A stretch of DNA of 64,000 bases from Mesorhizobium sp. Pch-S (lineage in GTDB: Bacteria > Pseudomonadota > Alphaproteobacteria > Rhizobiales > Rhizobiaceae): NCBI RefSeq assembly GCF_004136315.1, contig NZ_CP029562.1:1488001-1552000 (forward strand), read 5' to 3'. The notes below the pieces were generated by a model. It was not told the origin of the DNA. It was given only the letters and a program-made list of their open reading frames with translations, and made no database searches. The position numbers were made by a program, and so were the translations under genes. Positions 1-64,000 of this stretch are shown piece after piece (position 1 is the first letter of the stretch; every line of letters begins with the position of its first letter).

Positions 1-291
1 CCACTCTTTTCGGAGCTCTGATGTCAGGTCACCTGGTGACCAGGCCACTCGACGCATTGCTGCTTTGCTGACGGCGTCAAGACAATTGCTGACCGTCGCC
101 TCCACCAAATTGTATAACTGGAGATATACGCTTGAATTCAGAATCCTCTGTTGTGGCGCCGTGACTGTGGGACCGTTGTCGCCCAACCGCGGGACACCTG
201 ACTGAACAAGCTTCTCGATACCATCGATCAGCTCTAGATATGCGACGATCTCACCGAACCGCTCGTCGAAACGATCCGAAAGCTCACTCAT
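1..291 (-). CDS. HEPN-family protein (MAE_28990/MAE_18760-like), truncated by the window edge
   Basis: An open frame begins with ATG at 291 and stays open to base 1, giving 97 codons of an incomplete protein. The ATG overlaps the stop of the DUF262 gene (ATGA), so the two are translationally coupled. The N-terminal part shows an acidic helix, then the stretch GPTVTAPQQRILNSSVYLQL followed by YNLVEATVSNCLDAV. This resembles the start of the MAE_28990/MAE_18760-like HEPN nuclease family, which is often found beside DUF262 genes. The catalytic Rx4-6H motif of HEPN RNases would lie further downstream and cannot be seen. Function as a toxin-like RNase effector is inferred from family and context. 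Confidence 0.72.
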   Translation of the reverse strand, partial: MSELSDRFDERFGEIVAYLELIDGIEKLVQSGVPRLGDNGPTVTAPQQRILNSSVYLQLYNLVEATVSNCLDAVSKAAMRRVAWSPGDLTSELRKEW

Positions 292-1364
292 TGGGCTGCT
301 GCGAGCAGAGCAGCTCGCACGAACTCGATACGCCCTTCAAGCTTCGCACGAGTGTTCGCAGCGTCGGAGGTGGTCTTCTTGCTGAAGACATCACTGGCGA
401 GCCATTCGGCCGTGTCTGGCACAGTGTCGAAAATTGCTGGGTTTTCCTCCATCGCCCTGTGGCTGCCAATCGCAATCGCTTCATACCGCGCGCGCGGCGT
501 GCTGTTCGGATTGGAGGGCTTTCGGAACCCCAGAGGAAACGCACGTTGGACGAAGTCAAGCATTCGCTCAAAACGAGTTCGATATGCACCGATTAAATGT
601 GGCTCGGCTTGCATACGTTCGTTCATACGCTTGGTGTAGTCGAACATGAACTGTGCAGGACGCTCACGATATCCCTCAAGACCGTCGCCGTAGGCGAAGA
701 AACGAGTCACCAGCTCCTCGCGAATACGCTCTTTTTCTGCCTTCCCGGAAACTGGAGCGAGCTGAGCGAAGAGGTCCAAACGTGATAGCTCCAAGACCAA
801 CTCAAGAAACGGCCCGCGCAGTGCTCCCCGGCGCACTTCCGCCGTATTGGCTACCTTGCTGCCGGTGTTGATGCGTTCGAACATATCGAAGCGAGCTTGA
901 TCGTCCGCGTGCTCGTTAAGAACGATGCCGCGGATAGACCGATTCTTGATTTTCCTCTGACGCGAAGGCGAAAGGTCCGTGAACCGCGTTCCTTCTAAGG
1001 AAGGCAGCTCATCGAGCTGATCGATTTTCATGTTGCCGAGAATGTATTCATGCAGAGTGCGGAGGCGTTGGGATCCGTCAACGATCTCCAATTTTCCGTT
1101 ACCCATTTCCCAGAAGAACAGAAATGGGATCGGAAGCCCCATGATCAGGGACTCGATGAAGCGGGATTTCCGCTTCGGCTCCCAGGTAAACTCTCGCTGA
1201 TAGGCAGGGATGACAAATTCTTCGCGAGCCATTTTCTCGGCTAGGAGTTCGACCGAGTACTCGGTCATGTAGAAGTCGATTCGGCGCGAGCGATCAACGA
1301 TCTCGGCTTCCGCCGCAGCCAACTGCTCATTCGAAATGAGGTGTAGACGGGATTGTCGTGCCAC
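288..1364 (-). CDS. DUF262 domain protein (ParB/GmrS-like)
   Basis: The 358-residue product carries the DUF262 core: VIPAYQREFTW at residues 51-61, ESLIMGLPIP at 71-80 and the VDGSQR signature at 95-100 (usually DGQQR). DUF262 is a ParB-like nucleotide-binding/nuclease fold found in the GmrSD modified-DNA restriction enzymes and in many defence loci. The C-terminal half is helical and has no recognisable HNH (DUF1524) nuclease, so on its own it looks like a sensor or NTPase subunit. It starts 21 bases after the methyltransferase stop and overlaps the HEPN gene by four bases, which makes a three-gene leftward operon. The partner nuclease is probably the HEPN protein. Confidence 0.85.
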   Translation of the reverse strand: MARQSRLHLISNEQLAAAEAEIVDRSRRIDFYMTEYSVELLAEKMAREEFVIPAYQREFTWEPKRKSRFIESLIMGLPIPFLFFWEMGNGKLEIVDGSQRLRTLHEYILGNMKIDQLDELPSLEGTRFTDLSPSRQRKIKNRSIRGIVLNEHADDQARFDMFERINTGSKVANTAEVRRGALRGPFLELVLELSRLDLFAQLAPVSGKAEKERIREELVTRFFAYGDGLEGYRERPAQFMFDYTKRMNERMQAEPHLIGAYRTRFERMLDFVQRAFPLGFRKPSNPNSTPRARYEAIAIGSHRAMEENPAIFDTVPDTAEWLASDVFSKKTTSDAANTRAKLEGRIEFVRAALLAAAQ

Positions 1365-1385
1365 GCGAAATCCTAGCAGTCCTGC

Positions 1386-2498
1386 TCAACGCAGGTTGAG
1401 TTGGCCTTCAAGGGGGGCTGTGCCATTTCGCACAGCATTGACATGCGCGAGAATCGACCGTCCGATCGCCTCGCCCAATTTCGGTGGGACCGCGTTTCCT
1501 ATAAGCGTTCCGAGACGTTCAAAAGTGACCTCTTCACCCTCAGCCAGGAAGCTGTATTCCTTAGGGAAAGACTGAATGATCGCCGCCTCTCGAAGACTGA
1601 TCGCGCGATCCTGTTCAGGATGTCCGAATCGACCGTTACCAAAACCGTAGCACTGTGTAGTCATCGTCGGAGCAGGTTTGTCCCATTCCATCCGCCCATA
1701 TACGGAAGGATAGGTCTTGCCGGTACTTCTGCGGTGACATGGTGCTCGCAACTCTTCCGGCCAATCACGCCACGTACCCCCAGGCGCCGAAGCGCGAATT
1801 CGCTTAAGATTGACTTCGCCCAACCCTGCACTGGCATGAAGAGGGTCGTCGGTCGATTTCTCTCCGGCTGCGATACGCGGGAGCTCACCTATAGCATCCT
1901 TGACAGTCAGCTTTAATTTACTCTCTGAAGCTTTCAGTTCGATCGGCCCAAGCAGTGATGCAAGAAGAACGAGGCGACGACGGCTCTGAGGGACTTGATA
2001 TTCCTCACACGCCACTTCGCACCAAGAGACCTTGTATTCTGCCTCCTGCAACGCCGCGATGAAATCCTCCCAGACCTGCTGGTTGGCCAGGCCTGGCACA
2101 TTCTCCATCGTCACGATCTCAGGTTTGAGGGCGATGGCCAAACGTTGAAACTGCTTGAGCAGTTCCCAACGACCATCGACCGACTTTCGACTTTGCGAAT
2201 ATGTCGAGAACGGTTGGCATGGTGCACATCCAGCGAGCACGCGAACATCTGCCTCACCGAACCAACGCTCAAGGTCAGCAGGCGTCACATCTTCCACGTT
2301 GCGACATGCAAAAATCGCTCCGGTATTTTCTTCAAGAGGATGTTTGCAACTCGGATCTAGATCGACACCAGCCTTAACAGTCAAGCCTGCCGATTTGAGG
2401 CCGTAGGCCAACCCACCGGCACCACAAAAAAGATCAATGACCGCGGTAGTGAAGCCGCCAGCATCAACCTGAAGAATCCCGTTCGCGTTCATCGTCAT
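1386..2498 (-). CDS. DNA (cytosine-5) methyltransferase
   Basis: The 370-residue protein shows the ordered C5-methyltransferase motifs: motif I IDLFCGAGG (about 21-29, SAM binding), motif IV GCAPCQPFS with catalytic Cys94, motif VI ENV (132-134), motif VIII QSRRR (171-175) and motif X GNAVPP (334-339). The target recognition region lies about residues 186-280. It transfers a methyl group from SAM to C5 of cytosine in a specific, here unknown, DNA site. It is the first gene of the leftward operon with DUF262 and HEPN, and is divergent from the GHKL ATPase. No conventional restriction endonuclease is visible in the part of the locus inside the window. The ATG at 2498 is chosen; a second Met two codons on is possible. 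Confidence 0.93.
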   Translation of the reverse strand: MTMNANGILQVDAGGFTTAVIDLFCGAGGLAYGLKSAGLTVKAGVDLDPSCKHPLEENTGAIFACRNVEDVTPADLERWFGEADVRVLAGCAPCQPFSTYSQSRKSVDGRWELLKQFQRLAIALKPEIVTMENVPGLANQQVWEDFIAALQEAEYKVSWCEVACEEYQVPQSRRRLVLLASLLGPIELKASESKLKLTVKDAIGELPRIAAGEKSTDDPLHASAGLGEVNLKRIRASAPGGTWRDWPEELRAPCHRRSTGKTYPSVYGRMEWDKPAPTMTTQCYGFGNGRFGHPEQDRAISLREAAIIQSFPKEYSFLAEGEEVTFERLGTLIGNAVPPKLGEAIGRSILAHVNAVRNGTAPLEGQLNLR

Positions 2499-3089
2499 AT
2501 GTTAGACGAACGAGAGGTGATTTGCCTAGCTGTAAAGTGTCGCCACACACCATATACAATTGCGTGACAGCTGTCCAATCCCACCAGCCGATGCGGACGC
2601 ACCCGGCTATCTGCCTATGTCTATTCAAGCCCAGCGAAATGACCTCGCCTCGCGTTCAATGGTAGGATTCGAGATACTCCGCCAACGCTGCAGCGATTTC
2701 GAACCCGAACCAATTATCCTCCCTGACCGTAACACTCTCCAAATCACCGTCCACCAACACCACGATCGCTCCAGCACCTTAATCGCAACTATCCACCTCC
2801 GCCGCAGGTCAAATCGAGCAAGAATGGCTTGCGTACGCCAATCACCTAGATGATACATTAGCTCCTCCAGTATTAAGATACGGGATGGCGATGGCTTACT
2901 ATCGGAAAATATATTGCCTCACCGACTTCTACATTTCCATCGCGCGGCACGAGGAACTCAGGAGAGAATGCCCACAGTGTCACAAGCTTGAATCACGAAT
3001 ATAACTTCCCCGATCAGCACGAGATAGGCGTGGGTCCGCCCGCGCCGTCGGGAGTACTGAAACCAATCTGCAAATGAGATCGCCGAGAC
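2499..3089. other. Divergent intergenic region between methyltransferase and ATPase genes
   Basis: About 590 bases, AT-richer than the rest of the window. It must carry the promoters of both divergent transcription units. Apart from the damaged small reading frame at 2656-2858, no convincing gene, tRNA or repeat is seen. Confidence 0.5.
2656..2858 (-). pseudogene. Small hypothetical gene, apparently frameshifted
   Basis: A strong ribosome-binding site (GGAGGAG) lies just before an ATG at 2858. The frame from that ATG reads sensibly for about 25 codons (MYHLGDWRTQAILARF...) and then becomes Trp/Arg/Ser rich. From about 2778 a different frame gives a natural-looking C-terminus, LVDGDLESVTVREDNW then FGFEIAAALAEYLESYH, ending at a TGA at 2656-2658. 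The simplest reading is one small gene broken by a shift near 2780. No family is recognised. The alternative is that both pieces are chance open frames. Confidence 0.33.
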
Positions 3090-4769
3090 ATGCTAGACCA
3101 GGACAAGGAAAATTTCCGCTTCGAGATATCATTGAGTGTCCTCAATCATCTTGGACGCAATCTCTATCGCAACTTCATCACCGTTCTTGGAGAAGCAATC
3201 TCGAACGCTTGGGACGCGGACGCAAAAAATGTCTGGATCGACATCAATCGAGAAACGTCGCATTTTTCTATCAAGGATGACGGCATTGGCATGTCTGCCG
3301 AGGATTTTCAGACAAAATTTCTGAAAATTGGATACTCGAAACGGTCCGACGGTGCGACGCAAACGAATAGAAAACGTCCTTACATTGGCGCCAAAGGTAT
3401 AGGGAAGCTCGCACTACTTTCGTGTGCGAAACGAATCTCAATCATTTCGAAAAAAGACGACACTGATTACGTTGGAGGCGTGATCGACAACTCAGGCCTA
3501 GACAAGGCGATCACCCAAGACCTCACGCCGGAACAATACCCACTCGAAGCGCTTGATTTGGGTCTATTCAAAAACCTCACAAGAGACCATCGTCACGGAA
3601 CCATCATATTTTTCGAAGGAGCAAAAGAGCAAATAAAGAACTCGGTAGCCCATATTAGAAAGATGATCGCCTTATCATTCAAATTCGCACTGATCGACAA
3701 GGAGTTTTCGATATTCGTTAACGACAAAGAAGTGACCTTTAAAGACATCCAAGACGTTCTTGATGCCACAGAATTCACCTGGCTAATCAACGAAGCGGAC
3801 GATCTTTTTCTCCCTGAGATGAAAAAACTTAAAGCCTCCCCGAAAAGACTCACTACTACTCTAAGCCTAACAGGATTTATCGCCTCAGTTGAAAAGCCCA
3901 AAAACTTAAAAATAACGGGAACGGACGAGCGGGCAACCATAGACTTATTTGTAAATGGTCGCCTTCGTGAGAAGAATATCCTTCGACATATCCCATCACA
4001 ACGGGTCGTCGAAAGTTATATCTACGGCCAAATACATTTTGATGCGATGGACACAGGAGCAACCATAGACCCCTTCACTAGCAGTCGAGAGGGCGTAGTC
4101 GAAGACGACAGGAATTTCGCAGCCCTATTAGAATATCTGAAACACGATGCGCTACCAGCGATATTCGACCAATGGGATGATCTACGCCTGGGACGCGGAG
4201 AGGAAGGCGACGAAGACAATCCAAGAAAAACAAAGAAGCAAAGGCGAGCACGAGACCTGTACGCAGCAGCAAGGGAAGAGTATGAGCCCGATGAAGGGAC
4301 GGAGAATAAAGATGAAGTAGATAATTGGCTTGACTACCTTCGATCTGACGCTGAATACAACATAACATCCTATGTAGATTGCTTTTTGTCCGAAAATCTA
4401 CTAAGGGAATACATTAGAACATATAAACTACCCCTCACTTCCGGCATATCCAAAGAGATAAGCGAATGGCAAGGGAGGGAAGCGATCAATTTAGGGGCAG
4501 CCAATATCAGCTATGCTGTGAGAAGGGATAGCGATGGTTTAACTTATTTGGGTATGGATGCGTTGGCGGTAACGGTTGAAGGATCCAAAATTGCAAACGG
4601 CAACCAGTCCCTCTGGACTGATGCAATACAGTTCAAACCTGTGCGGAATGTAGTTGGCCATACAGGTCTTTTGACAAAAAATGCAAAGACTGGACTGACA
4701 CTAACATTTGAGAATATAAAATCCAGAGTAAGAACTCTTATTTCTTCGAAGCCGAAATCATCTCCTTAA
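3090..4769 (+). CDS. GHKL-fold ATPase (MORC/HSP90-like) with C-terminal HEPN-like motif
   Basis: The 559-residue protein has a GHKL ATPase domain at its N-terminus: the N-box helix with Glu35 and Asn39 in LGEAISNAWDADA, the G1 box DDGIGM at 63-68 and the G2 box IGAKGIGKLAL at 99-109. The linker around 385-410 is rich in Glu, Lys and Arg. Near the C-terminus, RNVVGH (519-524) matches the RNxxxH active-site pattern of HEPN RNases. GHKL proteins of the MORC/MutL group are known in prokaryotic restriction-modification loci, and sacsin combines GHKL and HEPN domains. It is divergent from the methyltransferase operon and AT-rich like it, so a shared defence role is inferred. The start is the first ATG; no strong ribosome-binding site precedes it. 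Confidence 0.8.
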   Translation: MLDQDKENFRFEISLSVLNHLGRNLYRNFITVLGEAISNAWDADAKNVWIDINRETSHFSIKDDGIGMSAEDFQTKFLKIGYSKRSDGATQTNRKRPYIGAKGIGKLALLSCAKRISIISKKDDTDYVGGVIDNSGLDKAITQDLTPEQYPLEALDLGLFKNLTRDHRHGTIIFFEGAKEQIKNSVAHIRKMIALSFKFALIDKEFSIFVNDKEVTFKDIQDVLDATEFTWLINEADDLFLPEMKKLKASPKRLTTTLSLTGFIASVEKPKNLKITGTDERATIDLFVNGRLREKNILRHIPSQRVVESYIYGQIHFDAMDTGATIDPFTSSREGVVEDDRNFAALLEYLKHDALPAIFDQWDDLRLGRGEEGDEDNPRKTKKQRRARDLYAAAREEYEPDEGTENKDEVDNWLDYLRSDAEYNITSYVDCFLSENLLREYIRTYKLPLTSGISKEISEWQGREAINLGAANISYAVRRDSDGLTYLGMDALAVTVEGSKIANGNQSLWTDAIQFKPVRNVVGHTGLLTKNAKTGLTLTFENIKSRVRTLISSKPKSSP

Positions 4770-4916
4770 TATTTAATTATATTAATCAAAAAACGCAAAC
4801 CAGTGTCGTCGAACAAATATTCGTCGAGAAGATGACACTGCGTCGCTCCACCGCAACTTAACTAATTTCGCATGCGATGCGCAGGTCCCCCAGCAACACT
4901 GCGTGCTGTCAAGTTT

Positions 4917-5033
4917 GACGACGATGTTGGCGGGCACTGCCTGCAGACGACCAGAGGTGCGAACGGCGCGGACGAGATGGTCGCCCATGTGCGCGAGGCC
5001 AAGCCAGGCTAGCGGCATGCGCTGAACCGTCTC
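4917..5033 (-). pseudogene. LysR-family C-terminal fragment (remnant)
   Basis: Reading leftward from 5033, about 39 codons give ETVQRMPLAWLGLAHMGDHL and then VRAVRTSGRLQAVPANIV. This aligns without gaps to the intact LysR regulator at 5692-6594 (its ETVRRMTLAGVGLGRMGDY segment and onward). Similarity ends abruptly on both sides and there is no HTH part. It is a relic of a second LysR gene or of a partial duplication, lying at the edge of the AT-rich segment. Confidence 0.7.
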
Positions 5034-5069
5034 GGAACAGCGAACCGCGCTTTACTTTAGGAGGATGGG

Positions 5070-5642
5070 ATGACCAATCTGTGCCTGCCAGCCAAAGCGG
5101 AAGTGGAGATCGTGAGGGAGTTGGATGTCTCCAGAATTGGGTATCTGGACGAAGAACTGGCCTCCTCCGAAGACGGAATAATGCTGAACCACATCTATTT
5201 CGATACCAGAGGATGTGAGGCCGCAGATGTCGAATTGATTTTGGAGGAGGAACTTGAGCTCCTTGAAAGTTTGGAAGAAGCGGGTTGGAACACACCCGAA
5301 GCGTCGGAGATCATCGACTCTCACTTCTCCGATTGGTCAGAATTAACGGGTTTCGACGTTGGAATTGGCGGCGCTGTCCTTGCCCTGTCTGCAGCTGGTG
5401 CAACCCCGATCACTTCCTGCAATGGCGGCACCATCGGTATCGAACATCACTCAAGCTCAGTCCCTCACATATTGTTCGCTGGATCTGCGACAATGAATGC
5501 TTCGGCTATTCATCAAGCGATCGAGATAGCTGATCTGGGTTCGGTTTATAGTGGAGAGTTCGGCGAAATCTACGCCGATAACGTCCTCAAATTCCCTACC
5601 TTCGCCAGAGCATTGATCGAAGCGTTGATGGGCAAGGACTAG
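5070..5642 (+). CDS. Hypothetical acidic protein
   Basis: A 190-residue product with a good ribosome-binding site (GGAGG eight bases before the ATG). It is acidic, with a Glu-rich helix at about 50-72 (ILEEELELLESLEEAG), a central Gly/Ala-rich segment and the short motif TSCNGG. No signal peptide or membrane span is seen and I do not recognise a family. It sits alone between a LysR fragment and the intact LysR gene, at the junction of the acquired segment with the core-like region. Base composition is intermediate. It may belong to the acquired segment; no function is proposed. Confidence 0.7.
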   Translation: MTNLCLPAKAEVEIVRELDVSRIGYLDEELASSEDGIMLNHIYFDTRGCEAADVELILEEELELLESLEEAGWNTPEASEIIDSHFSDWSELTGFDVGIGGAVLALSAAGATPITSCNGGTIGIEHHSSSVPHILFAGSATMNASAIHQAIEIADLGSVYSGEFGEIYADNVLKFPTFARALIEALMGKD

Positions 5643-5691
5643 AGGTTGCTTCGCCTACCCGACCTGCCCGCTTACAACGCGGATGTTCGCC

Positions 5692-6594
5692 TCACCCCTC
5701 CAGAAACCCCTGCAGCCGCGGTACCACGAAATCCAAAAACACCCGCACCCGCTGCGGCATCCTCTGTCCGCCCAGGAACACGGCGTGCATTTCTTCCGCG
5801 TCGGGCTCGACGACGTCGGCCAGCACTTCCACCAGGCGGCCGGCGGCGAGGTCGGCGCGGACGTGGTAGTCGCCCATGCGGCCAAGGCCGACGCCGGCCA
5901 GCGTCATGCGGCGTACCGTCTCGCCATTGTTGGCCAGCAGCGACCCGTGGACGACGCGGTCGACGATGCGGCCGCTCTGCTTCAGCGGCCACACCGGCTC
6001 GGCGCGGCGAAAGTTGAAGCCCAGGCAGTTGTGGCGGGCAAGGTCCTCGATCGTTCGCGGCACGCCCTGGCGGGCGAGGTAGGACGGGGCGGCGACGATC
6101 TTGCGGCAGGCGGTGCCGATGCGGCGCGCCACCATGCCGGAATCCGGCAGCGTGCCGACGCGGATGGCGATGTCGGTGCGGTCGAGATAGAGGTCGACGA
6201 TCTCGTCGCTCAGGGAGAGGTCGACGACGATGTTGGGATAAGCGCGCCAGAATTCGGGCAGGATCGGCTCCAGCCCGAGAACGCCGATGGCGACCGAGAC
6301 GTTGACCCGCACCGTGCCGCCGGTGGCGGCGGCGCCGTATGACAGCTCCTGCTCGATCTGGTCGAGCTCCTTCAGCAGCGCCTGGCTGCGCTGGTAATAA
6401 AGCTGGCCCTCGGCGGTCAGCGACAGCGCCCGCGTCGAGCGCTCGATGAGGCGCACGCCAAGCCGCGCCTCGATGCGCGAGACCAGCTTGCTGACGGTCG
6501 AAGGGGTGAGGCGCAGCAGCCGTGCGGCTTCCGAAAAACTGCCGGTCTCGACGACGCGCAGGAACACCTGCATTTCACCGGTGCGGTTGTCCAT
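5692..6594 (-). CDS. LysR-family transcriptional regulator
   Basis: Full-length at 300 residues. The N-terminal winged HTH reads FLRVVETGSFSEAARLLRLT then PSTVSKLVSRIEARLG, followed by a linker helix and a type 2 periplasmic-binding-like effector domain. It is divergent from the aldo/keto reductase at 6978, the usual arrangement for a LysR protein and its target, so control of that gene is inferred. The ligand is unknown. A C-terminal fragment of a close paralogue lies at 4917-5033. Confidence 0.93.
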   Translation of the reverse strand: MDNRTGEMQVFLRVVETGSFSEAARLLRLTPSTVSKLVSRIEARLGVRLIERSTRALSLTAEGQLYYQRSQALLKELDQIEQELSYGAAATGGTVRVNVSVAIGVLGLEPILPEFWRAYPNIVVDLSLSDEIVDLYLDRTDIAIRVGTLPDSGMVARRIGTACRKIVAAPSYLARQGVPRTIEDLARHNCLGFNFRRAEPVWPLKQSGRIVDRVVHGSLLANNGETVRRMTLAGVGLGRMGDYHVRADLAAGRLVEVLADVVEPDAEEMHAVFLGGQRMPQRVRVFLDFVVPRLQGFLEG

Positions 6595-6756
6595 CTTCTG
6601 CCCGCCTGTGATCTGGTTTCACAGATGATGGGAAGATCAGCGGCATTATCAAGCCCGCAACGGCTCTTTATGTGATGGGGCGAGATAAATCATATCAAGG
6701 AAGCCTCCGTCGCCGGCGTGGCCCATCCGGGCCAGTCATCCAAGTAAAATGTCGGA

Positions 6757-6851
6757 CCGTTTCCGCGTTGCCGTGAAAAACGAAAGCGCTCCGGCCCCAG
6801 AGCAATTCCAGGAAAAGTGCGTAGCGGTTTTCCGTCCGGAATTGCTTGAGA
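6757..6851. repeat. Dispersed repeat D, copy 1
   Basis: A hairpin-forming core (GTTTCCGCG...GTGAAAAACG...) followed by GAGCAATTCC...AAGCGGTTTTCCGTCCGGAATTGC-like sequence. The same two modules recur at 37839, 39350, 44531, 45089, 46250 and 59165. This copy lies between the LysR gene and the aldo/keto reductase gene and fills part of their 383-base gap; nothing else is evident there. Confidence 0.75.
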
Positions 6852-6977
6852 CAAAGAGAGAGAGAGCGCGGCGCCCGAGAACACATGAATTGGCGCGCGC
6901 TGCAACGGTCAATGACCGTTGGCTGAATTCATGGCGTGCCGCCAGGCCGCAGGAAAGAGACAAGAAGGACATCATCC

Positions 6978-7802
6978 ATGCAAACCGTCACCGCCCATGG
7001 GGCAGAAATCCCGGCGCTTGGCTTCGGCGTGTTCCGCATGTCGGACGCCGAGGTGGAGCGCATCGTGCCGGCGGCGCTGGAAGCCGGCTTCCGGCATTTC
7101 GACACCGCGCAGATCTACCAGAACGAGGCGGCGCTCGGCCGCGCGCTCGACCGTGCCGGGGCACAGCGCGAGGAGCTGTTCCTGACCACCAAGGTGTGGG
7201 TCGACAATTACAGCGAAGGCCGGTTCGCCGCTTCGGTCGACGAGAGCCTGGACAAGCTCAAGGTCGACCAGGTCGACCTCTTGCTCCTGCACTGGCCGGC
7301 CGAGAAGGTGCCGGTGGCCGAGCAGATCGCCATGCTGAATGCGGTGCAGGCCGCCGGCAAGACGCGTTTCGTCGGCGTCTCCAACCAGAATATCGCGCAG
7401 ATGCGGGAATCGGTCGAACGCTCCCCGGCGCCGATCGTCACCAACCAGGTCGAGCTGCACCCCTACCTGCCGCAGCCGGCGCTGGTGGCGGCGGCCAGGG
7501 CAGCCGGCGTTGCCGTCACCGCCTATTACGGCATGGCCGACGGCGCCGTGCCGCAGGACACGCTGCTGCAGGAGATCGGCGCGAAGCATGGCAAGAGCGC
7601 TGCCCAGGTCGGCCTGCGCTGGCTGGTGCAGCAGGGTTTCGTCGCGCTGTCGAAGACGGCGAACCCGGCGCGCGTCGCCGAGAACATCGCCATCTTCGAT
7701 TTCGCGCTCGATGCGGCCGACATGGCGGCGATCGCCGGGCTGGCGCGCGCCGACGGCCGGCTGGTTTCGCCTCCCGGCCTGGCGCCGGCGTGGGATGTCT
7801 GA
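6978..7802 (+). CDS. Aldo/keto reductase
   Basis: A 274-residue cytosolic NAD(P)H-dependent oxidoreductase. The catalytic tetrad is visible: Asp42 and Tyr47 in GFRHFDTAQIYQNE, Lys71 in TTKVW and His104 in LLLHWP. The closest subgroup by appearance is the 2,5-diketo-D-gluconate reductase-like AKRs, which reduce aldehydes or ketones. The ATG at 6978 follows AGAAGGAC at a suitable distance and fits the family start; an upstream in-frame ATG at 6936 would add 14 unlikely residues. It is probably under the control of the divergent LysR protein. The substrate cannot be told from sequence. Confidence 0.92.
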   Translation: MQTVTAHGAEIPALGFGVFRMSDAEVERIVPAALEAGFRHFDTAQIYQNEAALGRALDRAGAQREELFLTTKVWVDNYSEGRFAASVDESLDKLKVDQVDLLLLHWPAEKVPVAEQIAMLNAVQAAGKTRFVGVSNQNIAQMRESVERSPAPIVTNQVELHPYLPQPALVAAARAAGVAVTAYYGMADGAVPQDTLLQEIGAKHGKSAAQVGLRWLVQQGFVALSKTANPARVAENIAIFDFALDAADMAAIAGLARADGRLVSPPGLAPAWDV

Positions 7803-7905
7803 GGCGATGAGGTTGCAGGGCCTTCTTCCCACTTTGCGGGGTGAGGAACCCCGGCTGGAGAAGCGCAGGCGCTGCGATGGGTCTGAACCGCCGCGCAAGC
7901 GTCGC

Positions 7906-8174
7906 GGTTCCGGAATGGATCCCCGACACTCTGCGGGAGCTGCGCTCCCTTCGAGGCCGAGGATGACGGGAAGATGGGCGCTCCGGCCAATCTCCAGCGC
8001 TGGAGCCCGGATGTCCGGTGGCAACCTCGTTTGGGGTTGCCAATGCTGGAGAGGCTGATGAGACGACGCCTGGCGCTGGCGATGACAGTTAGCGCCGGCA
8101 TCAAATGAAGCTCGTCATCCTCGACCTCGGAGCGACCGAAGGGAGTGGAGAGTGTCGGGGATCCATGCCGGAAC
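7906..8174. repeat. Long palindromic repeat B, copy 1
   Basis: Two inverted arms bracket the element: GGTTCCGGAATGGATCCCCG at the left and CGGGGATCCATGCCGGAAC at the right. A second inverted pair (CCAATCTCCAGCGCTGG / CCAATGCTGGAGAGG) lies inside. Together they can fold into one long hairpin filling most of the 516-base gap between the aldo/keto reductase and MFS genes. A cleaner copy is at 46018-46222. Confidence 0.85.
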
Positions 8175-8318
8175 GACGAAGGAAACATCGGAACGCCGGA
8201 GAGCAAGCTTCGACCCAACAACTCCAATCGGCCCAGAAGCCAAGGCTTCAACCACCGCAACACCGTTTCAACAAACAAATGTCATCGCCCCGCCTGAGGG
8301 GCACATGAGGCACATGTC

Positions 8319-9533
8319 ATGAGCACTATGATGGATAGCAAAGGCGCCGCCGCGGCGGCGACCCCTTCCGCCCGGTGGGCACTGCTGGCGCTGGCGATCG
8401 GCGCCTTCGGCATCGGCACCACGGAATTCTCGCCGATGGGGCTGCTGCCGGTGATCGCGCAAGGGGTCGACGTGTCGATCCCGACGGCCGGGCTGCTGAT
8501 CAGCGCCTATGCGATCGGCGTGCTGGTCGGCGCGCCGTTCATGACGCTGGCGTTCAGCCGCTTCGGCAAGCGCACGGCGCTGATGCTTCTGATGGCCATC
8601 TTCACCATCGGCAACCTGATGTCGGCGATGGCGCCGGGCTATTTCACGCTGCTCGCCGCCCGCCTCGTCACCAGCCTCAACCATGGCGCCTTCTTCGGCC
8701 TCGGTGCCGTGGTGGCGGCGAGCGTGGTGCCGAAGGAGAAGCAGGCCAGCGCGGTCGCCGCCATGTTCATGGGGCTGACCATCGCCAATATCGGCGGCGT
8801 GCCGGCCGCCACCTGGGTCGGCCAGCAGATCGGCTGGCGCATGGCCTTCGCCGGCACGGCCCTGATCGGTCTCCTCGCCATCACGGCGCTGTGGCTGGCG
8901 CTGCCGAGAGGCGAGCGCGGCCAGATGCCGGATGTGAAGCGCGAGCTGCGGGTGCTGACGCGGCCGGCCGTGCTGCTTGCCATGGCCACCACGGTGCTGG
9001 GTGCGGGTGCGATGTTTTCGCTCTACACCTATGTCGCGCCGACGCTGGAAACGCTGACCGGCGCCTCCGGCAGCTTCGTGACGCTGGCGCTGGCGCTGAT
9101 CGGCGTCGGCTTCACCATCGGCAACTGGCTGGGCGGCCGGCTGGCCGACTGGTCACTCGACGGCGCCACCAAGATCTTCCTCGCCGCGCTGGCGCTGATC
9201 ATGTTCATGCTGCCGCTGCTGTTTGCCAGCCATATCGGCGTCGCCATCGGCCTGCTGGTCTGGGGCGGTGCGGCCTTCGCCATCGTGCCGCCGGTGCAGA
9301 TGCGGGTGATGGAGGCGGCGGCCGAAGCACCCGGCCTCGCCTCCTCGATCAATGTCGGCGCCTTCAACCTCGGCAACGCGCTGGGTGCTGCGCTCGGCGC
9401 CGCCGTCATCAGCCTCGGCCTCGGCTACGCCGCCGTCTCCATCGCCGGCGGCCTGCTCGCCGCGGCCGGACTGGGTCTGGTGTTCGTGGGTGGCAGGCAG
9501 AAGGCGAGGACGATGGCGGTGTGCGGGGCCTGA
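8319..9533 (+). CDS. MFS transporter, DHA1-type drug/sugar efflux
   Basis: A 404-residue inner-membrane protein with about 12 hydrophobic spans and the DHA1-family start (ALLALAIGAFGIGTTEFSPM) typical of the AraJ/YdhP group of proton-coupled exporters. The loop between helices 2 and 3 carries the family motif as FSRFGKRTALMLLM. The ATG at 8319 precedes a short Ala-rich cytoplasmic leader. It stands alone between two palindromic repeat elements. Export of small toxic compounds or sugars is the family role; the substrate is unknown. Confidence 0.9.
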   Translation: MSTMMDSKGAAAAATPSARWALLALAIGAFGIGTTEFSPMGLLPVIAQGVDVSIPTAGLLISAYAIGVLVGAPFMTLAFSRFGKRTALMLLMAIFTIGNLMSAMAPGYFTLLAARLVTSLNHGAFFGLGAVVAASVVPKEKQASAVAAMFMGLTIANIGGVPAATWVGQQIGWRMAFAGTALIGLLAITALWLALPRGERGQMPDVKRELRVLTRPAVLLAMATTVLGAGAMFSLYTYVAPTLETLTGASGSFVTLALALIGVGFTIGNWLGGRLADWSLDGATKIFLAALALIMFMLPLLFASHIGVAIGLLVWGGAAFAIVPPVQMRVMEAAAEAPGLASSINVGAFNLGNALGAALGAAVISLGLGYAAVSIAGGLLAAAGLGLVFVGGRQKARTMAVCGA

Positions 9534-9629
9534 GGCAGGGCGCCAAGTTCGCGCGCTGCCCGGGCCTGGCGTTATGGCTGGTGAAGGCGTTCGCCGCGCC
9601 GGGCGTTTAATGCCGAGGGCGTGGCGCTT

Positions 9630-9986
9630 CTATCTCCCCCCTTGCGGGGGAGCCTGGTTCGCCACAGGCTTAAAAGGTACGAATGCCCGAGGCCATAGGG
9701 CGCGGCGCCTCTATCTCCCCCCTTGCGGGGGAGAAAGGATTTTCACGATCTTAGACGAGCACGCCCGCAGGGCGGCGCAGGCTAAGTCGTAGAAAATCCA
9801 AGAGAGGGGATATTCAGCTGAGCGGCTGATATTTTTGGATACCGAGAAATTCCTTGCCAACGTTGTGCCGGCATATCCCCTCTCTTGCGATTTCTAGCAC
9901 TTAGACTGCGCCGCCCTAAAGGGCGTGCTCGTCTAAGATGCTGAAATCGCTTTCTCCCCCGCAAGGGGGGGAGATAGAGGGCGGCG
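9630..9986. repeat. Long palindromic repeat A, copy 1
   Basis: Left arm CTATCTCCCCCCTTGCGGGG (present twice, near 9630 and 9710) and a right arm that is its inverse near 9950-9975. Between them, inverted segments around AGAAAATCCAAGAGAGGGGA and CATATCCCCTCTCTTGCGA make a long interrupted hairpin. Related copies lie at 26203-26604 and (half element) 15180-15298. Confidence 0.88.
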
Positions 9987-10008
9987 TAGGCTCGGTGCCG
10001 GACATTGC

Positions 10009-10099
10009 AAGAAAAGGCCGGCGCAAGCGCCGGCCGGTGATCCGGTCGAGATCAGCGACAGATCGGAAAGCCGTCGCATACCCATCTACTTGAATCACC
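10009..10099 (-). ncRNA. Candidate structured small RNA with intrinsic terminator
   Basis: On the minus strand, GGTGATTC (10099-10092) pairs perfectly (one G-U) with GGATCACC (10043-10036), closing a ~64-nt structured segment. This is followed at once by a GC-rich hairpin GGCCGGCGC-TT-GCGCCGGCC (10035-10016) and a U-rich tail, the form of an intrinsic terminator. A TATACT-like -10 box lies just upstream at 10101-10106, although it sits a few bases too close for a start exactly at 10099. No coding potential is convincing. I do not recognise the RNA family. Confidence 0.45.
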
Positions 10100-10258
10100 A
10101 AGTATAAGCCAAGCCTTACCACAGTGACGGCCACCCGGGTTTCAGCATTCCCGGGCAAGCCTGCTTGACTCTATTTCCGCGAGAGTGCTGAATATGGTTA
10201 ACGGGCGTTAATTCTCCTTGCATGGGCGCAAGGCTGGGGAACTGGGCTGGGGGCTGGC

Positions 10259-11239
10259 ATGAGAAGCAGAGCTTCTTCATGGGCGTTTGTTTTATTCATC
10301 ACACTTGGCGGCTGTTCGGCACTCACGTCAGAAGACAAGTCTTCGGAAGGCGTGCCTTACCACCTGCCGCTGTCGCTGATCCGCTACACGGTGGACCAGG
10401 GCGCCAGGACCGCGAAGATCGACACGATGGACGTGGTCGACAAGCACACCCGCTACCTGGCCTATCGCGAGAACGGTTTCGCCGACGAGAACGTCTGCGT
10501 CGACCGCACCAGCACCGGCCTGCTGAACAAGGTCTATTTCGGTTCGCAGGACCGCACACCCGACATCCTGCTCAACATAAGCCAGCTCCTGGCCGAGGGG
10601 TTCCAGGCCGACGGCGCCAGGAAATCACCGCAGGCGGAAGCCGCCAGCGCGGGCTGCAGTGGAACGGCTGTGTCGCCATGGATGGACCCTTATGACGAAG
10701 AGGCGCTGGCGGCGTTCAACCGGCAGCTGTGCGGAACCAGGATCAAGGTGCCGCGCGAGCTGTTCCACACCGGTCCCGCCGTGCAGTGCCCCAAGGATGC
10801 CGTCTGCTTCGCGACGAAGAGCGATTTCTTCGCCGACCTGGTCAAGCCGGACGGCGCCGTGGTGTCGCCCACCAACAAGATCGCGATCGCCACGCCGCGG
10901 GATATCGGCTGGATCAAGGTGCGCGAGGCTTTCTTCAACAAGCGCATCACCCAGCTGGATTTCGACAACGGCGTGCTCACCACCATGCGCGTCAGGAAGG
11001 AAAGCGAGATCCTGGGCCTGTCGCAATTGCCCCTGAACGTGGTCGAACGTGTCCTCGCCGTGCCGGGCAATGCCATCGGCATGGCCTTCGGTACTTATCA
11101 GGAAAAGCTGTTCTACCTGCAAAGGCGCAAGGAACTGCACGAAGCCAATTCTGCCACGGCGCCCGCGGCGCCACCGGCGGAGCCGGCGGTCTACACGGAC
11201 CTGAAATGCGCGGCCGGGGCAGCCGCCGCAGACAAGTAG
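10259..11239 (+). CDS. Putative lipoprotein of a secreted-protease cluster
   Basis: A 326-residue protein with a signal peptide ending in a lipobox (ITLGGC, Cys at about residue 19), so it should be lipid-anchored in the periplasm or outer membrane. No catalytic domain is recognised. There are several Cys residues (ENVCVD, RQLCGT, QCPKDAVC) that could form disulphides, and an Ala/Pro-rich C-terminal tail. It is 25 bases upstream of the S8 protease gene and in the same orientation, so probably co-transcribed with both proteases. A role as anchor, inhibitor or partner of those proteases is only inferred from position. Confidence 0.82.
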   Translation: MRSRASSWAFVLFITLGGCSALTSEDKSSEGVPYHLPLSLIRYTVDQGARTAKIDTMDVVDKHTRYLAYRENGFADENVCVDRTSTGLLNKVYFGSQDRTPDILLNISQLLAEGFQADGARKSPQAEAASAGCSGTAVSPWMDPYDEEALAAFNRQLCGTRIKVPRELFHTGPAVQCPKDAVCFATKSDFFADLVKPDGAVVSPTNKIAIATPRDIGWIKVREAFFNKRITQLDFDNGVLTTMRVRKESEILGLSQLPLNVVERVLAVPGNAIGMAFGTYQEKLFYLQRRKELHEANSATAPAAPPAEPAVYTDLKCAAGAAAADK

Positions 11240-11264
11240 CAGCCCGCGCACGGGGTTCGAGGCG

Positions 11265-13514
11265 ATGTTCGACAGCAAGGCAGCCGGTTTCGTCCTCGCC
11301 ATCAGCCTCGGCCTGGCAGGCCCGGCAGCGGCGGACGAGAAGGTGCTGGTGCTGCGGATCAAGCCCGGCGAGCTGACCAGGGAGACCGCGCAGTTCATCG
11401 GCGAGAACGGCAAGCTGACGACCGTCAATTCCGACAGGCCGCGTACGATCCAGAACATCGTCCAGAGCATCTGCGCCACCGCGCCGCCGGCCTTCATCGT
11501 TGCCGTACAGGCGGCCAACAAGAACAGCGCCTTCGACTATGCAACGCAGATCGCGGCCGGCCAGAACATCCTGATGCCGCCCTGCCCACCGAAGCAGACG
11601 ACTTCGCTCCTGGCCCGCAACGTGCAGCCGGGCGACACGGTGTGGGGCTATTACAAGACCGGAACGATCGGCGCGGATTTCGCCCCGAAATATGCGCTCG
11701 ACGTCCCGCCCGACAATTATGCGCCGCCGCTGAACGACGCCCAGGTTGTCGCGATGTGGGATCGCGACATCAGCGACGTCACCTCCGACTCCATCTCGAC
11801 CAAACAGGTCGTCGGCGCCTTCCCGCTCGGCCCGAACAACCATCTCGTCAGGCGCAACATCCTGGACACGCTAGGGGTGGGCGCGAAGTTCGACAGCTCC
11901 GGCAAGCTGTTCGCCGAGACGGGCCTGGCGATCAGCGCGGACCCGGACACGAGCTTCGTCGACATGTTCCAGCGCGCGAACCCGCGCATCGGCTCCGCCG
12001 ATCAGCTGAAGCCGGGAGAGATCGTGCTGGTGCCGGACCAGACCCCGCAGGAATATGTGCTGCCGCTGCGCGATCCGGCCGAGAGCACCAAACTCGCCTC
12101 GCTGTCGCCGGAAGCCTTCACCAAAAAGCTCGGGACCCCGGTGACGGACGTCATGGAGACGACCGATTTTCGCTTCTTCAAGCGGCTCGCCGACAAATGC
12201 GTTCCCGAAGACGCCGCCAGGATGAGCACCGTGCTTGCCGGCGCCCGGCAGCTTCTGGAAGAGAACTGGAAACAGGCCGACCAGCAGTCGGCAACGGTGG
12301 CGCCGGAAATGGTGTTCGTCGACAGCGGCATCTTCAAGCCGACCGAACTTCCCGCGCACCCGGCCCTGCTCAAGAGCGTCGATCAAAGCTCCCCGGCGAG
12401 CCTGGCCAGTTCTCCCAGCGAAGCGGAGCTGGAACCGCCGAAACTGCTGCCCGATGCCATGCACGGCACCAATGTCGCCGCGCTGGCGCTGGGCACCAGC
12501 GACTTCGCCAAGCTGGCCCGGTCGATCGGGTACCGGATGAAGGTCCGTGCCTTCAGGGCATTCACCGAATCCACGACGCTGGCGCTGCGCCCCGACGGCT
12601 CCATCACCATCGTCGACGGAAAGGCGGACGTCGTCGTCCATACGGTCGATCGCGACCGGATTTTCGATGCCATCAAATATTCGGCGGACAGCATCGTCAC
12701 CCTCTCCTTCGGCCGGGAAAAACCCATCGACGAGCTTCGCGCCAAGCTCGACCCGCTGTCGCAGACGCTGTTCATCGTGGCGGCGGGAAACGACCACAAA
12801 TCGCTCGACACGATCCCGCTTTTTCCGGGCCGGCATGGCGGCGGCGAGGCATTCAACATCATGACCGTCGCCTCCATCGACGGCGACAGGAAGCTGTCGG
12901 GCTTCTCCAACTGGAGTTCGGATTTCGTCGACATCGCCGCGCCCGGCTGCGGCGTCGCGACGCTTTCCTACGACAAGGACCAAAGCGCCTTCTTCGGCGA
13001 AACGGTGAACGGCACGTCGTTCAGCGCACCGCAGGTGTCCTATACGGCGGCGCTGATCAAGGCGGTGCGGCCGAGCTATACGGGGGCCCAGATCAAGGCC
13101 CGGCTGCTTGCCGGCTCCGACATCGAACCGGCATTGACCGGCTCGGTGCAGGAGGGCCGTGTCCTCAACATGGTCAAGGCCCTGGCGCTGCAGCACGATG
13201 TCGTCGACGTCAGGAAGGCGAATGGCGAGCGCGAGCTCCGCTTCGGACAGCTGAAGCCCGAGCTGAAGCCCGACCAGTTCTGCAAGGCTGCGCCCGACAT
13301 AGGCAATCTCAGGATCCTGAAGGTCATCCCGGCCTTCGACGAACGCGACGCGAAGCCCGGAACGACGACGATCAACTTCGCCGACCCCGGCGGGCTGGTG
13401 AAGTCGGCGACCTGCGAATCGAAGGACTTCCAGGTGACGCTGCACGAGCTATCCGGCGCAACGGTCCAGTTCTCCATGGGGGAGATCAATGACATCACGC
13501 CCGCCTGGCGCTGA
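11265..13514 (+). CDS. Secreted S8 (subtilisin-like) serine protease
   Basis: A 749-residue protein with an N-terminal signal peptide (cleavage near AAADE, residue 23-24). The subtilisin triad is complete: Asp353 in VFVDSGI, His400 in MHGTNVAA and Ser585 in NGTSFSAP, with oxyanion Asn509 in AAGND. The 300 residues before the protease domain include two stretches resembling LysM-type phrases (VQPGDTVWGYYKTG and LKPGEIVLVPDQ), so cell-wall or glycan contact is possible. It lies downstream of the lipoprotein, and its 3' end overlaps the metalloprotease gene by 26 bases, which implies coupled expression. The long pro-region suggests zymogen control. Confidence 0.9.
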   Translation: MFDSKAAGFVLAISLGLAGPAAADEKVLVLRIKPGELTRETAQFIGENGKLTTVNSDRPRTIQNIVQSICATAPPAFIVAVQAANKNSAFDYATQIAAGQNILMPPCPPKQTTSLLARNVQPGDTVWGYYKTGTIGADFAPKYALDVPPDNYAPPLNDAQVVAMWDRDISDVTSDSISTKQVVGAFPLGPNNHLVRRNILDTLGVGAKFDSSGKLFAETGLAISADPDTSFVDMFQRANPRIGSADQLKPGEIVLVPDQTPQEYVLPLRDPAESTKLASLSPEAFTKKLGTPVTDVMETTDFRFFKRLADKCVPEDAARMSTVLAGARQLLEENWKQADQQSATVAPEMVFVDSGIFKPTELPAHPALLKSVDQSSPASLASSPSEAELEPPKLLPDAMHGTNVAALALGTSDFAKLARSIGYRMKVRAFRAFTESTTLALRPDGSITIVDGKADVVVHTVDRDRIFDAIKYSADSIVTLSFGREKPIDELRAKLDPLSQTLFIVAAGNDHKSLDTIPLFPGRHGGGEAFNIMTVASIDGDRKLSGFSNWSSDFVDIAAPGCGVATLSYDKDQSAFFGETVNGTSFSAPQVSYTAALIKAVRPSYTGAQIKARLLAGSDIEPALTGSVQEGRVLNMVKALALQHDVVDVRKANGERELRFGQLKPELKPDQFCKAAPDIGNLRILKVIPAFDERDAKPGTTTINFADPGGLVKSATCESKDFQVTLHELSGATVQFSMGEINDITPAWR

Positions 13515-14502
13515 AGCGCTGCCGCCGCGCAAGCGCTTCGCAACGCAACCGTGCCGGAACGGCGCCGGCCGCGTCGCCCCGACCTTTCTGGCAACGACCC
13601 TGCTGGCGACGACGTTGCTGGCGACGTTGGGCCTGCCGTCCACGGCGTGGGCCGAAGGCAAGCCGGCCGCGGTGGAACGGCCGGAGCAGCTGCTCGGCGC
13701 GCCCGGTTCCGTCTCGATCGACGTCAACGGGTCGGATGTCGAGGTGCCCTATGCGATCACCACGGATGGATATGCCGTTCTCGAGGGCGACATGATCATC
13801 GGCGGGGCGCAGGAGCTGTTCCAGCTGCAGAAGATGCAGGAGGACGAGGCCCGGAAAACACAGAAGCTGACGCTGGCGAGCGTCGACGCTTTCCAGCTCT
13901 TCGGCCTCTTCGACATAGCGGGCCGCGTCTGGCCCAAGGGCATCGTCGCCTACCGCATCAATGCCAATGTCGATGCCGACGGCAAGAAGCGCCTGGATGC
14001 CGCCATGGCGATGTGGACCAGCACGACGAAGATCCAGTTCGTCTCCGCTGTGGCGGGCACGCGCGCCTATGTCGAGTTCGTGCACGCGAACAACGCCGAC
14101 AACTGTTCCTCCGAGGTCGGCTTCCTCGGCAGGCGGCAGCTGATCTACATGGGCGACAATTGCGACGCGGGCAACATGGCGCACGAGATCGGCCACGCGC
14201 TGGGGCTGGGGCATGAGCAGATGCGCAGCGACCAGGACAAGTTCGTGACGATCAAGACCGCCAACATCATGAGCGGATATCTGAAGTTCTTCACGCCGAA
14301 GCCGTGGGCCTATGTCGATGCCGGGAGCTACTGCTACGGCTCGCTCATGCACTACGGTCCGAAGATGTTCTCGAGCAATAATTTTCCGACGATCGTGCCC
14401 AAGGACCCATCAGCCAGGATCGGCCAGCGGGACCGTGTCGCCTCCTGCGACCAGAGGGTGATCCAGGCGGCCTATCAGGCACAATTCGCGGCGCGGCCCT
14501 GA
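13489..14502 (+). CDS. Astacin-like (M12A) zinc metalloprotease, exported
   Basis: The 337-residue product has the extended zinc motif HEIGHALGLGHE (His232, Glu233, His236, His242) and a Met-turn SLMHYG (Met287, Tyr289), both diagnostic of astacins. Cys residues in CSSEVG, DNCDAG and SYCYG suit the disulphides of a secreted enzyme. A hydrophobic segment at about 31-55 ending STAWAEG is the likely signal peptide; the 30 residues before it are unusually long, so the true start may be further in. The start codon lies inside the S8 protease gene (26-base overlap in another frame). Bacterial astacins are secreted endopeptidases; the substrate is unknown. Confidence 0.9.
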   Translation: MTSRPPGAEALPPRKRFATQPCRNGAGRVAPTFLATTLLATTLLATLGLPSTAWAEGKPAAVERPEQLLGAPGSVSIDVNGSDVEVPYAITTDGYAVLEGDMIIGGAQELFQLQKMQEDEARKTQKLTLASVDAFQLFGLFDIAGRVWPKGIVAYRINANVDADGKKRLDAAMAMWTSTTKIQFVSAVAGTRAYVEFVHANNADNCSSEVGFLGRRQLIYMGDNCDAGNMAHEIGHALGLGHEQMRSDQDKFVTIKTANIMSGYLKFFTPKPWAYVDAGSYCYGSLMHYGPKMFSSNNFPTIVPKDPSARIGQRDRVASCDQRVIQAAYQAQFAARP

Positions 14503-14556
14503 GCCTTTGCAGCGGTTCGTGGCGAGACGGCCGCACGATGCCTACAAGCCCGGCCC

Positions 14557-15039
14557 TCACTCCCCGCAATAGCCGGACTGTTCGATCTTGCGGCTTTCCT
14601 GCGAAACCTGCTTCGGGGTTCCCGAGGAGATGTCGTAGAAACGGCGGATGCAGGTGTCGTAGCTGCCGACGCTGGTGTCCATCCAGTCGGCCTGCAGCAA
14701 GGTGCTGTCGAGCCGGTATTTCAGCTGCAGCTGGTAAAATTCCTCGCCGCCGAGCGTAAAATCCATCACCTTGCCGGTGCGGGCGTCGATGAGGAAGGTG
14801 AAGATGCAGGAGCCGCCGCAGCCGATCTCGATCAGGCTGAAGTGGCCGGCGAAATTCGGGCCTTCCTTCATGCCGTTGCGGATGCGCGTGCGGAACTGCG
14901 CGGTGTCGCCGGTGAATTTCGGCAGCACCGGCTTGCCCTTCAGGTGGGTCTTGACCGGATAGTCCGCGAATTGCGGCTCGGCCGCCGCCGTGCCGGTGAC
15001 AATGGCAGCCAGCAGCGCCGCCGCGATCAGTCTCTTCAT
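14557..15039 (-). CDS. Conserved secreted protein of unknown function
   Basis: A 160-residue protein with a clear signal peptide (MKRLIAAALLAAIVTGTAAA, cleavage before EPQF), so periplasmic. Four Cys residues lie in the mature part (GCGGSC, DTC, GYCGE), suggesting disulphide bonds. The central NFAGHFSLIEIGCGGSC segment looks like a conserved core seen in uncharacterised proteobacterial proteins, but I cannot name a family. It is convergent with the metalloprotease gene, 54 bases away, and there is no evident operon partner. Confidence 0.82.
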   Translation of the reverse strand: MKRLIAAALLAAIVTGTAAAEPQFADYPVKTHLKGKPVLPKFTGDTAQFRTRIRNGMKEGPNFAGHFSLIEIGCGGSCIFTFLIDARTGKVMDFTLGGEEFYQLQLKYRLDSTLLQADWMDTSVGSYDTCIRRFYDISSGTPKQVSQESRKIEQSGYCGE

Positions 15040-15179
15040 GATCTCCCTCCATGCCGCGGCCCTGTCTGTGGCGGCATGGCGGCCGTGTCAACACGGTGCG
15101 ATGGGGATGCGTCAGATTGCGAAGGGAATGCCGGGGACGGGCTTTCGCCGGCTTCGCTCATTTGCAAAGCCCTCAGCTG

Positions 15180-15298
15180 CAAATCCCCTCTCTTGGATTT
15201 TCTACGACTTAGACTGCGCCGCCCTAAAGGGCGTGCTCGCTAAGATCGTGAAAATCCTTTCTCCCCCGCAAGGGGGGAGAGAGAGGCGCCGCGCCCGG
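15180..15298. repeat. Palindromic repeat A, half element
   Basis: This is one arm of repeat A (ATCCCCTCTCTTGGATTTTC through TCTCCCCCGCAAGGGGGGAG) without the opposing arm. It occupies most of the gap between the secreted protein and the secretion adaptor gene. Confidence 0.85.
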
Positions 15299-15331
15299 CC
15301 TTCGGCCATAGCCCTCGGCGCTACGCCTTCG

Positions 15332-16684
15332 CTACTTCTGCCGGAACCCCTTCTCGAACTGCATGGCCAGCGGGCCGACGAGATAGTCGAGCGCGGTGCG
15401 CTGCACGGTTTCGATCATCACCGTGGTCGGCATGCCGGGGTAGAGATGCACCTCAGGCAACCCGGTCAGTTCCTTTTCGTCGATGCGCACCAGCGCGACG
15501 TAATAAGGGGCGTCGTTGCGTTTATCGATCAGCCGGTCGGCCGAGACCTGGATCACCGTGCCGTGCACCACCGGGGTGATGCGCTGCTTGTAGGCGGTGA
15601 GGTGGACATTGGCGGTCATGTCGGGATGCACGCTGGCGATGTCCTCGACGGCGATCTGGGCGTCGATGATGAGGGAATCGCGGTCCGGCACGATGTCCAT
15701 GATCTTCTCGCCGCGCATGATGACGCCGCCGACCGAAAAGGCGGTCAGCCCGACGACCTCGCCCGAATAGGGCGAGCGGATGTCGATGCGGCTGAGCACG
15801 GCCTTCGCATTGGTGAGCTTGGGGATGACCTCGAGCAGCTTGGCCTGGGTGTCGCGCAGGTCCTTCGACACTTCCGTCATGCGCTCGTTGTCGAGCCCGG
15901 CCATCTGCTGCAACTGCTCGGCGATCGCCTGCCGGGCCCTGGCGATGTTGGCGGCCGTCTCGGCGGCCTGGCCTTCCAGCCCGGTGCCGCTGCGTTCCAG
16001 CTGCAGGTAGCGCGACTTGGAGATCAGGCCCTGCTTCAACAAGCCGGTCAGGCTCTCGCGCTCCGCCTGCACGGAGGCATATTGCTGGCGAAAGGCCTTG
16101 GCTTCGGCTTCCGAGCCGGTGATCTGCGCCTCCAGCTGCGCGATCTTCTCCTTGATGACGGCGCGCTGCCCGGCAAGCAGGGCAAGGCGGCTGTCGAACT
16201 GGTGGATCTGGCTGCGCCAGATGCCCTCGACATTCGGGTTGTCGCGCGCCGCCTGTTTCAGGTCGTCCGGCATGGTCAGGCCCGAGGCGTCGGCCAGCTC
16301 GGCCTTCAGCCGCTCCTCGGTCGCCCTCAGCACCAGAAGCTGCTGGTCGAGCACATTGTATTCGGCGCGCGCCTGGCTGTCGTCGAGCCGGATCAGCACG
16401 TCGCCTTCGCTGACGCGGTCGCCTTCGCGCACGTTGAGCTGCTTGACGATGCCGCCATCGAGATGCTGGATCGACTTGCGGTTGCCCTCGACGCGGACAT
16501 AGCCGTTGGCGACCACGGCGCCGTTGAGCGGCGCGGTCACCGCCCAGGCGCCGAAGCCGCCGAAGAAGGTGGCGATGATCGCCCAGCCGGCGATCGCGGC
16601 CGTGCGCATGGAATCGCTGGCGGCCGGGGTGTCGGCGGCAGGCTTGGCACCCATGCGCGTCTTGTTGCGGACATCGATCTTCAT
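15332..16684 (-). CDS. Type I secretion membrane fusion protein (HlyD/PrsE family)
   Basis: A 450-residue periplasmic adaptor. A single transmembrane helix lies at about 28-50 (TAAIAGWAIIATFFGGFGAW), followed by a biotinyl-lipoyl-like half motif, a long coiled coil (about 100-290, many Ala/Glu/Gln heptads) and a C-terminal beta barrel. It links the inner-membrane ABC exporter to an outer-membrane TolC-type channel. Its ATG overlaps the stop of the ABC exporter gene, so the two are coupled. The probable cargo is the giant repeat protein encoded upstream in the same direction. Confidence 0.93.
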   Translation of the reverse strand: MKIDVRNKTRMGAKPAADTPAASDSMRTAAIAGWAIIATFFGGFGAWAVTAPLNGAVVANGYVRVEGNRKSIQHLDGGIVKQLNVREGDRVSEGDVLIRLDDSQARAEYNVLDQQLLVLRATEERLKAELADASGLTMPDDLKQAARDNPNVEGIWRSQIHQFDSRLALLAGQRAVIKEKIAQLEAQITGSEAEAKAFRQQYASVQAERESLTGLLKQGLISKSRYLQLERSGTGLEGQAAETAANIARARQAIAEQLQQMAGLDNERMTEVSKDLRDTQAKLLEVIPKLTNAKAVLSRIDIRSPYSGEVVGLTAFSVGGVIMRGEKIMDIVPDRDSLIIDAQIAVEDIASVHPDMTANVHLTAYKQRITPVVHGTVIQVSADRLIDKRNDAPYYVALVRIDEKELTGLPEVHLYPGMPTTVMIETVQRTALDYLVGPLAMQFEKGFRQK

Positions 16685-18429
16685 TGTGCCGCCCTCGCCA
16701 TCGTGGCGCCCTGGGCGCCGGCCGGGGCCGCCGGCTCGGCTTCCGGCCTGACCGTTGCCAGGCGGGTGAGCTGGCCGATCACCTCGTTCTTCGGCCCGAA
16801 CAGCTCGACCGCGCCGTCCTTCATGACGAGCAGCTTGTCGACCACGGCGAAGGTGTTGGGCCGGTGCGAGATGATGATCACCGTGGTGCCGCGCTGCTTG
16901 CAGGCGGCAATGCAGGCCAGCAGCGCGGTGTCGCCTTCGGAATCGAGATTGGAGCTCGGTTCGTCCAGCACCAGGATGGCCGGGTTGCCGTAGACGGCGC
17001 GGGCAAGCGCGATGCGCTGGCGCACGCCGCCCGACAGCACGGCGCCGCCGGCGCCGACATTGGTTTCATAACCCTTGGGCAGGCGCAGGATGATGTCGTG
17101 CACGCCGGCCAGCCGCGCCGCCGCGATGACGTCATTGTCCTCGCCGTCGTCGCGGAAGCGGGCGATGTTGGCGGCGACCGTGTCGGCGAACAGCTCGATG
17201 TCCTGCGGCAGGTAGCCGAGATGCGGGCCGAGCTCCTCGCGCGGCCAGGTCGAGACATCGGCGCCGTCGAGCCGCACCGTGCCGGCGATGGGGGCGAGCA
17301 CGCCGACGATCTGGCGCGCCAGCGTCGACTTGCCGGCGCCCGACGGGCCGATGATGCCGAGCACTTCGCCGGCGGCGAGGCTGAGCGAGACGCCGCGCAG
17401 GATCGGGTTGCGCGGCAGGCCGTAGACCAGGCCCTCGACCGACAGCCGTCCTTCCGGCCGCGGCAGCGCCAGCGCCGGCGCGGCGGCGGGATTGGTGGCA
17501 AGCAGCATCTCGATGCGCTGGCGGGCGTTGCGCGCCGCGATCATGTTGCGCCAGGCGCCGACGATCTGCTCGACCGGCTGCAGCGCGCGGCCGAGCAGGA
17601 TCGAGGCGGCGAACATGACGCCGATGGTCTGCAGCCGTTCGATGACCAGATAGGCGCCGAGCCCGAGGATCAGCGACTGCATGGCAAGGCGCAGGAAGCG
17701 GATGAGGCTCTGGTTGGTGGCGGCGCGGTCGCTGGCGGTGACCTGGCGCTCGATGACGCGGTCGCGGTCGATGTTCCAGCGCGTCAGCAGGCCGGGCATC
17801 ATGCCCATGGCGCGCACCACCTCGGCATTGTGCAGGCTCATGTCGGCGAAGGCGTAGTTGCGGGAGGCGAGATCGGCCGATTCCGCCATCGGGCGCTGCA
17901 CGCGCCATTGCCCGTAGACGGCAAGCGCCACCAGCGTGACCGCCGAGGCGAGCGAGAACCAGCCGAGCAGCGGGCTCATCAGGAAGATGACGAGGATGTA
18001 GATCGGCGCCCAGGGCAGGTCGAACACGGCGTGGATGCCGGGCCCGGTCATGAACTGGCGGTAGGTGTCGAAATCGCGCAGCGTCTGGCTGCTCGCCGGC
18101 ACGCCCCTGGCCGACGAGGCCATGGTGGCGGTGAGCAGGCGCCCCGCCATCTCGCGGTCGAGCCGCACGCTCGCCCTGGTCAGCACGCGCGCCCGCACGA
18201 AGTCGAGGCCGGCGAAGCAGGCGAGCGCGAACATCAAGACGATGGTCAGCATCACCAGCGTGACATGGCTGCCGCTCGAGATGACCCGGTCGTAGACCTG
18301 CAGCATGTAGAGCGGGCCGGCGAGATAAAGCAGGTTGATGGCGAGGCTGAAGGCGAGCGCGGTGGCGAAGTAGCGCCGGCAGCGGCGAAGCACGTCGCGC
18401 AGTTCACTGGATTTCGGCTCTGTCAGCAT
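16681..18429 (-). CDS. Type I secretion ABC permease/ATPase (PrsD/HlyB-type)
   Basis: A 582-residue fusion of an N-terminal membrane domain with about six spans and a C-terminal ATPase. Walker A is GPSGAGKST (361-369), the signature is LSGGVRQR and Walker B is ILVLDEPSSNLD. There is no N-terminal C39 peptidase, so cargo is exported without leader cleavage, as in the PrsD/AprD group. It overlaps the HlyD gene by four bases and follows the repeat-protein gene, separated from it by a hairpin at 18514-18539. ATP-driven export of the repeat protein is inferred. Confidence 0.93.
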   Translation of the reverse strand: MLTEPKSSELRDVLRRCRRYFATALAFSLAINLLYLAGPLYMLQVYDRVISSGSHVTLVMLTIVLMFALACFAGLDFVRARVLTRASVRLDREMAGRLLTATMASSARGVPASSQTLRDFDTYRQFMTGPGIHAVFDLPWAPIYILVIFLMSPLLGWFSLASAVTLVALAVYGQWRVQRPMAESADLASRNYAFADMSLHNAEVVRAMGMMPGLLTRWNIDRDRVIERQVTASDRAATNQSLIRFLRLAMQSLILGLGAYLVIERLQTIGVMFAASILLGRALQPVEQIVGAWRNMIAARNARQRIEMLLATNPAAAPALALPRPEGRLSVEGLVYGLPRNPILRGVSLSLAAGEVLGIIGPSGAGKSTLARQIVGVLAPIAGTVRLDGADVSTWPREELGPHLGYLPQDIELFADTVAANIARFRDDGEDNDVIAAARLAGVHDIILRLPKGYETNVGAGGAVLSGGVRQRIALARAVYGNPAILVLDEPSSNLDSEGDTALLACIAACKQRGTTVIIISHRPNTFAVVDKLLVMKDGAVELFGPKNEVIGQLTRLATVRPEAEPAAPAGAQGATMARAAQ

Positions 18430-18513
18430 GTCTGGCCCCCACCGTTACGCGTTACCTCTGGACTTTCGTCTGGTTTCGACCGGCTTCCCGGCCCGCGCCG
18501 GGAGACGCCGCAA

Positions 18514-18539
18514 GGGAGCGGGGCCAGTTCCCCGCTCCC
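18514..18539. terminator. GC hairpin between exoprotein and exporter genes
   Basis: A perfect ten-base stem GGGAGCGGGG / CCCCGCTCCC with a six-base loop. It lies between the end of the exoprotein frame (18568) and the exporter start (18429). There is no clear U-tract on the minus strand, so partial termination or an mRNA-processing or stabilising stem is as likely as full termination. Such a stem would set the ratio of abundant cargo to exporter. Confidence 0.5.
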
Positions 18540-18567
18540 GATCGGTGCCCGCACGCGTCATGGCGCA

Positions 18568-18915
18568 TCACGCGTGCAGCTGCAGGTAGCCGTCGGGTGA
18601 ATTCAGCGTCACGCCGAGCAGCCCGAAATGGTCGCCGAGATCGGTCGCCATGACGACATGGGACTGGTTCTGCGACACCACCATGTTCTGCGTCGTGCTG
18701 TCGGTCAGAGCGTTCATCGCGGCAAAGATGGAGCTGCCGGACGGCACACCGCCGACCGCGGTCTGCCAGGCCGCGCTGTTGGCCTTGACGCTGGTGGTGA
18801 AGCCGTCCTTGCCCGGTTCGATGGCGTTGTTGTAGTTGAGGACATAGCCGTCGGCGGCGGTGATCGAGCCATCGCCATTGGTGTCCTTCTGCGTCACGCC
18901 GCCATTCTTCAGCAC
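18568..18915 (-). pseudogene. C-terminal segment of the giant repeat protein, out of frame
   Basis: A 115-residue frame beginning at a GTG that overlaps the stop of the giant protein. It opens with LKNGGV and a calcium-loop/dockerin-like DTNGDGSITAADGY, then continues to a Gly/Asp-poor C-terminus ending YLQLHA. Joined in frame to the preceding ...LTDIADW it gives the natural junction DW-(L)-LKNGGV, so one base appears to be missing near 18913. This piece should hold the uncleaved C-terminal type I secretion signal. Independent translation by coupling is possible, but a frameshifted single gene is the simpler view. Confidence 0.7.
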
Positions 18916-21900
18916 CAGTCGGCGATGTCGGTCAGCACACCGTTCGGCGCGTTGAAGTCGGGCACGCCGACATCGTTGAGCAGCGTGGTGATGGCATAAC
19001 GGGCGAAGTCGCCCAGCTTGTCGCCACCGGTGCCGTTGGAAGCGCCGACGATCTCGCGGGCGTCATCCCACTCGATGACCAGGGTCTTGCCGTTCGAGCC
19101 GGTGACGATCAGGTCCTTGTGGTTGTCCTTGTCGACGTCGACATTGCCGGGCAGCAGGCTGGCGATGTCCGCCTTCTCGATTGTGCCGGCCGCGGCGAGC
19201 TTGGAAGCCAGCGAAACGCCCTTGCCGTCGACGCCGCCATTGCTGGTGTCGGCGCCGATGATCGGCGCATCCCAGACGTAAAGATGGTTGTACCAGAAGC
19301 CCGGTGTCAGCCCGACCGCGCCGAGCTCGTGGTTGCCGAAGGTCAGCGTGTTGCCGACCACGACCTCGCTGTGCAGCGGGTCGAGCTGTCCGGCTTCACC
19401 CTTGACCGCGACCAGCTCCTGTCCGCTGGTGATGGTCACCGTGGTGGTGGCATCGCCGACACCGTCATTGTTGTGGTCGACGGTCGCCGCCCAGCTGTTG
19501 CCGTCGGTGAACAGCTCGCTGATCGTGTAGGTACCCGGATGCAGGTTGACGAAGGCGAAGAAACCGTTGGCATCGGTCGTGGTGGTCAGGGTGTCGATCG
19601 TGCCGTTGCCGTCGACATCCCCCTTGAGCTGGATGGTGATACCCGCCATGGCGACATCGGTGCCGTCGAACTTGCCGTTGGCATCCATGTCGTTGAACTT
19701 GAAGCCATGGATGGAGCCGGGCACGAAATTGGCGAAGTTCATGCCGGTCTGGTCGTTGCCTGAGGTGCCGACGATCGTGTAGCCGGCCTGGCCGAGCGAC
19801 TGCACATAACCGTTGGGTAGAACCTCATAGACCTTCTTGCCGGCATAGCTGGCGTCGAGGTTCTGGAACGACCAGGTGCCATCGGCCGCCGTCACCGTCG
19901 AGACGTCGCCCGCGGTGAGGCCGGCAATGCCGTCCTTCTCGATGTAGATGGTGATGCCGCCGAGGCCGGCGTCGCCGGTGGTCAGGCCATCGCCATTGGC
20001 GTCGAGGAACTTCTTGCCCGAAATGTCGAACTTCTCGAAATTGGCGAAGTTCAGCCCGGTCTGGTCGTTGCCGGAGGTGCCGACGATCTGATAGCCGGCC
20101 TGGCCGAGTGTCTGGACATAACCGTTGGGCAGTACTTCATAGACGGTCTTGCCGGCATAGCTGGCGTCGAGCCCGGTGAACGACCATGTGCCATCTGCCG
20201 CCGTCACTGTCTGGTTGGCGGCGCCGTCATTGTTCAGCCCATCACCATTCTTGTCGATGAAGATGGTGACACCGCCGAGGCCGGCATCACCCGCCGTCTG
20301 ACCATCGCCATTGGCGTCGAGGAACTTCTTTCCCGAGATGTCGAACTTCTCGAAATTGGCGAAGTTCAGACCGGTCTGATCGTTGCCGGAGGTGCCGACG
20401 ATCGTGTAGCCGGCTTGCCCAAGCGTCTGCACATAGCCGTTGGGAAGAACCTCATAGACCTTCTTGCCGGCATAGCTGGCATCGAGCCCCGTGAACGACC
20501 ATGTGCCGTCCGCTGCCGTCACCGTCTGGTTGGCAGCACCGTCATTGTTGAGGCCATCGCCATTCTTGTCGATGAAGATGGTGACACCACCGAGGCCGGC
20601 ATCACCGGCCGTCTGACCATCGCCATTGGCATCGGTGAACTTGGTGCCGGAGATGTCGAACTTCTCGAAGTTCGCGAAGTTCAGCCCGGTCTGGTCGTTG
20701 CCGGATGTTCCAACGATCTGGTAGCCGGCCTGGCCGAGCGTCTGGACGTAACCATTGGGCAGCACTTCATAGACAGTCTTGCCGGCATAGCTGGCGTCGA
20801 GCCCTGTAAAGGACCATGTGCCATCGGCTGCGGTCACCGTCTGATTGGCGGCACCGTCATTGTTGAGGCCGTCGCCGTTCTTGTCGATGAAGATGGTGAC
20901 GCCGCCGAGGCCGACATCGCCTGCCGTCTGGCCATCACCGTTGGCATCGGTGAACTTGGTGCCGGAAATGTCGAACTTCTCGAAGTTGGCGAAGTTCAAG
21001 CCGGTCTGGTTCTGACCGGACGTGCCCGTGATGACGTAACCAGCCTGCCCGAGTGTCTGGATATAGCCGTTCGGCAGCACTTCATAGACGGTCTTGCCGG
21101 CATAGCTGGCATCGAGCCCGGTGAAGGACCAGGTGCCATCGGCCGCCGTCACCGTCTGGTTGGCGGCGCCATCATTGTTGAGGCCATCGCCGTTCTTGTC
21201 GATGAAGATGGTGACGCCGCCAAGGCCGACGTCACCGACGGTCTGGCCGTCGCCATTGGCGTCGGTGAACTTGGTGCCGGAGATGCCGAACTTCGCGAAG
21301 TTTGCAAAGTCCAGGCCGGTCTGGTCATGACCGGACGTTCCGACGATCTGATAGCCGGCTTGCCCAAGCGTCTGCACATAGCCGTTCGGCAGCACTTCAT
21401 AGACGGTCTTACCGGCATAGCTGGCATCGAGCCCGGTGAAGGACCAGGTGCCATCGGCCGCCGTCACAGTCTGGTTGGCGGCGCCGTCATTGTTCAGCCC
21501 GTCGCCGTTCTTGTCGATGAAGATGGTGACGCCGCCGAGGCCAACGTCGCCTGCGGTCTGGCCGTCGCCATTGGTGTCGGTGAACTTGGTGCCGGAGATG
21601 TCGAACTTCTCGAAATTGGCGAAGTTCAGACCGGTCTGGTCGCTGCCGGAGGTGCCGACGATCTGATAGCCGGCTTGCCCAAGCGTCTGGACGTAGCCGT
21701 TGGGCAGCACTTCATAGACGGTCTTGCCGGCATAGCTGGCATCGAGCCCGGTGAAGGACCATGTGCCGTCCGCCGCCGTCAACGTCTGGTTGGCGGCGCC
21801 GTCATTGTTGAGGCCATCGCCGTTCTTGTCGATGAAGATGGTGACGCCACCGAGGCCGACGTCACCGACAGTCTGGCCGTCGCCATTGGCGTCGGTGAAC

Positions 21901-24710
21901 TTGGTGCCGGAGATGCCGAACTTCGCGAAGTTTGCAAAGTCCAGACCCGTCTGATCATGACCGGACGTGCCGACGATCTGATAGCCGGCCTGGCCAAGCG
22001 TCTGGACGTAGCCGTTCGGCAGCACCTCATAGACGGTCTTGCCGGCATAGCTGGCATCGAGCCCTGTAAAGGACCAGGTGCCGTCGGCCGCCGTCACCGT
22101 CTGGTTGGCGGCGCCATCATTGTTCAGCCCGTCGCCATTCTTGTCGATGAAGATCGTCACACCGCCGAGGCCAACGTCGCCGACGGTCTGGCCATCGCCG
22201 TTGGCGTCGGTGAACTTCTTGCCCGAAATGTCGAACTTCTCGAAGTTCGCAAAATTCATGCCGGTCTGGTCGTTGCCCGAGGTGCCGACGATCTGATAGC
22301 CGGCTTGCCCAAGCGTCTGGACGTAGCCGTTGGGCAGCACTTCATAGACGGTCTTGCCGGCATAGCTGGCATCGAGCCCGGTGAAGGACCATGTGCCATC
22401 GGCTGCGGTCACCGTCTGGTTGGCGGCACCGTCATTGTTGAGGCCGTCGCCGTTCTTGTCGATGAAGATGGTGACACCGCCGAGGCCAACGTCGCCGACG
22501 GTCTGGCCATCGCCGTTGGCGTCGGTGAACTTCTTGCCCGAAATGTCGAACTTCTCGAAGTTCGCGAAGTTCATGCCGGTCTGGTCGTTGCCCGAGGTGC
22601 CGACGATCTGATAGCCGGCTTGCCCAAGCGTCTGGACGTAGCCGTTGGGCAGCACTTCATAGACGGTCTTGCCGGCATAGCTGGCATCGAGCCCGGTGAA
22701 GGACCAGGTGCCGTCGGCTGCGGTCACCGTCTGGTTGGCGGCGCCGTCATTGTTGAGGCCGTCGCCGTTCTTGTCGATGAAGATGGTGACACCGCCGAGG
22801 CCGACATCGCCCGCCGTCTGGCCGTCGCCATTGGCGTCGGTGAACTTCTTGCCCGAAATGTCGAACTTCTCGAAGTTCGCGAAGTTCAGACCCGTCTGGT
22901 CGTTGCCCGAGGTGCCGACGATCTGATAGCCGGCCTGGCCAAGCGTCTGCACATAGCCGTTCGGCAGAACCTCATAGACGGTCTTGCCGGCATAGCTGGC
23001 GTCGAGCCCGGTAAAGGACCATGTGCCATCTGCCGCCGTCACTGTCTGGTTGGCGGCGCCGTCATTGTTCAGCCCGTCGCCGTTCTTGTCGATGAAGATC
23101 GTCACGCCGCCGAGGCCGACGTCGCCGACGGTCTGGCCGTCGCCGTTGGCGTCGGTGAATTTCTTGCCCGAAATGTCGAACTTCTCGAAATTCGCAAAAT
23201 TCAGCCCGGTCTGGTCCTGGCCGGAAATTCCATCGATGGTGTAGCCGGCCTGGCCCAGCGTCTGCACATAGCCGTTGGGCAGGACTTCGAAGACCTTCAT
23301 GCCGTCATAGCTGGAATCGAGCCCGGTGAACGACCAGCTACCGTCCGCCGCGGTCACGGTCGACTTGTCGCCTGCGGTCAGGCCGGCAATGCCGTCCTTT
23401 TCGATGTAGATGGTGATGCCGCCGAGGCCGACGTCGCCCACCACCAGGCCATCGCCGTTGGCATCGGTGTATTTCTTGCCGGAGATGTCGAAGGTGATCA
23501 GCGCGGCAGGGTTCGTGCCCCATTCCTCGAAGCCGGAATTGGTCTGCCAGTCGCCGCCCTGGAAACCAAAGGCGGAGTAGACATAGATGTATTGGTGGGC
23601 GGCATCGTGGAGGAAGGCGCTGTCCGGAACCAGCACACGGATGTCGCTGTCGCCGCTGCCCGAGGACAGGGTCGAATTCATCGCCACCCAGACGTTGCCG
23701 CTGGCATCCATGTTGTAGACGAGATGCTCGCCGGCGACGCCGAAGCCGCTGCCTGGGGTGAATGGCGTGTTCGCGCCCGGCGACACGTGACCGACACCCA
23801 GCGTGCCGGAGGTCTCCTGGAAGATCTGCAGGCTGTCGAGCGAGATGAACTCCTTGTTGGCACCGGTCGCTTCATTGGAGTCGAGCAGGAATTCCCGATA
23901 GTTGACGCCATTGATGGTGACGATGGGAATCTCGCTGAGCAGAAGCGCCGTATTGTGCTCGCCGCTGGTGTTTTCATTATATTGCGGGCTGAGCACATCG
24001 CCGTAGGTGCCGGAGCGGTCGTAATTGTATCCCTGCTCCGTGGGCGGATTGTTCGGGCCCTGGACCTGGACAAAGGTATCGAAGGTGCCGGTGCCGGCCG
24101 ATTGCCCGAAGTCGGATTTGACGTGGTAGACCTGGAACAGCGCGCCGCCGATGTTGTGGGTCGGATCGCCGCCCGGAACCGCCGACAGGTCCTTGGTCAG
24201 GTCGGCCGCGGCGCCTGAAGCATCCGGCGGCGCGGCATCGGTGAAGCTGGCGGTCGCGACCTGGCCGCTGGCCTGGTCGATCGCCGAGAGCACGAAAGCC
24301 TGGTTGAGCGCGTCGGCATTGACGTACCATGAGGTCTGGATGGCGCCGTTGACCAGACCGTCGAGGTCACCGGCGCCACCATCGGTGACGACCCAAGGCG
24401 TGCCGGTGCCGGTGAGGTCGCCGCTGATCACATCGTCGGCGGTGCCGAGAATGCCATCGGCACCGGCGCTGACATGGCCGACGGAGAATTCCAACGAGCC
24501 GCCGGTGGAGACATTGGAGGCGGTGATGCCCACCGTCTCGCCGGGCGCATAGTCGGCATCCGACTGGTCAAGCGTGACCCAGAGCTGTTGCGACGGGGTG
24601 ACGGAAGAGGTTCCCTCGGTCGTCTCTTCAGGGATCGTAGGGTCGGTCGCTCCGGTCACGACCGGATCGGTCGTCGAGGTATCCCTCGTCGGAATGCTTT
24701 CCTGCGTCAT
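18909..24710 (-). CDS. Giant SdrD/B-type repeat exoprotein, probably type I secreted
   Basis: A 1933-residue protein without an N-terminal signal peptide. Residues 1-160 hold a predicted beta domain, and 160-405 form a unique domain. Then come twelve tandem ~105-residue repeats, each with FDISGKKF-(T/L)DANGDG, GLGGVTIFIDKNGDG, TVTAADGTWSFTGLD and EVLPNGYVQTLGQAGY segments. These resemble SdrD B-like (Cna-B) folds with EF-hand-like DxNGDG calcium loops. A divergent thirteenth unit (GFKFNDMDANGKFDG) precedes a region containing PGFWYNH. The frame stops after LTDIADWC, and the continuation lies in another frame (18568-18915). It is upstream of and co-directional with the type I exporter, so it should be the exported, calcium-binding surface protein or matrix adhesin. 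Confidence 0.9.
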   Translation of the reverse strand: MTQESIPTRDTSTTDPVVTGATDPTIPEETTEGTSSVTPSQQLWVTLDQSDADYAPGETVGITASNVSTGGSLEFSVGHVSAGADGILGTADDVISGDLTGTGTPWVVTDGGAGDLDGLVNGAIQTSWYVNADALNQAFVLSAIDQASGQVATASFTDAAPPDASGAAADLTKDLSAVPGGDPTHNIGGALFQVYHVKSDFGQSAGTGTFDTFVQVQGPNNPPTEQGYNYDRSGTYGDVLSPQYNENTSGEHNTALLLSEIPIVTINGVNYREFLLDSNEATGANKEFISLDSLQIFQETSGTLGVGHVSPGANTPFTPGSGFGVAGEHLVYNMDASGNVWVAMNSTLSSGSGDSDIRVLVPDSAFLHDAAHQYIYVYSAFGFQGGDWQTNSGFEEWGTNPAALITFDISGKKYTDANGDGLVVGDVGLGGITIYIEKDGIAGLTAGDKSTVTAADGSWSFTGLDSSYDGMKVFEVLPNGYVQTLGQAGYTIDGISGQDQTGLNFANFEKFDISGKKFTDANGDGQTVGDVGLGGVTIFIDKNGDGLNNDGAANQTVTAADGTWSFTGLDASYAGKTVYEVLPNGYVQTLGQAGYQIVGTSGNDQTGLNFANFEKFDISGKKFTDANGDGQTAGDVGLGGVTIFIDKNGDGLNNDGAANQTVTAADGTWSFTGLDASYAGKTVYEVLPNGYVQTLGQAGYQIVGTSGNDQTGMNFANFEKFDISGKKFTDANGDGQTVGDVGLGGVTIFIDKNGDGLNNDGAANQTVTAADGTWSFTGLDASYAGKTVYEVLPNGYVQTLGQAGYQIVGTSGNDQTGMNFANFEKFDISGKKFTDANGDGQTVGDVGLGGVTIFIDKNGDGLNNDGAANQTVTAADGTWSFTGLDASYAGKTVYEVLPNGYVQTLGQAGYQIVGTSGHDQTGLDFANFAKFGISGTKFTDANGDGQTVGDVGLGGVTIFIDKNGDGLNNDGAANQTLTAADGTWSFTGLDASYAGKTVYEVLPNGYVQTLGQAGYQIVGTSGSDQTGLNFANFEKFDISGTKFTDTNGDGQTAGDVGLGGVTIFIDKNGDGLNNDGAANQTVTAADGTWSFTGLDASYAGKTVYEVLPNGYVQTLGQAGYQIVGTSGHDQTGLDFANFAKFGISGTKFTDANGDGQTVGDVGLGGVTIFIDKNGDGLNNDGAANQTVTAADGTWSFTGLDASYAGKTVYEVLPNGYIQTLGQAGYVITGTSGQNQTGLNFANFEKFDISGTKFTDANGDGQTAGDVGLGGVTIFIDKNGDGLNNDGAANQTVTAADGTWSFTGLDASYAGKTVYEVLPNGYVQTLGQAGYQIVGTSGNDQTGLNFANFEKFDISGTKFTDANGDGQTAGDAGLGGVTIFIDKNGDGLNNDGAANQTVTAADGTWSFTGLDASYAGKKVYEVLPNGYVQTLGQAGYTIVGTSGNDQTGLNFANFEKFDISGKKFLDANGDGQTAGDAGLGGVTIFIDKNGDGLNNDGAANQTVTAADGTWSFTGLDASYAGKTVYEVLPNGYVQTLGQAGYQIVGTSGNDQTGLNFANFEKFDISGKKFLDANGDGLTTGDAGLGGITIYIEKDGIAGLTAGDVSTVTAADGTWSFQNLDASYAGKKVYEVLPNGYVQSLGQAGYTIVGTSGNDQTGMNFANFVPGSIHGFKFNDMDANGKFDGTDVAMAGITIQLKGDVDGNGTIDTLTTTTDANGFFAFVNLHPGTYTISELFTDGNSWAATVDHNNDGVGDATTTVTITSGQELVAVKGEAGQLDPLHSEVVVGNTLTFGNHELGAVGLTPGFWYNHLYVWDAPIIGADTSNGGVDGKGVSLASKLAAAGTIEKADIASLLPGNVDVDKDNHKDLIVTGSNGKTLVIEWDDAREIVGASNGTGGDKLGDFARYAITTLLNDVGVPDFNAPNGVLTDIADWC
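19725..23491 (-). repeat. Twelve tandem ~315-bp coding repeats
   Basis: Direct in-frame repeats inside the giant exoprotein gene, each about 314-315 bases. The ten central units are nearly identical in protein and very close in DNA, which points to recent homogenisation or expansion. The first and last units are the most divergent (GIAGLTAGD in place of the KNGDGLNNDGAANQ segment). Copy number is likely to vary between strains, and the array is prone to assembly collapse. Confidence 0.95.
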
Positions 24711-24866
24711 GGCACCAGCCTCCAGATTTCTGTCGCATCACAGAAATTGTCGGCGGCGGAAAACACAGAAGCAGCGGCGCCGATCCTTGCCGGATCGGCG
24801 GCGATACTTCCATATTAGCTCATCCTAAAATAAGCCCCAAAGCAAAACTCAAAAACCCGCCTCTGT

Positions 24867-24885
24867 CTTGACTTGGTTTGTCAAG
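24867..24885. promoter_or_regulatory. Inverted repeat CTTGAC-N7-GTCAAG, candidate operator
   Basis: A perfect six-base inverted repeat in the AT-rich gap between the divergent exoprotein gene and the LuxR-type regulator gene. Its left arm also contains a TTGACT -35-like hexamer pointing toward the regulator. The symmetry suits a dimeric HTH regulator; the adjacent LuxR-type protein is the obvious candidate. Confidence 0.45.
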
Positions 24886-25046
24886 TTTTATTCTGCCCCG
24901 TCGCCTTTTTTCACTGAATGAAGACTACGCCCGCAGTCGATACATCCGCATCATTTGAATCAATGATGTGGCTAAAGATTCAGAATTCTGCTATTTTTCA
25001 CGCCAGATACGTTGAGTTTGTATCTCCGCCGGGGGGCGGCAGTAAC

Positions 25047-26183
25047 ATGGGCGTTGTTCCAAAGGGGTTGCTCCGCAGGCCCATAGAGCCCGCGGTCGTT
25101 TCGGATCTCTACGATGCGGCACTCGACCCGCAGGGGCTTCGGGGGCTGGCCGAAATCGTGATGGCGGTCGGCCAGGGCAGCAGCGCCGCGGTCAGCCTGG
25201 AGCGCGGCAACAGCTTCGAGGAAGTGGCAACCTTCAATCTTCCGGACAAGGCGCTGCAGGACTATGCCGCCTATTATCGCCGCATCAACCCCTGCATCCC
25301 GATCGCCATGGCCCGCCATCCGGGCAACATCTCCCGCTTCAGCGACCTCATCGCCGAACAGGACCTGGAACGGACGGAATTCTACACCGACTTCATGCAG
25401 GTGCATGACACGGTCCGGGCGATGGGAGCGCCGGGCATCGCCATCGGCCCCAACCTTTTGCTCCAGGTCGGCGTTCATCGCAGCCGGGGCAGCACGGATT
25501 TCGACGGAAACGACGTCGCCCGGCTGCAGGGCATGGTGCCGCACCTGAAGAGGGCGATGCAGCTTCGCCGGCGCCTGTCGGGCGGCCTGGATATCAATGC
25601 GGGGCTTGCCGCACTCGAGGCCTTCGCCTTCGGCTGCGTGATCTGCGACGCCGCCGGCCATGTGCTGTTCGCGAACCGCGCGGCCGAGGCCCTGGAAGCA
25701 GGCGGCATCGTCACATTGACAACGCGACAGGGGCTGCAGGCACGCAATCCGGGCCAGTCCCGGCAACTCGCCACCTCGATCGGTGCCACTGCCGCCGGCG
25801 GCACCGGCGACGCCTTGATCCTGACCGCCAGGGATGGCACGCGGGTGTTCGCGCTGACGACACCTTTGCCGGTGCGTTTCGGCGGCCAGCCGGGACATGT
25901 GCTGGTCACCTTCAGGTCCGAAAGCGCCGCAACGACACTCGACGCCACCGCCCTGCAGCAATTGTTCCCGCTGACGACGGCGGAAGCGCGGCTGGCGCTG
26001 GCGCTGGCAGGCGGGCATTCGCTGGCCCGCTACGCCGCCGAACACAAGGTCTCGGACAACACGCTGCGCACCCAGATCGCCAGCATCCTGCACAAGACCG
26101 GCACCGAGAACCAGCGCGAACTGGTGCGCCTGCTCGGCCTTCTGCCGCCGGTGGACAGGATGGCAGGCGTCGGCAATTCGTGA
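25047..26183 (+). CDS. LuxR-type HTH transcriptional regulator
   Basis: A 378-residue protein. The N-terminal two thirds (about 1-300) form a sensory region without a family I can name with certainty. The C-terminus has a LuxR/FixJ-type HTH: TTAEARLALALAGGHS then AEHKVSDNTLRTQIASILHK. The ATG at 25047 follows a G-rich ribosome-binding site (GGGGGGCGG). The frame is open from an ATG at 24918, but the extra 43 codons are AT-rich and atypical, so the later start is preferred. It is divergent from the giant exoprotein gene and probably regulates it; the signal is unknown. Confidence 0.82.
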   Translation: MGVVPKGLLRRPIEPAVVSDLYDAALDPQGLRGLAEIVMAVGQGSSAAVSLERGNSFEEVATFNLPDKALQDYAAYYRRINPCIPIAMARHPGNISRFSDLIAEQDLERTEFYTDFMQVHDTVRAMGAPGIAIGPNLLLQVGVHRSRGSTDFDGNDVARLQGMVPHLKRAMQLRRRLSGGLDINAGLAALEAFAFGCVICDAAGHVLFANRAAEALEAGGIVTLTTRQGLQARNPGQSRQLATSIGATAAGGTGDALILTARDGTRVFALTTPLPVRFGGQPGHVLVTFRSESAATTLDATALQQLFPLTTAEARLALALAGGHSLARYAAEHKVSDNTLRTQIASILHKTGTENQRELVRLLGLLPPVDRMAGVGNS

Positions 26184-26202
26184 GCCGTGCAGAAATGCTG
26201 TA

Positions 26203-26604
26203 AGGCGCGGCGTCTCTATCTCCCCCCTTGCGGGGGAGAAAGGATTTTCACGATCTTAGCGAGCACGCCCACAGGGCGGCACAGTCTAAGTCGTAGAAAA
26301 TCCAAGAGAGGGGATTTTCAGCTGAGGGGCTGATATTTCTGGGATACCTTCCCTTTGTTCGAAGCTCGGCTTTCGAGAAGCTCCTCGCCCACGCTGTGCC
26401 GGCATATCCCCTCTCTTGCGATTTCTAGCACTTAGCCTGCGCCGCCCTGCGGGCGTACTCGTCTAAGATGCTGAAATCGCTACCCGGCCTTCGGCTATGG
26501 CCTCAGGCGTTCGTGCCTTTTGAAAGGTCCACTGGACCTTTCAATTCGCCCGCGGCGAACCAGGCCTTCACCCCCCGCAAAGGGGGAGACAGAGGCGCCG
26601 CGCC
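26203..26604. repeat. Long palindromic repeat A, copy 2
   Basis: It has the same arms as the copy at 9630 (CTATCTCCCCCCTTGCGGGG, AAATCCAAGAGAGGGGATTT and their inverses), with a different, longer centre around 26340-26400. It fills most of the 552-base gap between the LuxR-type regulator and the molybdenum hydroxylase operon. Nothing else is evident there. Confidence 0.88.
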
Positions 26605-26735
26605 CTTCAGGCCGACCGCCCCGCAGCAGCAGCCGCACGCCCCTCTCGCCCTGGCCCACACATTCAGCACCCATTCCCGGATGACCATTGCCGGAGGAGC
26701 CTCTATAACTGTGCGCAACATGTGAAGGGGAGACG

Positions 26736-27596
26736 ATGCGCTACATACGTCCGCTTACGATCGAGGATGCCGTTGGCCAGCTGGTCGGCGCATCCGGCAC
26801 GGCCGCCATCCTGGCGGGAGGCAGCGACCTCCTGGTGAGGATGAAAGGCGGGTTCGTCGAACCCGACCTGATCGTCGACATCAAGGCGATCGCGGGTTTG
26901 AGCGAAATCCGGGAAATTGCGGAAGGCTTCAGCATCGGCGCCGCCGTGCCCTGCGCGGTGCTGGGCGAAAACAAGGTGCTGAAGAAGGCCTGGCCGGGCG
27001 TCGTCGAGGCGGCGAAGCTGATCGGATCCAAACAGGTGCAGGGCCGCTGCACCATCGTCGGCAATCTCTGCAACGCCTCGCCGGCCGCCGATTCGGTGCC
27101 GGCGCTGGTCGCCGCCGGCGCCAGGGCCGTGGTGGCCGGACCGTCGGGCAAGCGCACGGTTGCCGTCGAAAGCGTGCCGACCGCGCCGGGCCGGACCTCG
27201 CTCGCCAAGGGCGAGATCATCGAGGCGATCCTGCTCGACAACAGAGCACCGCGTTCGGGCGATGCCTATCTGCGTTTCATCCCGCGCACCGAAATGGACA
27301 TTGCGGTGGTCAGCGCCGGCGTCAACCTGACGCTCGACGAGACCGGCGTGATCCGGACGGCGCGTGTTGCGCTGGGCGCGGCAGCCCCAACGGTGCTGCT
27401 GGTCGAGGAAGCGGCCGAAGTGCTGGTCGGCTCGAAGCTGGACGAGGCGACGCTGGAGCGGCTGGCCAAGGTCTGCGCGGGTGCCTGCCGCCCGATCGAC
27501 GACAAGCGCGGCACCATCGAATTCAGGCGGAAAGTCGCGGGCGTGCTGGCGAGACGCGTCGCCACCACCGCTTATGAACGTGCAGGAGGCAAATGA
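26736..27596 (+). CDS. Molybdenum hydroxylase FAD-binding (medium) subunit
   Basis: A 286-residue CoxM/XdhB-type subunit. The FAD-binding pattern is visible as AILAGGSDLLVRMKGG near residue 27 and TIVGNLCNASPAADSVPAL near 107, followed by the CO-dehydrogenase flavoprotein C-terminal domain. It passes electrons from the iron-sulphur subunit to FAD. It is the first gene of a tight operon medium-small-large-MoaD, with its stop overlapping the next start. The substrate of the complex is not evident. Confidence 0.94.
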   Translation: MRYIRPLTIEDAVGQLVGASGTAAILAGGSDLLVRMKGGFVEPDLIVDIKAIAGLSEIREIAEGFSIGAAVPCAVLGENKVLKKAWPGVVEAAKLIGSKQVQGRCTIVGNLCNASPAADSVPALVAAGARAVVAGPSGKRTVAVESVPTAPGRTSLAKGEIIEAILLDNRAPRSGDAYLRFIPRTEMDIAVVSAGVNLTLDETGVIRTARVALGAAAPTVLLVEEAAEVLVGSKLDEATLERLAKVCAGACRPIDDKRGTIEFRRKVAGVLARRVATTAYERAGGK

Positions 27597-28069
27597 TGGC
27601 CGGCATTGCGGTTTCCACGACGATCAACGGCGATGCCGTCGAATATCTCTGCCAGCCGGACGAAACGCTGCTGGACGTGCTGCGCGACCGGCTCGGCCTG
27701 ACCGGCGCCAAGGAAGGCTGCGGCACCGGCGACTGCGGCGCCTGCAGCGTCATTGTCGACGACCGGCTGGTCTGCTCGTGCCTGGTGCTGGGCGCGGAGG
27801 CGGAAGGGCGGCGCGTCGAGACCATCGAAGGCATGGCGCATGGCGACACGCTGCACCCGCTGCAGCAGAAGTTCCTCGAACATGCCGCCCTGCAATGCGG
27901 CATCTGCACGCCGGGCTTCCTGATCGCGGCCAAGGACCTGCTGGCCAAGAACCCGGACCCGACCGAGGAGGAGATCCGCTTCGGGCTGGCCGGGAACCTG
28001 TGCCGCTGCACCGGCTATGACAAGATCGTGCGCGCCGTCCAGGACGCCGCCAGCGTGATGAGGGGCTGA
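27596..28069 (+). CDS. Molybdenum hydroxylase [2Fe-2S] (small) subunit
   Basis: A 157-residue CoxS/XdhA-type subunit with both cluster motifs: the plant-ferredoxin type GCGTGDCGACSV...LVCSC and the C-terminal CGICTPGF...CRCTGY type. It relays electrons from the molybdopterin site to FAD. Two adjacent ATGs (27593 and 27596) follow AGGAGG; the second has the better spacing, and the first overlaps the previous stop as ATGA. The four-base gap to the large subunit gene indicates one transcript. Confidence 0.95.
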   Translation: MAGIAVSTTINGDAVEYLCQPDETLLDVLRDRLGLTGAKEGCGTGDCGACSVIVDDRLVCSCLVLGAEAEGRRVETIEGMAHGDTLHPLQQKFLEHAALQCGICTPGFLIAAKDLLAKNPDPTEEEIRFGLAGNLCRCTGYDKIVRAVQDAASVMRG

Positions 28070-28073
28070 GGCG

Positions 28074-30338
28074 ATGAATTTCGATCCACGTCTGACCAAC
28101 CGCAGCTTCAGCGCCGTCGGCACGCGCCCGATCCGTCCCGACGGCATCGACAAGGTGACCGGCCGCGCCCGCTACGGCGCCGACTTCAACATGGCCGGCC
28201 AGCTGGTCGGCCGCGTGCTGCGCAGCCCGCACGCCCATGCCGTCATCCGCGGCATCGACACGTCGAAGGCCGAGGCGCTTCCCGGCGTCAAGGCGGTGAT
28301 CACCGCGGCCGACCTGCCGGACCTCACAAATGGCGACAGCGCCCTCTACGACATCCTCGACAACTGCATGGCGCGCAGGAAGGCACTCTATGACGGCCAT
28401 GCCGTGGCAGCGGTGGCGGCGATCGACGCCCGCACGGCGCGGCAGGCGCTGAAGCTGATCTCAGTCGACTACGAGGTGCTGCCGCATGTCACCGATGTCG
28501 ACGAGGCGTTCCAGCACGGTGCACCGCTGATCGACGACGCCATCTTCACCGAGGGCCTGGTTGAAAAGCCGGTCAAGCCGTCCAACGTCGTCAAGCGCAC
28601 GCAATTCGGCCATGGCGACGTGCACAAGGGTTTCGGTGAGGCCGATTTCATCGTCGAACGCTCGTTCAGGACCGAGCAAACGCACCAGGGCTATATCGAG
28701 CCGCATGCCTGCGTGGCGAGCGTCAGCGCCGACGGCATGGCGGAACTGTGGGTCTGCACCCAGGGGCCTTTCGTCTACCGCCAGCACTGCGCCCAGCTGC
28801 TCGGCATGGAAGCCTCGAAACTGCGCGTCACCTCCTCGGAGATCGGCGGCGGCTTCGGCGGCAAGACCCATGTCTGGGCCGAACCGGTCGCGCTGGCGCT
28901 GTCGCGCAAGGCCGGCCGGCCGGTGAAGCTGGTGATGACGCGCGACGAGGTGTTCCGGGCATCGGGCCCGACCAGCGCCACCTCGATCGACGTCCGTATC
29001 GGCGCGCGCAAGGACGGCACCATCACGGCGGCGGAAGCGACATTGCGCTACAGCTGTGGCCCCTATGCCGGCGGGTGGGCCGAGGTCGGCGCCATGACGG
29101 CGTTTGCCTGCTACCGGCTGGACAATGTCAGGACGGTCGGCTTCGAGGTGCTGGTCAACCGGCCGAAGACCGCGGCCTATCGCGCGCCGTCGGCGCCGAT
29201 GGCGGCGTTCGCGGTGGAAAGCAGCATCGACGAACTGGCCGGCAAGGTCGGCATGGATGCGGTCGACTTCCGCATCAGGAACGCGGCGCAGGAAGGCACG
29301 CGCGCCTCCTACGGCCCGGTCTACGGCCCGATCGGCATCGGCCCGACGCTGGAAGCGGTGAAGAAACATCCGCACATGCAGGCGCCGCTCAAAAAGAACC
29401 AGGGCCGCGGCATGGCCTGCGGCTTCTGGTTCAACTTCGGCGGCCAGACCTGCGTCGACCTCAACATCGGCATGGACGGCTCGGTTTCGCTGGCCGTCGG
29501 CACCGTCGACGTCGGCGGTTCGCGCGCCTCGCTGTCGCTGGTGGCGGCGGAAGAGCTCGGCATCGACTATGGCCAGGTCAAGGCGATCGTCGCCGACACG
29601 TCGAGCCTCGGCTACAACGACATGACCGACGGCAGCCGCGGCACCTTCTCCTCCTCGATGGCGACGATCTCGGCGGCCCGCAACGCTATCCTGATCCTGC
29701 GCGAACGTGCCGCGCAGATGTGGGACATCCCCGCCGACGACGTCGTCTGGGAAAAGGGCCATGCGCTGGCCAGAGGCGAGAAATACGGCAACCTGTCGCC
29801 GCTGTCGCTGAAGGAGATCGCCGCCCAGTCCGGCACCACCGGCGGGCCGATCGCCGGCCATAGCGAGCTGGTCGCCGACGGCGCCGGCGTCTCCTTCGCC
29901 ACCCATATCTGCGACATCGAGGTCGACCCCGAGACCGGGGCGACCCGGGTGCTGCGCTACACCGTGGTGCAGGATGCCGGCAAGGCGGTGCACCCGACCT
30001 ATGTCGAGGGCCAGTACCAGGGCGGGGCGGCGCAAGGCATCGGCTGGGCGCTCAACGAGGAGTATATCTACGGCAAGGACGGTCGGCTGCAGAATGCCGG
30101 CTTCCTCGACTACCGCATCCCGGTCTGTTCGGACCTGCCGATGATCGACACGCAGATCCTCGAGATCCCCAATCCCAACCACCCCTACGGCGTGCGCGGC
30201 GTCGGCGAGACCTCGATCGTGCCGCCGCTGGCGGCGATCGCCAATGCGGTCTCGAACGCCGTAGGCGTGCGCATGACGCATATCCCGATGTCGCCGCCGC
30301 GCATCCTGGCGGCGCTCGAGGTCGAACGGAAAGCCTGA
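28074..30338 (+). CDS. Molybdenum hydroxylase molybdopterin-binding (large) subunit
   Basis: A 754-residue xanthine oxidase-family catalytic subunit. It has the GGGFGGK cofactor-binding loop (about 258-264), an AYRAPSAP loop near 368-375 and the active-site Glu712 in GVGETS. The 368 loop differs from the AYRCSFR loop of form I CO dehydrogenase, so CO is not the likely substrate; an aldehyde, purine or aromatic N-heterocycle is more probable. The stop overlaps the start of the MoaD-like gene (TGATG), so the four genes form one operon. Cytosolic location is inferred because no signal peptide is seen. Confidence 0.94.
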   Translation: MNFDPRLTNRSFSAVGTRPIRPDGIDKVTGRARYGADFNMAGQLVGRVLRSPHAHAVIRGIDTSKAEALPGVKAVITAADLPDLTNGDSALYDILDNCMARRKALYDGHAVAAVAAIDARTARQALKLISVDYEVLPHVTDVDEAFQHGAPLIDDAIFTEGLVEKPVKPSNVVKRTQFGHGDVHKGFGEADFIVERSFRTEQTHQGYIEPHACVASVSADGMAELWVCTQGPFVYRQHCAQLLGMEASKLRVTSSEIGGGFGGKTHVWAEPVALALSRKAGRPVKLVMTRDEVFRASGPTSATSIDVRIGARKDGTITAAEATLRYSCGPYAGGWAEVGAMTAFACYRLDNVRTVGFEVLVNRPKTAAYRAPSAPMAAFAVESSIDELAGKVGMDAVDFRIRNAAQEGTRASYGPVYGPIGIGPTLEAVKKHPHMQAPLKKNQGRGMACGFWFNFGGQTCVDLNIGMDGSVSLAVGTVDVGGSRASLSLVAAEELGIDYGQVKAIVADTSSLGYNDMTDGSRGTFSSSMATISAARNAILILRERAAQMWDIPADDVVWEKGHALARGEKYGNLSPLSLKEIAAQSGTTGGPIAGHSELVADGAGVSFATHICDIEVDPETGATRVLRYTVVQDAGKAVHPTYVEGQYQGGAAQGIGWALNEEYIYGKDGRLQNAGFLDYRIPVCSDLPMIDTQILEIPNPNHPYGVRGVGETSIVPPLAAIANAVSNAVGVRMTHIPMSPPRILAALEVERKA

Positions 30339-30583
30339 TGGTCGCCGTCACGCTCTGGGGATCGCTCGCCGCTGTCGCCGGAGGCAAGGACAAGCTCGAC
30401 ATCGAGGCCAAGGACATCCGGGAACTGTTCCGCAAACTTGCCGAACAGTACCCGGCCATCGAGCCGTTCATCAACCGCGGCATCGCGGTCGCCATCGACG
30501 GCACCATCTACCGCGACACCTGGTCGAAGAAGCTGCCGGAAGGGGCGGAGATCTTCCTGCTGCCGCGGTTGGCGGGCGGATAG
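30338..30583 (+). CDS. MoaD/ThiS-family ubiquitin-like sulfur carrier
   Basis: An 81-residue beta-grasp protein ending in the required Gly-Gly (RLAGG). MoaD-type proteins donate sulfur from a C-terminal thiocarboxylate during molybdopterin synthesis. Its start overlaps the stop of the hydroxylase large subunit, an unusual place for this gene. The arrangement suggests dedicated cofactor supply or sulfuration of this enzyme. The segment FLLPRLAGG resembles the MoaD C-terminus more than ThiS. Confidence 0.85.
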   Translation: MVAVTLWGSLAAVAGGKDKLDIEAKDIRELFRKLAEQYPAIEPFINRGIAVAIDGTIYRDTWSKKLPEGAEIFLLPRLAGG

Positions 30584-30634
30584 CGGCCCCGCCCTTGCAG
30601 CGTGGCGACCGTTGCCGGCACGTCCTCATACATG

Positions 30635-30900
30635 GTGCGTCCTTCGAGGCTCGCTTCGCGAGCACCTCAGGATGAGGATCGCTGTGCCTTTCGGGCGAGA
30701 ATCCGGAACGTCCTGGAGATTGAGCGCCGTTCACCCAACGCCCCTCATCCTGAGGCGCTGTGCCTCGCGGGCGAGAATTCTGGAACGTCTCAGAGATTGA
30801 GCGCCGTTTCACCCAGCGCCCCTCATCCTGAGGTGCTCGCCCGCACATCGACTGAAAGCACAGCCCGGCCCTTTGCGGGGCGAGCCTCGAAGGACGCACC
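30635..30900. repeat. Palindromic repeat C, copy 1
   Basis: GTGCGTCCTTCGAGGCTCGC at 30635 is inverted as GCGAGCCTCGAAGGACGCAC ending at 30900, and CACCTCAGGATGAGG is inverted near 30820. The element can fold into a long interrupted hairpin. It fills more than half of the 475-base gap after the molybdenum hydroxylase operon. A compact copy is at 43412. Confidence 0.85.
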
Positions 30901-31058
30901 CAATCTTGCCTTCGAACCGTTCGCTGGCAAGAACGGGCAGGAGTGTTGGAACGCCGGGCGTGCCGGGCACGTTTTCAAGCGTAAGATAGCGGTGCTGGCC
31001 GCCCGCAGCCGGGTCAGCGCTTCCGCATGCAACGAACGACCCTGGGAGGTTCAGCAGC

Positions 31059-31757
31059 ATGTCCACCTCATCAAGCGAACTGGCGACAAAACGCAGACCC
31101 CGCCCCGGAGAAAGCGAAGCCTATGCGCAGGCCCGGCAGGAATTGCTGGCGCAGGAGATCGAACTGCAGCGGCATATCGACCGCGTCGCCGAGCAGCGGC
31201 GAAAGCTGCCGCCGGGCCCGGCCATCGAGAAGGATTATCGCTTCAAGGATGTGAACGGCACGGAGGTCGGCCTCGGCGACCTGTTCGGCGACAAGCAGAC
31301 GCTGGTCACCTATTTCTGGATGTACGGACCCGAGCGCGAGCGGCCCTGCCCGATGTGCACCAACCTGCTCGGTCCGTTGAACGCCAACGCCAACGACCTG
31401 AAGCAGCGCGTGGCGCTGGCCATTCTCGGGCGCAGTCCGGTGGAACGGCAGGTGGCGTTCGCCCGGGAACGCGGCTGGCAGCATCTGCAATTCCACCAGA
31501 CGGTCGGCGACGACTATGCCCTCGATTTCCGCGGCCTCGATCCGGCCAAGGGCTGGGAATATCCGGTGCTGGCCGTGTTCCAGAAATCCGGTGATGGCGG
31601 CGTGCGGCTGTTCTGGAAGGGCGAGATGACCGGCGAAATGGCCGATGCCGGCAAGGATCCGCGCGGCGGCCCGGATTTCGCGCCGCTGTGGTCGGCCCTC
31701 GATCTCACGCCCGAAGGCCGCGGCGACAAATGGTACCCCAGGCTGGAGTATTATTGA
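31059..31757 (+). CDS. DUF899 family thioredoxin-fold protein
   Basis: A 232-residue protein matching the DUF899 pattern: an N-terminal helical arm, then KDYRF...GLGDLFGDKQTLVTYFWM, and a Cys motif RPCPMCTNLLG in a thioredoxin-like fold. Family members are cytosolic and poorly characterised; a redox role is presumed from the fold. The gene is isolated, preceded by repeat C and followed by a strong hairpin terminator. Confidence 0.88.
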   Translation: MSTSSSELATKRRPRPGESEAYAQARQELLAQEIELQRHIDRVAEQRRKLPPGPAIEKDYRFKDVNGTEVGLGDLFGDKQTLVTYFWMYGPERERPCPMCTNLLGPLNANANDLKQRVALAILGRSPVERQVAFARERGWQHLQFHQTVGDDYALDFRGLDPAKGWEYPVLAVFQKSGDGGVRLFWKGEMTGEMADAGKDPRGGPDFAPLWSALDLTPEGRGDKWYPRLEYY

Positions 31758-31762
31758 TCTAC

Positions 31763-31800
31763 CGTTTCGGGATTGCGCTCGACAGCGCAATCCCGAAACG
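31763..31800. terminator. Bidirectional terminator hairpin
   Basis: A perfect 17-base stem CGTTTCGGGATTGCGCT / AGCGCAATCCCGAAACG with a four-base loop, placed between the convergent DUF899 and chrA genes. It can end transcription from both sides. Confidence 0.75.
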
Positions 31801-31807
31801 AAGTAAA

Positions 31808-33214
31808 TCAGATTGTGCCGGCCGCCAGCCCGTAGAGCACGCCGAGCAGCGAACATCCCGCCAGCACCCAGAGCATGCCGATCCGGAAGCGGAACACGGC
31901 CAGCAGGGCGACGATCGCCAGGGCAAGTGCTGCCAGCTTCACGCTGGCCAGCACCGGGACATCGAGGGTCGCGCCCAGGGCATGGATCTCCCGGACCTCG
32001 CCGAACAGCACGTGCAAGGCGAACCAGACGGCGAGGTTGAGGATCACCCCGACCACGGCGGCAGTGATCGTGGCCAGCGCTGCCGACAGCGCCCTGTTAG
32101 AGCGCAGCGCCTCGATGTAGGGCGCGCCGAGGAAAATCCACAGGAAGCAGGGCGTGAACGTCACCCAGGTGGTGAGCAGTCCGCCCAGCGTGCCGGCAAG
32201 CAGGGGATGCATGGCGCCCGGCGCGCGGAACGCCCCCATGAAGCCGACGAACTGGGTGACCATGATCAGCGGGCCGGGCGTGGTCTCGGCCATGCCCAGC
32301 CCGTCCAGCATCTCGCCTGGCTTCAGCCAGCCGTAGGTGTCGACCGCCTGCTGGGCGACATAGGCGAGCACGGCATAGGCACCACCGAAGGTGACCACCG
32401 CCATCTTGGAGAAGAAGACGGCGATCTGTGAAAAGACGTTCGCCTGCCCGTAGAGCGAAAGCAGGACCGCCACCGGCGCCAGCCACAGCATGAGCAGGAT
32501 AGCCGCCATCTTCAGCGACGACCTGCCGGCATGAAGGGCATGCGCCGGAATGTCTTCGCCAAGCGCGGTATCGGCATCGGCGACCTCATGCGCTCCCATC
32601 TTGCCGTGACCGCCGGCAGCCGCGAAGGCGGCCCAGCCGGCACGGCCGCCGACGTATCCGATGAGCGCCGCAGCGATCACGATCAGCGGGAACGGCACCC
32701 GGAAGACGAAGATGGCGATGAAGGCGGCGGCGGCCAGTGCAATCATGACGGCGTTGCGCAGTGCTCGCCTGCCGATGCGCATAACGGCTTCCAGCACGAT
32801 GGCCAGCACGGCGGCCTTGAGGCCGAGGAACAGCGACTGCACGAGCCCGGCATTGCCGAAGATCGCGTATATCCAGCTCAGCGCCATGATGGCGACGAAG
32901 CCGGGCAGCACGAAGAGGATGCCGGCAACGAGGCCGCCCTTCGTCCTGTGCAGCAGCCAGCCGATATAGATGGCGAGTTGCTGTGCTTCGGGGCCGGGCA
33001 GAAGCATGCAGTAGTTCAGCGCGTGCAGGAACCTCGTCTCGCCGATCCAGCGTTTTTCCTCGACCAGGATGCGGTGCATGACCGCGATCTGCCCGGCGGG
33101 ACCGCCGAAGCTCAGCGCGGCGATCCTGGCCCAGACCTTCACCGCCTCGGCGAAGCCTATGCCGTGCGCCGCCGGACGGTCGGCGAGACGTGCGTCGGGA
33201 GCGGCGGCGGTCAT
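31808..33214 (-). CDS. chrA: Chromate efflux transporter ChrA
   Basis: A 468-residue inner-membrane protein made of two homologous CHR domains. Each has the FGGP-type motif: ALSFGGPAGQIAVMH with LLPGPEAQQL in the first half, and VVTFGGAYAVLAYV with TTPGPLIMVTQFVG in the second. Long-chain ChrA proteins export chromate driven by the proton gradient. The ATG at 33214 overlaps the stop of the rhodanese-ChrB gene as ATGA. It is the last gene of the metal operon that begins with the CsoR-type repressor. Confidence 0.94.
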   Translation of the reverse strand: MTAAAPDARLADRPAAHGIGFAEAVKVWARIAALSFGGPAGQIAVMHRILVEEKRWIGETRFLHALNYCMLLPGPEAQQLAIYIGWLLHRTKGGLVAGILFVLPGFVAIMALSWIYAIFGNAGLVQSLFLGLKAAVLAIVLEAVMRIGRRALRNAVMIALAAAAFIAIFVFRVPFPLIVIAAALIGYVGGRAGWAAFAAAGGHGKMGAHEVADADTALGEDIPAHALHAGRSSLKMAAILLMLWLAPVAVLLSLYGQANVFSQIAVFFSKMAVVTFGGAYAVLAYVAQQAVDTYGWLKPGEMLDGLGMAETTPGPLIMVTQFVGFMGAFRAPGAMHPLLAGTLGGLLTTWVTFTPCFLWIFLGAPYIEALRSNRALSAALATITAAVVGVILNLAVWFALHVLFGEVREIHALGATLDVPVLASVKLAALALAIVALLAVFRFRIGMLWVLAGCSLLGVLYGLAAGTI

Positions 33215-34035
33215 GACGCAGCTCCCGGTCTGGCGCTTGGCCAATTATGGCTCTCGTCGGTGGCGTCGCGGCACCAGCGGTAGAAGGCGTCGTAGAGCGT
33301 CATGCCCGCTTCAAGCTGGGCGAGATCGTCGGAATGCATGCGCGACAGGCCGAGCGAAGCAGCAAGCAGCCCGGCGGCTTCCGGCGCCAGGTCGAGACGG
33401 GCGGTGTCGGCGCCGCGCACGATGGCGGCGAGCCGCAGCAGCGGTTCAGTGCCGAGGCCGAACTCCTCGACCATGGTGTCGAAGGTGCAGGTCTCGCCGC
33501 GATGGCTCCAGAAGACGTTCTCGACGTCGAACGGGGTGGCGTCGAACCTGTCGGCGACGCCCGCCACTTCCTGCGGCGCGACGAACAGGAAGGCCGCGTG
33601 CGGATCGACGAAGCGGCGGATCAGCCAGGGACAGGCGATGCGGTCGATCTTCGGGCGCGCCCGTGTCACCCAGACGGTGCGGCCCGCCGTATCACGAGGC
33701 GGCAGCCTGGCGGCGGGCACGGCCGGCAGACCGGAAGCAAACCAGGCCTCGATACCGCCTTCGAGCGACTCGGCGGGGGTGCCCAGCTGCCGCAGCCATG
33801 AGGCGCTGCCTTCGCTCAGTTTCCTGCCGGCCTGGCAGATCACCACCGCCGAGGGCCGGGTGATCGTGGGGTACCATGTCTGGACGTCCCGATGAGATCG
33901 CCTGATCGAACCTGGCACGAGCCGGGGATCGAGAGCGAAATCCTCGTCATTGCGCACATCGATCAGCGCCGGGCAGTGCGGCGTGCCGATCAGGCGAGCG
34001 AGCTTGTCGGTGGAGATGGTGGTTGGAGATGGCAT
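33211..34035 (-). CDS. Rhodanese-ChrB fusion, chromate resistance protein
   Basis: A 274-residue two-domain protein. Residues 1-110 are a rhodanese domain with active Cys67 in VICQAGRKLS. Residues from about 115 match the ChrB C-terminal domain (WVTRARPKIDRIACPWLIRR, CTFDTMVEEFGLG). ChrB-type proteins accompany ChrA and take part in chromate sensing or reduction. The ATG at 34035 follows AAGGACG; the frame extends upstream to a TTG at 34104 without a good site. It is translationally coupled to chrA. Sulfur transfer joined to chromate handling is inferred from the fusion. Confidence 0.9.
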   Translation of the reverse strand: MPSPTTISTDKLARLIGTPHCPALIDVRNDEDFALDPRLVPGSIRRSHRDVQTWYPTITRPSAVVICQAGRKLSEGSASWLRQLGTPAESLEGGIEAWFASGLPAVPAARLPPRDTAGRTVWVTRARPKIDRIACPWLIRRFVDPHAAFLFVAPQEVAGVADRFDATPFDVENVFWSHRGETCTFDTMVEEFGLGTEPLLRLAAIVRGADTARLDLAPEAAGLLAASLGLSRMHSDDLAQLEAGMTLYDAFYRWCRDATDESHNWPSARPGAAS

Positions 34036-34154
34036 GACGCGTCCTTCCGTTTCACGGGTTTCTGGACGCGATGCTTGGGCCTGAGCCTCGTGGGGAGATC
34101 GCAATCCCCATGGGCAGGATCATTCGCCCGATGCGGGGCCGAGTCAAGACACGA

Positions 34155-34886
34155 TCAGGCCCGGACGGCATTGGCCGCCACGACGAGAATGACGAGACCT
34201 GCCGCTGCCTGGATGGAACGGCCGAACCAGTCGATCAGGCGCGGCCAGCGCGCGAGGGCGCCGAGCACGTGCTGGCGGAAGAACACCGCCGCGAAGGCCA
34301 CCGCCGACAGGGTGAGGCCGACGCCGATCAGCATCGTTGCCGCAAACGCGATCCCTGCCTGCGGCACCCCGCGCGTGATGGCGAAGGTCATCACGAAAAG
34401 TGTCAACGGACATGGGATCAGCCCCGCCATGAACCCCATCGCCGTTCCTTCGCGATGGCCATGGCCGTGTGTCCCCCGCAAGGCTTGCCACAGCATCCAC
34501 AGGCCGATCAGGCCGAGCAGGCCACGGCTCGCCTGTTCCAGTGCCGGAGCCCTGCCGACGCTACCCAGCGTCACCGACACCAGCGGCAGGGCCAGCAGGG
34601 CAATCAGCACGGCCGTGCTTATATGCACCAGCGACAGGACCCATGTGGTGAGCATTGCCTGTCGCAGCGACGCGGATGAGCCTGTCAGATAGGTGGCCAG
34701 CAGCGCCTTGCTGTGGCCGGGCGTCGCGGCATGAATGGCGCCGAAGACAATGCCCATCGGCAGATAGACGAGCAGCGGCTGCCAGTCGCCGGTCTGCGCG
34801 AAGTCGGCAATCCTGGCCGCCAGCGCCAGGTAGATCTCGCGCTGGGCAGCGATTGCATGCTGGAGCCAAGCGTAGAGCCACATCAT
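34155..34886 (-). CDS. NicO/RcnA-family nickel/cobalt exporter
   Basis: A 243-residue inner-membrane protein with about six spans. It carries the family motif GAIHAATPGHSKALLA, a short His-containing loop (GTHGHGHREG) and LIPCPLTLFVM. NicO/RcnA proteins export Ni(II) and Co(II). It lies between the NreB-like MFS gene and the chromate genes, in the same direction. The His loop is shorter than in Escherichia coli RcnA, so substrate preference is uncertain. Confidence 0.88.
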   Translation of the reverse strand: MMWLYAWLQHAIAAQREIYLALAARIADFAQTGDWQPLLVYLPMGIVFGAIHAATPGHSKALLATYLTGSSASLRQAMLTTWVLSLVHISTAVLIALLALPLVSVTLGSVGRAPALEQASRGLLGLIGLWMLWQALRGTHGHGHREGTAMGFMAGLIPCPLTLFVMTFAITRGVPQAGIAFAATMLIGVGLTLSAVAFAAVFFRQHVLGALARWPRLIDWFGRSIQAAAGLVILVVAANAVRA

Positions 34887-34933
34887 GGGTCATGCCCCTC
34901 GAAGAGAGGCAACGGTGACGTGTCCGCCCGGCG

Positions 34934-36238
34934 TCAATGCCGGCGCGGCCATGCCGCATGCATGTCGTCGATCACATAGGCATGGACATGGCGGCGATGC
35001 CCGGCAAGGTGCGGATGGCTTGCCGGCAGGTCGTCATGGCTGTGCTCGACCATGTCGGGATCATCGGCGGGCCACAGCCGCACCGCCAGGGCCGCCGCCG
35101 CCGCCGCTATCGCGGCAAGGACGACCGCGGTTGCCGGCAGGCCGATCATGGCGCCGACCCGGCCGGCCAGCGGGTAGGCGAGCAGCCAGCAGGCATGGGA
35201 CAGCGCGAACTGCGCCGCGAAGATGGCCGGCCTGTCCTCGGGGTTGGCCGAGCGCCGCAGCAGGCGGCCTGAAGGCGTCTGCGCGACGGAATAGCCGATG
35301 CCCAGAACGAACCATAGCGGCAGCAGCCAGGCAAAGGAGGGAAGCAGCGCTGCCAGCAATGTCGCCGCGGCGAGCAGGCCGGTGCCGCACAGCATCGCCG
35401 TGCGGTCGGGTACCCGCTCGAGCAGGCGCGGCAAAACAAGCGCTGCGATCATCGAGCCGCCGCCGAATGCGGCAAGCGCCAGCGCGGTCCGGCTCTGATC
35501 CAGCCCGAACTGCGCCTGGACGTAGACGACCGTGTTGACGATGACCAGCGCACCGGCGGCAGCAACCGCCATGTTGATGGCGAGCAGGCCGCGCAGGCGC
35601 GGCGTGGCGAGATAGATGCGCATGCCGCGCGTCGTGCGGTCGTAGATGCCGCGCGGAGCGGATGGTTTCGGGCTGGGCAGGACGACGGTCAGCACCAGGG
35701 CTGCCGACGCCAGGAAGCCGATGACGGTGCCCCCGAACAGGCTGTGGAAGGAAATCAGCGTCAGCAATGCCGCCGCCAGAATCGGGCTGAGCAGGCTCTC
35801 CAGATCGTAGGCCAGCCGGGAAAGCGACAAGGCGCTGGTGTAGTCCTTCTCATCCGGCAGGACATCGGGAATCGTGGCCTGGAAGGTCGGGGTGAAGGCG
35901 GCGGACGCCGACTGCAGCACAAAGATCAGGACATAGACCTGCCAGATTTCGGTGACGAAGGGCAGGAACAGCGCGACCGCGGCGCGCACCAGATCGAGAC
36001 TGACGAGCATGGTGCGGCGCGGCCAGCGCTCGGCAAAGGCGGATGCGACCGGCGCCACGCCGACATAGGCGATCATCTTGATGGCAAGGGCGGTTCCGAG
36101 CACCGCGCCGGCCTGGCCGCCAGCCAGATCATAGGCGAGAAGACCGAGCGCCACGGTAGCCAATCCCGTGCCGACAAGCGCGATGACCTGCGCGGCGAAC
36201 AGGTGCCGGTAGGTTCGATCCCTCAGAACAGCCAGCAT
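34934..36238 (-). CDS. NreB-like MFS metal exporter with His-rich tail
   Basis: A 434-residue transporter with about 12 spans. It resembles the MFS_3 group that includes the NreB nickel exporters (start MLAVLRDRTYRHLFAAQVI). The last ~35 residues hold about ten His (HSHDDLPASHPHLAGH, HVHAY), a metal-binding tail like that of NreB. The start at 36238 overlaps the stop of the CsoR-type repressor gene (TGATG), so it is coupled to its regulator. Nickel or cobalt export is inferred from the tail, the repressor type and the neighbouring NicO gene. Confidence 0.88.
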   Translation of the reverse strand: MLAVLRDRTYRHLFAAQVIALVGTGLATVALGLLAYDLAGGQAGAVLGTALAIKMIAYVGVAPVASAFAERWPRRTMLVSLDLVRAAVALFLPFVTEIWQVYVLIFVLQSASAAFTPTFQATIPDVLPDEKDYTSALSLSRLAYDLESLLSPILAAALLTLISFHSLFGGTVIGFLASAALVLTVVLPSPKPSAPRGIYDRTTRGMRIYLATPRLRGLLAINMAVAAAGALVIVNTVVYVQAQFGLDQSRTALALAAFGGGSMIAALVLPRLLERVPDRTAMLCGTGLLAAATLLAALLPSFAWLLPLWFVLGIGYSVAQTPSGRLLRRSANPEDRPAIFAAQFALSHACWLLAYPLAGRVGAMIGLPATAVVLAAIAAAAAALAVRLWPADDPDMVEHSHDDLPASHPHLAGHRRHVHAYVIDDMHAAWPRRH

Positions 36239-36513
36239 CACAGATACTTCGCGATTTCCTTGAATTCGTCGATCGATGCGCGCTGATCCTGACCGAGCTT
36301 GCCGACAACATGATCCAGGCAATGGTCGAGATGATCCTGGATCAGCGTCTTCTTGGCCTGCGCGATCGCTTTTTCGACGGCGTGCAATTGCTGGGCGATG
36401 TCAAGGCAGGGGCGCCCTGCCTCGATCATCTCGACGACGCTGCGCAGGTGCCCATCGGCCCGCTTCAGGCGCTTGACGATTTCGGGATGGGTTTCGTGAC
36501 GATGCGGTTCCAT
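36238..36513 (-). CDS. CsoR/RcnR/InrS-family metal-sensing repressor
   Basis: A 91-residue all-helical DNA-binding protein of the DUF156 family. The metal-ligand fingerprint is readable: His4, Cys36, His61 and Cys65, with the spacings (32, 25, 4) of the family. His-Cys-His-Cys matches the nickel sensor InrS rather than RcnR, which has His in the last position; classical copper CsoR shares only Cys-His-Cys. Apo-protein binds G-tract palindromes and metal releases it. Two such palindromes lie just upstream. It heads a five-gene operon with nickel- and chromate-type exporters. Confidence 0.92.
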   Translation of the reverse strand: MEPHRHETHPEIVKRLKRADGHLRSVVEMIEAGRPCLDIAQQLHAVEKAIAQAKKTLIQDHLDHCLDHVVGKLGQDQRASIDEFKEIAKYL

Positions 36514-36523
36514 GCCGGATTTT

Positions 36524-36568
36524 TATCCTCCTGGGGAGGATGTGGCAAGTATCCCCTAGGGGAGGATA
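36524..36568. promoter_or_regulatory. Two G-tract palindromes, operators for the CsoR-type repressor
   Basis: TATCCTCCTGGGGAGGAT (36524-36541) and TATCCCCTAGGGGAGGATA (36550-36568) are near-perfect palindromes of the AT-flanked G/C-tract form recognised by CsoR/RcnR/InrS proteins. They lie 10-55 bases upstream of the repressor ATG at 36513, so autoregulation of the metal operon is expected. Confidence 0.75.
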
Positions 36569-36620
36569 TTTTCGAGGCACGGCGCCTCTTTCTCCCCCGC
36601 GACGGGGAGATAGGTGCCGC

Positions 36621-36658
36621 TTGACCCATCGACATACGAACCATATATGCTCCGTATA
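36621..36658 (+). promoter_or_regulatory. Sigma-70-type promoter with overlapping inverted repeat
   Basis: TTGACC (36621-36626), a 17-base spacer and TATATG (36644-36649) make a good promoter for the ParD-like gene. An inverted repeat ATACG...CGTAT covers the -10 region (about 36634-36657), fitting autorepression by a ribbon-helix-helix protein. Confidence 0.6.
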
Positions 36659-36674
36659 TCAATCGGAGACAGAC

Positions 36675-36881
36675 ATGGGCATCGTGAAGATCGACGAGGA
36701 CCTGCATGAGGAAGTGCGGCGCGCCTCGACCGTGATGTGCCGGTCCATCAATGCGCAGGCTGAGTTCTGGATGAAGATCGGCATGCTGGCCGAGGCCAAC
36801 CCGACGCTGTCGTTCACCGAGATCGTCAAGCGGGAACTGGCCACGGCGCAGGACCGCCCTGCCCCCAGTCTCGTAGCCTGA
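36675..36881 (+). CDS. ParD-like antitoxin-type protein
   Basis: A 68-residue protein matching the ParD-like family: MGIVKIDEDLHEEVRRAST then RSINAQAEFWMKIGMLAE, an N-terminal strand and two helices of ribbon-helix-helix type. ATG 36675 follows GGAGACAG at a normal distance; the upstream open frame is ignored. No ParE-type toxin gene follows. Instead a methionine aminopeptidase gene lies 100 bases downstream on the same strand. Autoregulation through the inverted repeat over its promoter is likely. Confidence 0.85.
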   Translation: MGIVKIDEDLHEEVRRASTVMCRSINAQAEFWMKIGMLAEANPTLSFTEIVKRELATAQDRPAPSLVA

Positions 36882-36981
36882 TGCTGGTCGCGATCTTTCA
36901 GATGCGCTCCTTGCGCATCAGGTTTTTTGCTTTGCGCATGCCGTACTCGCAAAACCGCTCGACACTTTTGCGCGGCATGCT

Positions 36982-37752
36982 GTGATGGTCAAAACTCCGG
37001 ACGAGCTGGCGCTGATGCGCCAGTCGGGCAGGCTGCTGGCTTCGGTCTTCGAGATGCTGGACGGGCTGGAGCTTGCCGGCATGTCGACGCTCGAGGTGGA
37101 CACGCTGGTCGACCGCTTCATCACCGAGGATCTTGCCGCCCGCCCGGCGAGCAAGGGACAGTATGGCTACAGGCATGTGCTGAACTGCTCGATCAACCAT
37201 GTCGTCTGCCACGGCGTGCCGGATGCTGCCGCGATCATCCGCGACGGCGACATCGTCAACTTCGACATCACGCTGGAGAAGAACGGCTTCATCGCCGATT
37301 CCTCGAAGACCTATCTGGTCGGCGACGCTTCGCCGACGGCGAGACGGCTGGTGCGCGTCGCCCAGGAGGCGATGTGGAAAGGCATCCGCGCGGTGCGGCC
37401 CGGCGCGTTTATCGGCGACATCGGCTACGCCATCGAGAAACATGCCAAGAAGAACGGCTATTCGGTGGTGCGCGACTATTGCGGCCACGGCATCGGCCGC
37501 GAGATGCATGAGGAGCCGCAGGTGCTGAACCACGGCCGGCCGGGCACCGGCGTCAGGCTGCAGGAAGGCATGGTGTTCACCGTCGAGCCGATGGTCAACC
37601 AGGGCACCCGCAGGGTGACGACGGCCGACGACGGCTGGACCGTGGTGACCAATGACGGCAAGCTTTCCGCCCAGTTCGAACACACCGTCGCCGTCACCGC
37701 CACCGGCGTCGAAGTGCTGACACTGCGCCGCGACGAGAAGTTGGCGGCCTAA
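36982..37752 (+). CDS. map: Type I methionine aminopeptidase
   Basis: A 256-residue cytosolic metallopeptidase that removes the initiator Met. The pita-bread fold ligands are visible: Asp in VNFDITLEKNGFIADSS (two Asp), His in GHGIGREMHEEP, Glu in VFTVEPM and Glu in QFEHTVAV. The substrate-binding His is in NHVVCHGVP. It follows the ParD-like gene and may be a second, accessory copy rather than the housekeeping enzyme, because it is not beside rpsB or secY-type genes. Confidence 0.93.
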   Translation: MMVKTPDELALMRQSGRLLASVFEMLDGLELAGMSTLEVDTLVDRFITEDLAARPASKGQYGYRHVLNCSINHVVCHGVPDAAAIIRDGDIVNFDITLEKNGFIADSSKTYLVGDASPTARRLVRVAQEAMWKGIRAVRPGAFIGDIGYAIEKHAKKNGYSVVRDYCGHGIGREMHEEPQVLNHGRPGTGVRLQEGMVFTVEPMVNQGTRRVTTADDGWTVVTNDGKLSAQFEHTVAVTATGVEVLTLRRDEKLAA

Positions 37753-37838
37753 GGCAGCGCAACTCTCCCATCGGGCGCAGCCGGAAGCGCGGCTGGCCCT
37801 TTCGAAATGCCGAAGAATGCCTTGCACTGCCGGGCAAT

Positions 37839-37936
37839 AGAGCGTTTCCGTTTTTTACGGAAACGCGGAAACGCTCTTTGCTTTGACGCAATTCCGGACG
37901 GAAAACCGTTGCACACTTTTCCCGGAATTGCTCTAG
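37839..37936. repeat. Dispersed repeat D, copy 2
   Basis: Two hairpins: AGAGCGTTTCCG...CGGAAACGCTCT and GCAATTCCGGACGGAAAACC...GGAATTGCTCTAG. It lies between the aminopeptidase and ClC genes. Confidence 0.8.
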
Positions 37937-37974
37937 CGTCCATGCCGGGGGCAACCTTGAGGAGAGGCCATGTG

Positions 37975-39318
37975 ATGCGCAAGAGGCGGCTATCCAGCAT
38001 CGGCATGGTGCGGCGATCCCGCGCTCTGGTCACCTCGCCCCGGCTGTGGAAGCCACGCCTGGTGTTCTGGGCTGGCGCCTTCGCCATCGGCATCATCAGC
38101 GCCGGCTTCGCCTGGCTGGCCGACGAGGCGCAGAAAGTCTTTGCCGGCGTCGTCGGCGCCGGTGGCTGGCATGGCTACATCCCGCTGGCGCTGACGCCGG
38201 CCGGTTTCATGCTGTGCGCCTGGCTGGCGTTCCGCTTCTTTCCCGGCTCGCAGGGCAGCGGCATCCCGCAGGCGATCGCCGCGCGCCATCTGCGCGACGA
38301 CGACGAACGCGGCCGCTTCCTGTCGCTGCGCATGGTCTGGGGCAAGATCGTGCTGACCATCGTCGGGCTCGCCTGCGGCGCCTCCATCGGCCGCGAGGGA
38401 CCGACCGTGCAGGTCGGCGCCTCGATCATGGTGCAGGCGGCGCGCTGGGGCGGCATGGCGCAGGCACGCGGCCTGATCCTGGCCGGCTCGGCGGCAGGCA
38501 TCGCCGCCGCCTTCAACACGCCGCTCGCCGGCATCGTCTTTGCCATCGAGGAGATGGGGCGCTCCTATCAGGCACGCACCAATGGCGTCGTGCTCTCGGC
38601 CGTCATCCTCGCCGGCCTGGCGTCGCTGGCACTGGTCGGCACCTACACCTATTTCGGGGTCAGCCATGCCTATGCCGCCTTTCCCGGCGACTGGCCGCTG
38701 GTGATCGCCTGCGGCATCATCGGCGGCGCCGCGGGCGCGCTGTTTTCCTCGGCGACGCTGAGGATCACGCGCCGCATCCGCCGCTGGCGCACCGAGTTTC
38801 CGCTGAGCCGCACCCTGATCGTGGCGGGATGCGCGGGCCTCGTCGTCGCCGTCGTCGGCGTGCTGTCCTCCGGCGCGACATTCGGCACCGGCTATGCCGA
38901 GGCGCGCGGCGCCATCGAAGGCCATGCGCTGCCGCCCCTGTTCTTCGTCGCGAAGTTCGTGGTCAGCCTTGCCTCGACCATTTCCGGCATTCCCGGCGGT
39001 CTGTTCGCGCCGTCGCTTTCGGTCGGCGCCGGGCTCGGCTCGACGCTCGGGCAGATCTTCGGCGCCGATGTCGGCCTGGCGGCGATCCTCGGCATGGCCG
39101 GCTATTTCGCCGGCGTCGTGCAGGCGCCGATGACGGCCTTCGTCATCATCCTGGAAATGACCGGCAACCATGACAACGTCATCGCGCTGATGGCGGCCTC
39201 GATGCTCGGCTACGGCACTGCCCGGCTGATCGCGCCGGAGCCGCTCTATCATTCGCTGGCGCGGCTGTTCCTGGCCGATGCCATCCGGCGCCGGCGTGTC
39301 GAGCAGCAGGCTTCGTAG
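37975..39318 (+). CDS. ClC-family chloride channel/antiporter
   Basis: A 447-residue integral membrane protein with the ClC selectivity motifs: GSQGSGIPQ, GREGPTVQVGAS (gating Glu in GREGP) and GGLFAPSLSVGAG. The gating glutamate suggests a Cl-/H+ exchanger rather than a pure channel. The Glu of GSGIPE is Gln here. No C-terminal CBS domains are present. The start ATG at 37975 follows GAGGAGAGG. It is a single gene flanked by repeat D copies. Confidence 0.92.
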   Translation: MRKRRLSSIGMVRRSRALVTSPRLWKPRLVFWAGAFAIGIISAGFAWLADEAQKVFAGVVGAGGWHGYIPLALTPAGFMLCAWLAFRFFPGSQGSGIPQAIAARHLRDDDERGRFLSLRMVWGKIVLTIVGLACGASIGREGPTVQVGASIMVQAARWGGMAQARGLILAGSAAGIAAAFNTPLAGIVFAIEEMGRSYQARTNGVVLSAVILAGLASLALVGTYTYFGVSHAYAAFPGDWPLVIACGIIGGAAGALFSSATLRITRRIRRWRTEFPLSRTLIVAGCAGLVVAVVGVLSSGATFGTGYAEARGAIEGHALPPLFFVAKFVVSLASTISGIPGGLFAPSLSVGAGLGSTLGQIFGADVGLAAILGMAGYFAGVVQAPMTAFVIILEMTGNHDNVIALMAASMLGYGTARLIAPEPLYHSLARLFLADAIRRRRVEQQAS

Positions 39319-39349
39319 CGCTTCCGCCACCGATACCGGGCCAGCCGCC

Positions 39350-39444
39350 AGTGCGTTTCCGTTTTTCACGGAAACACGGAAACGCTCCAAGGTTTTGTTT
39401 TCGCAGCATGTGACGCCACGCGATTCCACCTGGCTGCAAAATGC
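39350..39444. repeat. Dispersed repeat D, copy 3 (reverse order)
   Basis: GCGTTTCCGTTTTTCACGGA followed by the CACGCGATTCCACCTGGCTG...AAATGC module. It is the inverse of the arrangement at 46250 and 59165. Confidence 0.78.
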
Positions 39445-39445
39445 G

Positions 39446-40330
39446 CTATTTCAGCGGCAGGAACAGTTCCACCACCACCTCATGCGCCGGCACTTCCGGG
39501 ATGAGGGCGAGACGGCGCCGGCAATAGACCGGGAAGTCGCGCACCTCCTCGCCGCTGGCCGGCAGCCATTCGCGGTAGAGATAGGTTGCCGCCGGTTCGA
39601 GATTGTTGGTGTTGCCGGGGTAGCGCAGCACCGCGCAGCGCCCGCCGGGGATGACGCCGGCCTTCATCAGCGGATCGTCCGGATCGACCGGCCGGTCCGT
39701 CTCGAGGCACAGGTCCATGGCATAGTCGGCCGGATTGGCGGGGCAGCGCTCGGACCGGAACACCATGAAGGTCGAGCGTTTCCCGGCCGACAGGCCGGCG
39801 GCCTTGCCCCAGGCCCTGAACCGCTCGGCTGTCGTGCCGAGCATGGCGCGGTCGCCACGATGTTCCAGCATCGCCACCGGGGTGGGCTCCTCATCGCGGA
39901 TCGTCACGTCGTCCTGGCTAAAAATGATCTGCATCAGCTTGCTCCTCGCATTGTAGAGAGGCCCGAAGGCCACAAGCCACGGTTCCCAGTCGGGCGACTT
40001 CCGGAACGACGACGGCGATTGCCCGAGCCGTTGCCGGAAGGCGCGGGCGAAGGCATCGGGGGCATCGTAGCCGGCATCCATCGCGATCTCCGTGACGCTT
40101 TCGGCGTCCGCAGCGGCCAGCCGCTGCGAAGCCTGCTTCATGCGGGCCAGCTGGACATAACGATGCACTGACAAGCCAAAGGTCGCCATGAACTGCCGGT
40201 GGAAGTGGAATTTCGAGAAGGCGGCAACCCGGCTCAGCGCGTCGAGGTCGAGATCGCCGTCGAGATGACGGTCGATATGGTCGAGCACACGCAACATGCG
40301 GGCATGGTAGGTCTGAAGTGCCGCCTTCAT
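39446..40330 (-). CDS. AraC-family regulator with GyrI-like effector domain
   Basis: A 294-residue protein. The N-terminal AraC/XylS double HTH is at about 10-105 (LSRVAAFSKFHFHRQFMATF, SVTEIAMDAGYDAPDAFARA). The C-terminal GyrI-like (SOUL/BmrR-type) ligand domain follows from about 135. This domain order (Rob/SoxS-like HTH first, GyrI last) is found in drug-responsive regulators. The ATG at 40330 is preferred because the HTH begins just after it; the open frame extends to 40465. It is divergent from the aminotransferase gene at 40520. Confidence 0.88.
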   Translation of the reverse strand: MKAALQTYHARMLRVLDHIDRHLDGDLDLDALSRVAAFSKFHFHRQFMATFGLSVHRYVQLARMKQASQRLAAADAESVTEIAMDAGYDAPDAFARAFRQRLGQSPSSFRKSPDWEPWLVAFGPLYNARSKLMQIIFSQDDVTIRDEEPTPVAMLEHRGDRAMLGTTAERFRAWGKAAGLSAGKRSTFMVFRSERCPANPADYAMDLCLETDRPVDPDDPLMKAGVIPGGRCAVLRYPGNTNNLEPAATYLYREWLPASGEEVRDFPVYCRRRLALIPEVPAHEVVVELFLPLK

Positions 40331-40519
40331 CGTCTTTCTCCGTGGCCGCCCCAGATAGCCGCCCGACGTCATGACGCGCTCGACCGATCTTGCGGTTCGA
40401 GAGCCTAAAGAGAGCCGCTTCACCACACTGGATTCTCGTTCACCTCCACCTGTTTGTCCTGGCACAGGATCTCTATCTGAGGAATTGCCAACCTGCCGAC
40501 CAGGCCCCGAGGAGAGACC

Positions 40520-41689
40520 ATGATCGACATAGACCGCGTGCGCGCAGAGACACCTTCATGCGCCGATGTCCTGCATTTCAACAATGCCGGATCCTCGCTG
40601 ATGCCGCTGCCGGTGTTCGAGGCCGTCTCCAATGCCCTGAAGCTCGAGTACAGCGTCGGCGGCTATGAGGCGGAGCGGCTGCTCGGCGACGAACTGCGCG
40701 TCTTCTATGACGAGTTCGCCGGGCTTCTGAACGCAGAGCCGGAGGAGATCGCCTTCGTCGAGAATGCGACGCGCGCCTGGGACATGGCCTTCTACGGCCT
40801 GCCGCTCAAGGCCGGCGACCGCGTCGTCACGCACGCCTCGGAATATGCGTCCAACTACCTGGCGCTGCTGCAGCAGGCGAAGCGGCGCGGCATCGTCATC
40901 GACCTGGTGCCGTCGGACGCCCATGGCCAGATCGACCTGACCGCGCTGGAAGCGGCAATCAGGCCTGAGACGAAGCTGATCGCGCTGACGCATGTGCCGA
41001 CCCAGGGCGGGCTGGTCAATCCCGCGGTCGAGGTCGGCAGTATCGCGCGGCGGCACGACATCACCTACCTGCTCGACGCCTGCCAGTCGGTCGGACAGAT
41101 CGACGTCGACGTGAAGGCGATCGGCTGCGACATCCTCTCGGGTACCGGGCGCAAGTTCCTGCGCGGCCCGCGCGGGACCGGCTTCCTCTATGTGCGCAAG
41201 GCCATCGCCGAGACAATCGAGCCGCCTTTCATCGACCTGTTGTCGGCGACATGGACCCAGCCGCAACGCTACGAGCTTGCCGGAGGCGCCAGGCGTTTCG
41301 AGAATTTCGAAAGCTATGTCGCCGGCCGGGTCGGGCTGGCGGCAGCGGTGCGGTATGCGCGTGGTATCGGCCTGCCGGCGATCGAGCAGCGCGTGTCGGA
41401 CCTGGCCGCCACCTTGCGCACTCAACTCGGCACCATCGACGGTGTCAGCGTGCACGATCTCGGGCAGGTCAAATGCGGCATCGTGACCTTCCAGAAGACG
41501 CCACTGCAGGCAAAGGAGATTGCCGAACAGCTGCGCTCGCAGAAGATCAACGTCTCGGTTTCGATCCTGCCCTATGCCCAGCTCGACCTCGGCCAGAGAG
41601 GCCTGACGGCGCTGGTGCGAGCATCCGTCCACTATTTCAACACCGATGACGAGATCGAACGCTTCGTGGCGGCGGTCCGCGTCATGTGA
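40520..41689 (+). CDS. Class V PLP-dependent aminotransferase
   Basis: A 389-residue cytosolic enzyme of the cysteine desulfurase/EgtE-like fold. The PLP-binding region shows YLLDACQSVGQ (Asp to the pyridine N, Gln) and the Schiff-base Lys in SGTGRKFLRGPRGTG. The N-terminal FNNAGSSLMPLPV start is typical of the family. A good ribosome-binding site (GAGGAGAG) precedes ATG 40520. No Suf or Isc genes and no EgtBCD genes are nearby, so the substrate is unknown. The divergent AraC/GyrI-like regulator may control it. Confidence 0.9.
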   Translation: MIDIDRVRAETPSCADVLHFNNAGSSLMPLPVFEAVSNALKLEYSVGGYEAERLLGDELRVFYDEFAGLLNAEPEEIAFVENATRAWDMAFYGLPLKAGDRVVTHASEYASNYLALLQQAKRRGIVIDLVPSDAHGQIDLTALEAAIRPETKLIALTHVPTQGGLVNPAVEVGSIARRHDITYLLDACQSVGQIDVDVKAIGCDILSGTGRKFLRGPRGTGFLYVRKAIAETIEPPFIDLLSATWTQPQRYELAGGARRFENFESYVAGRVGLAAAVRYARGIGLPAIEQRVSDLAATLRTQLGTIDGVSVHDLGQVKCGIVTFQKTPLQAKEIAEQLRSQKINVSVSILPYAQLDLGQRGLTALVRASVHYFNTDDEIERFVAAVRVM

Positions 41690-41737
41690 GGCGAGCATCG
41701 GCTTCCTACAACACAGACGGTCACGGATGAGAGGACT

Positions 41738-42721
41738 CTATATAACGCCACGCGCTTTGCCAGGCGCACCTAAGATTTTGGGCATGCGCGCCATGCAGAA
41801 GCGGGAAAATTCATCTTCAATCGCCTTCTTTGGCGCCGTAAAGAACTCACCACCTTGGGATGTGAAGCGGCGACTGAAGAATTCTTTCAATTCGATCTCA
41901 TATCGATGCGTCATAGTTGCGTCCGGAAAAACCTGGGTCGAGATCAGAGCCCAACGGCATGTACTCCTGTCCGGAAATCCTCCATTGATTTCGCTCAGTC
42001 GTCGCTTCGGATCATTAGATCGCCCGACCTTTGCTAGGTTCAGACCGTAGTGGGGACCTACCGGTCCGAGAAGGCGCTCCGCGCCATCAGTAAGAATCAT
42101 TAGATATAGGCAATTCTCACCGTCCTCTATGGTCGTTGTTCGTGTCCCGAATGACGGAGGAATGCCTTTAGATGGAAATAGAAGTTGTTCCAGCACCCCT
42201 TGCTGAAGGTCTGCCTGGACAATTGAAGGCTCCCCATAGACATTCACTTGATAAACTGGATGGCTGAGTGCTCGTGCGCGTTCCTCGGCGGTGAGCAGGA
42301 CTGCCTTCGTTGTCCGCTCAAACCTTTTTTCATTGGTATAGGCGAGTGGCGCAACGTTGCTAATGTGAACGCGGTTTCGAACACGCCAAGCCCGTGTCAC
42401 CTCAACACCGAAGGTCCACCTGTCTTGAAATCCTTGAGATCGCTTCCAGTCAATTGCCGACGGGGCGGAGCGATCTCGATCGTTACATTGTTTTGTCGAC
42501 ACCTCCAGGAAACCCAGCGCCTGCCGCCTAAGCGTCTTATCGGTCAGCTCGTCCACGGCGCCGTAGATGAGAACCAAATCGCCGTCCTGCATTCTGGACA
42601 GCATTTCCTTACGCTGCTTCTCGTGCGTGAATCCAAGGTAGCCGGCTTCCTCGGGATTGAAACCGTAGAAGGCCCGCAACCAAATTTGTCGGGTATCTAG
42701 GATGGAATGCAAAGAAACCAC
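41738..42721 (-). CDS. EVE/PUA-like domain fused to GIY-YIG (T5orf172-like) nuclease
   Basis: A 327-residue protein in an AT-richer pocket. The N-terminal ~150 residues (RQIWLRAFYGFNPEEAG, GDLVLIYGAVDE, ALGFLEVS) look like an EVE/PUA-type module, a fold that reads modified bases. The C-terminal part has NCLYLMIL, then AKVGRSNDPKRRLSEIN with the catalytic-type Arg, and EIELKEFFSRRFTSQGGEFF. This is the T5orf172/GIY-YIG pattern with its late Glu. Such fusions are expected of modification-dependent restriction nucleases. It is a single gene with no methyltransferase beside it. Domain calls rest on motif reading only. Confidence 0.65.
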   Translation of the reverse strand: MVSLHSILDTRQIWLRAFYGFNPEEAGYLGFTHEKQRKEMLSRMQDGDLVLIYGAVDELTDKTLRRQALGFLEVSTKQCNDRDRSAPSAIDWKRSQGFQDRWTFGVEVTRAWRVRNRVHISNVAPLAYTNEKRFERTTKAVLLTAEERARALSHPVYQVNVYGEPSIVQADLQQGVLEQLLFPSKGIPPSFGTRTTTIEDGENCLYLMILTDGAERLLGPVGPHYGLNLAKVGRSNDPKRRLSEINGGFPDRSTCRWALISTQVFPDATMTHRYEIELKEFFSRRFTSQGGEFFTAPKKAIEDEFSRFCMARMPKILGAPGKARGVI

Positions 42722-43001
42722 TTTTAAGACCCAGATCGCACTTCGGGATGACTGATTTGAATCAACCCGAGTACATCTTCAATATGGCTGCAATCGCCCA
42801 TACGTTTCATTGTTACCCGCCCATCCCATATGACTAAATCAAAGTAAAATCACACACCCAGCTCGCCAGCAAGCATCGCTCGTTGCTCAAATTAGAGGCT
42901 GTTAACACAGCTAACGGGATTGCTCGAAATTCAGCCCTTCGATTGAACCAGACATCCACCTGCTGCGTTGTCCGATGCCGACCCGCGCAAAGGAGGCCCG
43001 C

Positions 43002-43355
43002 ATGACCGTCCGCAAGTTCTCCGTTTCCGACGCGACTTTCGAGCATGTGCCCGGACTGGATGGAGAGGTCTTCACCGGCAACCTGGTCGACCAGCGCCAT
43101 GGCGCGCCGATCACCATCGGTTACGGCCGCTACGGGCCCGATGTCAGCATCGACATCACGCTCGCCGTCGACGACGTCATGGTGGTGCTGAAAGGGCGGC
43201 TGTCCGTGACTGGCGACGAAGGCACGGTCACCGCCGGCCCCGGCGAGATCGTGCATATGCCGAAGGGCGACCGGGTGACCATCCGCGCGCATGAGGACGG
43301 CGCGATCACCGCCTATGTGACGTATCCGCACTGGCAGGAGGCGGAGGGCGGCTGA
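43002..43355 (+). CDS. Small cupin protein (EutQ-like)
   Basis: A 117-residue single-domain cupin. The jelly-roll core reads VDDVMVVLKGRLSVTGDEG then TAGPGEIVHMPKGDRVTIRA. ATG 43002 follows a strong AAGGAGG; the frame also opens nine codons earlier. It resembles EutQ-type ethanolamine-utilisation cupins, but no other eut gene is present, so a general cupin role is all that can be said. The usual metal-binding His residues are mostly absent. Confidence 0.85.
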   Translation: MTVRKFSVSDATFEHVPGLDGEVFTGNLVDQRHGAPITIGYGRYGPDVSIDITLAVDDVMVVLKGRLSVTGDEGTVTAGPGEIVHMPKGDRVTIRAHEDGAITAYVTYPHWQEAEGG

Positions 43356-43411
43356 GGGACGCGGGCGTTCCGTTCCCCGGCGTTCGGAATGAAGGAATCC
43401 TGCACGACCGC

Positions 43412-43553
43412 CCTCATCCTGAGGTGCTCGCCCGCACGCCAACTGAAAGCACAGCCCGGGCCCTTGCCGGGCGAGCCTCGAAGGACGCACCCAAAACGGC
43501 TGGATTGTAGGTGCGTCCTTCGAGGCTCGCTTCGCGAGCACCTCAGGATGAGG
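43412..43553. repeat. Palindromic repeat C, copy 2 (compact)
   Basis: CCTCATCCTGAGGTGCTCGC at the left is inverted as GCGAGCACCTCAGGATGAGG at the right, and GAGCCTCGAAGGACGCAC is inverted as GTGCGTCCTTCGAGGCTC inside. The whole 142-base element is a palindrome with a ~16-base loop at CCAAAACGGCTGGATT. Confidence 0.9.
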
Positions 43554-43601
43554 ACCGTTGTGCGGCTCGCCGCACGGCGGTCAAAACACCCCAACCAAAC
43601 C

Positions 43602-44480
43602 TCAGCCCACCGCGCCTCCATCCAGCGTCGCCAGCCGCCCATAGAGCTCGGGCCTGCGGTCGCGGAAGACGCCCCAGGAGCGGCGCTGGTGGGCGATGGC
43701 GTCGAGGTCGAAGGAGGCAGTCAGCACGGTCTCGGTTTCGCGGTCTGCCTCGGCCACCTTGGCGCCGGTCGGATCGGCGATAAAGGATGAGCCGTAGAAG
43801 GTGATGCTGGTGCCGGCGCGACCGTGCTCGGTGCCGATGCGGTTGGAGGCCAGCAGCGGCATGATGTTGGCGCCGGCATGCCCCTGCATGACGCGCTGCC
43901 AGTGTGCGCTGGAATCCAGGCCCGCATCATGCGGCTCGGAGCCGATCGCTGTCGGATAGAGCAGGATCTCGGCGCCCTGCAGCGCCATCGAACGCGCGGC
44001 TTCCGGAAACCACTGGTCCCAGCAGATGCCGACGCCGATGGTGCCGGCCTTCGTCTTCCACACCTTGAAGCCGGTATCGCCCGGCGAAAAATAGAACTTC
44101 TCCGTGTAGCCGGGACCGTCCGGCAGGTGGCTCTTGCGGTAGTTGCCGAGCACGGTGCCGTCGGCATCGATGACGGCAAGGCTGTTGAAATAGCTCTGGC
44201 CGGCGCGCTCGAAATAGCTGACCGGCAAGACCACGCCGAGCTCGCGCGCCAGGCCGGAGAAATGTGCGATCAGAGGGTTGTCGGCAAACGGCCGGGCGAG
44301 ATCGAAGAAGCCGTGGAACTGGTCCTGGCAGAAATAGGGCGCGGCGAACAGTTCCTGGATCAGGACGAGATCGGCGCCTCTTGCCTTCGCCTCCCGCACC
44401 AGCCGCTCGGCCCGCGCGACATTGTCCTTCTCGTCCCAGACACAGGCCATCTGTGTGGCGGCGACGGTTACCTTACGCAT
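43602..44480 (-). CDS. aguB: N-carbamoylputrescine amidase
   Basis: A 292-residue nitrilase-superfamily enzyme that converts N-carbamoylputrescine to putrescine, CO2 and NH3. The catalytic triad is visible: Glu43 (LIQELF), Lys116 (YRKSHLPDG) and Cys153 (GICWDQWFPE). The FYFSPGDTGFKVW and ATYPTAIGSEP-like segments (here LYPTAIGSEP) fit AguB. The ATG at 44480 is the family start; the upstream open frame is part of repeat D. It works downstream of the agmatine deiminase encoded at 47512-48624. Confidence 0.93.
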   Translation of the reverse strand: MRKVTVAATQMACVWDEKDNVARAERLVREAKARGADLVLIQELFAAPYFCQDQFHGFFDLARPFADNPLIAHFSGLARELGVVLPVSYFERAGQSYFNSLAVIDADGTVLGNYRKSHLPDGPGYTEKFYFSPGDTGFKVWKTKAGTIGVGICWDQWFPEAARSMALQGAEILLYPTAIGSEPHDAGLDSSAHWQRVMQGHAGANIMPLLASNRIGTEHGRAGTSITFYGSSFIADPTGAKVAEADRETETVLTASFDLDAIAHQRRSWGVFRDRRPELYGRLATLDGGAVG

Positions 44481-44530
44481 GATGCGGCGAACTCCCTTGG
44501 CATTGCCTCGACTTGAATTGCGGGTCTCGA

Positions 44531-44619
44531 GAGCGTTTTCGCGGAAACGCTCCAACTCTTTGTTTTTCACAAGTCTGGACGGAAAACCGCTACAGACTTT
44601 TCCTGGAACTGCTTCGGGG
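44531..44619. repeat. Dispersed repeat D, copy 4
   Basis: GAGCGTTTTCGCGGAAACGCTC hairpin followed by CTGGACGGAAAACCGCTACAGACTTTTCCTGGAACTGC. It is upstream of aguB, between it and a small membrane protein gene. Confidence 0.75.
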
Positions 44620-44687
44620 TCTATCGTGGACGACATGCAGTTTCACGATGAACCGCCGCCCGCAGATAACCAGCTTCGGAGCGGAAG

Positions 44688-45035
44688 ATGAACGGCCCCT
44701 ACCGCCGGTTCCTCGCGGATACGTCCATCGGCATCTTCCTCGTCGTGACCACCATCGTCGCGGTGATCTTCAGTCTGGTCTGGTACATGTCACCTCTCGC
44801 CCTGGGCTTTTCCGAATGGCCTTCCGAGCCCGGCCAGCGCGATCTGGCTCAAGCCCTGTTTGCGACGTCCTACAGGATCGGCATACCGGCGCTGCTGATC
44901 AGCCAGCTTGTCGCCGTGGTCATGGGAGCCAGAGGCCATCATCGCGCGGCGCTGATCATCCCGATCCTGTCGCTGAGCGCTTTCTGCCTCTGCGTGGCCA
45001 TGGTCCTCGCACTGCTGAACCGAGCCGCGGCTTGA
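44688..45035 (+). CDS. Small hypothetical membrane protein
   Basis: A 115-residue protein with three probable transmembrane helices (about 13-35, 62-83, 86-110) and no recognised domain. GGAAG lies six bases before the ATG at 44688. It sits between two copies of repeat D, so it has no evident operon partner. Confidence 0.7.
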   Translation: MNGPYRRFLADTSIGIFLVVTTIVAVIFSLVWYMSPLALGFSEWPSEPGQRDLAQALFATSYRIGIPALLISQLVAVVMGARGHHRAALIIPILSLSAFCLCVAMVLALLNRAAA

Positions 45036-45088
45036 ATTCCTGCCGGCGCCGGCTATCGTTCGGGACATGCAGCCGGCTTTTTCCCAAG

Positions 45089-45153
45089 AGCGTTTCCGGT
45101 CTTCGCGGAAACGCGGAAACACTCCTCGTTCTGACCCGGACACAAAACCGCTA
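45089..45153. repeat. Dispersed repeat D, copy 5, running into a start codon
   Basis: AGAGCGTTTCCGGTCTTCGC...GGAAACGCGGAAACACTC, then GGACACAAAACCGCTATGAC. The element ends exactly at the ATG of the LuxR-type gene, where other copies read AAACCGCTACAGAC. Confidence 0.7.
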
Positions 45154-45938
45154 TGACTGTTGCCGGCATTGCCCTCGAACAATTCGGACGCTGGAGCCAC
45201 GGCCTGGCCGCGGCCGCGCAGGCCAGCTCGAGCAAGGAGATCTCGGCCACCTTCACCGCCGCCGCCAGCGGACTGCTGCCGTGCGACCGCGCCTATGTCG
45301 GGCTCTACCTGCGTGACCACAGTTCCGTGACCATCGACGACCGCGGACCGGACCCGTGGAACCGCAACTACGATGCGCGGCTCTACAGGCAGGACCCGTT
45401 CTTCCGCATGTTCGCCAGCACACGACAGGATTTCCTGCTGCCGCTCGCCGCGCTCGACACGGGCGACTTCCAGCGGACCGACTACTATCGGGACTTCTAC
45501 GAACCGTCGCGCAGCTTCGACGAGATCACCGGCGTCTTCAACCTCGACGCCAGGGCAGCCGGCTACATCACCTTCCTGCGATTTCGCGGTGCGCCCGCCT
45601 TCGGCGCGGATGACCTTGCGCTCGCCGAAGCGATCAGCGGCGCGACGCGGCTTGTGCTGACGCAGCTCTGGCATCGATGGCGCGCCGAGATGGCCGCCGG
45701 TTGCGGGGAAGACACCGGTCATGCCCATCCTGCCTTGTCGCGGCTCAGCGCACGCGAGCGCCAGATTGCCGTCCTGCTCATCGACGGCGGCTCGGCCAAA
45801 TCCATTTCACGCAGCCTCGCCGTCTCGCCTGGAACCGTGCGCAACCACATCAAGAAGGTCTATGCCAAACTCGGCATTCATTCGCAGGTGGAGCTGATGG
45901 CCGCGGCAAGGGTCGCCGGTGTGGCGTCGCTGGTGTAG
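45153..45938 (+). CDS. LuxR-family transcriptional regulator
   Basis: A 261-residue protein. The C-terminal LuxR/FixJ HTH is clear: LSARERQIAVLLIDGGSAKS then ISRSLAVSPGTVRNHIKKVY. The N-terminal ~180 residues may be a GAF/autoinducer-type sensor (DDRGPDPWNRNYDARLYRQD). The first ATG at 45153 lies at the end of a repeat D element and has no clear ribosome-binding site, so leader regulation or a later start is possible. It stands between aguB and the polyamine-binding protein gene and could regulate them, although its strand is opposite. Confidence 0.85.
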   Translation: MTVAGIALEQFGRWSHGLAAAAQASSSKEISATFTAAASGLLPCDRAYVGLYLRDHSSVTIDDRGPDPWNRNYDARLYRQDPFFRMFASTRQDFLLPLAALDTGDFQRTDYYRDFYEPSRSFDEITGVFNLDARAAGYITFLRFRGAPAFGADDLALAEAISGATRLVLTQLWHRWRAEMAAGCGEDTGHAHPALSRLSARERQIAVLLIDGGSAKSISRSLAVSPGTVRNHIKKVYAKLGIHSQVELMAAARVAGVASLV

Positions 45939-46017
45939 GCCTCGCCCTTCGTGCCCAAGTGCAATTGCGTTTGCCACCCGGCATAGCCTGGGTCTGGACC
46001 GCTGCGTCTTCTCCCCC

Positions 46018-46222
46018 GTTCCGGCATGGATCCCCGACACTCTCCAGTCGCTTCGCTCCTTTCGAGGTCGAGGATGACGGCGTTGAGGCTGCGCTTCGGC
46101 CAATCTCCAACGTTGGCAAGGACATCAACGTTGGAGATTGGCGCAGGCAACCGAACTGCGTCATCCTCGACCTCGTGAGCGACCGAAGGGAGCGGCGAGT
46201 GTCGGGGATCCATTCCGGAACG
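46018..46222. repeat. Long palindromic repeat B, copy 2 (near-perfect)
   Basis: GTTCCGGCATGGATCCCCGA at the left is inverted as TCGGGGATCCATTCCGGAAC at the right. Inner arms TTTCGAGGTCGAGGATGACG and CGTCATCCTCGACCTCGTGA pair, and the centre CCAATCTCCAACGTTGG / CCAACGTTGGAGATTGG-type arms close the hairpin. The whole 205 bases can form one stem. Confidence 0.92.
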
Positions 46223-46249
46223 TTGAAGGGAATGGCTCCCGACACAGCT

Positions 46250-46351
46250 AGGGCATTTTGTAGCCAAGTGGAATCACTTGGCGTTACAAAAATGCAACTA
46301 AAACAACAATCTAGAGCGTTTCCGCGTTTCCGTGAAAAACGGAAACGCTCT
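46250..46351. repeat. Dispersed repeat D, copy 6
   Basis: GGGCATTTTGTAGCCAAGTG-GAATCACTTGGCGTTACAAA module followed by AGAGCGTTTCCGCGTTTCCG...GGAAACGCTCT. It lies just downstream of the polyamine-binding protein gene. With repeat B it fills the 434-base gap from 45939. Confidence 0.82.
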
Positions 46352-46372
46352 AGGCACAGGCGACTTCCCCGC

Positions 46373-47470
46373 TTACTGCCCGGTGACGACACGCGTCCAC
46401 AGCCGGTTCTGCAGGCGCAGCTGCTTGGCGTCGGCGGGGCTGAGCGCGAACAGCTTGGCTTTCACCTCGGCCGGCGGGAACACGCCGGGATCCTTGGCCA
46501 CGAGCGGATCGACCAGCGGCAGCGATTCCGGGATCGGGTTGGCGAAGGAGATGTAGCTGGAGTTGGCGGCGGCGATGTCGGGGCGCATGTTGAAGTCGAT
46601 CCAGGCGTGCCCGTTCTGCGGATGCGGCGCATCCTTAGGGATCGCCATGGTGTCGAAGTTGATCAGCGTTCCTTCCCTGGGGATCGAATAGGCGATCTCG
46701 CGCTTGTTGGCGGCGGCTGCGGCACGTGTCCTTGCCTGCAGGATATCGCCGGACCAGCCCAGCGTCACGCAGATGTCGCCATTGGCGAGATCGTTGATGT
46801 ATTTCGAGGAATGGAAATAGCGGATGTAGGGCCGCACCTTGGTGAGAAGCGCCTCGACCTTGGCGAGATCGTCCGGATCGGTCGATTTCGGATCGATCTT
46901 CAGATAGTTCATCGCGATGGGAATGATCTCGGCCGGCGCATCCAGCATGGTGACACCGCAGTCGGCGAAGTTCTTCACCACGTCGGGATTGAAGACCATG
47001 TCGAGCGAATCGACCGGCGCGTCGGGCATGCGCTTCTTGACCGCCTCGACATTGTAGCCGACGCCGTCGGTCACCTCCATGTAGGGCACGGCATGGACAT
47101 TGTCCGGGTCGGCGTTGCCGACCAACTTCTGCGCCTGCGGATCGAGTTTCGCGAAATTGCCGAGCTTCGCCTTGTCCAACGGCATGAAAGCCGCGGCCGT
47201 GACCTGGTTCTTCAGGAAGGGAAAGGCGGAAGGATAGACCACGTCATAGCCTGACCCACCGGTCAGCAGCTTGGTTTCCAGCACCTCATTGCCGTCATAG
47301 ACGTCGTAGACGACCTTGATGCCGGTCTCCTTCTCGAACTTCGCCGCCGTGTCCGGCGCGATGTAGTCGGACCAGTTGTAGACGTTGACGACCTTTTCTT
47401 CTTCGGCCCGGGCGGCACCGGCGAAAACACAGCTCGCCAATAAAAAAGCCGAGATCATGGATGTGCGCAT
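46373..47470 (-). CDS. Putrescine/spermidine-type periplasmic binding protein
   Basis: A 365-residue PotD/PotF-like solute-binding protein with a signal peptide (ISAFLLASCVFAGAARA, mature start EEEKVV). The conserved VNVYNWSDYIAPDT start and YDVVYPSAFPFLKN segment are typical of the PotF group. ATG 47470 follows GGGAGA; a second ATG four codons earlier is less well placed. No permease or ATPase genes are adjacent, so it either serves a transporter encoded elsewhere or acts as a sensor. It is 41 bases downstream of the agmatine deiminase gene, same strand. Confidence 0.9.
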   Translation of the reverse strand: MRTSMISAFLLASCVFAGAARAEEEKVVNVYNWSDYIAPDTAAKFEKETGIKVVYDVYDGNEVLETKLLTGGSGYDVVYPSAFPFLKNQVTAAAFMPLDKAKLGNFAKLDPQAQKLVGNADPDNVHAVPYMEVTDGVGYNVEAVKKRMPDAPVDSLDMVFNPDVVKNFADCGVTMLDAPAEIIPIAMNYLKIDPKSTDPDDLAKVEALLTKVRPYIRYFHSSKYINDLANGDICVTLGWSGDILQARTRAAAAANKREIAYSIPREGTLINFDTMAIPKDAPHPQNGHAWIDFNMRPDIAAANSSYISFANPIPESLPLVDPLVAKDPGVFPPAEVKAKLFALSPADAKQLRLQNRLWTRVVTGQ

Positions 47471-47511
47471 AATATCTCCCATTGTGGTGGCCTGCGGGGC
47501 ATTCGCCCTCT

Positions 47512-48624
47512 TCAGGCCGGTTTGCCGCCCGCATAGACGGGCAGCGTGATGCAGGCGACGTTGCCGCCGCCCAGCAGAATTTCGCGCGAGTTTTCGATGC
47601 CGACAATACGATGACCCGGAAATAGTTCGGCGAGCTTCGCCTTTGCCTCGATATCGAGCGTCTCATTGGCAAACTGCGGCACCACCACGACGCTGTTGCC
47701 GGGATAGTAGTTGATGTAGGTGGCTGCGACCCGGTTGCCCTCGGGCCGCGCCCAGGTGGCGTCGACGCGGTCGACGCCGGCGGCCTCCTCGGCCGTCATC
47801 TCGATGGGCAGCGGATGGCGGATGCGATGCACCTCCAGCCGGCGGCCGCGCGCATCGGTGGCCGAGCGCAATATGTCCTCGGCCTCGCGCACGATCTCGT
47901 ATTGCGGATCGTCGCGTTCGTCGGTCCAGCTCAGCGCCACGACGCCAGGCCGGACGAAGCAGCAGAGATCGTCGACATGGCCGTCGGTCTCGTCGAAGGC
48001 AAAACCGCGCGGCAGCCAGATCACATGATCGAGGCCGAGATAGTCGCAAAGCTGCCGCTCGACCGCTTCCCGGCCGAGATGGCCGTTGCGGTTGCGGTTC
48101 AGCAGGCACTGTTCGGTTGTCACCAGCGTGCCCTGGCCGTCGCATTGCAAACCACCGCCCTCGGCGATCAAAGGCGAGCGGTAGCGGTCCATCCGCTCCG
48201 TCTCCAGCACCTTGCGGGCGACGAGATCGTCGAGGTCCCAGGGTGCATAGAGGCCGCCGTCGAAACCGCCATAGGCGTTGAAGGTCCAGTCGACGCCGCG
48301 CACCGCACTCTTGTCGTCGATGACGAAGTTCGGGCCGCTGTCGCGCAGCCAGCTGTCATTGGTGGCCATCTCGACGAGACGGATATGGTCCGGCAGCATG
48401 GCGCGGGCATTCAGCCATTGCCGGCGTGACACCGCGATGGTGACCGGCTCGCTCTCCGCGATCGCCGTTGCCACCTTGACGAACTCCTTCTGCGCCGGCT
48501 TGGCGCCCAGCCGCCAGGTGTCGGGCCGTTCCGGCCAGATCAGCCAGCAGCCGGCCTTGGGCTCGAACTCGCCCGGCGCCCGGAACCCGTCCTGTTTCGG
48601 CGTGGTGGAAAGCGTGCGTGACAT
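47512..48624 (-). CDS. aguA: Agmatine deiminase
   Basis: A 370-residue enzyme of the peptidyl-arginine deiminase fold that converts agmatine to N-carbamoylputrescine. Motifs include WLRDSGPNFV, AEGGGLQCDGQGT, DETDGHVDDLCCFV (catalytic His) and LLGGGNVACIT with nucleophile Cys358. The ATG at 48624 matches the family start; the frame is open upstream for 153 codons without family resemblance. With aguB it makes the two-step agmatine-to-putrescine pathway. It is divergent from DoxX across a 351-base gap. Confidence 0.94.
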   Translation of the reverse strand: MSRTLSTTPKQDGFRAPGEFEPKAGCWLIWPERPDTWRLGAKPAQKEFVKVATAIAESEPVTIAVSRRQWLNARAMLPDHIRLVEMATNDSWLRDSGPNFVIDDKSAVRGVDWTFNAYGGFDGGLYAPWDLDDLVARKVLETERMDRYRSPLIAEGGGLQCDGQGTLVTTEQCLLNRNRNGHLGREAVERQLCDYLGLDHVIWLPRGFAFDETDGHVDDLCCFVRPGVVALSWTDERDDPQYEIVREAEDILRSATDARGRRLEVHRIRHPLPIEMTAEEAAGVDRVDATWARPEGNRVAATYINYYPGNSVVVVPQFANETLDIEAKAKLAELFPGHRIVGIENSREILLGGGNVACITLPVYAGGKPA

Positions 48625-48769
48625 GCGGGCCTCTTCGACAATCGGAGCTGGATGAGGCCGCACAGTGGGGTGCGTGGTCAATGTCCCAATTGGGATATGG
48701 CGCACGGTGTCGAAATGCGGGAGCGGGATTGCACGGCACCGCAATGCGGGACCGGCAACATGGCCTTCC

Positions 48770-48808
48770 AGCGTTCCGGAATGGATCCCCGACACTCTTC
48801 GGAACGCT
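48770..48808. repeat. Repeat B, minimal element
   Basis: AGCGTTCCGGAATGGATCCC through ACTCTTCGGAACGCT; the outer nine bases pair (AGCGTTCCG / CGGAACGCT). Only the outer arm of repeat B is present. It lies in the aguA-doxX gap, where nothing else is evident. Confidence 0.75.
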
Positions 48809-48975
48809 GACCAAAAGCCGCCAGCAGGAGTGCCGTGACGCTCCTCAAACGCCCCTGCTCCGGCGCGACCGGGGGGCACATCCGCTGACGCCGACCTCTC
48901 GACAAGTTCATTGTTGCGTGACCACGCGCTCGCGTAAGCACGGAAACGACCGTTTCGATCAAGGACTTCCAAGCC

Positions 48976-49359
48976 ATGCAGCCGCAATTGCTCAGCATCA
49001 TGCGCGTAGCGATCGCCCTGACATTTTCCCAGCACGCGGTGGTCAAGCTGCTTGGCTGCACCAGCGGCAGCTGCATTCCGCAACCGTTCACGCCGCTGTG
49101 GCTGAGCGGCATCGTGGAAATCATGCTGGGATCGATGCTGCTGTTCGGCCTGGCGTCGCGTTCCGTCGCGCTGCTGCTGGCCGGCGTCACGGCGATCGCC
49201 TACTTCACGACGCAGACGCAGCAGGACTTCTTCCCGTATCTCGACGACGGCAAGCTCGCGATCGTCTACGGCTTCGCCTTCCTGTATCTCGCGGTGGCCG
49301 GACCCGGCCCGTGGAGCATAGACGGCATCACCGCGACCAAACCGGCGCCGGCGCGCTGA
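48976..49359 (+). CDS. DoxX-family membrane protein
   Basis: A 127-residue inner-membrane protein with four hydrophobic helices. The DoxX pattern is seen at SIMRVAIALTFSQHAVVKL and in PLWLSGIVEIMLGSMLLFGL. Members are poorly defined membrane proteins linked to thiol or quinone redox. Its last ~13 codons reappear as a duplicated tail at 49785-49826, inside the end of the TetR gene. Confidence 0.88.
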   Translation: MQPQLLSIMRVAIALTFSQHAVVKLLGCTSGSCIPQPFTPLWLSGIVEIMLGSMLLFGLASRSVALLLAGVTAIAYFTTQTQQDFFPYLDDGKLAIVYGFAFLYLAVAGPGPWSIDGITATKPAPAR

Positions 49360-49406
49360 AGCCGCTCACCCTCTCGAAGGCCATCTCTCCGGCATCAGGC
49401 GGTCGG

Positions 49407-49613
49407 TCAGGCAGCGCGCCTGCGGCTATACCAATACACCGCAACGGCGATGGCCGCAGCGACCTCCAGCTGCGAAATCGTCAAGCCCAGCCAGACCGGT
49501 ATGTTCAACGGTGATTTTGTGACCCCCTCGATAAATCCGAGGGGAAAGCTCACGATGAACGAGATGATGAAGTGGGCCACGGATCCGACCACAACTGCCC
49601 AGAAAATCTGCAT
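49407..49613 (-). CDS. Small two-helix membrane protein
   Basis: A 68-residue protein with two hydrophobic helices (about 3-28 and 38-63) and an Arg-rich C-terminus (YSRRRAA). GGAGAG lies seven bases before ATG 49613. The longer reading frame that contains it runs antisense-shifted through the TetR gene and is not real upstream of this ATG. It lies in a segment bracketed by duplicated doxX and tetR tails. No family recognised. Confidence 0.62.
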   Translation of the reverse strand: MQIFWAVVVGSVAHFIISFIVSFPLGFIEGVTKSPLNIPVWLGLTISQLEVAAAIAVAVYWYSRRRAA

Positions 49614-49715
49614 GACAAGCTCTCCGCAAGGCAGCTGGAGCGAACCACATATGCCCGGGAGCGACAAGCCGTTCAGGTCATGACGATGCCGGACGGACCG
49701 GTGGCCCGAAATCCT

Positions 49716-49826
49716 CAACCGCCCTTGCGGCCAAGCGTTTCGAGACAGGCACATCTGTCGCCCCCAGCGCGCTTCCCTTGGGGCATCGACGGCATCACCG
49801 CGACCAAACCGGCGCGGGCGGCCTGA
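49716..49826. repeat. Duplicated 3' tails of the TetR and DoxX genes
   Basis: AACCGCCCTTGCGGCCAAGC and on to GGCACA (49721-49755) copies the TetR tail at 49857-49893. GACGGCATCACCGCGACCAA and on to GGCGC (49788-49812) copies the doxX tail at 49321-49347. The duplication separates the two originally neighbouring convergent genes. Confidence 0.75.
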
Positions 49827-50490
49827 GGGGCGAGGGTTCGCCGCCACCAGTTGGCCAACCGCCCTTGCGCCCAAGCGTTTCGAGATAGGCACAGAACATG
49901 TCCGCCATGGCGTCGGCATAGGCATCCATCTCGGCATCGCTGCGCGGGCTCTCGGAGAACTCCTTGCCCAGCGCCGCCATGGTCGACATGACCAGGTCTG
50001 TGGCGGTGTCGCGCGTCGTCTGCGGCACGCCGGGCAGCGCTTCCGCCATGAAGGCCTCGATGATGCCGTCGCCCTCGGCGCGCGCTTCCCGCGCTTCCGG
50101 CGCATCGCGGTAGAGCGGGGCGACGCTGTCCAGCGCGCCACGCACCTCGGCTTCCGCGCATTCCGAACGGATGAAGGCCCGCACGAGTGTCCGCAAGCGC
50201 TCCAGCGGCGCCCTCTCCCGATCCTGCAGGACGGTGCGCAGCATTTCCGTGGTCTGGCGCCATTCGTCGCTTTGCAGGCGAAACAGGATCGCGGCCTTGT
50301 TGGGGAAATACTGGTAGAGCGAGCCGATGCTGGCGCCGGTGCGCTCCGCCACGCGCGCCATGGTGAAACGCTTGATGCCTTCCCGCGCCAGCACCTGGAC
50401 TGCGGCCTCGAGGATCGCCGCCACCAGTTCGGCCGAGCGGGCCTGCCGCGGTTTTTTGGTCTGCGAGATCGTCGGGCGTCGTGGTGGCAT
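49795..50490 (-). CDS. TetR-family transcriptional regulator
   Basis: A 231-residue repressor with a classical N-terminal HTH: LEAAVQVLAREGIKRFTMAR then VAERTGASIGSLYQYFPNKA. The all-helical C-terminal ligand domain follows. ATG 50490 has AGGA six bases upstream; an ATG at 50514 is the alternative. The last residues (about PLRPPAPVWSR) are antisense to a duplicated doxX tail, so the C-terminus has been altered by that event. It is convergent with doxX and divergent from the methyltransferase gene. Confidence 0.9.
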   Translation of the reverse strand: MPPRRPTISQTKKPRQARSAELVAAILEAAVQVLAREGIKRFTMARVAERTGASIGSLYQYFPNKAAILFRLQSDEWRQTTEMLRTVLQDRERAPLERLRTLVRAFIRSECAEAEVRGALDSVAPLYRDAPEAREARAEGDGIIEAFMAEALPGVPQTTRDTATDLVMSTMAALGKEFSESPRSDAEMDAYADAMADMFCAYLETLGRKGGWPTGGGEPSPLRPPAPVWSR

Positions 50491-50740
50491 GCCGGTCCTG
50501 GCGATGAAAGCCACGCACAGCTAGGCCGATAGCGAGCGGCACGCAAGGCCGTGCCAAATCTGAACATTCCCGCCATGCCGCCTTCCGTAAGCCCTGTCAG
50601 CAGGCTGTTCAGCGCCGGTTTCGATCGTGAAAACAACTGGTTGGCCTTCCGCCGAGGTTCCCTGATGCAATGCGATTAGCGGGTTCGGCCGGCGCGTCGT
50701 ACCTAAGAGCCCACGAAAGAAAGATCGATCGGAGACAGAC

Positions 50741-51412
50741 GTGAACACATTGACGACAACCCCGCTGGCGCCTTTGCTGGAGCGCCTGTTCAACGAGGCG
50801 GCGACATCCGGCTCGAGCGCGGCCACCATCGGCGCCGCCGATCGGGCCCGGCTGTTCGACAGCAAGACCGAATATCTCGACCTCTACGGGCGCATGAAGG
50901 ACCTCTGGCTTCCCGTCTCCGAGAAGACCGGAACCCTGCTCTACATGCTGGCACGCGGCAGCGGCGCCCGTTCGATCGTCGAGTTCGGCACCTCCTTCGG
51001 CATATCGACCCTGCATCTGGCGGCGGCGCTGCGCGACAATGGCGGCGGCCGGCTGGTGACGACCGAATTCGAGCCGTCCAAGGTGGTGCGCGCGCGGCAG
51101 CACATCGAAGCCGGCGGCCTGGCCGACCTCGTCGAGATCCGCGAAGGCGACGCGTTGAAGACCCTGGCAACCGATCTTCCCGAGACGATCGACCTCGTGC
51201 TGCTCGACGGCGCCAAGGCGATCTATCCGGAAGTCCTCAGCCTGCTGGAGCCCCGGCTGAAGCCGGGCGCCATCGTGGTGGCGGACAATGCCGACATGTG
51301 CCCCGAATATCTGCAGCGGGTGCGCGACACGGCGCAGGGCTACCTGTCGCTGCCCTTCGACGAGGATGTCGAGCTCTCGGTCTGGGTGGGCAGAACCAAA
51401 CAGGTCGGCTGA
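50741..51412 (+). CDS. SAM-dependent O-methyltransferase (family 3)
   Basis: A 223-residue Rossmann-fold methyltransferase. The SAM motif is ARSIVEFGTSFGISTLHLAA, with the later acidic residue in VTTEFEPSK and metal-type DLVLLDGAK and VADNADM motifs, as in the caffeoyl-CoA O-methyltransferase-like group. GGAGACAGAC precedes ATG 50741. It is divergent from the TetR gene, which may control it and the MFS/epimerase genes that follow. The substrate is unknown. Confidence 0.87.
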   Translation: MNTLTTTPLAPLLERLFNEAATSGSSAATIGAADRARLFDSKTEYLDLYGRMKDLWLPVSEKTGTLLYMLARGSGARSIVEFGTSFGISTLHLAAALRDNGGGRLVTTEFEPSKVVRARQHIEAGGLADLVEIREGDALKTLATDLPETIDLVLLDGAKAIYPEVLSLLEPRLKPGAIVVADNADMCPEYLQRVRDTAQGYLSLPFDEDVELSVWVGRTKQVG

Positions 51413-51492
51413 ACCGGCCGGGCAAGGCTCGTGCAGATTGCTCATGCGACGCGCCTGCCGCGTCGCCCGAATTCAATCAGGACCACAGGAAC

Positions 51493-52673
51493 ATGACTGC
51501 TATCGAACGGCTGGCGTACCGCCGTGTCGTCGCGCTGACGGCTGCGCTTTTTTTGTCTTATCTCACCGTGGCGATGTCGCTGCCAGCGGTGCCGATCCAT
51601 GTCGTGAACGGATTGGGCCTCGGCAATGCCTGGGGCGGGCTCGCCGTCGGCATTGCTTTCCTGTCGACGATCCGACACGCGCCCGTGCCGGCGCGTGGGC
51701 CGACCGCCTCGGCGGCAAGCTGTGCATGCAGCGCGGCCTGATCCTCTATGCGCTGGCCGGGCTGGTCTGCGCCACGGCCAGCTGGTCTGGGCTTCATTCC
51801 AATGCCGCCTATGCGGTGCTGGTCGGCGGGCGGCTGTTGCTCGGATTGGGTGAAAGCGTCGCCATGGTCGGCATGATCAGCTGGGCGATCGGGCTGATGG
51901 GGCATGCGCGCGCCGGTGCTGTCATAGCCTTGGTCGGCATCGGCATGTACGGCGCCTTCGCTGCGGGCGGACCGCTGGGACTGGCGCTGCTGGATCATGT
52001 GGGTTTCGCCGGACTGATGGCCGTCTGCACGATGCTGCCGCTTGTCGGACTCGCCGCCATTCACTGGCTTCCGGCGGTGGCCCCCCATGCCGGCCAGCGC
52101 GAGTCTTTCTGGCGTATCATCGGACGCATCTGGCGCCCGGGCGCCGTCGTCGGACTGCAAGGCGTCGGCTTTGCCGCGCTCGGCGCCTTCCTTTCGCTGT
52201 ACTTTCTCAGCCGCGGCTGGCCCCATGCCGGGCTTGGCCTGACCTTCTTCGGCGTCGGCTTCGTTGCGATGCGCCTGGTGTGCGGCAACCTGCCAGACCG
52301 GATCGGCGGAACGCCCGTCGCCATAGCCTCGCTGCTGGTCGAGGCCGGCGGACAATATCTCATCTGGCTGGCGCCCGGTCCTTATTCGGCACTGGCTGGT
52401 GCGCTGCTGACAGGCCTCGGCTGCTCGATGGTGTTTCCGGCGATGGGCGCCGAGATCGTCAAGCAGGTGCCCCCGAATCTGCGTGGGACGGCCCTGGGCG
52501 GCTTCGCTGCCTTCCAGGATCTCGCCTACGGCGCGACGGGACCGCTTGTCGGCATCCTGGCTGACCGCATGGGCTATCCGCCGGTGTTCCTGATCGGCGG
52601 CCTTGCCGCAACGCTCGGCCTCTCAATGGCGATCTCGGTTCCGCGGGCACAAGCCCGCGCCCTGGAAACCTGA
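51493..52673 (+). pseudogene. MFS transporter, frameshifted
   Basis: From ATG 51493 the frame gives a typical MFS start (ALTAALFLSYLTVAMSLPAV and on to GIAFLSTI). It then turns into unrelated sequence ending at 51741. From about 51675 a second frame continues naturally (TRARAGAWADRLGGKLCMQR), with helices 3-12, to 52673. A single missing base near 51673 (STI-x-TRARAG) explains it. Both parts look like the YhhS/MFS_1 group of about 390 residues. Either the gene is broken or the base is a sequencing error. Confidence 0.85.
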
Positions 52674-52731
52674 ACAATCAACCCTGCAGGCGGCTCGCGA
52701 ACCGGGCCCGCGAAACAAGGAGAACAATGTC

Positions 52732-53598
52732 ATGCATGTCTTCGTAACAGGCGCCACCGGCTGGGTGGGCTCGGCTGTCGTCGACGATCTGATAGAAGCC
52801 GGCCATACGGTCACGGGCCTTGCCCGCGATCCGGAGAAGGCGGCAGCACTTGCCTGGAAAGGCGCGCATGTGGTTCGCGCCACGCTGGAGGACGACGACG
52901 CCCTGCGCAGCGCGGCAGCGGCCGCCGATGCGGTGATCCACACCGCGTTCAACCACGACTTCTCCAGGTTCCTCGAAAGTGCCGCGCATGACCAGCATGT
53001 GATCGCGACGCTGGGCAGCGCGCTCGCCGGATCACGGCGCCCGCTCCTGGTGACATCGGGCCTGCTCGGGCTGCCGCGCGGGGCGACCGAAGCGGACATC
53101 CCCAATCCCGCATCACTGAGAAAATCGGAAGTCGCGGCACGTGCGCTCGCCGAGCGCGGCATCCATGCGGCAACGGTGCGGCTGGCGCCGTCCGTGCATG
53201 GCATCGGCGACTACGGCTTCGTGCCGCTGCTGATCCGCATGGCGCGCGAAAAGGGCGTCTCGGCCTACATCGACGACGGCGCCAATGCCTGGGCGGGCGT
53301 TCACCGGCTGGACGCTGCACGCGTCTACCGGCTGGCGCTGGAACAGGGCGTGACGGAGCAGGCCTACCATGCCGTGGCCGACGAGAGCGTGCCGTTCAGG
53401 GAGATCGCCAAGGTGATCGGCCGCCGGCTCGGCCTGCCTGTCGAACCGCGCCCGGCGGAACATTTCGGCTGGTTCGCGCATTTCGCCGGCACCAACATGT
53501 CGGCGTCGGCAGAGCAGACGCGCAGGCTGCTCGGCTGGAAGCCGAAGGGCCCGGACCTCATCGCCGACATCGACCAGCCGGGTTACTTCACGGCGTGA
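52732..53598 (+). CDS. NAD-dependent epimerase/dehydratase (atypical SDR)
   Basis: A 288-residue Rossmann-fold protein with the nucleotide motif FVTGATGWVGSAVVDDLIEAG at the N-terminus and DAVIHTAFNHDF, LVTSGLLGLPRG and VHRLDAARVYRLALE segments. The active-site Tyr-x3-Lys of classical SDRs is not obvious, so it belongs with the atypical NAD(P)-binding group. ATG 52732 follows AAGGAGAAC. It lies 58 bases after the MFS gene, probably in one unit with it. Substrate unknown. Confidence 0.9.
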   Translation: MHVFVTGATGWVGSAVVDDLIEAGHTVTGLARDPEKAAALAWKGAHVVRATLEDDDALRSAAAAADAVIHTAFNHDFSRFLESAAHDQHVIATLGSALAGSRRPLLVTSGLLGLPRGATEADIPNPASLRKSEVAARALAERGIHAATVRLAPSVHGIGDYGFVPLLIRMAREKGVSAYIDDGANAWAGVHRLDAARVYRLALEQGVTEQAYHAVADESVPFREIAKVIGRRLGLPVEPRPAEHFGWFAHFAGTNMSASAEQTRRLLGWKPKGPDLIADIDQPGYFTA

Positions 53599-53629
53599 TG
53601 GAACAGGACCGGCCTGTGTTTGGTCTTTC

Positions 53630-54115
53630 TCACGGGTCCGTCTTGTCGGTCCCGTCGATGCGCACCAGCTGCAACAGGCCAAGCACGATCACAGCCAGCA
53701 CGGTCGCGAGCAGGGCGATCTGCCAGAAGCCGAGCCCGACCGCCAGGCCGATGGCGCCGGCCAGCCACATGCCGGCGCCGGTGGTGAGGCCGTGGACCTC
53801 GCCCTTGGCGAAGAAGATCAGGCCGGCGGCCAGGAAGGCCACACCGGCGGTCGTCGCCTCGACCAGCCGGATCGGATCGATCCTGATCTCCTGCCCGGCA
53901 AAGACGTCGACATGGGTGATCTCGATGGTCAGGATGGCGATGGCGGCGGTCGCCAGGCAGATCAGGATATGCGTGCGCAGGCCCGCCGGCCGGTTGCGCC
54001 ATTCGCGCTCCATGCCGACAACCGCGCCAAGTGCCGCTGCCAGCAGCAGCCGGGCCGACACCACGGAAAAAGGCAGCCATGTCGGTTGCCCGAAGCGGTC
54101 GATGAACTCTTCCAT
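53630..54115 (-). CDS. MgtC/SapB-family membrane protein
   Basis: A 161-residue inner-membrane protein with about four to five spans. The MgtC core is evident: ARLLLAAALGAVVGMEREWR, then RPAGLRTHILICLATAA and TTAGVAFLAAGLIF. MgtC-type proteins support growth in low Mg2+ and acid and may modulate the F-ATPase. The soluble C-terminal domain of Salmonella MgtC is absent, as in many short homologues. It is convergent with the epimerase gene. Confidence 0.9.
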   Translation of the reverse strand: MEEFIDRFGQPTWLPFSVVSARLLLAAALGAVVGMEREWRNRPAGLRTHILICLATAAIAILTIEITHVDVFAGQEIRIDPIRLVEATTAGVAFLAAGLIFFAKGEVHGLTTGAGMWLAGAIGLAVGLGFWQIALLATVLAVIVLGLLQLVRIDGTDKTDP

Positions 54116-54177
54116 GAATTCGAAAACGTATCCCCGGGCGCCGGGTTCCCGCAGACTTGCCTTCGGAACTGAAACGG

Positions 54178-54214
54178 CGCGAAACCCGCCGGGTCAGTCC
54201 CGGCGGGTTTCGCG
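54178..54214. terminator. Intrinsic terminator of the ABC importer operon
   Basis: CGCGAAACCCGCCGGG-TCAG-TCCCGGCGGGTTTCGCG, a near-perfect long stem 17 bases beyond the stop of the binding-protein gene. The T-run on the minus strand lies within the stem (GGGTTTCGCG). Confidence 0.65.
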
Positions 54215-54231
54215 ATTTCAGGCCAAAGAGA

Positions 54232-55245
54232 TCAGCTGCCCTGCCGGCCCGAGAGCTGCGGCACGAACATGTCGCTCCAGCTGCCGGGCTTGACCTTGAT
54301 GGTGCCGGCCCGGTGCATGAAGTCGGCGAACTGCATGACGCCGTTGGGCGTGGTCGAGAAGCGCGCGTCCTTGTCCTCGATCATCTCCTGGACGTCGGCC
54401 GGCTCGACCTTGGTCTTGGAGCCGCGGGCGAAGATCTCGGCCGCCAGCTTCTTGTCCTTGGCGATCAGCGCGTTGGCATCGTCCATCGCGTCGATGAAGG
54501 CCTGCGTCATCTTCGGGTTGGCATCGACGAACTTCTTCGGCGCGAAGGTGACGTCGAGCGTGATGTTGCCGAGATAGTCGACGGAATTCAGCACCGTGTG
54601 CACGCCGGGCGATTTCGCCTCGATGTACTGGAAGGGCGGCGAGGTGAAGTGCGCCTTGATCTCGGTCTTGCCGCCGACGAGCGCCGCCACCCCTTCCGGA
54701 TGCGGCAGGCTGACGGTGAGCGGATCCATCCTGGCGTAGTTCTCCTCGCCGAATTCCTTGGCCGAGATCATCTGCAGCACGACGGCGGCGAGCGAGGTCT
54801 TGATGCCTGGCAGCGCGATCTTGTCGGCAGGGGTGAAGTCCTTCAGCGACTTCAGCTCGGGCTTGTTGCTGTTCAGCCAGAGCGACACCGAGCTCATGCC
54901 CGAGACGCCGACGACCTCGACGCCGGGAATGCCCCTCGCCTTCGACCACAGCGTGATGAAGCCGGGCGCGCCGGTGCCAGCGAAATCGAGCGTGCCGGCC
55001 ATCATCGCATCGTTGATGACATTGCCGCCGTCCAGCATCAGCCAGTCGACCTTGATGTCGCCGAGGCCGGCCTCCTTGGCGCGCTTCTCGAGCAGCTTCT
55101 GGTCCTGCATGACGATCAGCGGCAGGTAGAGGATGCCGAAGCCTTTCGAGATGCGCACCTCGCTGACCTCGGCCCTTGCGGGCATCGACATGGACGCGAT
55201 CGTCACTGCGGCGAGCGCGCCGCAAAGCCAGTTCTTCAGTTTCAT
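54232..55245 (-). CDS. ABC importer substrate-binding protein (NrtA/SsuA/TauA type)
   Basis: A 337-residue periplasmic protein with a signal peptide ending SMPARA before EVSEVR. The fold family is NMT1/SsuA-like: GFGILYLPLIVMQDQKLLEK, DWLMLDGGNVINDAMMAGTL and DFAGTGAPGF. Such proteins bind sulfonates, taurine, nitrate or aromatic acids. ATG 55245 follows GGGAGG. It is the third gene of a leftward operon ATPase-permease-binding protein and ends in a strong terminator. The ligand cannot be told; the TctE-like kinase encoded next door suggests an organic acid. Confidence 0.9.
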   Translation of the reverse strand: MKLKNWLCGALAAVTIASMSMPARAEVSEVRISKGFGILYLPLIVMQDQKLLEKRAKEAGLGDIKVDWLMLDGGNVINDAMMAGTLDFAGTGAPGFITLWSKARGIPGVEVVGVSGMSSVSLWLNSNKPELKSLKDFTPADKIALPGIKTSLAAVVLQMISAKEFGEENYARMDPLTVSLPHPEGVAALVGGKTEIKAHFTSPPFQYIEAKSPGVHTVLNSVDYLGNITLDVTFAPKKFVDANPKMTQAFIDAMDDANALIAKDKKLAAEIFARGSKTKVEPADVQEMIEDKDARFSTTPNGVMQFADFMHRAGTIKVKPGSWSDMFVPQLSGRQGS

Positions 55246-55321
55246 CCATTTCCTCCCTTTGGATTTTGGTGTCCGCATCGGGATGGCGCTAAGGTGTCAT
55301 CCCGATCTGGTTTTTTGTTGG

Positions 55322-55389
55322 GTATGATCTTTTCCGAAAACCGGTTCCCGCTTTTGCTTTGCCGGCCTTCGGTTCGGGAGCATGCCCTA
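55322..55389. repeat. Dispersed repeat E
   Basis: ATGATCTTTTCCGAAAACCG-GTTCCCGCTTTTG...GGGAGCATGC resembles a short element common in Mesorhizobium-type genomes. It lies between the binding-protein and permease genes of one operon, and only one copy is seen in the window. Confidence 0.5.
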
Positions 55390-56253
55390 GTGCTGCATGC
55401 CCCAGCGGCGGATCGTGTGTTTTTCGATCGTGGCGAAGATGACGTATTCGACGAACAGGCCGATCAGGATCACGGTGAACAGACCGGCAAAGACGTTGGC
55501 GGTTTCGAGCTGGTTGCGGTTCTCGAAGATGAACCAGCCGAGGCCGCCCGAGCCCGAGGACACGCCGAAGACGAGTTCGGCCGCGATGAGGGTGCGCCAG
55601 GCGAAGGCCCAGCCGATCTTCAGGCCGGTCAGGATCGCCGGAAAGGCCGCCGGGATCAGCACATAGCGCACCAGGCTCAGCCCGCGCAGGCCATAGTTCT
55701 GGCCGACCATGCGCAGCGTGTTCGACACCGAGCGGAAGCCGGCATGGGTGTTGAGCGCGATCGCCCACAGCACCGAATGCACCAGCACGAAGACGACGCT
55801 GCCGGAGCCCAGCCCGAACCAGATCAGCGCCAGCGGCAACAGCGCGATGGCCGGCAGCGGGTTGAACATCGAGGTCAGCGTCTCGAGCAGGTCGGCGCCG
55901 ATGCGCGAGCCGATCGCCAGCGTCGTCAACAGTGCCGCCAGCGTGATGCCGATGGAATAGCCGATGACCAGCGTCTGCAGCGACACCATCATGCGCTGCG
56001 GGATGACGCCGTTGGCGATGTTGGTGACGAAGGCCTCGACGGTCTGGCTGAAGGTCGGGAACAGCAGCGGGTTGCCGAGCCAGCGGCCATAGGCCTCCCA
56101 GGCCAGCGCCAGCACGGCCAGGATGACCGCCTTGCGCACGAAGCCGATGCGGTAGATGCGCTCGAACGCGCCGATGGATTTGGCGACGACCGGGGCATCG
56201 CTGGACTGGACGTCGTGCACGATTTCCGCGCGCGGAAAGACAAGACTGGTCAT
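55387..56253 (-). CDS. ABC importer permease
   Basis: A 288-residue inner-membrane protein of the SsuC/TauC group, with about six spans and the EAA loop around GFRSVSNTLRMVGQNYGLRG (EAA-like) before LPAAFPAILTG-type sequence (here IPAAFPAILTGLK). It follows the ATPase gene by 10 bases and precedes the binding-protein gene. It forms the membrane channel of the importer. Confidence 0.92.
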   Translation of the reverse strand: MTSLVFPRAEIVHDVQSSDAPVVAKSIGAFERIYRIGFVRKAVILAVLALAWEAYGRWLGNPLLFPTFSQTVEAFVTNIANGVIPQRMMVSLQTLVIGYSIGITLAALLTTLAIGSRIGADLLETLTSMFNPLPAIALLPLALIWFGLGSGSVVFVLVHSVLWAIALNTHAGFRSVSNTLRMVGQNYGLRGLSLVRYVLIPAAFPAILTGLKIGWAFAWRTLIAAELVFGVSSGSGGLGWFIFENRNQLETANVFAGLFTVILIGLFVEYVIFATIEKHTIRRWGMQH

Positions 56254-56263
56254 GATCTATCCC

Positions 56264-57043
56264 TCAATGCGTCGCAAAGAGCATGTCGTTGATGCGGGTC
56301 TCGAGCGCGGCCTGCGAGCCGGTGCCGAGCGCATCGGCGGGGATGCTGTTCAGCTCGGCGCGAACCTGGCCGGGATGCGGCGACAGCAGTAGGATGCGCG
56401 TGCCGACGCGGATCGCCTCCTCGATAGAGTGGGTGACGAACAGCACCGTGAAGCGGGTGTCGTCCCACAGGCGCAGCAGCTCGTCCTGCATCTTGCGCCG
56501 GGTCAGCGCGTCGAGCGCGGCGAAGGGCTCGTCCATCAAGAGCACGTCGGGTTCCATCGCCATGCCGCGGGCGATCGCCACGCGCTGCTTCATGCCGCCC
56601 GACAGCATGTGCGGATAGCTGTCGATGAACTTGGTCAGCCCGACCTTGTCGATGTAGGACCTGGCCCGTTCCTCGGCCTCTGCGGCAGTGGCCCTGCCGC
56701 TTGCGGTGAGCGCGAACACGACGTTCTGGCGCACCGTCTTCCAGGGCAGGAGCTGGTCGAACTCCTGGAACACCATCATGCGGTCCGGTCCCGGCGTCGA
56801 GACCTCGCGCCCTTTCAGGCGGATGTGGCCCTCGACGGGGTTGAGGTAGCCGCCGATCGCCTTCAGCAAGGTCGACTTGCCGCAGCCGGACGGGCCGAGC
56901 AGCACGAAACGATCGGACTGGAAGACATCGAAGGAAACACGCCGCGTGGCGGTGACCACGACATCGGGCGTCTTGTACTGGAGCGTCACACCTTCGACCG
57001 AAAGAATGGGCGCAAAGGTGCCTGTCGCGACTGGAGCGTGCAT
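56264..57043 (-). CDS. ABC importer ATPase
   Basis: A 259-residue SsuB/TauB-type ATPase: Walker [11 protein letters not shown]-loop [11 protein letters not shown], signature [14 protein letters not shown], Walker [13 protein letters not shown] and the switch His in [12 protein letters not shown] 57043 follows AGGGAGGA. It is the first gene of the operon and is divergent from the response regulator at 57140, so the 96-base gap holds both promoters. Confidence 0.93.
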
Positions 57044-57139
57044 CGGTCCTCCCTGTTTACCTGTGCACATGCAGTGTCGGCCGTGTTATTAGCCTAGCTT
57101 CCTGACTCCCACCTGACTCCGGCTAAGGATGCCTGCCCA

Positions 57140-57805
57140 TTGCGCGTGCTCGTCGTCGAAGACACCGCCGACATCGCCGAAGCCATCGTCATGCGGCTGG
57201 AGAAGATCGGCCACGCCGTCGACTGGGAAGCCAATGGCCGCACCGCTGCCGAGCTGCTGGAGGTGCAGGCCTACGACCTGGTCATCCTCGACCTCACCCT
57301 GCCCGGCGAGGACGGCATGCGCGTGCTGAAAGGCATGCGGGCCCGCAAGCTGGCGACACCCGTGCTGGTCATCACCGCCCGCTCGGCCGTCGACGAACGC
57401 ATCAGCGCGCTCGACCTCGGTGCCGACGACTATCTGGTCAAGCCGTTCGACTATGGCGAGATGGAAGCACGTGCCCGCGCGCTGCTGCGGCGCAGCGCCG
57501 GGGCCAGCGACAACAGGCTGAGCGTCGGGCCGCTGGAGATCGACCGGGCCGGCCGCATCGCGACGCTGGCGGGGCGGCCGCTGAACCTCACCCGGCGCGA
57601 GCTGACGGTGCTGGAAATCCTGGCCATCCGCCGCGACCGCATCGTCTCGAAGGAAGAGCTGGTCGAACAGCTGTTCAACTTCGACCAGGAACCGAGCCCT
57701 AACGCCATCGAGCAGTTCGTTGCCCGGCTCAGGCGCAAGCTGGGCGACACTTCGATCGAGATCAGCACCATTCGCGGACTGGGATACAAGCTTGCCACGG
57801 CGTGA
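57140..57805 (+). CDS. OmpR-family response regulator (TctD-like)
   Basis: A 221-residue two-domain regulator. The receiver has phosphoacceptor Asp51 (LVILDLTLPGEDG), acidic residues Glu7/Asp8 and Lys in DYLVKPFDYG. The C-terminal winged helix has LTRRELTVLEILAIRRDRIV and FVARLRRKLGD. The start is TTG at 57140 after AAGGAT, since no ATG or GTG fits the conserved MRVLVVED opening. It overlaps the kinase gene by 14 bases and is divergent from the ABC importer it probably regulates. Confidence 0.92.
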   Translation: MRVLVVEDTADIAEAIVMRLEKIGHAVDWEANGRTAAELLEVQAYDLVILDLTLPGEDGMRVLKGMRARKLATPVLVITARSAVDERISALDLGADDYLVKPFDYGEMEARARALLRRSAGASDNRLSVGPLEIDRAGRIATLAGRPLNLTRRELTVLEILAIRRDRIVSKEELVEQLFNFDQEPSPNAIEQFVARLRRKLGDTSIEISTIRGLGYKLATA

Positions 57806-59162
57806 CCTCGGCCTTTCGCTGCATGTCCGCATCATCGCCGTGCTGTCGGCGGTGCTTGGCGGCGGCGCGATCCTGCTCGGGCTCGCCGCCTGGCAGTCGA
57901 CCTCGCTGGCGGCGCAGCAGGCCTATGACCGGCTGCTGGCCGGAGGGACGATCCAGATCGCCGAGAATGTCTATGTGCAGGGCAATGTCGTCACCGTCGA
58001 CCCGCCGGTGGCGGCGATCTCGACGCTCGCAGCCTATGACATGGTGTTCTACAAGGTGGTCGATGCGCGCGGCGTGGTCGTCGCCGGCTATGAGGACCTG
58101 ACCTCCCTGGCCAATAGCGAAGCCATCCGGCGCGGCGTGGTGATCGAGGACGGCCAGTACCAGGGCCGGAAGGTACGCATCGCGACACTGGCGAAACAGG
58201 TCGAACACGCCTCGCCGGGCAGCTGGGCCACCATCGTCGTCGCCCAGACGGTCAATGCGCGGGCAGCGCTGGCACGCGACCTCGCCACCAAGGCCTTCCT
58301 GGTCATCGGCGCGATGAGCGTGCTGGCGCTGCTTGCCGTCGGCTTCGCGGTGCGCTTCGCCCTGAAGCCGCTCGCCGAGATCGAACGGGAGATCACGCAG
58401 CGCCGCCCCGAGGACCTGCGCCCGATCCAGGCGCGCCCGCCGCTGGAGATCCGCAACCTGGTCCATGCCATAGACGACTTCATGCGCCGGCTGTCGGAAC
58501 GCATGGCGACGACCCAGCGCTTCATCGCCGATGCCGCGCACCAGATCCGCACGCCGCTCGCGGCGCTCGACGCGCAGGTCGAGATCCTGTCCAACACGCA
58601 GCCCCCCGGACGCCGGCAGGAAACGGTCCATCGCATCCGCGAGCGCACGACCGAGCTCGGCCGCCTGACCGGGCAGCTGCTCGACCACGCCATGGTCATC
58701 CATCGCGCCGATGCCACCGCGGCCGCCCCGGTCGATCTCAGCACGCTGGCAAAGACGGTGCTCGCGACGGCGGTGCCGCTGGCGCTGCCGCGCGAGGTCG
58801 AGGTGGTGTTCAGGCCGGCCGATGGTCCCGCCATCATCGACGGCGACGCGGTGAGCATCCGCGAAGCACTGGCCAATCTCATCGACAATGCGCTGACCCA
58901 CGGCGCCAGAAGCCAATTGATCGTGGCAGTCTCGACGGACGCCGCCACGGTGTCGATCGATGTGCTCGACGATGGCGACGGCTTCGGCAGGAACCCGCTC
59001 GACCTGATACGGCCTTTCGCCAAGGGCATCGCGTCGCACGGATCGGGCCTCGGTCTCGCCATCGCCGCGGACGTCGCCAAGGCGCATCACGGCGCGTTGC
59101 TGTTCGATCGCGACGGCGGCCTGACGCGCGTGCGGCTGCAGTTCAACCGACCGGCAGACTGA
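57792..59162 (+). CDS. Sensor histidine kinase (TctE-like)
   Basis: A 456-residue membrane kinase. A TM helix at about 13-33 is followed by a periplasmic 2CSK_N-type sensor domain, a second TM helix (about 168-190) and a HAMP-like segment. The H-box is ADAAHQIRTPLAAL with His250, then N-box LANLIDNALTHGA, G1 DDGDGFG and G2 GSGLGLAIAAD. The TTG at 57792 (LPRRDLGLS...) is chosen because no ATG lies before the first TM helix in frame. TctE-type sensors detect extracellular organic acids. Target: the adjacent ABC importer. Confidence 0.9.
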   Translation: MPRRDLGLSLHVRIIAVLSAVLGGGAILLGLAAWQSTSLAAQQAYDRLLAGGTIQIAENVYVQGNVVTVDPPVAAISTLAAYDMVFYKVVDARGVVVAGYEDLTSLANSEAIRRGVVIEDGQYQGRKVRIATLAKQVEHASPGSWATIVVAQTVNARAALARDLATKAFLVIGAMSVLALLAVGFAVRFALKPLAEIEREITQRRPEDLRPIQARPPLEIRNLVHAIDDFMRRLSERMATTQRFIADAAHQIRTPLAALDAQVEILSNTQPPGRRQETVHRIRERTTELGRLTGQLLDHAMVIHRADATAAAPVDLSTLAKTVLATAVPLALPREVEVVFRPADGPAIIDGDAVSIREALANLIDNALTHGARSQLIVAVSTDAATVSIDVLDDGDGFGRNPLDLIRPFAKGIASHGSGLGLAIAADVAKAHHGALLFDRDGGLTRVRLQFNRPAD

Positions 59163-59164
59163 CC

Positions 59165-59270
59165 CAGAGCATTTTGCAGCCAAGCGGGATCACTTGGCGT
59201 TACAAAAATGCGGCGAAAACAAAAGCCTGGAGCTTTTCCGCGTTTCCGTGAAAAACGGAACGCTCTAGGC
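59165..59270. repeat. Dispersed repeat D, copy 7
   Basis: AGAGCATTTTGCAGCCAAGC-GGGATCACTTGGCGTTACAA module followed by TTTTCCGCGTTTCCGTGAAA...CGGAACGCTCTAGG. It lies between the convergent kinase and hydrolase genes and touches the stop of the latter. Confidence 0.82.
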
Positions 59271-60551
59271 GCTCCCCTCCAGGAACTGCGCCGTGGTCAG
59301 ATAGTAGTTGCGGGCGGTGGCGTTGAGCTGGCGCTCGCCGAGTTCGGTCAGCGCGCGCGCCTTGAGTTGCCTCGCCGCCGCGTCGGCAGGGTCCAGTGCC
59401 AGCAGGCAGTCGGCCAGTTCGGCGGCCCACTGGAAGTCGCCCGTTGCGATGGCCTGTCCGGCGCGGGCCAGCATCCCGTCCGGTCCGCCTGCCATCTCGA
59501 TCATCCGGGCGGCGCGCCCGGCCGGCGGCAGCGGGTTCAGATTGGTGGCGTTGCCGTCGAACCAGCCGACATAGTCGGCATAGATGCCGCGCACGGCCCA
59601 GGCGACGCTGCCGTAATACTCCTGCAGATACGGGCTGGCGGCGAGTTCCGGCGACAGCCTGACCTCCTGCACGAGTTCGTCCGGCGTCCTGCCCTGCCGG
59701 ATGCCGGCCAGCGTCTGGTCGAGCACCGTGCTGATGCCGTCGCGGTAATCGGTCAGCGCCCTGCGGACTTCGTCCCGGCCGAGCACCGGGCGCATGTGCC
59801 CCTGCACCATGGCGTCGGCGTTCAGCGCAAGCATCCTGTCGAGGCTGGCGATCCAGCGCTCCGGTGGCCTGAGCTTGAGGCCCCGGATGGGCGACAGGTT
59901 CGGGTAGGATTTCAGGACATCGTCGCCGGGGATCAGGACGCGCTTCGCGCCGATCCAGACCGCGATGTTCTCCGGCGACTCGCCCGGCGTATGGATGAGC
60001 TGCAGGCGCACGCCGGCCACCTCGATCGTCTCGCTGTCGCCACCGAAGGTGCGTGTCGGCGCCAGGAAGCCCTCTCGGGTGTGTGGCGTGACACGGCCAT
60101 ATTCGAGCTGCGTGCCCGCATTGATGAACAGCGCGTCGGGAAGCCTGGTGCCGAAGGCGTCACCGCCGTCGCGCGGCCCCCTGCCGAATTCGGGGCCGGC
60201 TTCGACCAGCGTGCGGTGGCTGTAGATCTCCGGCCTGTCGGCGCCGGCAAAGACCGTGGCGCCGCCGGAGTGGTCAGGATGGTTGTGGGTGTAGATGATC
60301 GCCCGGACCGGACGCCTGAGGCGGTCGCCAAAGGCGTCCGCGATGGCTTGCGCGTCGACCGGGTTGGCGGCGGTGTCGACGACGATCGAGCCCTCCTCGC
60401 CCTGGATCAGCGTGACGTTGCTGGCCGAATAACCGACCGCGGCAAAGATACCGTCGGCGACCGTGATGACTTCCTTGCGGAACTCGACGGAGCTCGTCCG
60501 CAACTGTTCGCGTCCGGCGAATTCATCGGCGGGTGGCGTCAACGTGGCCAT
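59265..60551 (-). CDS. Metallo-beta-lactamase-fold alkyl sulfatase-like hydrolase
   Basis: A 428-residue enzyme. The dinuclear zinc motif is THNHPDHSGG (His89, His91, Asp93, His94), with further ligands expected in SHRTLVEAG and IHTPGESPEN. After the catalytic domain comes the alkyl-sulfatase dimerisation domain (MVQGHMRPVLG, DYVGWFDGNATNLNPL, AARQLKARALTELGE). The C-terminal SCP2-like domain of SdsA1-type enzymes is missing, which makes it about 200 residues shorter. No signal peptide, so cytosolic. The start at 60551 has AGGAAGGA upstream; 60575 is possible. Confidence 0.88.
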   Translation of the reverse strand: MATLTPPADEFAGREQLRTSSVEFRKEVITVADGIFAAVGYSASNVTLIQGEEGSIVVDTAANPVDAQAIADAFGDRLRRPVRAIIYTHNHPDHSGGATVFAGADRPEIYSHRTLVEAGPEFGRGPRDGGDAFGTRLPDALFINAGTQLEYGRVTPHTREGFLAPTRTFGGDSETIEVAGVRLQLIHTPGESPENIAVWIGAKRVLIPGDDVLKSYPNLSPIRGLKLRPPERWIASLDRMLALNADAMVQGHMRPVLGRDEVRRALTDYRDGISTVLDQTLAGIRQGRTPDELVQEVRLSPELAASPYLQEYYGSVAWAVRGIYADYVGWFDGNATNLNPLPPAGRAARMIEMAGGPDGMLARAGQAIATGDFQWAAELADCLLALDPADAAARQLKARALTELGERQLNATARNYYLTTAQFLEGSA

Positions 60552-60711
60552 GAAAGCTGATCCTTCCTCGTGCAACGCGACATGCTAAAGCATCTGCTGC
60601 CCAGATTGGATTGCCGCTCCTGACGAATGGGGCAGGAGTGAAGGCGGGGCGGCCAATCTCGGTCCACAACCTCGCCACCGCGATCTGCGTCCGGACAGGC
60701 GTTTTGCAACC

Positions 60712-61095
60712 TCAGTTCGTCGCGAGGTGAAGTCGCGGTTGCCCCATCTTGAACCATGCCTTGGTGATCTTGCCACCGCTCACTTCATAGATGCAGACAA
60801 CATCGACCTCACCTGCACCCTCCGGAAATGTCCGCGTGACGGTTTCATGGTCGATGACAAGATTGTCGAGCGCGATCCGCGACAGCAGGTGGCCATGCAG
60901 ATCGGGCTCCTTGAACCGTTCGATGTGCCGGGCGCGGATTGCCGCCGTGCCCTCGGCGAGCAATGTGGAGGGAAAAGCGAAATACTGGCAGTCCTCTGCC
61001 CACCACTGCATGAACGCGTCGATGTCGCGGGCGTTGTAGGCCTCGAGCTGCCCCTGCACAGGCAGGGTTGGGTCGATATCCTTGGAATTCGTCAT
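60712..61095 (-). CDS. SnoaL/NTF2-like protein
   Basis: A 127-residue cone-fold protein: QGQLEAYNARDIDAFMQWWA and then CIYEVSGGKITKAWF, the pattern of nuclear transport factor 2/SnoaL-like steroid-isomerase-fold proteins. The larger open frame reaching 61467 has no further family resemblance; ATG 61095 starts the domain exactly. It is 160 bases upstream of the hydrolase gene on the same strand, so possibly linked. Substrate unknown. Confidence 0.85.
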   Translation of the reverse strand: MTNSKDIDPTLPVQGQLEAYNARDIDAFMQWWAEDCQYFAFPSTLLAEGTAAIRARHIERFKEPDLHGHLLSRIALDNLVIDHETVTRTFPEGAGEVDVVCIYEVSGGKITKAWFKMGQPRLHLATN

Positions 61096-61271
61096 TGTTT
61101 TTCCCTGCGCCTGCGGTTCACCGAGCGTGCCGGCAAAGAGTGCGTGCTCGATCAGTGGCCATCGTCTCCGCGAACGGATAGTCGCCATCGAATGTCGAAA
61201 ACGTAAAGATGCCGCAGTCCGTCGTCGGCACCACAACAAGCATGTCGCTGGCGGCTGTGAGAATTTTAAGG

Positions 61272-61694
61272 CTATCCGGCAACCGGACGCGACAGCTGCA
61301 GTTGCAGCATCTGCAGCAGCCCCGCCGCATCGGACGGGCTGCCGATCAGCACGACTTTCATGGTTCCCGTGGCTGGATCGAAGGCGGTGCTGAGATGCAA
61401 GGCAGGCGTGGAAGCATCGCCTGTCATGGCGGCCGCCCCCAGGAACGTCGCCAGCCGCTCGGCGCACTGCAGCGTGATATCGGGGATGTCGACGACACAG
61501 GTCGCCCGCACGTCGCTTGTCGCGTGACCGCTCGCCACCCCCGCAAAGGCATCCAGCCTGGCCTGCTCGATGCGATAGGATTTTCCGATCCGCGCCGCCG
61601 GCAGGCGTCCGTCGCGGATGTAGCGGATCACGGTCTTGGGGTGCAGCTTCAGCTGTTCGGCGGCCTGATCGACGCTAAGCAGGGTTTCGGACAT
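61272..61694 (-). CDS. Excisionase-type (MerR-like) HTH protein with extra C-terminal domain
   Basis: A 140-residue protein. Residues 1-55 are an excisionase-family winged HTH (LSVDQAAEQLKLHPKTVIRY then IRDGRLPAARIGKSYRI). Residues 65-140 form an alpha/beta domain I cannot name. AAGGAGC precedes ATG 61694. There is no integrase or other phage gene nearby, so it is more likely a chromosomal regulator than a true excisionase. It is divergent from the YqeY-domain gene across an AT-rich gap (TATTATATGGTATTATATA). Confidence 0.82.
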   Translation of the reverse strand: MSETLLSVDQAAEQLKLHPKTVIRYIRDGRLPAARIGKSYRIEQARLDAFAGVASGHATSDVRATCVVDIPDITLQCAERLATFLGAAAMTGDASTPALHLSTAFDPATGTMKVVLIGSPSDAAGLLQMLQLQLSRPVAG

Positions 61695-61789
61695 ACTCCA
61701 AATTGCTCCTTAAAATTCTACATTAGTCTATTATATGGTATTATATAGAGCAATACGACTCACCCGTGCAAGCCAAATGGAGAAACCCG

Positions 61790-62137
61790 GTGCCGGCAAG
61801 CGACCACATGAAAACCCGCCTGCGGACCGATCTGGTCGCGGCGATGAAGCTGGGCAGCAAAGGCGAAGCGACGATCCTGCGCGAGCTGATCGCCGCGCTC
61901 GACAATGCCGAGGCAGCCCCCGTGCGCCGGAATGAACCGTCCTATGTCCAGCATGACTTTTTCAGCGGCGCGGCCGAAACCGAAAGGCTTCTGCTGAGCG
62001 AGGAGGAGGTGCGCGACATCCTCCTGAAGGAAATCGAAACGCGTGAGCAGGCAGCCGCCGAGTACGTTCGGCTGGGCAGGAGCGCCGATGCCTTGCTGGC
62101 CGAGGTGGCAGTGGCAAGGCGCTATCTGAACGACTAG
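61790..62137 (+). CDS. Short GatB/YqeY-domain protein
   Basis: A ~115-residue protein resembling the N-terminal part of YqeY: KTRLRTDLVAAMKLGSKGEA then TILRELIAALDNAEA. The rest is helical and ends before the full YqeY length (about 150). GTG 61790 follows GGAGA; ATG 61808 fits the family start but lacks a good site, and GTG 61766 is a third option. YqeY proteins are linked to tRNA-dependent amidation by fold only. It is divergent from the HTH gene. Confidence 0.78.
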   Translation: MPASDHMKTRLRTDLVAAMKLGSKGEATILRELIAALDNAEAAPVRRNEPSYVQHDFFSGAAETERLLLSEEEVRDILLKEIETREQAAAEYVRLGRSADALLAEVAVARRYLND

Positions 62138-62263
62138 AATCCGCTAAGCCGATCACATCCTGCCGTACAAAACCGGGCCTGCCAAAAGCCGATCTACCAC
62201 ACCATGTCGGCGTAATGTTCCACGATCATCCTGTGGACCTGTGCAAACGACGGCGAGGATCCG

Positions 62264-62509
62264 ATGAAAAAACCCTGGTTCCGGGTGAAGAAATACGGCT
62301 ATGGCGCCGGCCTGCCCTACGGATGGCAAGGCTGGACCGTCATCGTCCTCTATGCCGTCGCGGTCATCTGTGTCGCGTTGTCCGGCACCAGCGAGGACCA
62401 TCCCTTGCGCTATCTTATGATTGTCACGCCGCTGACCGCGATCGTCGTCTTCGTGGCCTGGGTCAAGAGCGACCGGCCCTGGCGCTGGAGGAACGGCGAC
62501 GATGACTGA
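62264..62509 (+). CDS. Small conserved membrane protein
   Basis: An 81-residue protein with a basic, aromatic N-terminus (KPWFRVKKYGYGAGLPYGWQ), two TM helices (about 24-40 and 49-66) and a Trp/Arg-rich end (DRPWRWRNGDDD). AGGATCCG lies upstream of ATG 62264. No named family comes to mind; the pattern looks conserved among Rhizobiales. Confidence 0.78.
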   Translation: MKKPWFRVKKYGYGAGLPYGWQGWTVIVLYAVAVICVALSGTSEDHPLRYLMIVTPLTAIVVFVAWVKSDRPWRWRNGDDD

Positions 62510-62623
62510 CAGCCGTCTCCGCCAGCGACCGCCCGTCGGGCCGACGGATCGGTCAGGAAGAACCGCCATGTTGTCACCCGCGAAACTCGTCGGCTAGACT
62601 GGTGACCGACAGCAACCGGGGCA

Positions 62624-63568
62624 ATGATGGCCGGAAATTTCAGGGCGCAATCCGCCGTTCTTCCCAGATACCCAGCCACGCAGGAATTCAGCCTCGAGGA
62701 AACATCCCTGGATTTTTCATCGCATCGGAGGATCGTCGCATCCAGCGACGGCCTCGGCTGGTCCGACCTCGCGGTCGCCGTCACCGAGGTCTCTCCGTTC
62801 GAAGGACGCACACCGCGCCTGACATCGTTGTGGCTGACGCTGCCCTATAACGATGCGCATTCCGAGCTCAACCGCAACGGCCGCGTCTTCAAGGGCATCA
62901 TGGCGCGAAACAGCGTCTCCCTGGCAGCGCCGGGGATCGACGACAGGATCATCCTGCTGAACACGATCCACTGCCTGAACGTGTTCATCCGCGAGAGCAT
63001 GATCACCGAGATCGCCGGCCAGATGTTCCGCCGGCCGGTGCGCAATGTCGAGATCCTGTCCTTCGCAGGAGCCGTCGACCCTGCTTTGTCCTATCTGTTG
63101 CGGGCCTGCCGGGAACTGCTCGCGGACCCGGACGGCAGCCACTACCGCAACGCCTACCTGGCCCAGGCCATCGCGGCGCAGGTCCTTGCCCGGCACGCGC
63201 AGCTGCACGACCTTCCGCTTTCCAGCGGCGTTCGATCGACGCTTTCGGCGGCGCAGATGCGGCGCATCGACGAGTTCCTCGAAAGCAATCTCGCCGGCAA
63301 TTTCCAGTTCGGCGAGCTCGCGACGAGCATAGGGCTGAGCAGGACGATCTTCTTCTCGCGCTTCCTTGCGACCACCGGCAGGACACCACACCAATACCTG
63401 CAGGTGCTGCGGGTCAATCGCGCCCGGCGGCTGCTCGAGGAAACCAGCGCTTCGCTCGCTGAAATCGCCGTCGCCGCGGGGTTTTCCGACCAATCTCACC
63501 TCGCACGCTTCTTCAAGCGTCATTTCGGTGTTTCGCCGGGCCGTCATCGTGCGTGTCGATCGGGCTAG
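62624..63568 (+). CDS. AraC-family transcriptional regulator
   Basis: A 314-residue protein with a C-terminal AraC/XylS double HTH: FGELATSIGLSRTIFFSRFL with TPHQYLQVLRVNRARRLLEE, then LAEIAVAAGFSDQSHLARFF with HFGVSPGRHR. The N-terminal ~200 residues are a sensory region without a cupin motif I can recognise. GGGGCA lies before ATG 62624, which is immediately followed by a second ATG. The target genes may lie beyond the window. Confidence 0.9.
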   Translation: MMAGNFRAQSAVLPRYPATQEFSLEETSLDFSSHRRIVASSDGLGWSDLAVAVTEVSPFEGRTPRLTSLWLTLPYNDAHSELNRNGRVFKGIMARNSVSLAAPGIDDRIILLNTIHCLNVFIRESMITEIAGQMFRRPVRNVEILSFAGAVDPALSYLLRACRELLADPDGSHYRNAYLAQAIAAQVLARHAQLHDLPLSSGVRSTLSAAQMRRIDEFLESNLAGNFQFGELATSIGLSRTIFFSRFLATTGRTPHQYLQVLRVNRARRLLEETSASLAEIAVAAGFSDQSHLARFFKRHFGVSPGRHRACRSG

Positions 63569-64000
63569 TGCGTCTCAAGCCTCGATGGCCTGCGCTGACA
63601 ATACGGACGATCATCCAAACCGGCGGACTGATCGCCTATTCGGGAAGCAGACCGGGTGCCTATTCGAGAGAGGGATCCGAATCAGCATCACGATGCGATC
63701 CGGGCGTGGACATGACGAGGTATCCGGTTTGCCTTTGAGAACATCGCGCATTCGCCATCGCGCCCGGCCGCCGGCCGATCCGGTCAGGCGGCTGCTTTTG
63801 TAGCGGCCCGGCCTGCCCGCAGGGGATTTTCCGGCTGCCAACAGCGGCATCCCTCCCTGCCCGCCGCAAGTTGCGCCGGCCGCGCCGCTCATCCGAACCA
63901 GATTGGAAACATTGCAGGCCGAATGGCCTTGACCGAATCTTCAACTCAAGATTGTATGTAATACGGAATCACAACCTTATGGAGTCTGCCGCAATACGCT
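63569..64000. other. Right-end region without a recognised gene
   Basis: About 430 bases. Several short open frames cross it, but none has a good start site or family resemblance. The last 60 bases are AT-richer (TGTATGTAATACGGAATCAC) and could be a promoter or the edge of the next gene. Confidence 0.5.

Follow-up and report, generated by a model that had tools for sequence, protein, structure and literature searches.

Four neighbouring genes at the left end of a 64,000-nucleotide stretch of the Mesorhizobium sp. Pch-S genome (contig NZ_CP029562.1, positions 1,488,001 to 1,552,000; hereafter the window) raise the question of whether a C5 methyltransferase (MTase), a DUF262 protein, a HEPN protein and a GHKL ATPase form one defence system, and whether such a system would end in the cleavage of RNA. 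We propose that they belong to a defence island of restriction type, centred on a single C5 MTase whose mark would be shared by two modules that would both cut RNA; we give this explanation as a whole an even chance of being right. The features are as follows (window coordinates).

1–291, minus strand: 5' part of a MAE_28990-type HEPN gene (PF18737, 86.8 bits, cut-off 26.8, 3e-24)
288–1364, minus strand: DUF262 / GmrSD_N gene, 358 aa, GTG start (PF03235, 91.9 bits, cut-off 33.2, 7.8e-26)
1386–2498, minus strand: C5 MTase gene, 370 aa (PF00145, 1.3e-48)
1608–1952, minus strand: target-recognition region of the MTase, residues 183–297
2499–3089, strandless: divergent intergenic region of 591 bases separating the two modules
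3090–4769, plus strand: GHKL ATPase gene, 559 aa (PF13589, 6.1e-19)
4227–4754, plus strand: all-helical C-terminal domain of the GHKL protein, residues 380–555, HEPN-like in its model and without a Pfam match
4644–4661, plus strand: RX4H motif of that domain, R519-N-V-V-G-H524

Consistently with the original prediction, whose gap, overlap and families were all borne out, the MTase, DUF262 and HEPN genes form a leftward operon (21 bases between the first two, a 4-base ATGA overlap at 288–291 between the last two), divergent from the GHKL gene. Extension of the HEPN gene across the left window edge, as had been suggested, gave the complete gene (contig 1487539–1488291), which encodes 250 aa; residues 187–192 form an RNALAH (RX4H) motif. 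A conventional restriction endonuclease just beyond that edge had been named as a finding that would speak against the original reading; an endonuclease gene does adjoin the HEPN gene there, but it is of the Vsr mismatch type (TIGR00632, 136.5 bits, above the cut-off of 97.85). Apart from the C5 MTase gene, no PF00145 gene was found in the genome, and no second methyltransferase was present in the 591-base intergenic region. The locus had also been described as AT-rich, which holds insofar as GC was 53–56% over bases 1–3000 and 46–47% over 3001–5000, against 58–71% per kilobase between 5001 and 42000; the shift is nevertheless uneven, with the Vsr, HEPN, DUF262 and MTase genes at 54.0–55.2% and the GHKL gene at 44.7%, a difference that argues for two arrivals.

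A conserved MTase-DUF262-HEPN-Vsr module

R187, N188, L190, A191 and H192 of the HEPN protein were invariant in all 29 aligned HEPN rows, with variation at position 189; RX4-6H is the HEPN motif that forms a metal-independent RNase site. The VDGSQR motif of the DUF262 protein resembles by eye the GmrS-type DGQQR nucleotide motif, and PADLOC matched this protein best to NsnA (3.1e-52) and, over nearly its whole length, to PD-T4-2_A (95.7 bits, 7.1e-28). For the HEPN protein, PADLOC gave no PD-T4-2 match, and none of the papers listed for NsnA/NsnB bore on the DUF262 protein.

In genomes, a HEPN gene adjoined the DUF262 gene at 56/56 loci, of which 55 also contained a C5 MTase from a single clade; among viral contigs, these figures were 11/11 and 10/11. 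The three genes followed two orders in genomes and a third in viral contigs, in loci that spanned Pseudomonadota, Actinomycetota, Cyanobacteriota, Bacteroidota, Planctomycetota, Chloroflexota and others. These sequence data showed the MTase, DUF262, HEPN and Vsr genes to be one conserved module. Across 146 genomes of the genus, the HEPN search found this genome alone, and the left flank gave only short matches, in 5 of the 20 relatives compared; metagenomic close relatives reached up to 93% identity for the HEPN protein and up to 85% for the GHKL protein. When the HEPN alignment was searched against PDB sequences, three chance-level rows came back, none of them a HEPN protein, and our literature search found no publication joining HEPN, DUF262, restriction-modification and methyltransferase.

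According to one alternative, the locus would be a conventional type II system in which the DUF262-HEPN pair (or the GHKL protein) cuts the unmethylated site, the HEPN fold being a DNase or a mere subunit. In accordance with this, the available part of a description of Chania has a GTCGAC-type MTase overlapping a predicted "cognate REase" of 735 bp, comparable in length to the HEPN gene. The DUF262 and GHKL proteins are both matched by REase_II models of PADLOC, and a 2013 table (PMC3710099, available portion) names the partner "ParB nuclease". However, the Chania label is itself a prediction, the same 2013 portion presents HEPN motifs as a metal-independent RNase site, and no PD-(D/E)XK, HNH, GIY-YIG or DUF1524 match was obtained in the HEPN, DUF262 or GHKL proteins at E ≤ 0.1, nor a DUF1524 match at that threshold in the five locus proteins and the next gene rightward; we regard a conventional type II system as unlikely. 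Since HEPN is the only recognised effector nuclease of the MTase-DUF262-HEPN operon, the RNA-cleaving end originally envisaged is plausible for this recurrent restriction-like module, though not as the end of a four-gene system.

We consider it quite improbable that DUF262 and HEPN are a PD-T4-2-like two-gene pair with another kind of phage sensing, which the MTase merely regulates or accompanies. The nearly full-length PD-T4-2_A match fits such a pair, and PD-T4-2, in the available part of its source, protects E. coli against T4; on the other hand, the near-constant presence of the MTase, in several gene orders and with a strongly conserved recognition region, indicates that the mark seems to matter.

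The GHKL gene as a second module

The grouping of all four genes into one system, as first predicted, did not survive comparison: a GHKL gene was found in none of 57 related DUF262-HEPN loci (genomes and a plasmid) and in none of the 11 in viral contigs, and four genes as one conserved system was rejected on these counts. Gene neighbourhood and base composition set the GHKL gene apart as a second module, unlinked elsewhere to MTase-DUF262-HEPN-Vsr.

Residues 9–372 of the GHKL protein matched NF050001 (BbrUII/HgiDII) at 291.9 bits over profile positions 1–367 of 659, below the cut-off of 550, and a GHKL domain and a second, S5-like domain were both found, as in MORC/paraMORC ATPases. Window-type proteins from loci L090 and L096 scored 275.7 and 288.5 bits, and all eight long BbrUII/HgiDII-type proteins tested scored 703–801 bits, above the cut-off; the long-type GHKL protein of one of the genomes searched (G337) is likewise an NF050001 member. 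The gene is intact and keeps its ATPase motifs and the C-terminal R and H, R519 and H524 being invariant in 28/28 and 15/15 GHKL rows. The C-terminal domain was modelled as all-helical, with Csm6 and other HEPN proteins as top matches, and may have a HEPN fold; Pfam yielded no match to it at E ≤ 10, not even to PF09509, and its hhalign comparison with the HEPN alignment of the window came out at 0.1% and 1.3%. Overlapping sets of genomes were searched (289 of the class, 398 of the phylum, 146 of the genus and 394 of the family), and the full-length window-type protein was recovered from its own genome only. Partial matches, mostly to short GHKL stretches, were seen in 50 other genomes at class level.

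Since the BbrUII/HgiDII ATPases, the kin of this GHKL protein, use the same MTase clade, a shared methylation site is a more likely link between the GHKL gene and the operon than one complex.

The methyltransferase and its recognition site

In a survey of 28 GHKL neighbourhoods (the more distant L062–L088 and L116–L138 lying outside it), an MTase of the same clade stood directly upstream of window-type GHKL genes in 6/6 loci, two of them near-copies, and long BbrUII/HgiDII-type GHKL genes also adjoined MTases of this clade. Unlike the six other window-type loci with context, the window's GHKL gene has no MTase of its own directly upstream.

Mean identity to the window MTase, given as recognition region/catalytic part, was 62/50% for 48 DUF262-HEPN MTases, 63/50% for three MTases with window-type GHKL, 55/42% for that of L096, 58/48% for 14 with long GHKL and 40/36% for an outgroup of five. 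The L143 and L149 stretches, taken from tblastn coordinates and containing 11 and 2 stops, were disregarded in the recognition-region alignment, and the L164 MTase, whose frame is broken in its record, was left out. Outside the closest clade, conservation was higher in the recognition region than in the catalytic part, for DUF262-HEPN and GHKL partners alike. The site is probably GTCGAC, judging by the likeness of the recognition region to those of MTases beside NF050001 enzymes and by the M.HgiDII site, given as GTCGAC in the available part of its source.

Two MTase trees were built, the first with 10 identical duplicates left out, the second with three outgroup rows and nine near-duplicate HEPN rows removed and with five of the 11 MTases of viral HEPN loci, plus L165, entered. 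The window MTase grouped with those of alphaproteobacterial MTase-DUF262-HEPN-Vsr loci (100/99 and 100/100), and its assignment to the GHKL family as that family's own MTase was rejected on this grouping. Four of the five different MTases beside window-type GHKL genes formed another clade, with L096 apart. The HEPN-partner label required at fewest four changes on the tree, two of them forced by well-supported branches; one 100/98 clade mixed HEPN partners with long-GHKL partners, and in two P2-like phages the MTase occupied one and the same position, accompanied by either partner. We tentatively suggest, with somewhat less than even confidence, that one GTCGAC-type mark guards against two independently acquired HEPN-RNase modules (DUF262-HEPN and GHKL-HEPN), RNA-cutting partners having on more than one occasion taken the place of the DNA-cutting BbrUII/HgiDII partner. 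Both kinds of RNA-cutting partner would here be gathered round a single MTase, as two arms of a system that reads a DNA mark and cuts RNA.

Alternatively, MTase-DUF262-HEPN-Vsr could be the sole working system and the GHKL gene an island passenger, or a leftover restriction ATPase that has lost its own MTase. Its absence from all DUF262-HEPN loci compared, its lower GC and the upstream MTase present at six other loci would fit this, but the gene is intact down to its motifs, its family uses the clade of the adjoining MTase with the recognition region conserved, and an intact restriction ATPase would be expected to disappear or to prove toxic if its matching mark were missing; we find a passenger or leftover somewhat unlikely.

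Proposed mechanism and relation to known systems

In the two-module reading that we prefer, the MTase would methylate a single site in the host's DNA, probably GTCGAC. As a nucleotide-binding, GmrS-like sensor, the DUF262 protein would recognise DNA with the unmarked site and release the HEPN protein, an RNase presumably kept in check by its partner until then. The GHKL module, as a paraMORC-like DNA clamp, would independently sense the same unmarked site and trigger its own C-terminal HEPN-like domain. Since one C5 MTase was found in the genome, its single mark would switch off both modules, and Vsr would repair the T:G mismatches arising from deaminated methylated cytosines. The response would end in cleaved RNA and arrested growth, with the invading DNA left uncut.

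If this is true, a widespread module couples type II-style self-marking by DNA methylation to RNA cleavage, with an interchangeable effector and a fixed recognition site, and "cognate REase" labels beside GTCGAC-type MTases come into question. One MTase would, moreover, be predicted to immunise the genome against two modules, making their stacking in defence islands easier. A 2013 proposal, in its available portion, gives HEPN domains the suicidal role in restriction-modification systems, an idea that this locus, if so read, makes directly testable.

For the four genes, nothing contradicts the original statement that no named system has exactly this set; the set of three, however, had already been listed in 2013, and a DUF262-HEPN pair is known as the anti-T4 system PD-T4-2. 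Anantharaman et al. (2013, PMC3710099) describe the MAE_28990 HEPN family as "in operon with a ParB nuclease and DNA methylase genes", which is the same three-gene module, the ParB-like protein being DUF262; consistently, the window has a PF18737 HEPN gene with RX4H beside DUF262 and DNA methylase genes. The available part of that paper makes no mention, for this family, of the site, the MTase clade, the gene orders, Vsr or the clade shared with BbrUII/HgiDII. PD-T4-2 likewise pairs DUF262 and HEPN proteins, and its A model matches the window's DUF262 protein, whereas the present system adds a C5 MTase and Vsr and has a HEPN protein for which no PD-T4-2 match was obtained. With BbrUII/HgiDII (NF050001, paraMORC3) the window has in common the N-terminal GHKL ATPase module, the MTase clade and the recognition region, but its GHKL protein is shorter (559 aa against about 650–680), lacks a co-directional MTase of its own and ends in another domain, helical with RX4H. 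The paraMORC-Ymh HEPN fusion (Anantharaman 2013, available part) joins GHKL to a C-terminal HEPN in a restriction context and so resembles the window's GHKL protein with its HEPN-like C-terminal domain, although that domain has no PF09509 match at E ≤ 10. Finally, GmrSD and BrxU type IV restriction systems share a DUF262 domain with a DGxQR-like motif, whereas the window system dispenses with the DUF1524 nuclease and carries a cognate MTase.

Gene content and setting of the locus

The host genome is a single contig of 6.6 Mb in which the window occupies G000:C1:1488001-1552000. Genes were read on L002, which starts 12 kb left of the window, so that window position equals L002 position minus 12000.

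Features of the locus (L002 coordinates)
ending at 11081, plus strand: phage-type early genes, left of Vsr
11112-11621, minus strand: ORF of the Vsr endonuclease gene, first ATG at 11507 (Vsr, 1.3e-25; also over the TIGR00632 cut-off)
11539-12291, minus strand: HEPN gene, 250 aa (HEPN_MAE_28990, 3e-24)
12288-13364, minus strand: DUF262 gene, 358 aa (GmrSD_N, 7.8e-26)
13386-14498, minus strand: C5 methyltransferase gene, product P0003, 370 aa (DNA_methylase, 1.3e-48)
divergent gap of 591 bases between the methyltransferase and GHKL genes
15090-16769, plus strand: GHKL gene, 559 aa (HATPase_c_3, 6.1e-19)

These ORFs and strong family matches bore out the gene set and arrangement of the original prediction (leftward methyltransferase, DUF262 and HEPN genes, divergent from a GHKL ATPase gene), and its gene spacings proved exact on remeasuring. 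Vsr excepted, no protein of the locus matched DUF1524, PD-(D/E)XK or HNH nuclease at E <= 0.1.

Left of the locus, LexA-like repressor, DUF1376 primosomal-type, DnaA-C-like and NusG-like antiterminator genes (L002 9123-11081) stop 30 bases before the Vsr ORF, and we take them to be the early-gene set familiar from phages. This left flank showed no conservation in the 20 relatives compared. The setting is likely mobile and probably prophage-derived, and the defence locus seems to border a prophage remnant. On the right side of the GHKL gene, a 190-aa ORF of lowered GC (window 5070-5642, plus strand, 51.3%) had no Pfam match over the cut-off and none in NCBIfam, PADLOC or PHROGs; it may be a member of the island. 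A stretch beginning at 6 kb, otherwise at 59-71% GC, contains another AT-rich kilobase at window 42001-43000 (52.5%).

A conserved left module and a separate GHKL gene

Searching the genome collection with a HEPN profile built from 29 proteins yielded 56 loci. DUF262 directly preceded HEPN in all of them, and a C5 methyltransferase was near the pair in 55 (about 1.5 kb off in L038; none in L057). The order was DUF262-HEPN-methyltransferase in 50 loci and that of the window, methyltransferase-DUF262-HEPN, in five (L003, L004, L005, L047 and L054); these five all had Vsr, which in L005 precedes the methyltransferase, and Vsr was within reach in 10/56 overall. The plasmid locus L093 also had the window's order. 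On viral contigs, DUF262 accompanied HEPN in 11/11 loci and the methyltransferase in 10/11, the eleventh stopping at the contig edge; in 9 of these 10 the methyltransferase was convergent, a third gene order. The original interpretation is borne out in half: as a module, this restriction-like set with its predicted RNase-type end has good support.

The proposal that all four genes form one system did not hold, since GHKL lies outside the left module and is without linkage to it in other loci. A GHKL profile made from 28 relatives found no such protein in 57/57 DUF262-HEPN loci (L003-L058, L093), tblastn against the 11 HEPN loci from viral contigs gave no GHKL match either, and the HEPN profile had no match in the GHKL loci searched. 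GC was 44.7% for the GHKL gene versus 54.0-55.2% for the four left genes. A window-type GHKL protein occurred in 1/146 genus genomes and 1/394 family genomes; among 8000 scored candidates from a large protein set, at least 4405 were relatives at E <= 0.001. The window's GHKL ATPase, P0004, matched the BbrUII/HgiDII model NF050001 over residues 9-372 only (291.9 bits, under the 550 cut-off). Judged by sequence, the GHKL gene is a separate second module and not part of the methyltransferase-DUF262-HEPN-Vsr set, and the two modules probably arrived separately.

One methyltransferase clade and two kinds of partner

One clade of METHYLTRANSFERASE is used by both modules. A P0003-like methyltransferase was present in 27 of 28 GHKL loci examined, several of them near-copies, the exception (L061) being a short stretch. 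All six readable window-type GHKL loci (L090, L091, L094-L097; L096 and L097 near-copies, the L091 gene split by an IS1380 element) carried it directly upstream on the same strand, 47-57% identical to P0003. Long GHKL proteins beside this methyltransferase measured 649-677 aa; 8/8 tested were BbrUII/HgiDII members (703-801 bits), and 2/6 scanned had a weak C-terminal SduA_C match, under the cut-off.

In a tree of 79 methyltransferases, P0003 grouped with those of alphaproteobacterial DUF262-HEPN loci (100/99), and four window-type GHKL methyltransferases formed their own clade (100/100), with the fifth, from L096, apart. In a 73-row tree, the HEPN partner label changed at least 4 times (bootstrap range 4-6), and starred branches forced 2 of these changes. 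A clade with 100/98 support mixed 4 HEPN and 3 long-GHKL partners. Two P2-like phages present the same position behind the replication gene: PhiR44_1 (L166) carries the methyltransferase and a convergent gene named ParaMORC3 by its depositors, and P24B2 (L164) the methyltransferase, its frame broken in the record, and convergent HEPN and DUF262 genes. As read from these records, the partner is swapped in place while the methyltransferase clade is constant. In Moraxella phage Mcat32 (L165), the methyltransferase gene and the HEPN and DUF262 genes, both annotated hypothetical, are convergent.

Nine Moraxella phage records (Mcat24-Mcat32) have a methyltransferase 54% identical to P0003, with neighbours read in Mcat32. 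On Paracoccus and Celeribacter plasmids (L090, L091), window-type GHKL and methyltransferase genes adjoin a recombinase as well as another cassette, Dcm-Vsr; L091 also has an MvaI/BcnI-type restriction gene. The GHKL proteins of viral contigs L116-L138 are more distant and 345-729 aa long (most of them 630-730), and in 22/23 the fetched stretch also has a C5 methyltransferase, likewise more distant. These may be additional GHKL restriction families whose sites differ.

Recognition region, joint protection and known systems

The recognition region (P0003 residues 183-297; 184-298 in the script) was compared with the catalytic part.

Identity to P0003, recognition region vs catalytic part
48 DUF262-HEPN methyltransferases: 62 vs 50%
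3 window-type GHKL methyltransferases: 63 vs 50%
L096 methyltransferase: 55 vs 42%
14 long-GHKL methyltransferases: 58 vs 48%
five outgroup methyltransferases: 40 vs 36%

The six closest alphaproteobacterial methyltransferases had no recognition-region excess, because their values were 70 vs 71%. In the recognition-region core, compared without L143 and L149 (translations with stops), P0003 was 67-82% identical to the compared partners and 96% to its close relative L003. These values suggest a common target site for P0003 and the methyltransferases of both partner types. M.HgiDII is described as a characterised GTCGAC 5mC enzyme to which M.BbrUII is related (PMC5867850), and the M.BbrUII site is given in PMC5005818; the common site would be GTCGAC.

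At E <= 1e-5, a single PF00145 gene is present in the host genome. Should such unmarked sites be the target of the GHKL protein, P0003 is the sole C5 methyltransferase able to protect the chromosome. Each module would sense the unmarked site, with RNA cleavage as the presumed outcome, and the P0003 mark would protect jointly against both; both partners probably end in HEPN domains.

The three-gene left module is not new: the MAE_28990 family was listed as active in 2013, 'in operon with a ParB nuclease and DNA methylase genes' (Anantharaman et al., PMC3710099), where R-M subunits were proposed to keep R-M-associated HEPN RNases inactive. The nearest tested relative found is PD-T4-2, described as a DUF262 + HEPN system (PMC10952713) and reported to confer T4 protection on E. 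coli (PMC9519451). The DUF262 protein P0002 matched model A of PD-T4-2 at 7.1e-28, and NsnA, a PADLOC model, at 3.1e-52. In Chania, a GTCGAC-type methyltransferase gene is reported to overlap a 735-bp predicted 'cognate REase' gene (PMC5005818), which is of HEPN-gene size. The new element is the common methyltransferase, a single gene around which two alternative partners sharing one recognition specificity come together.
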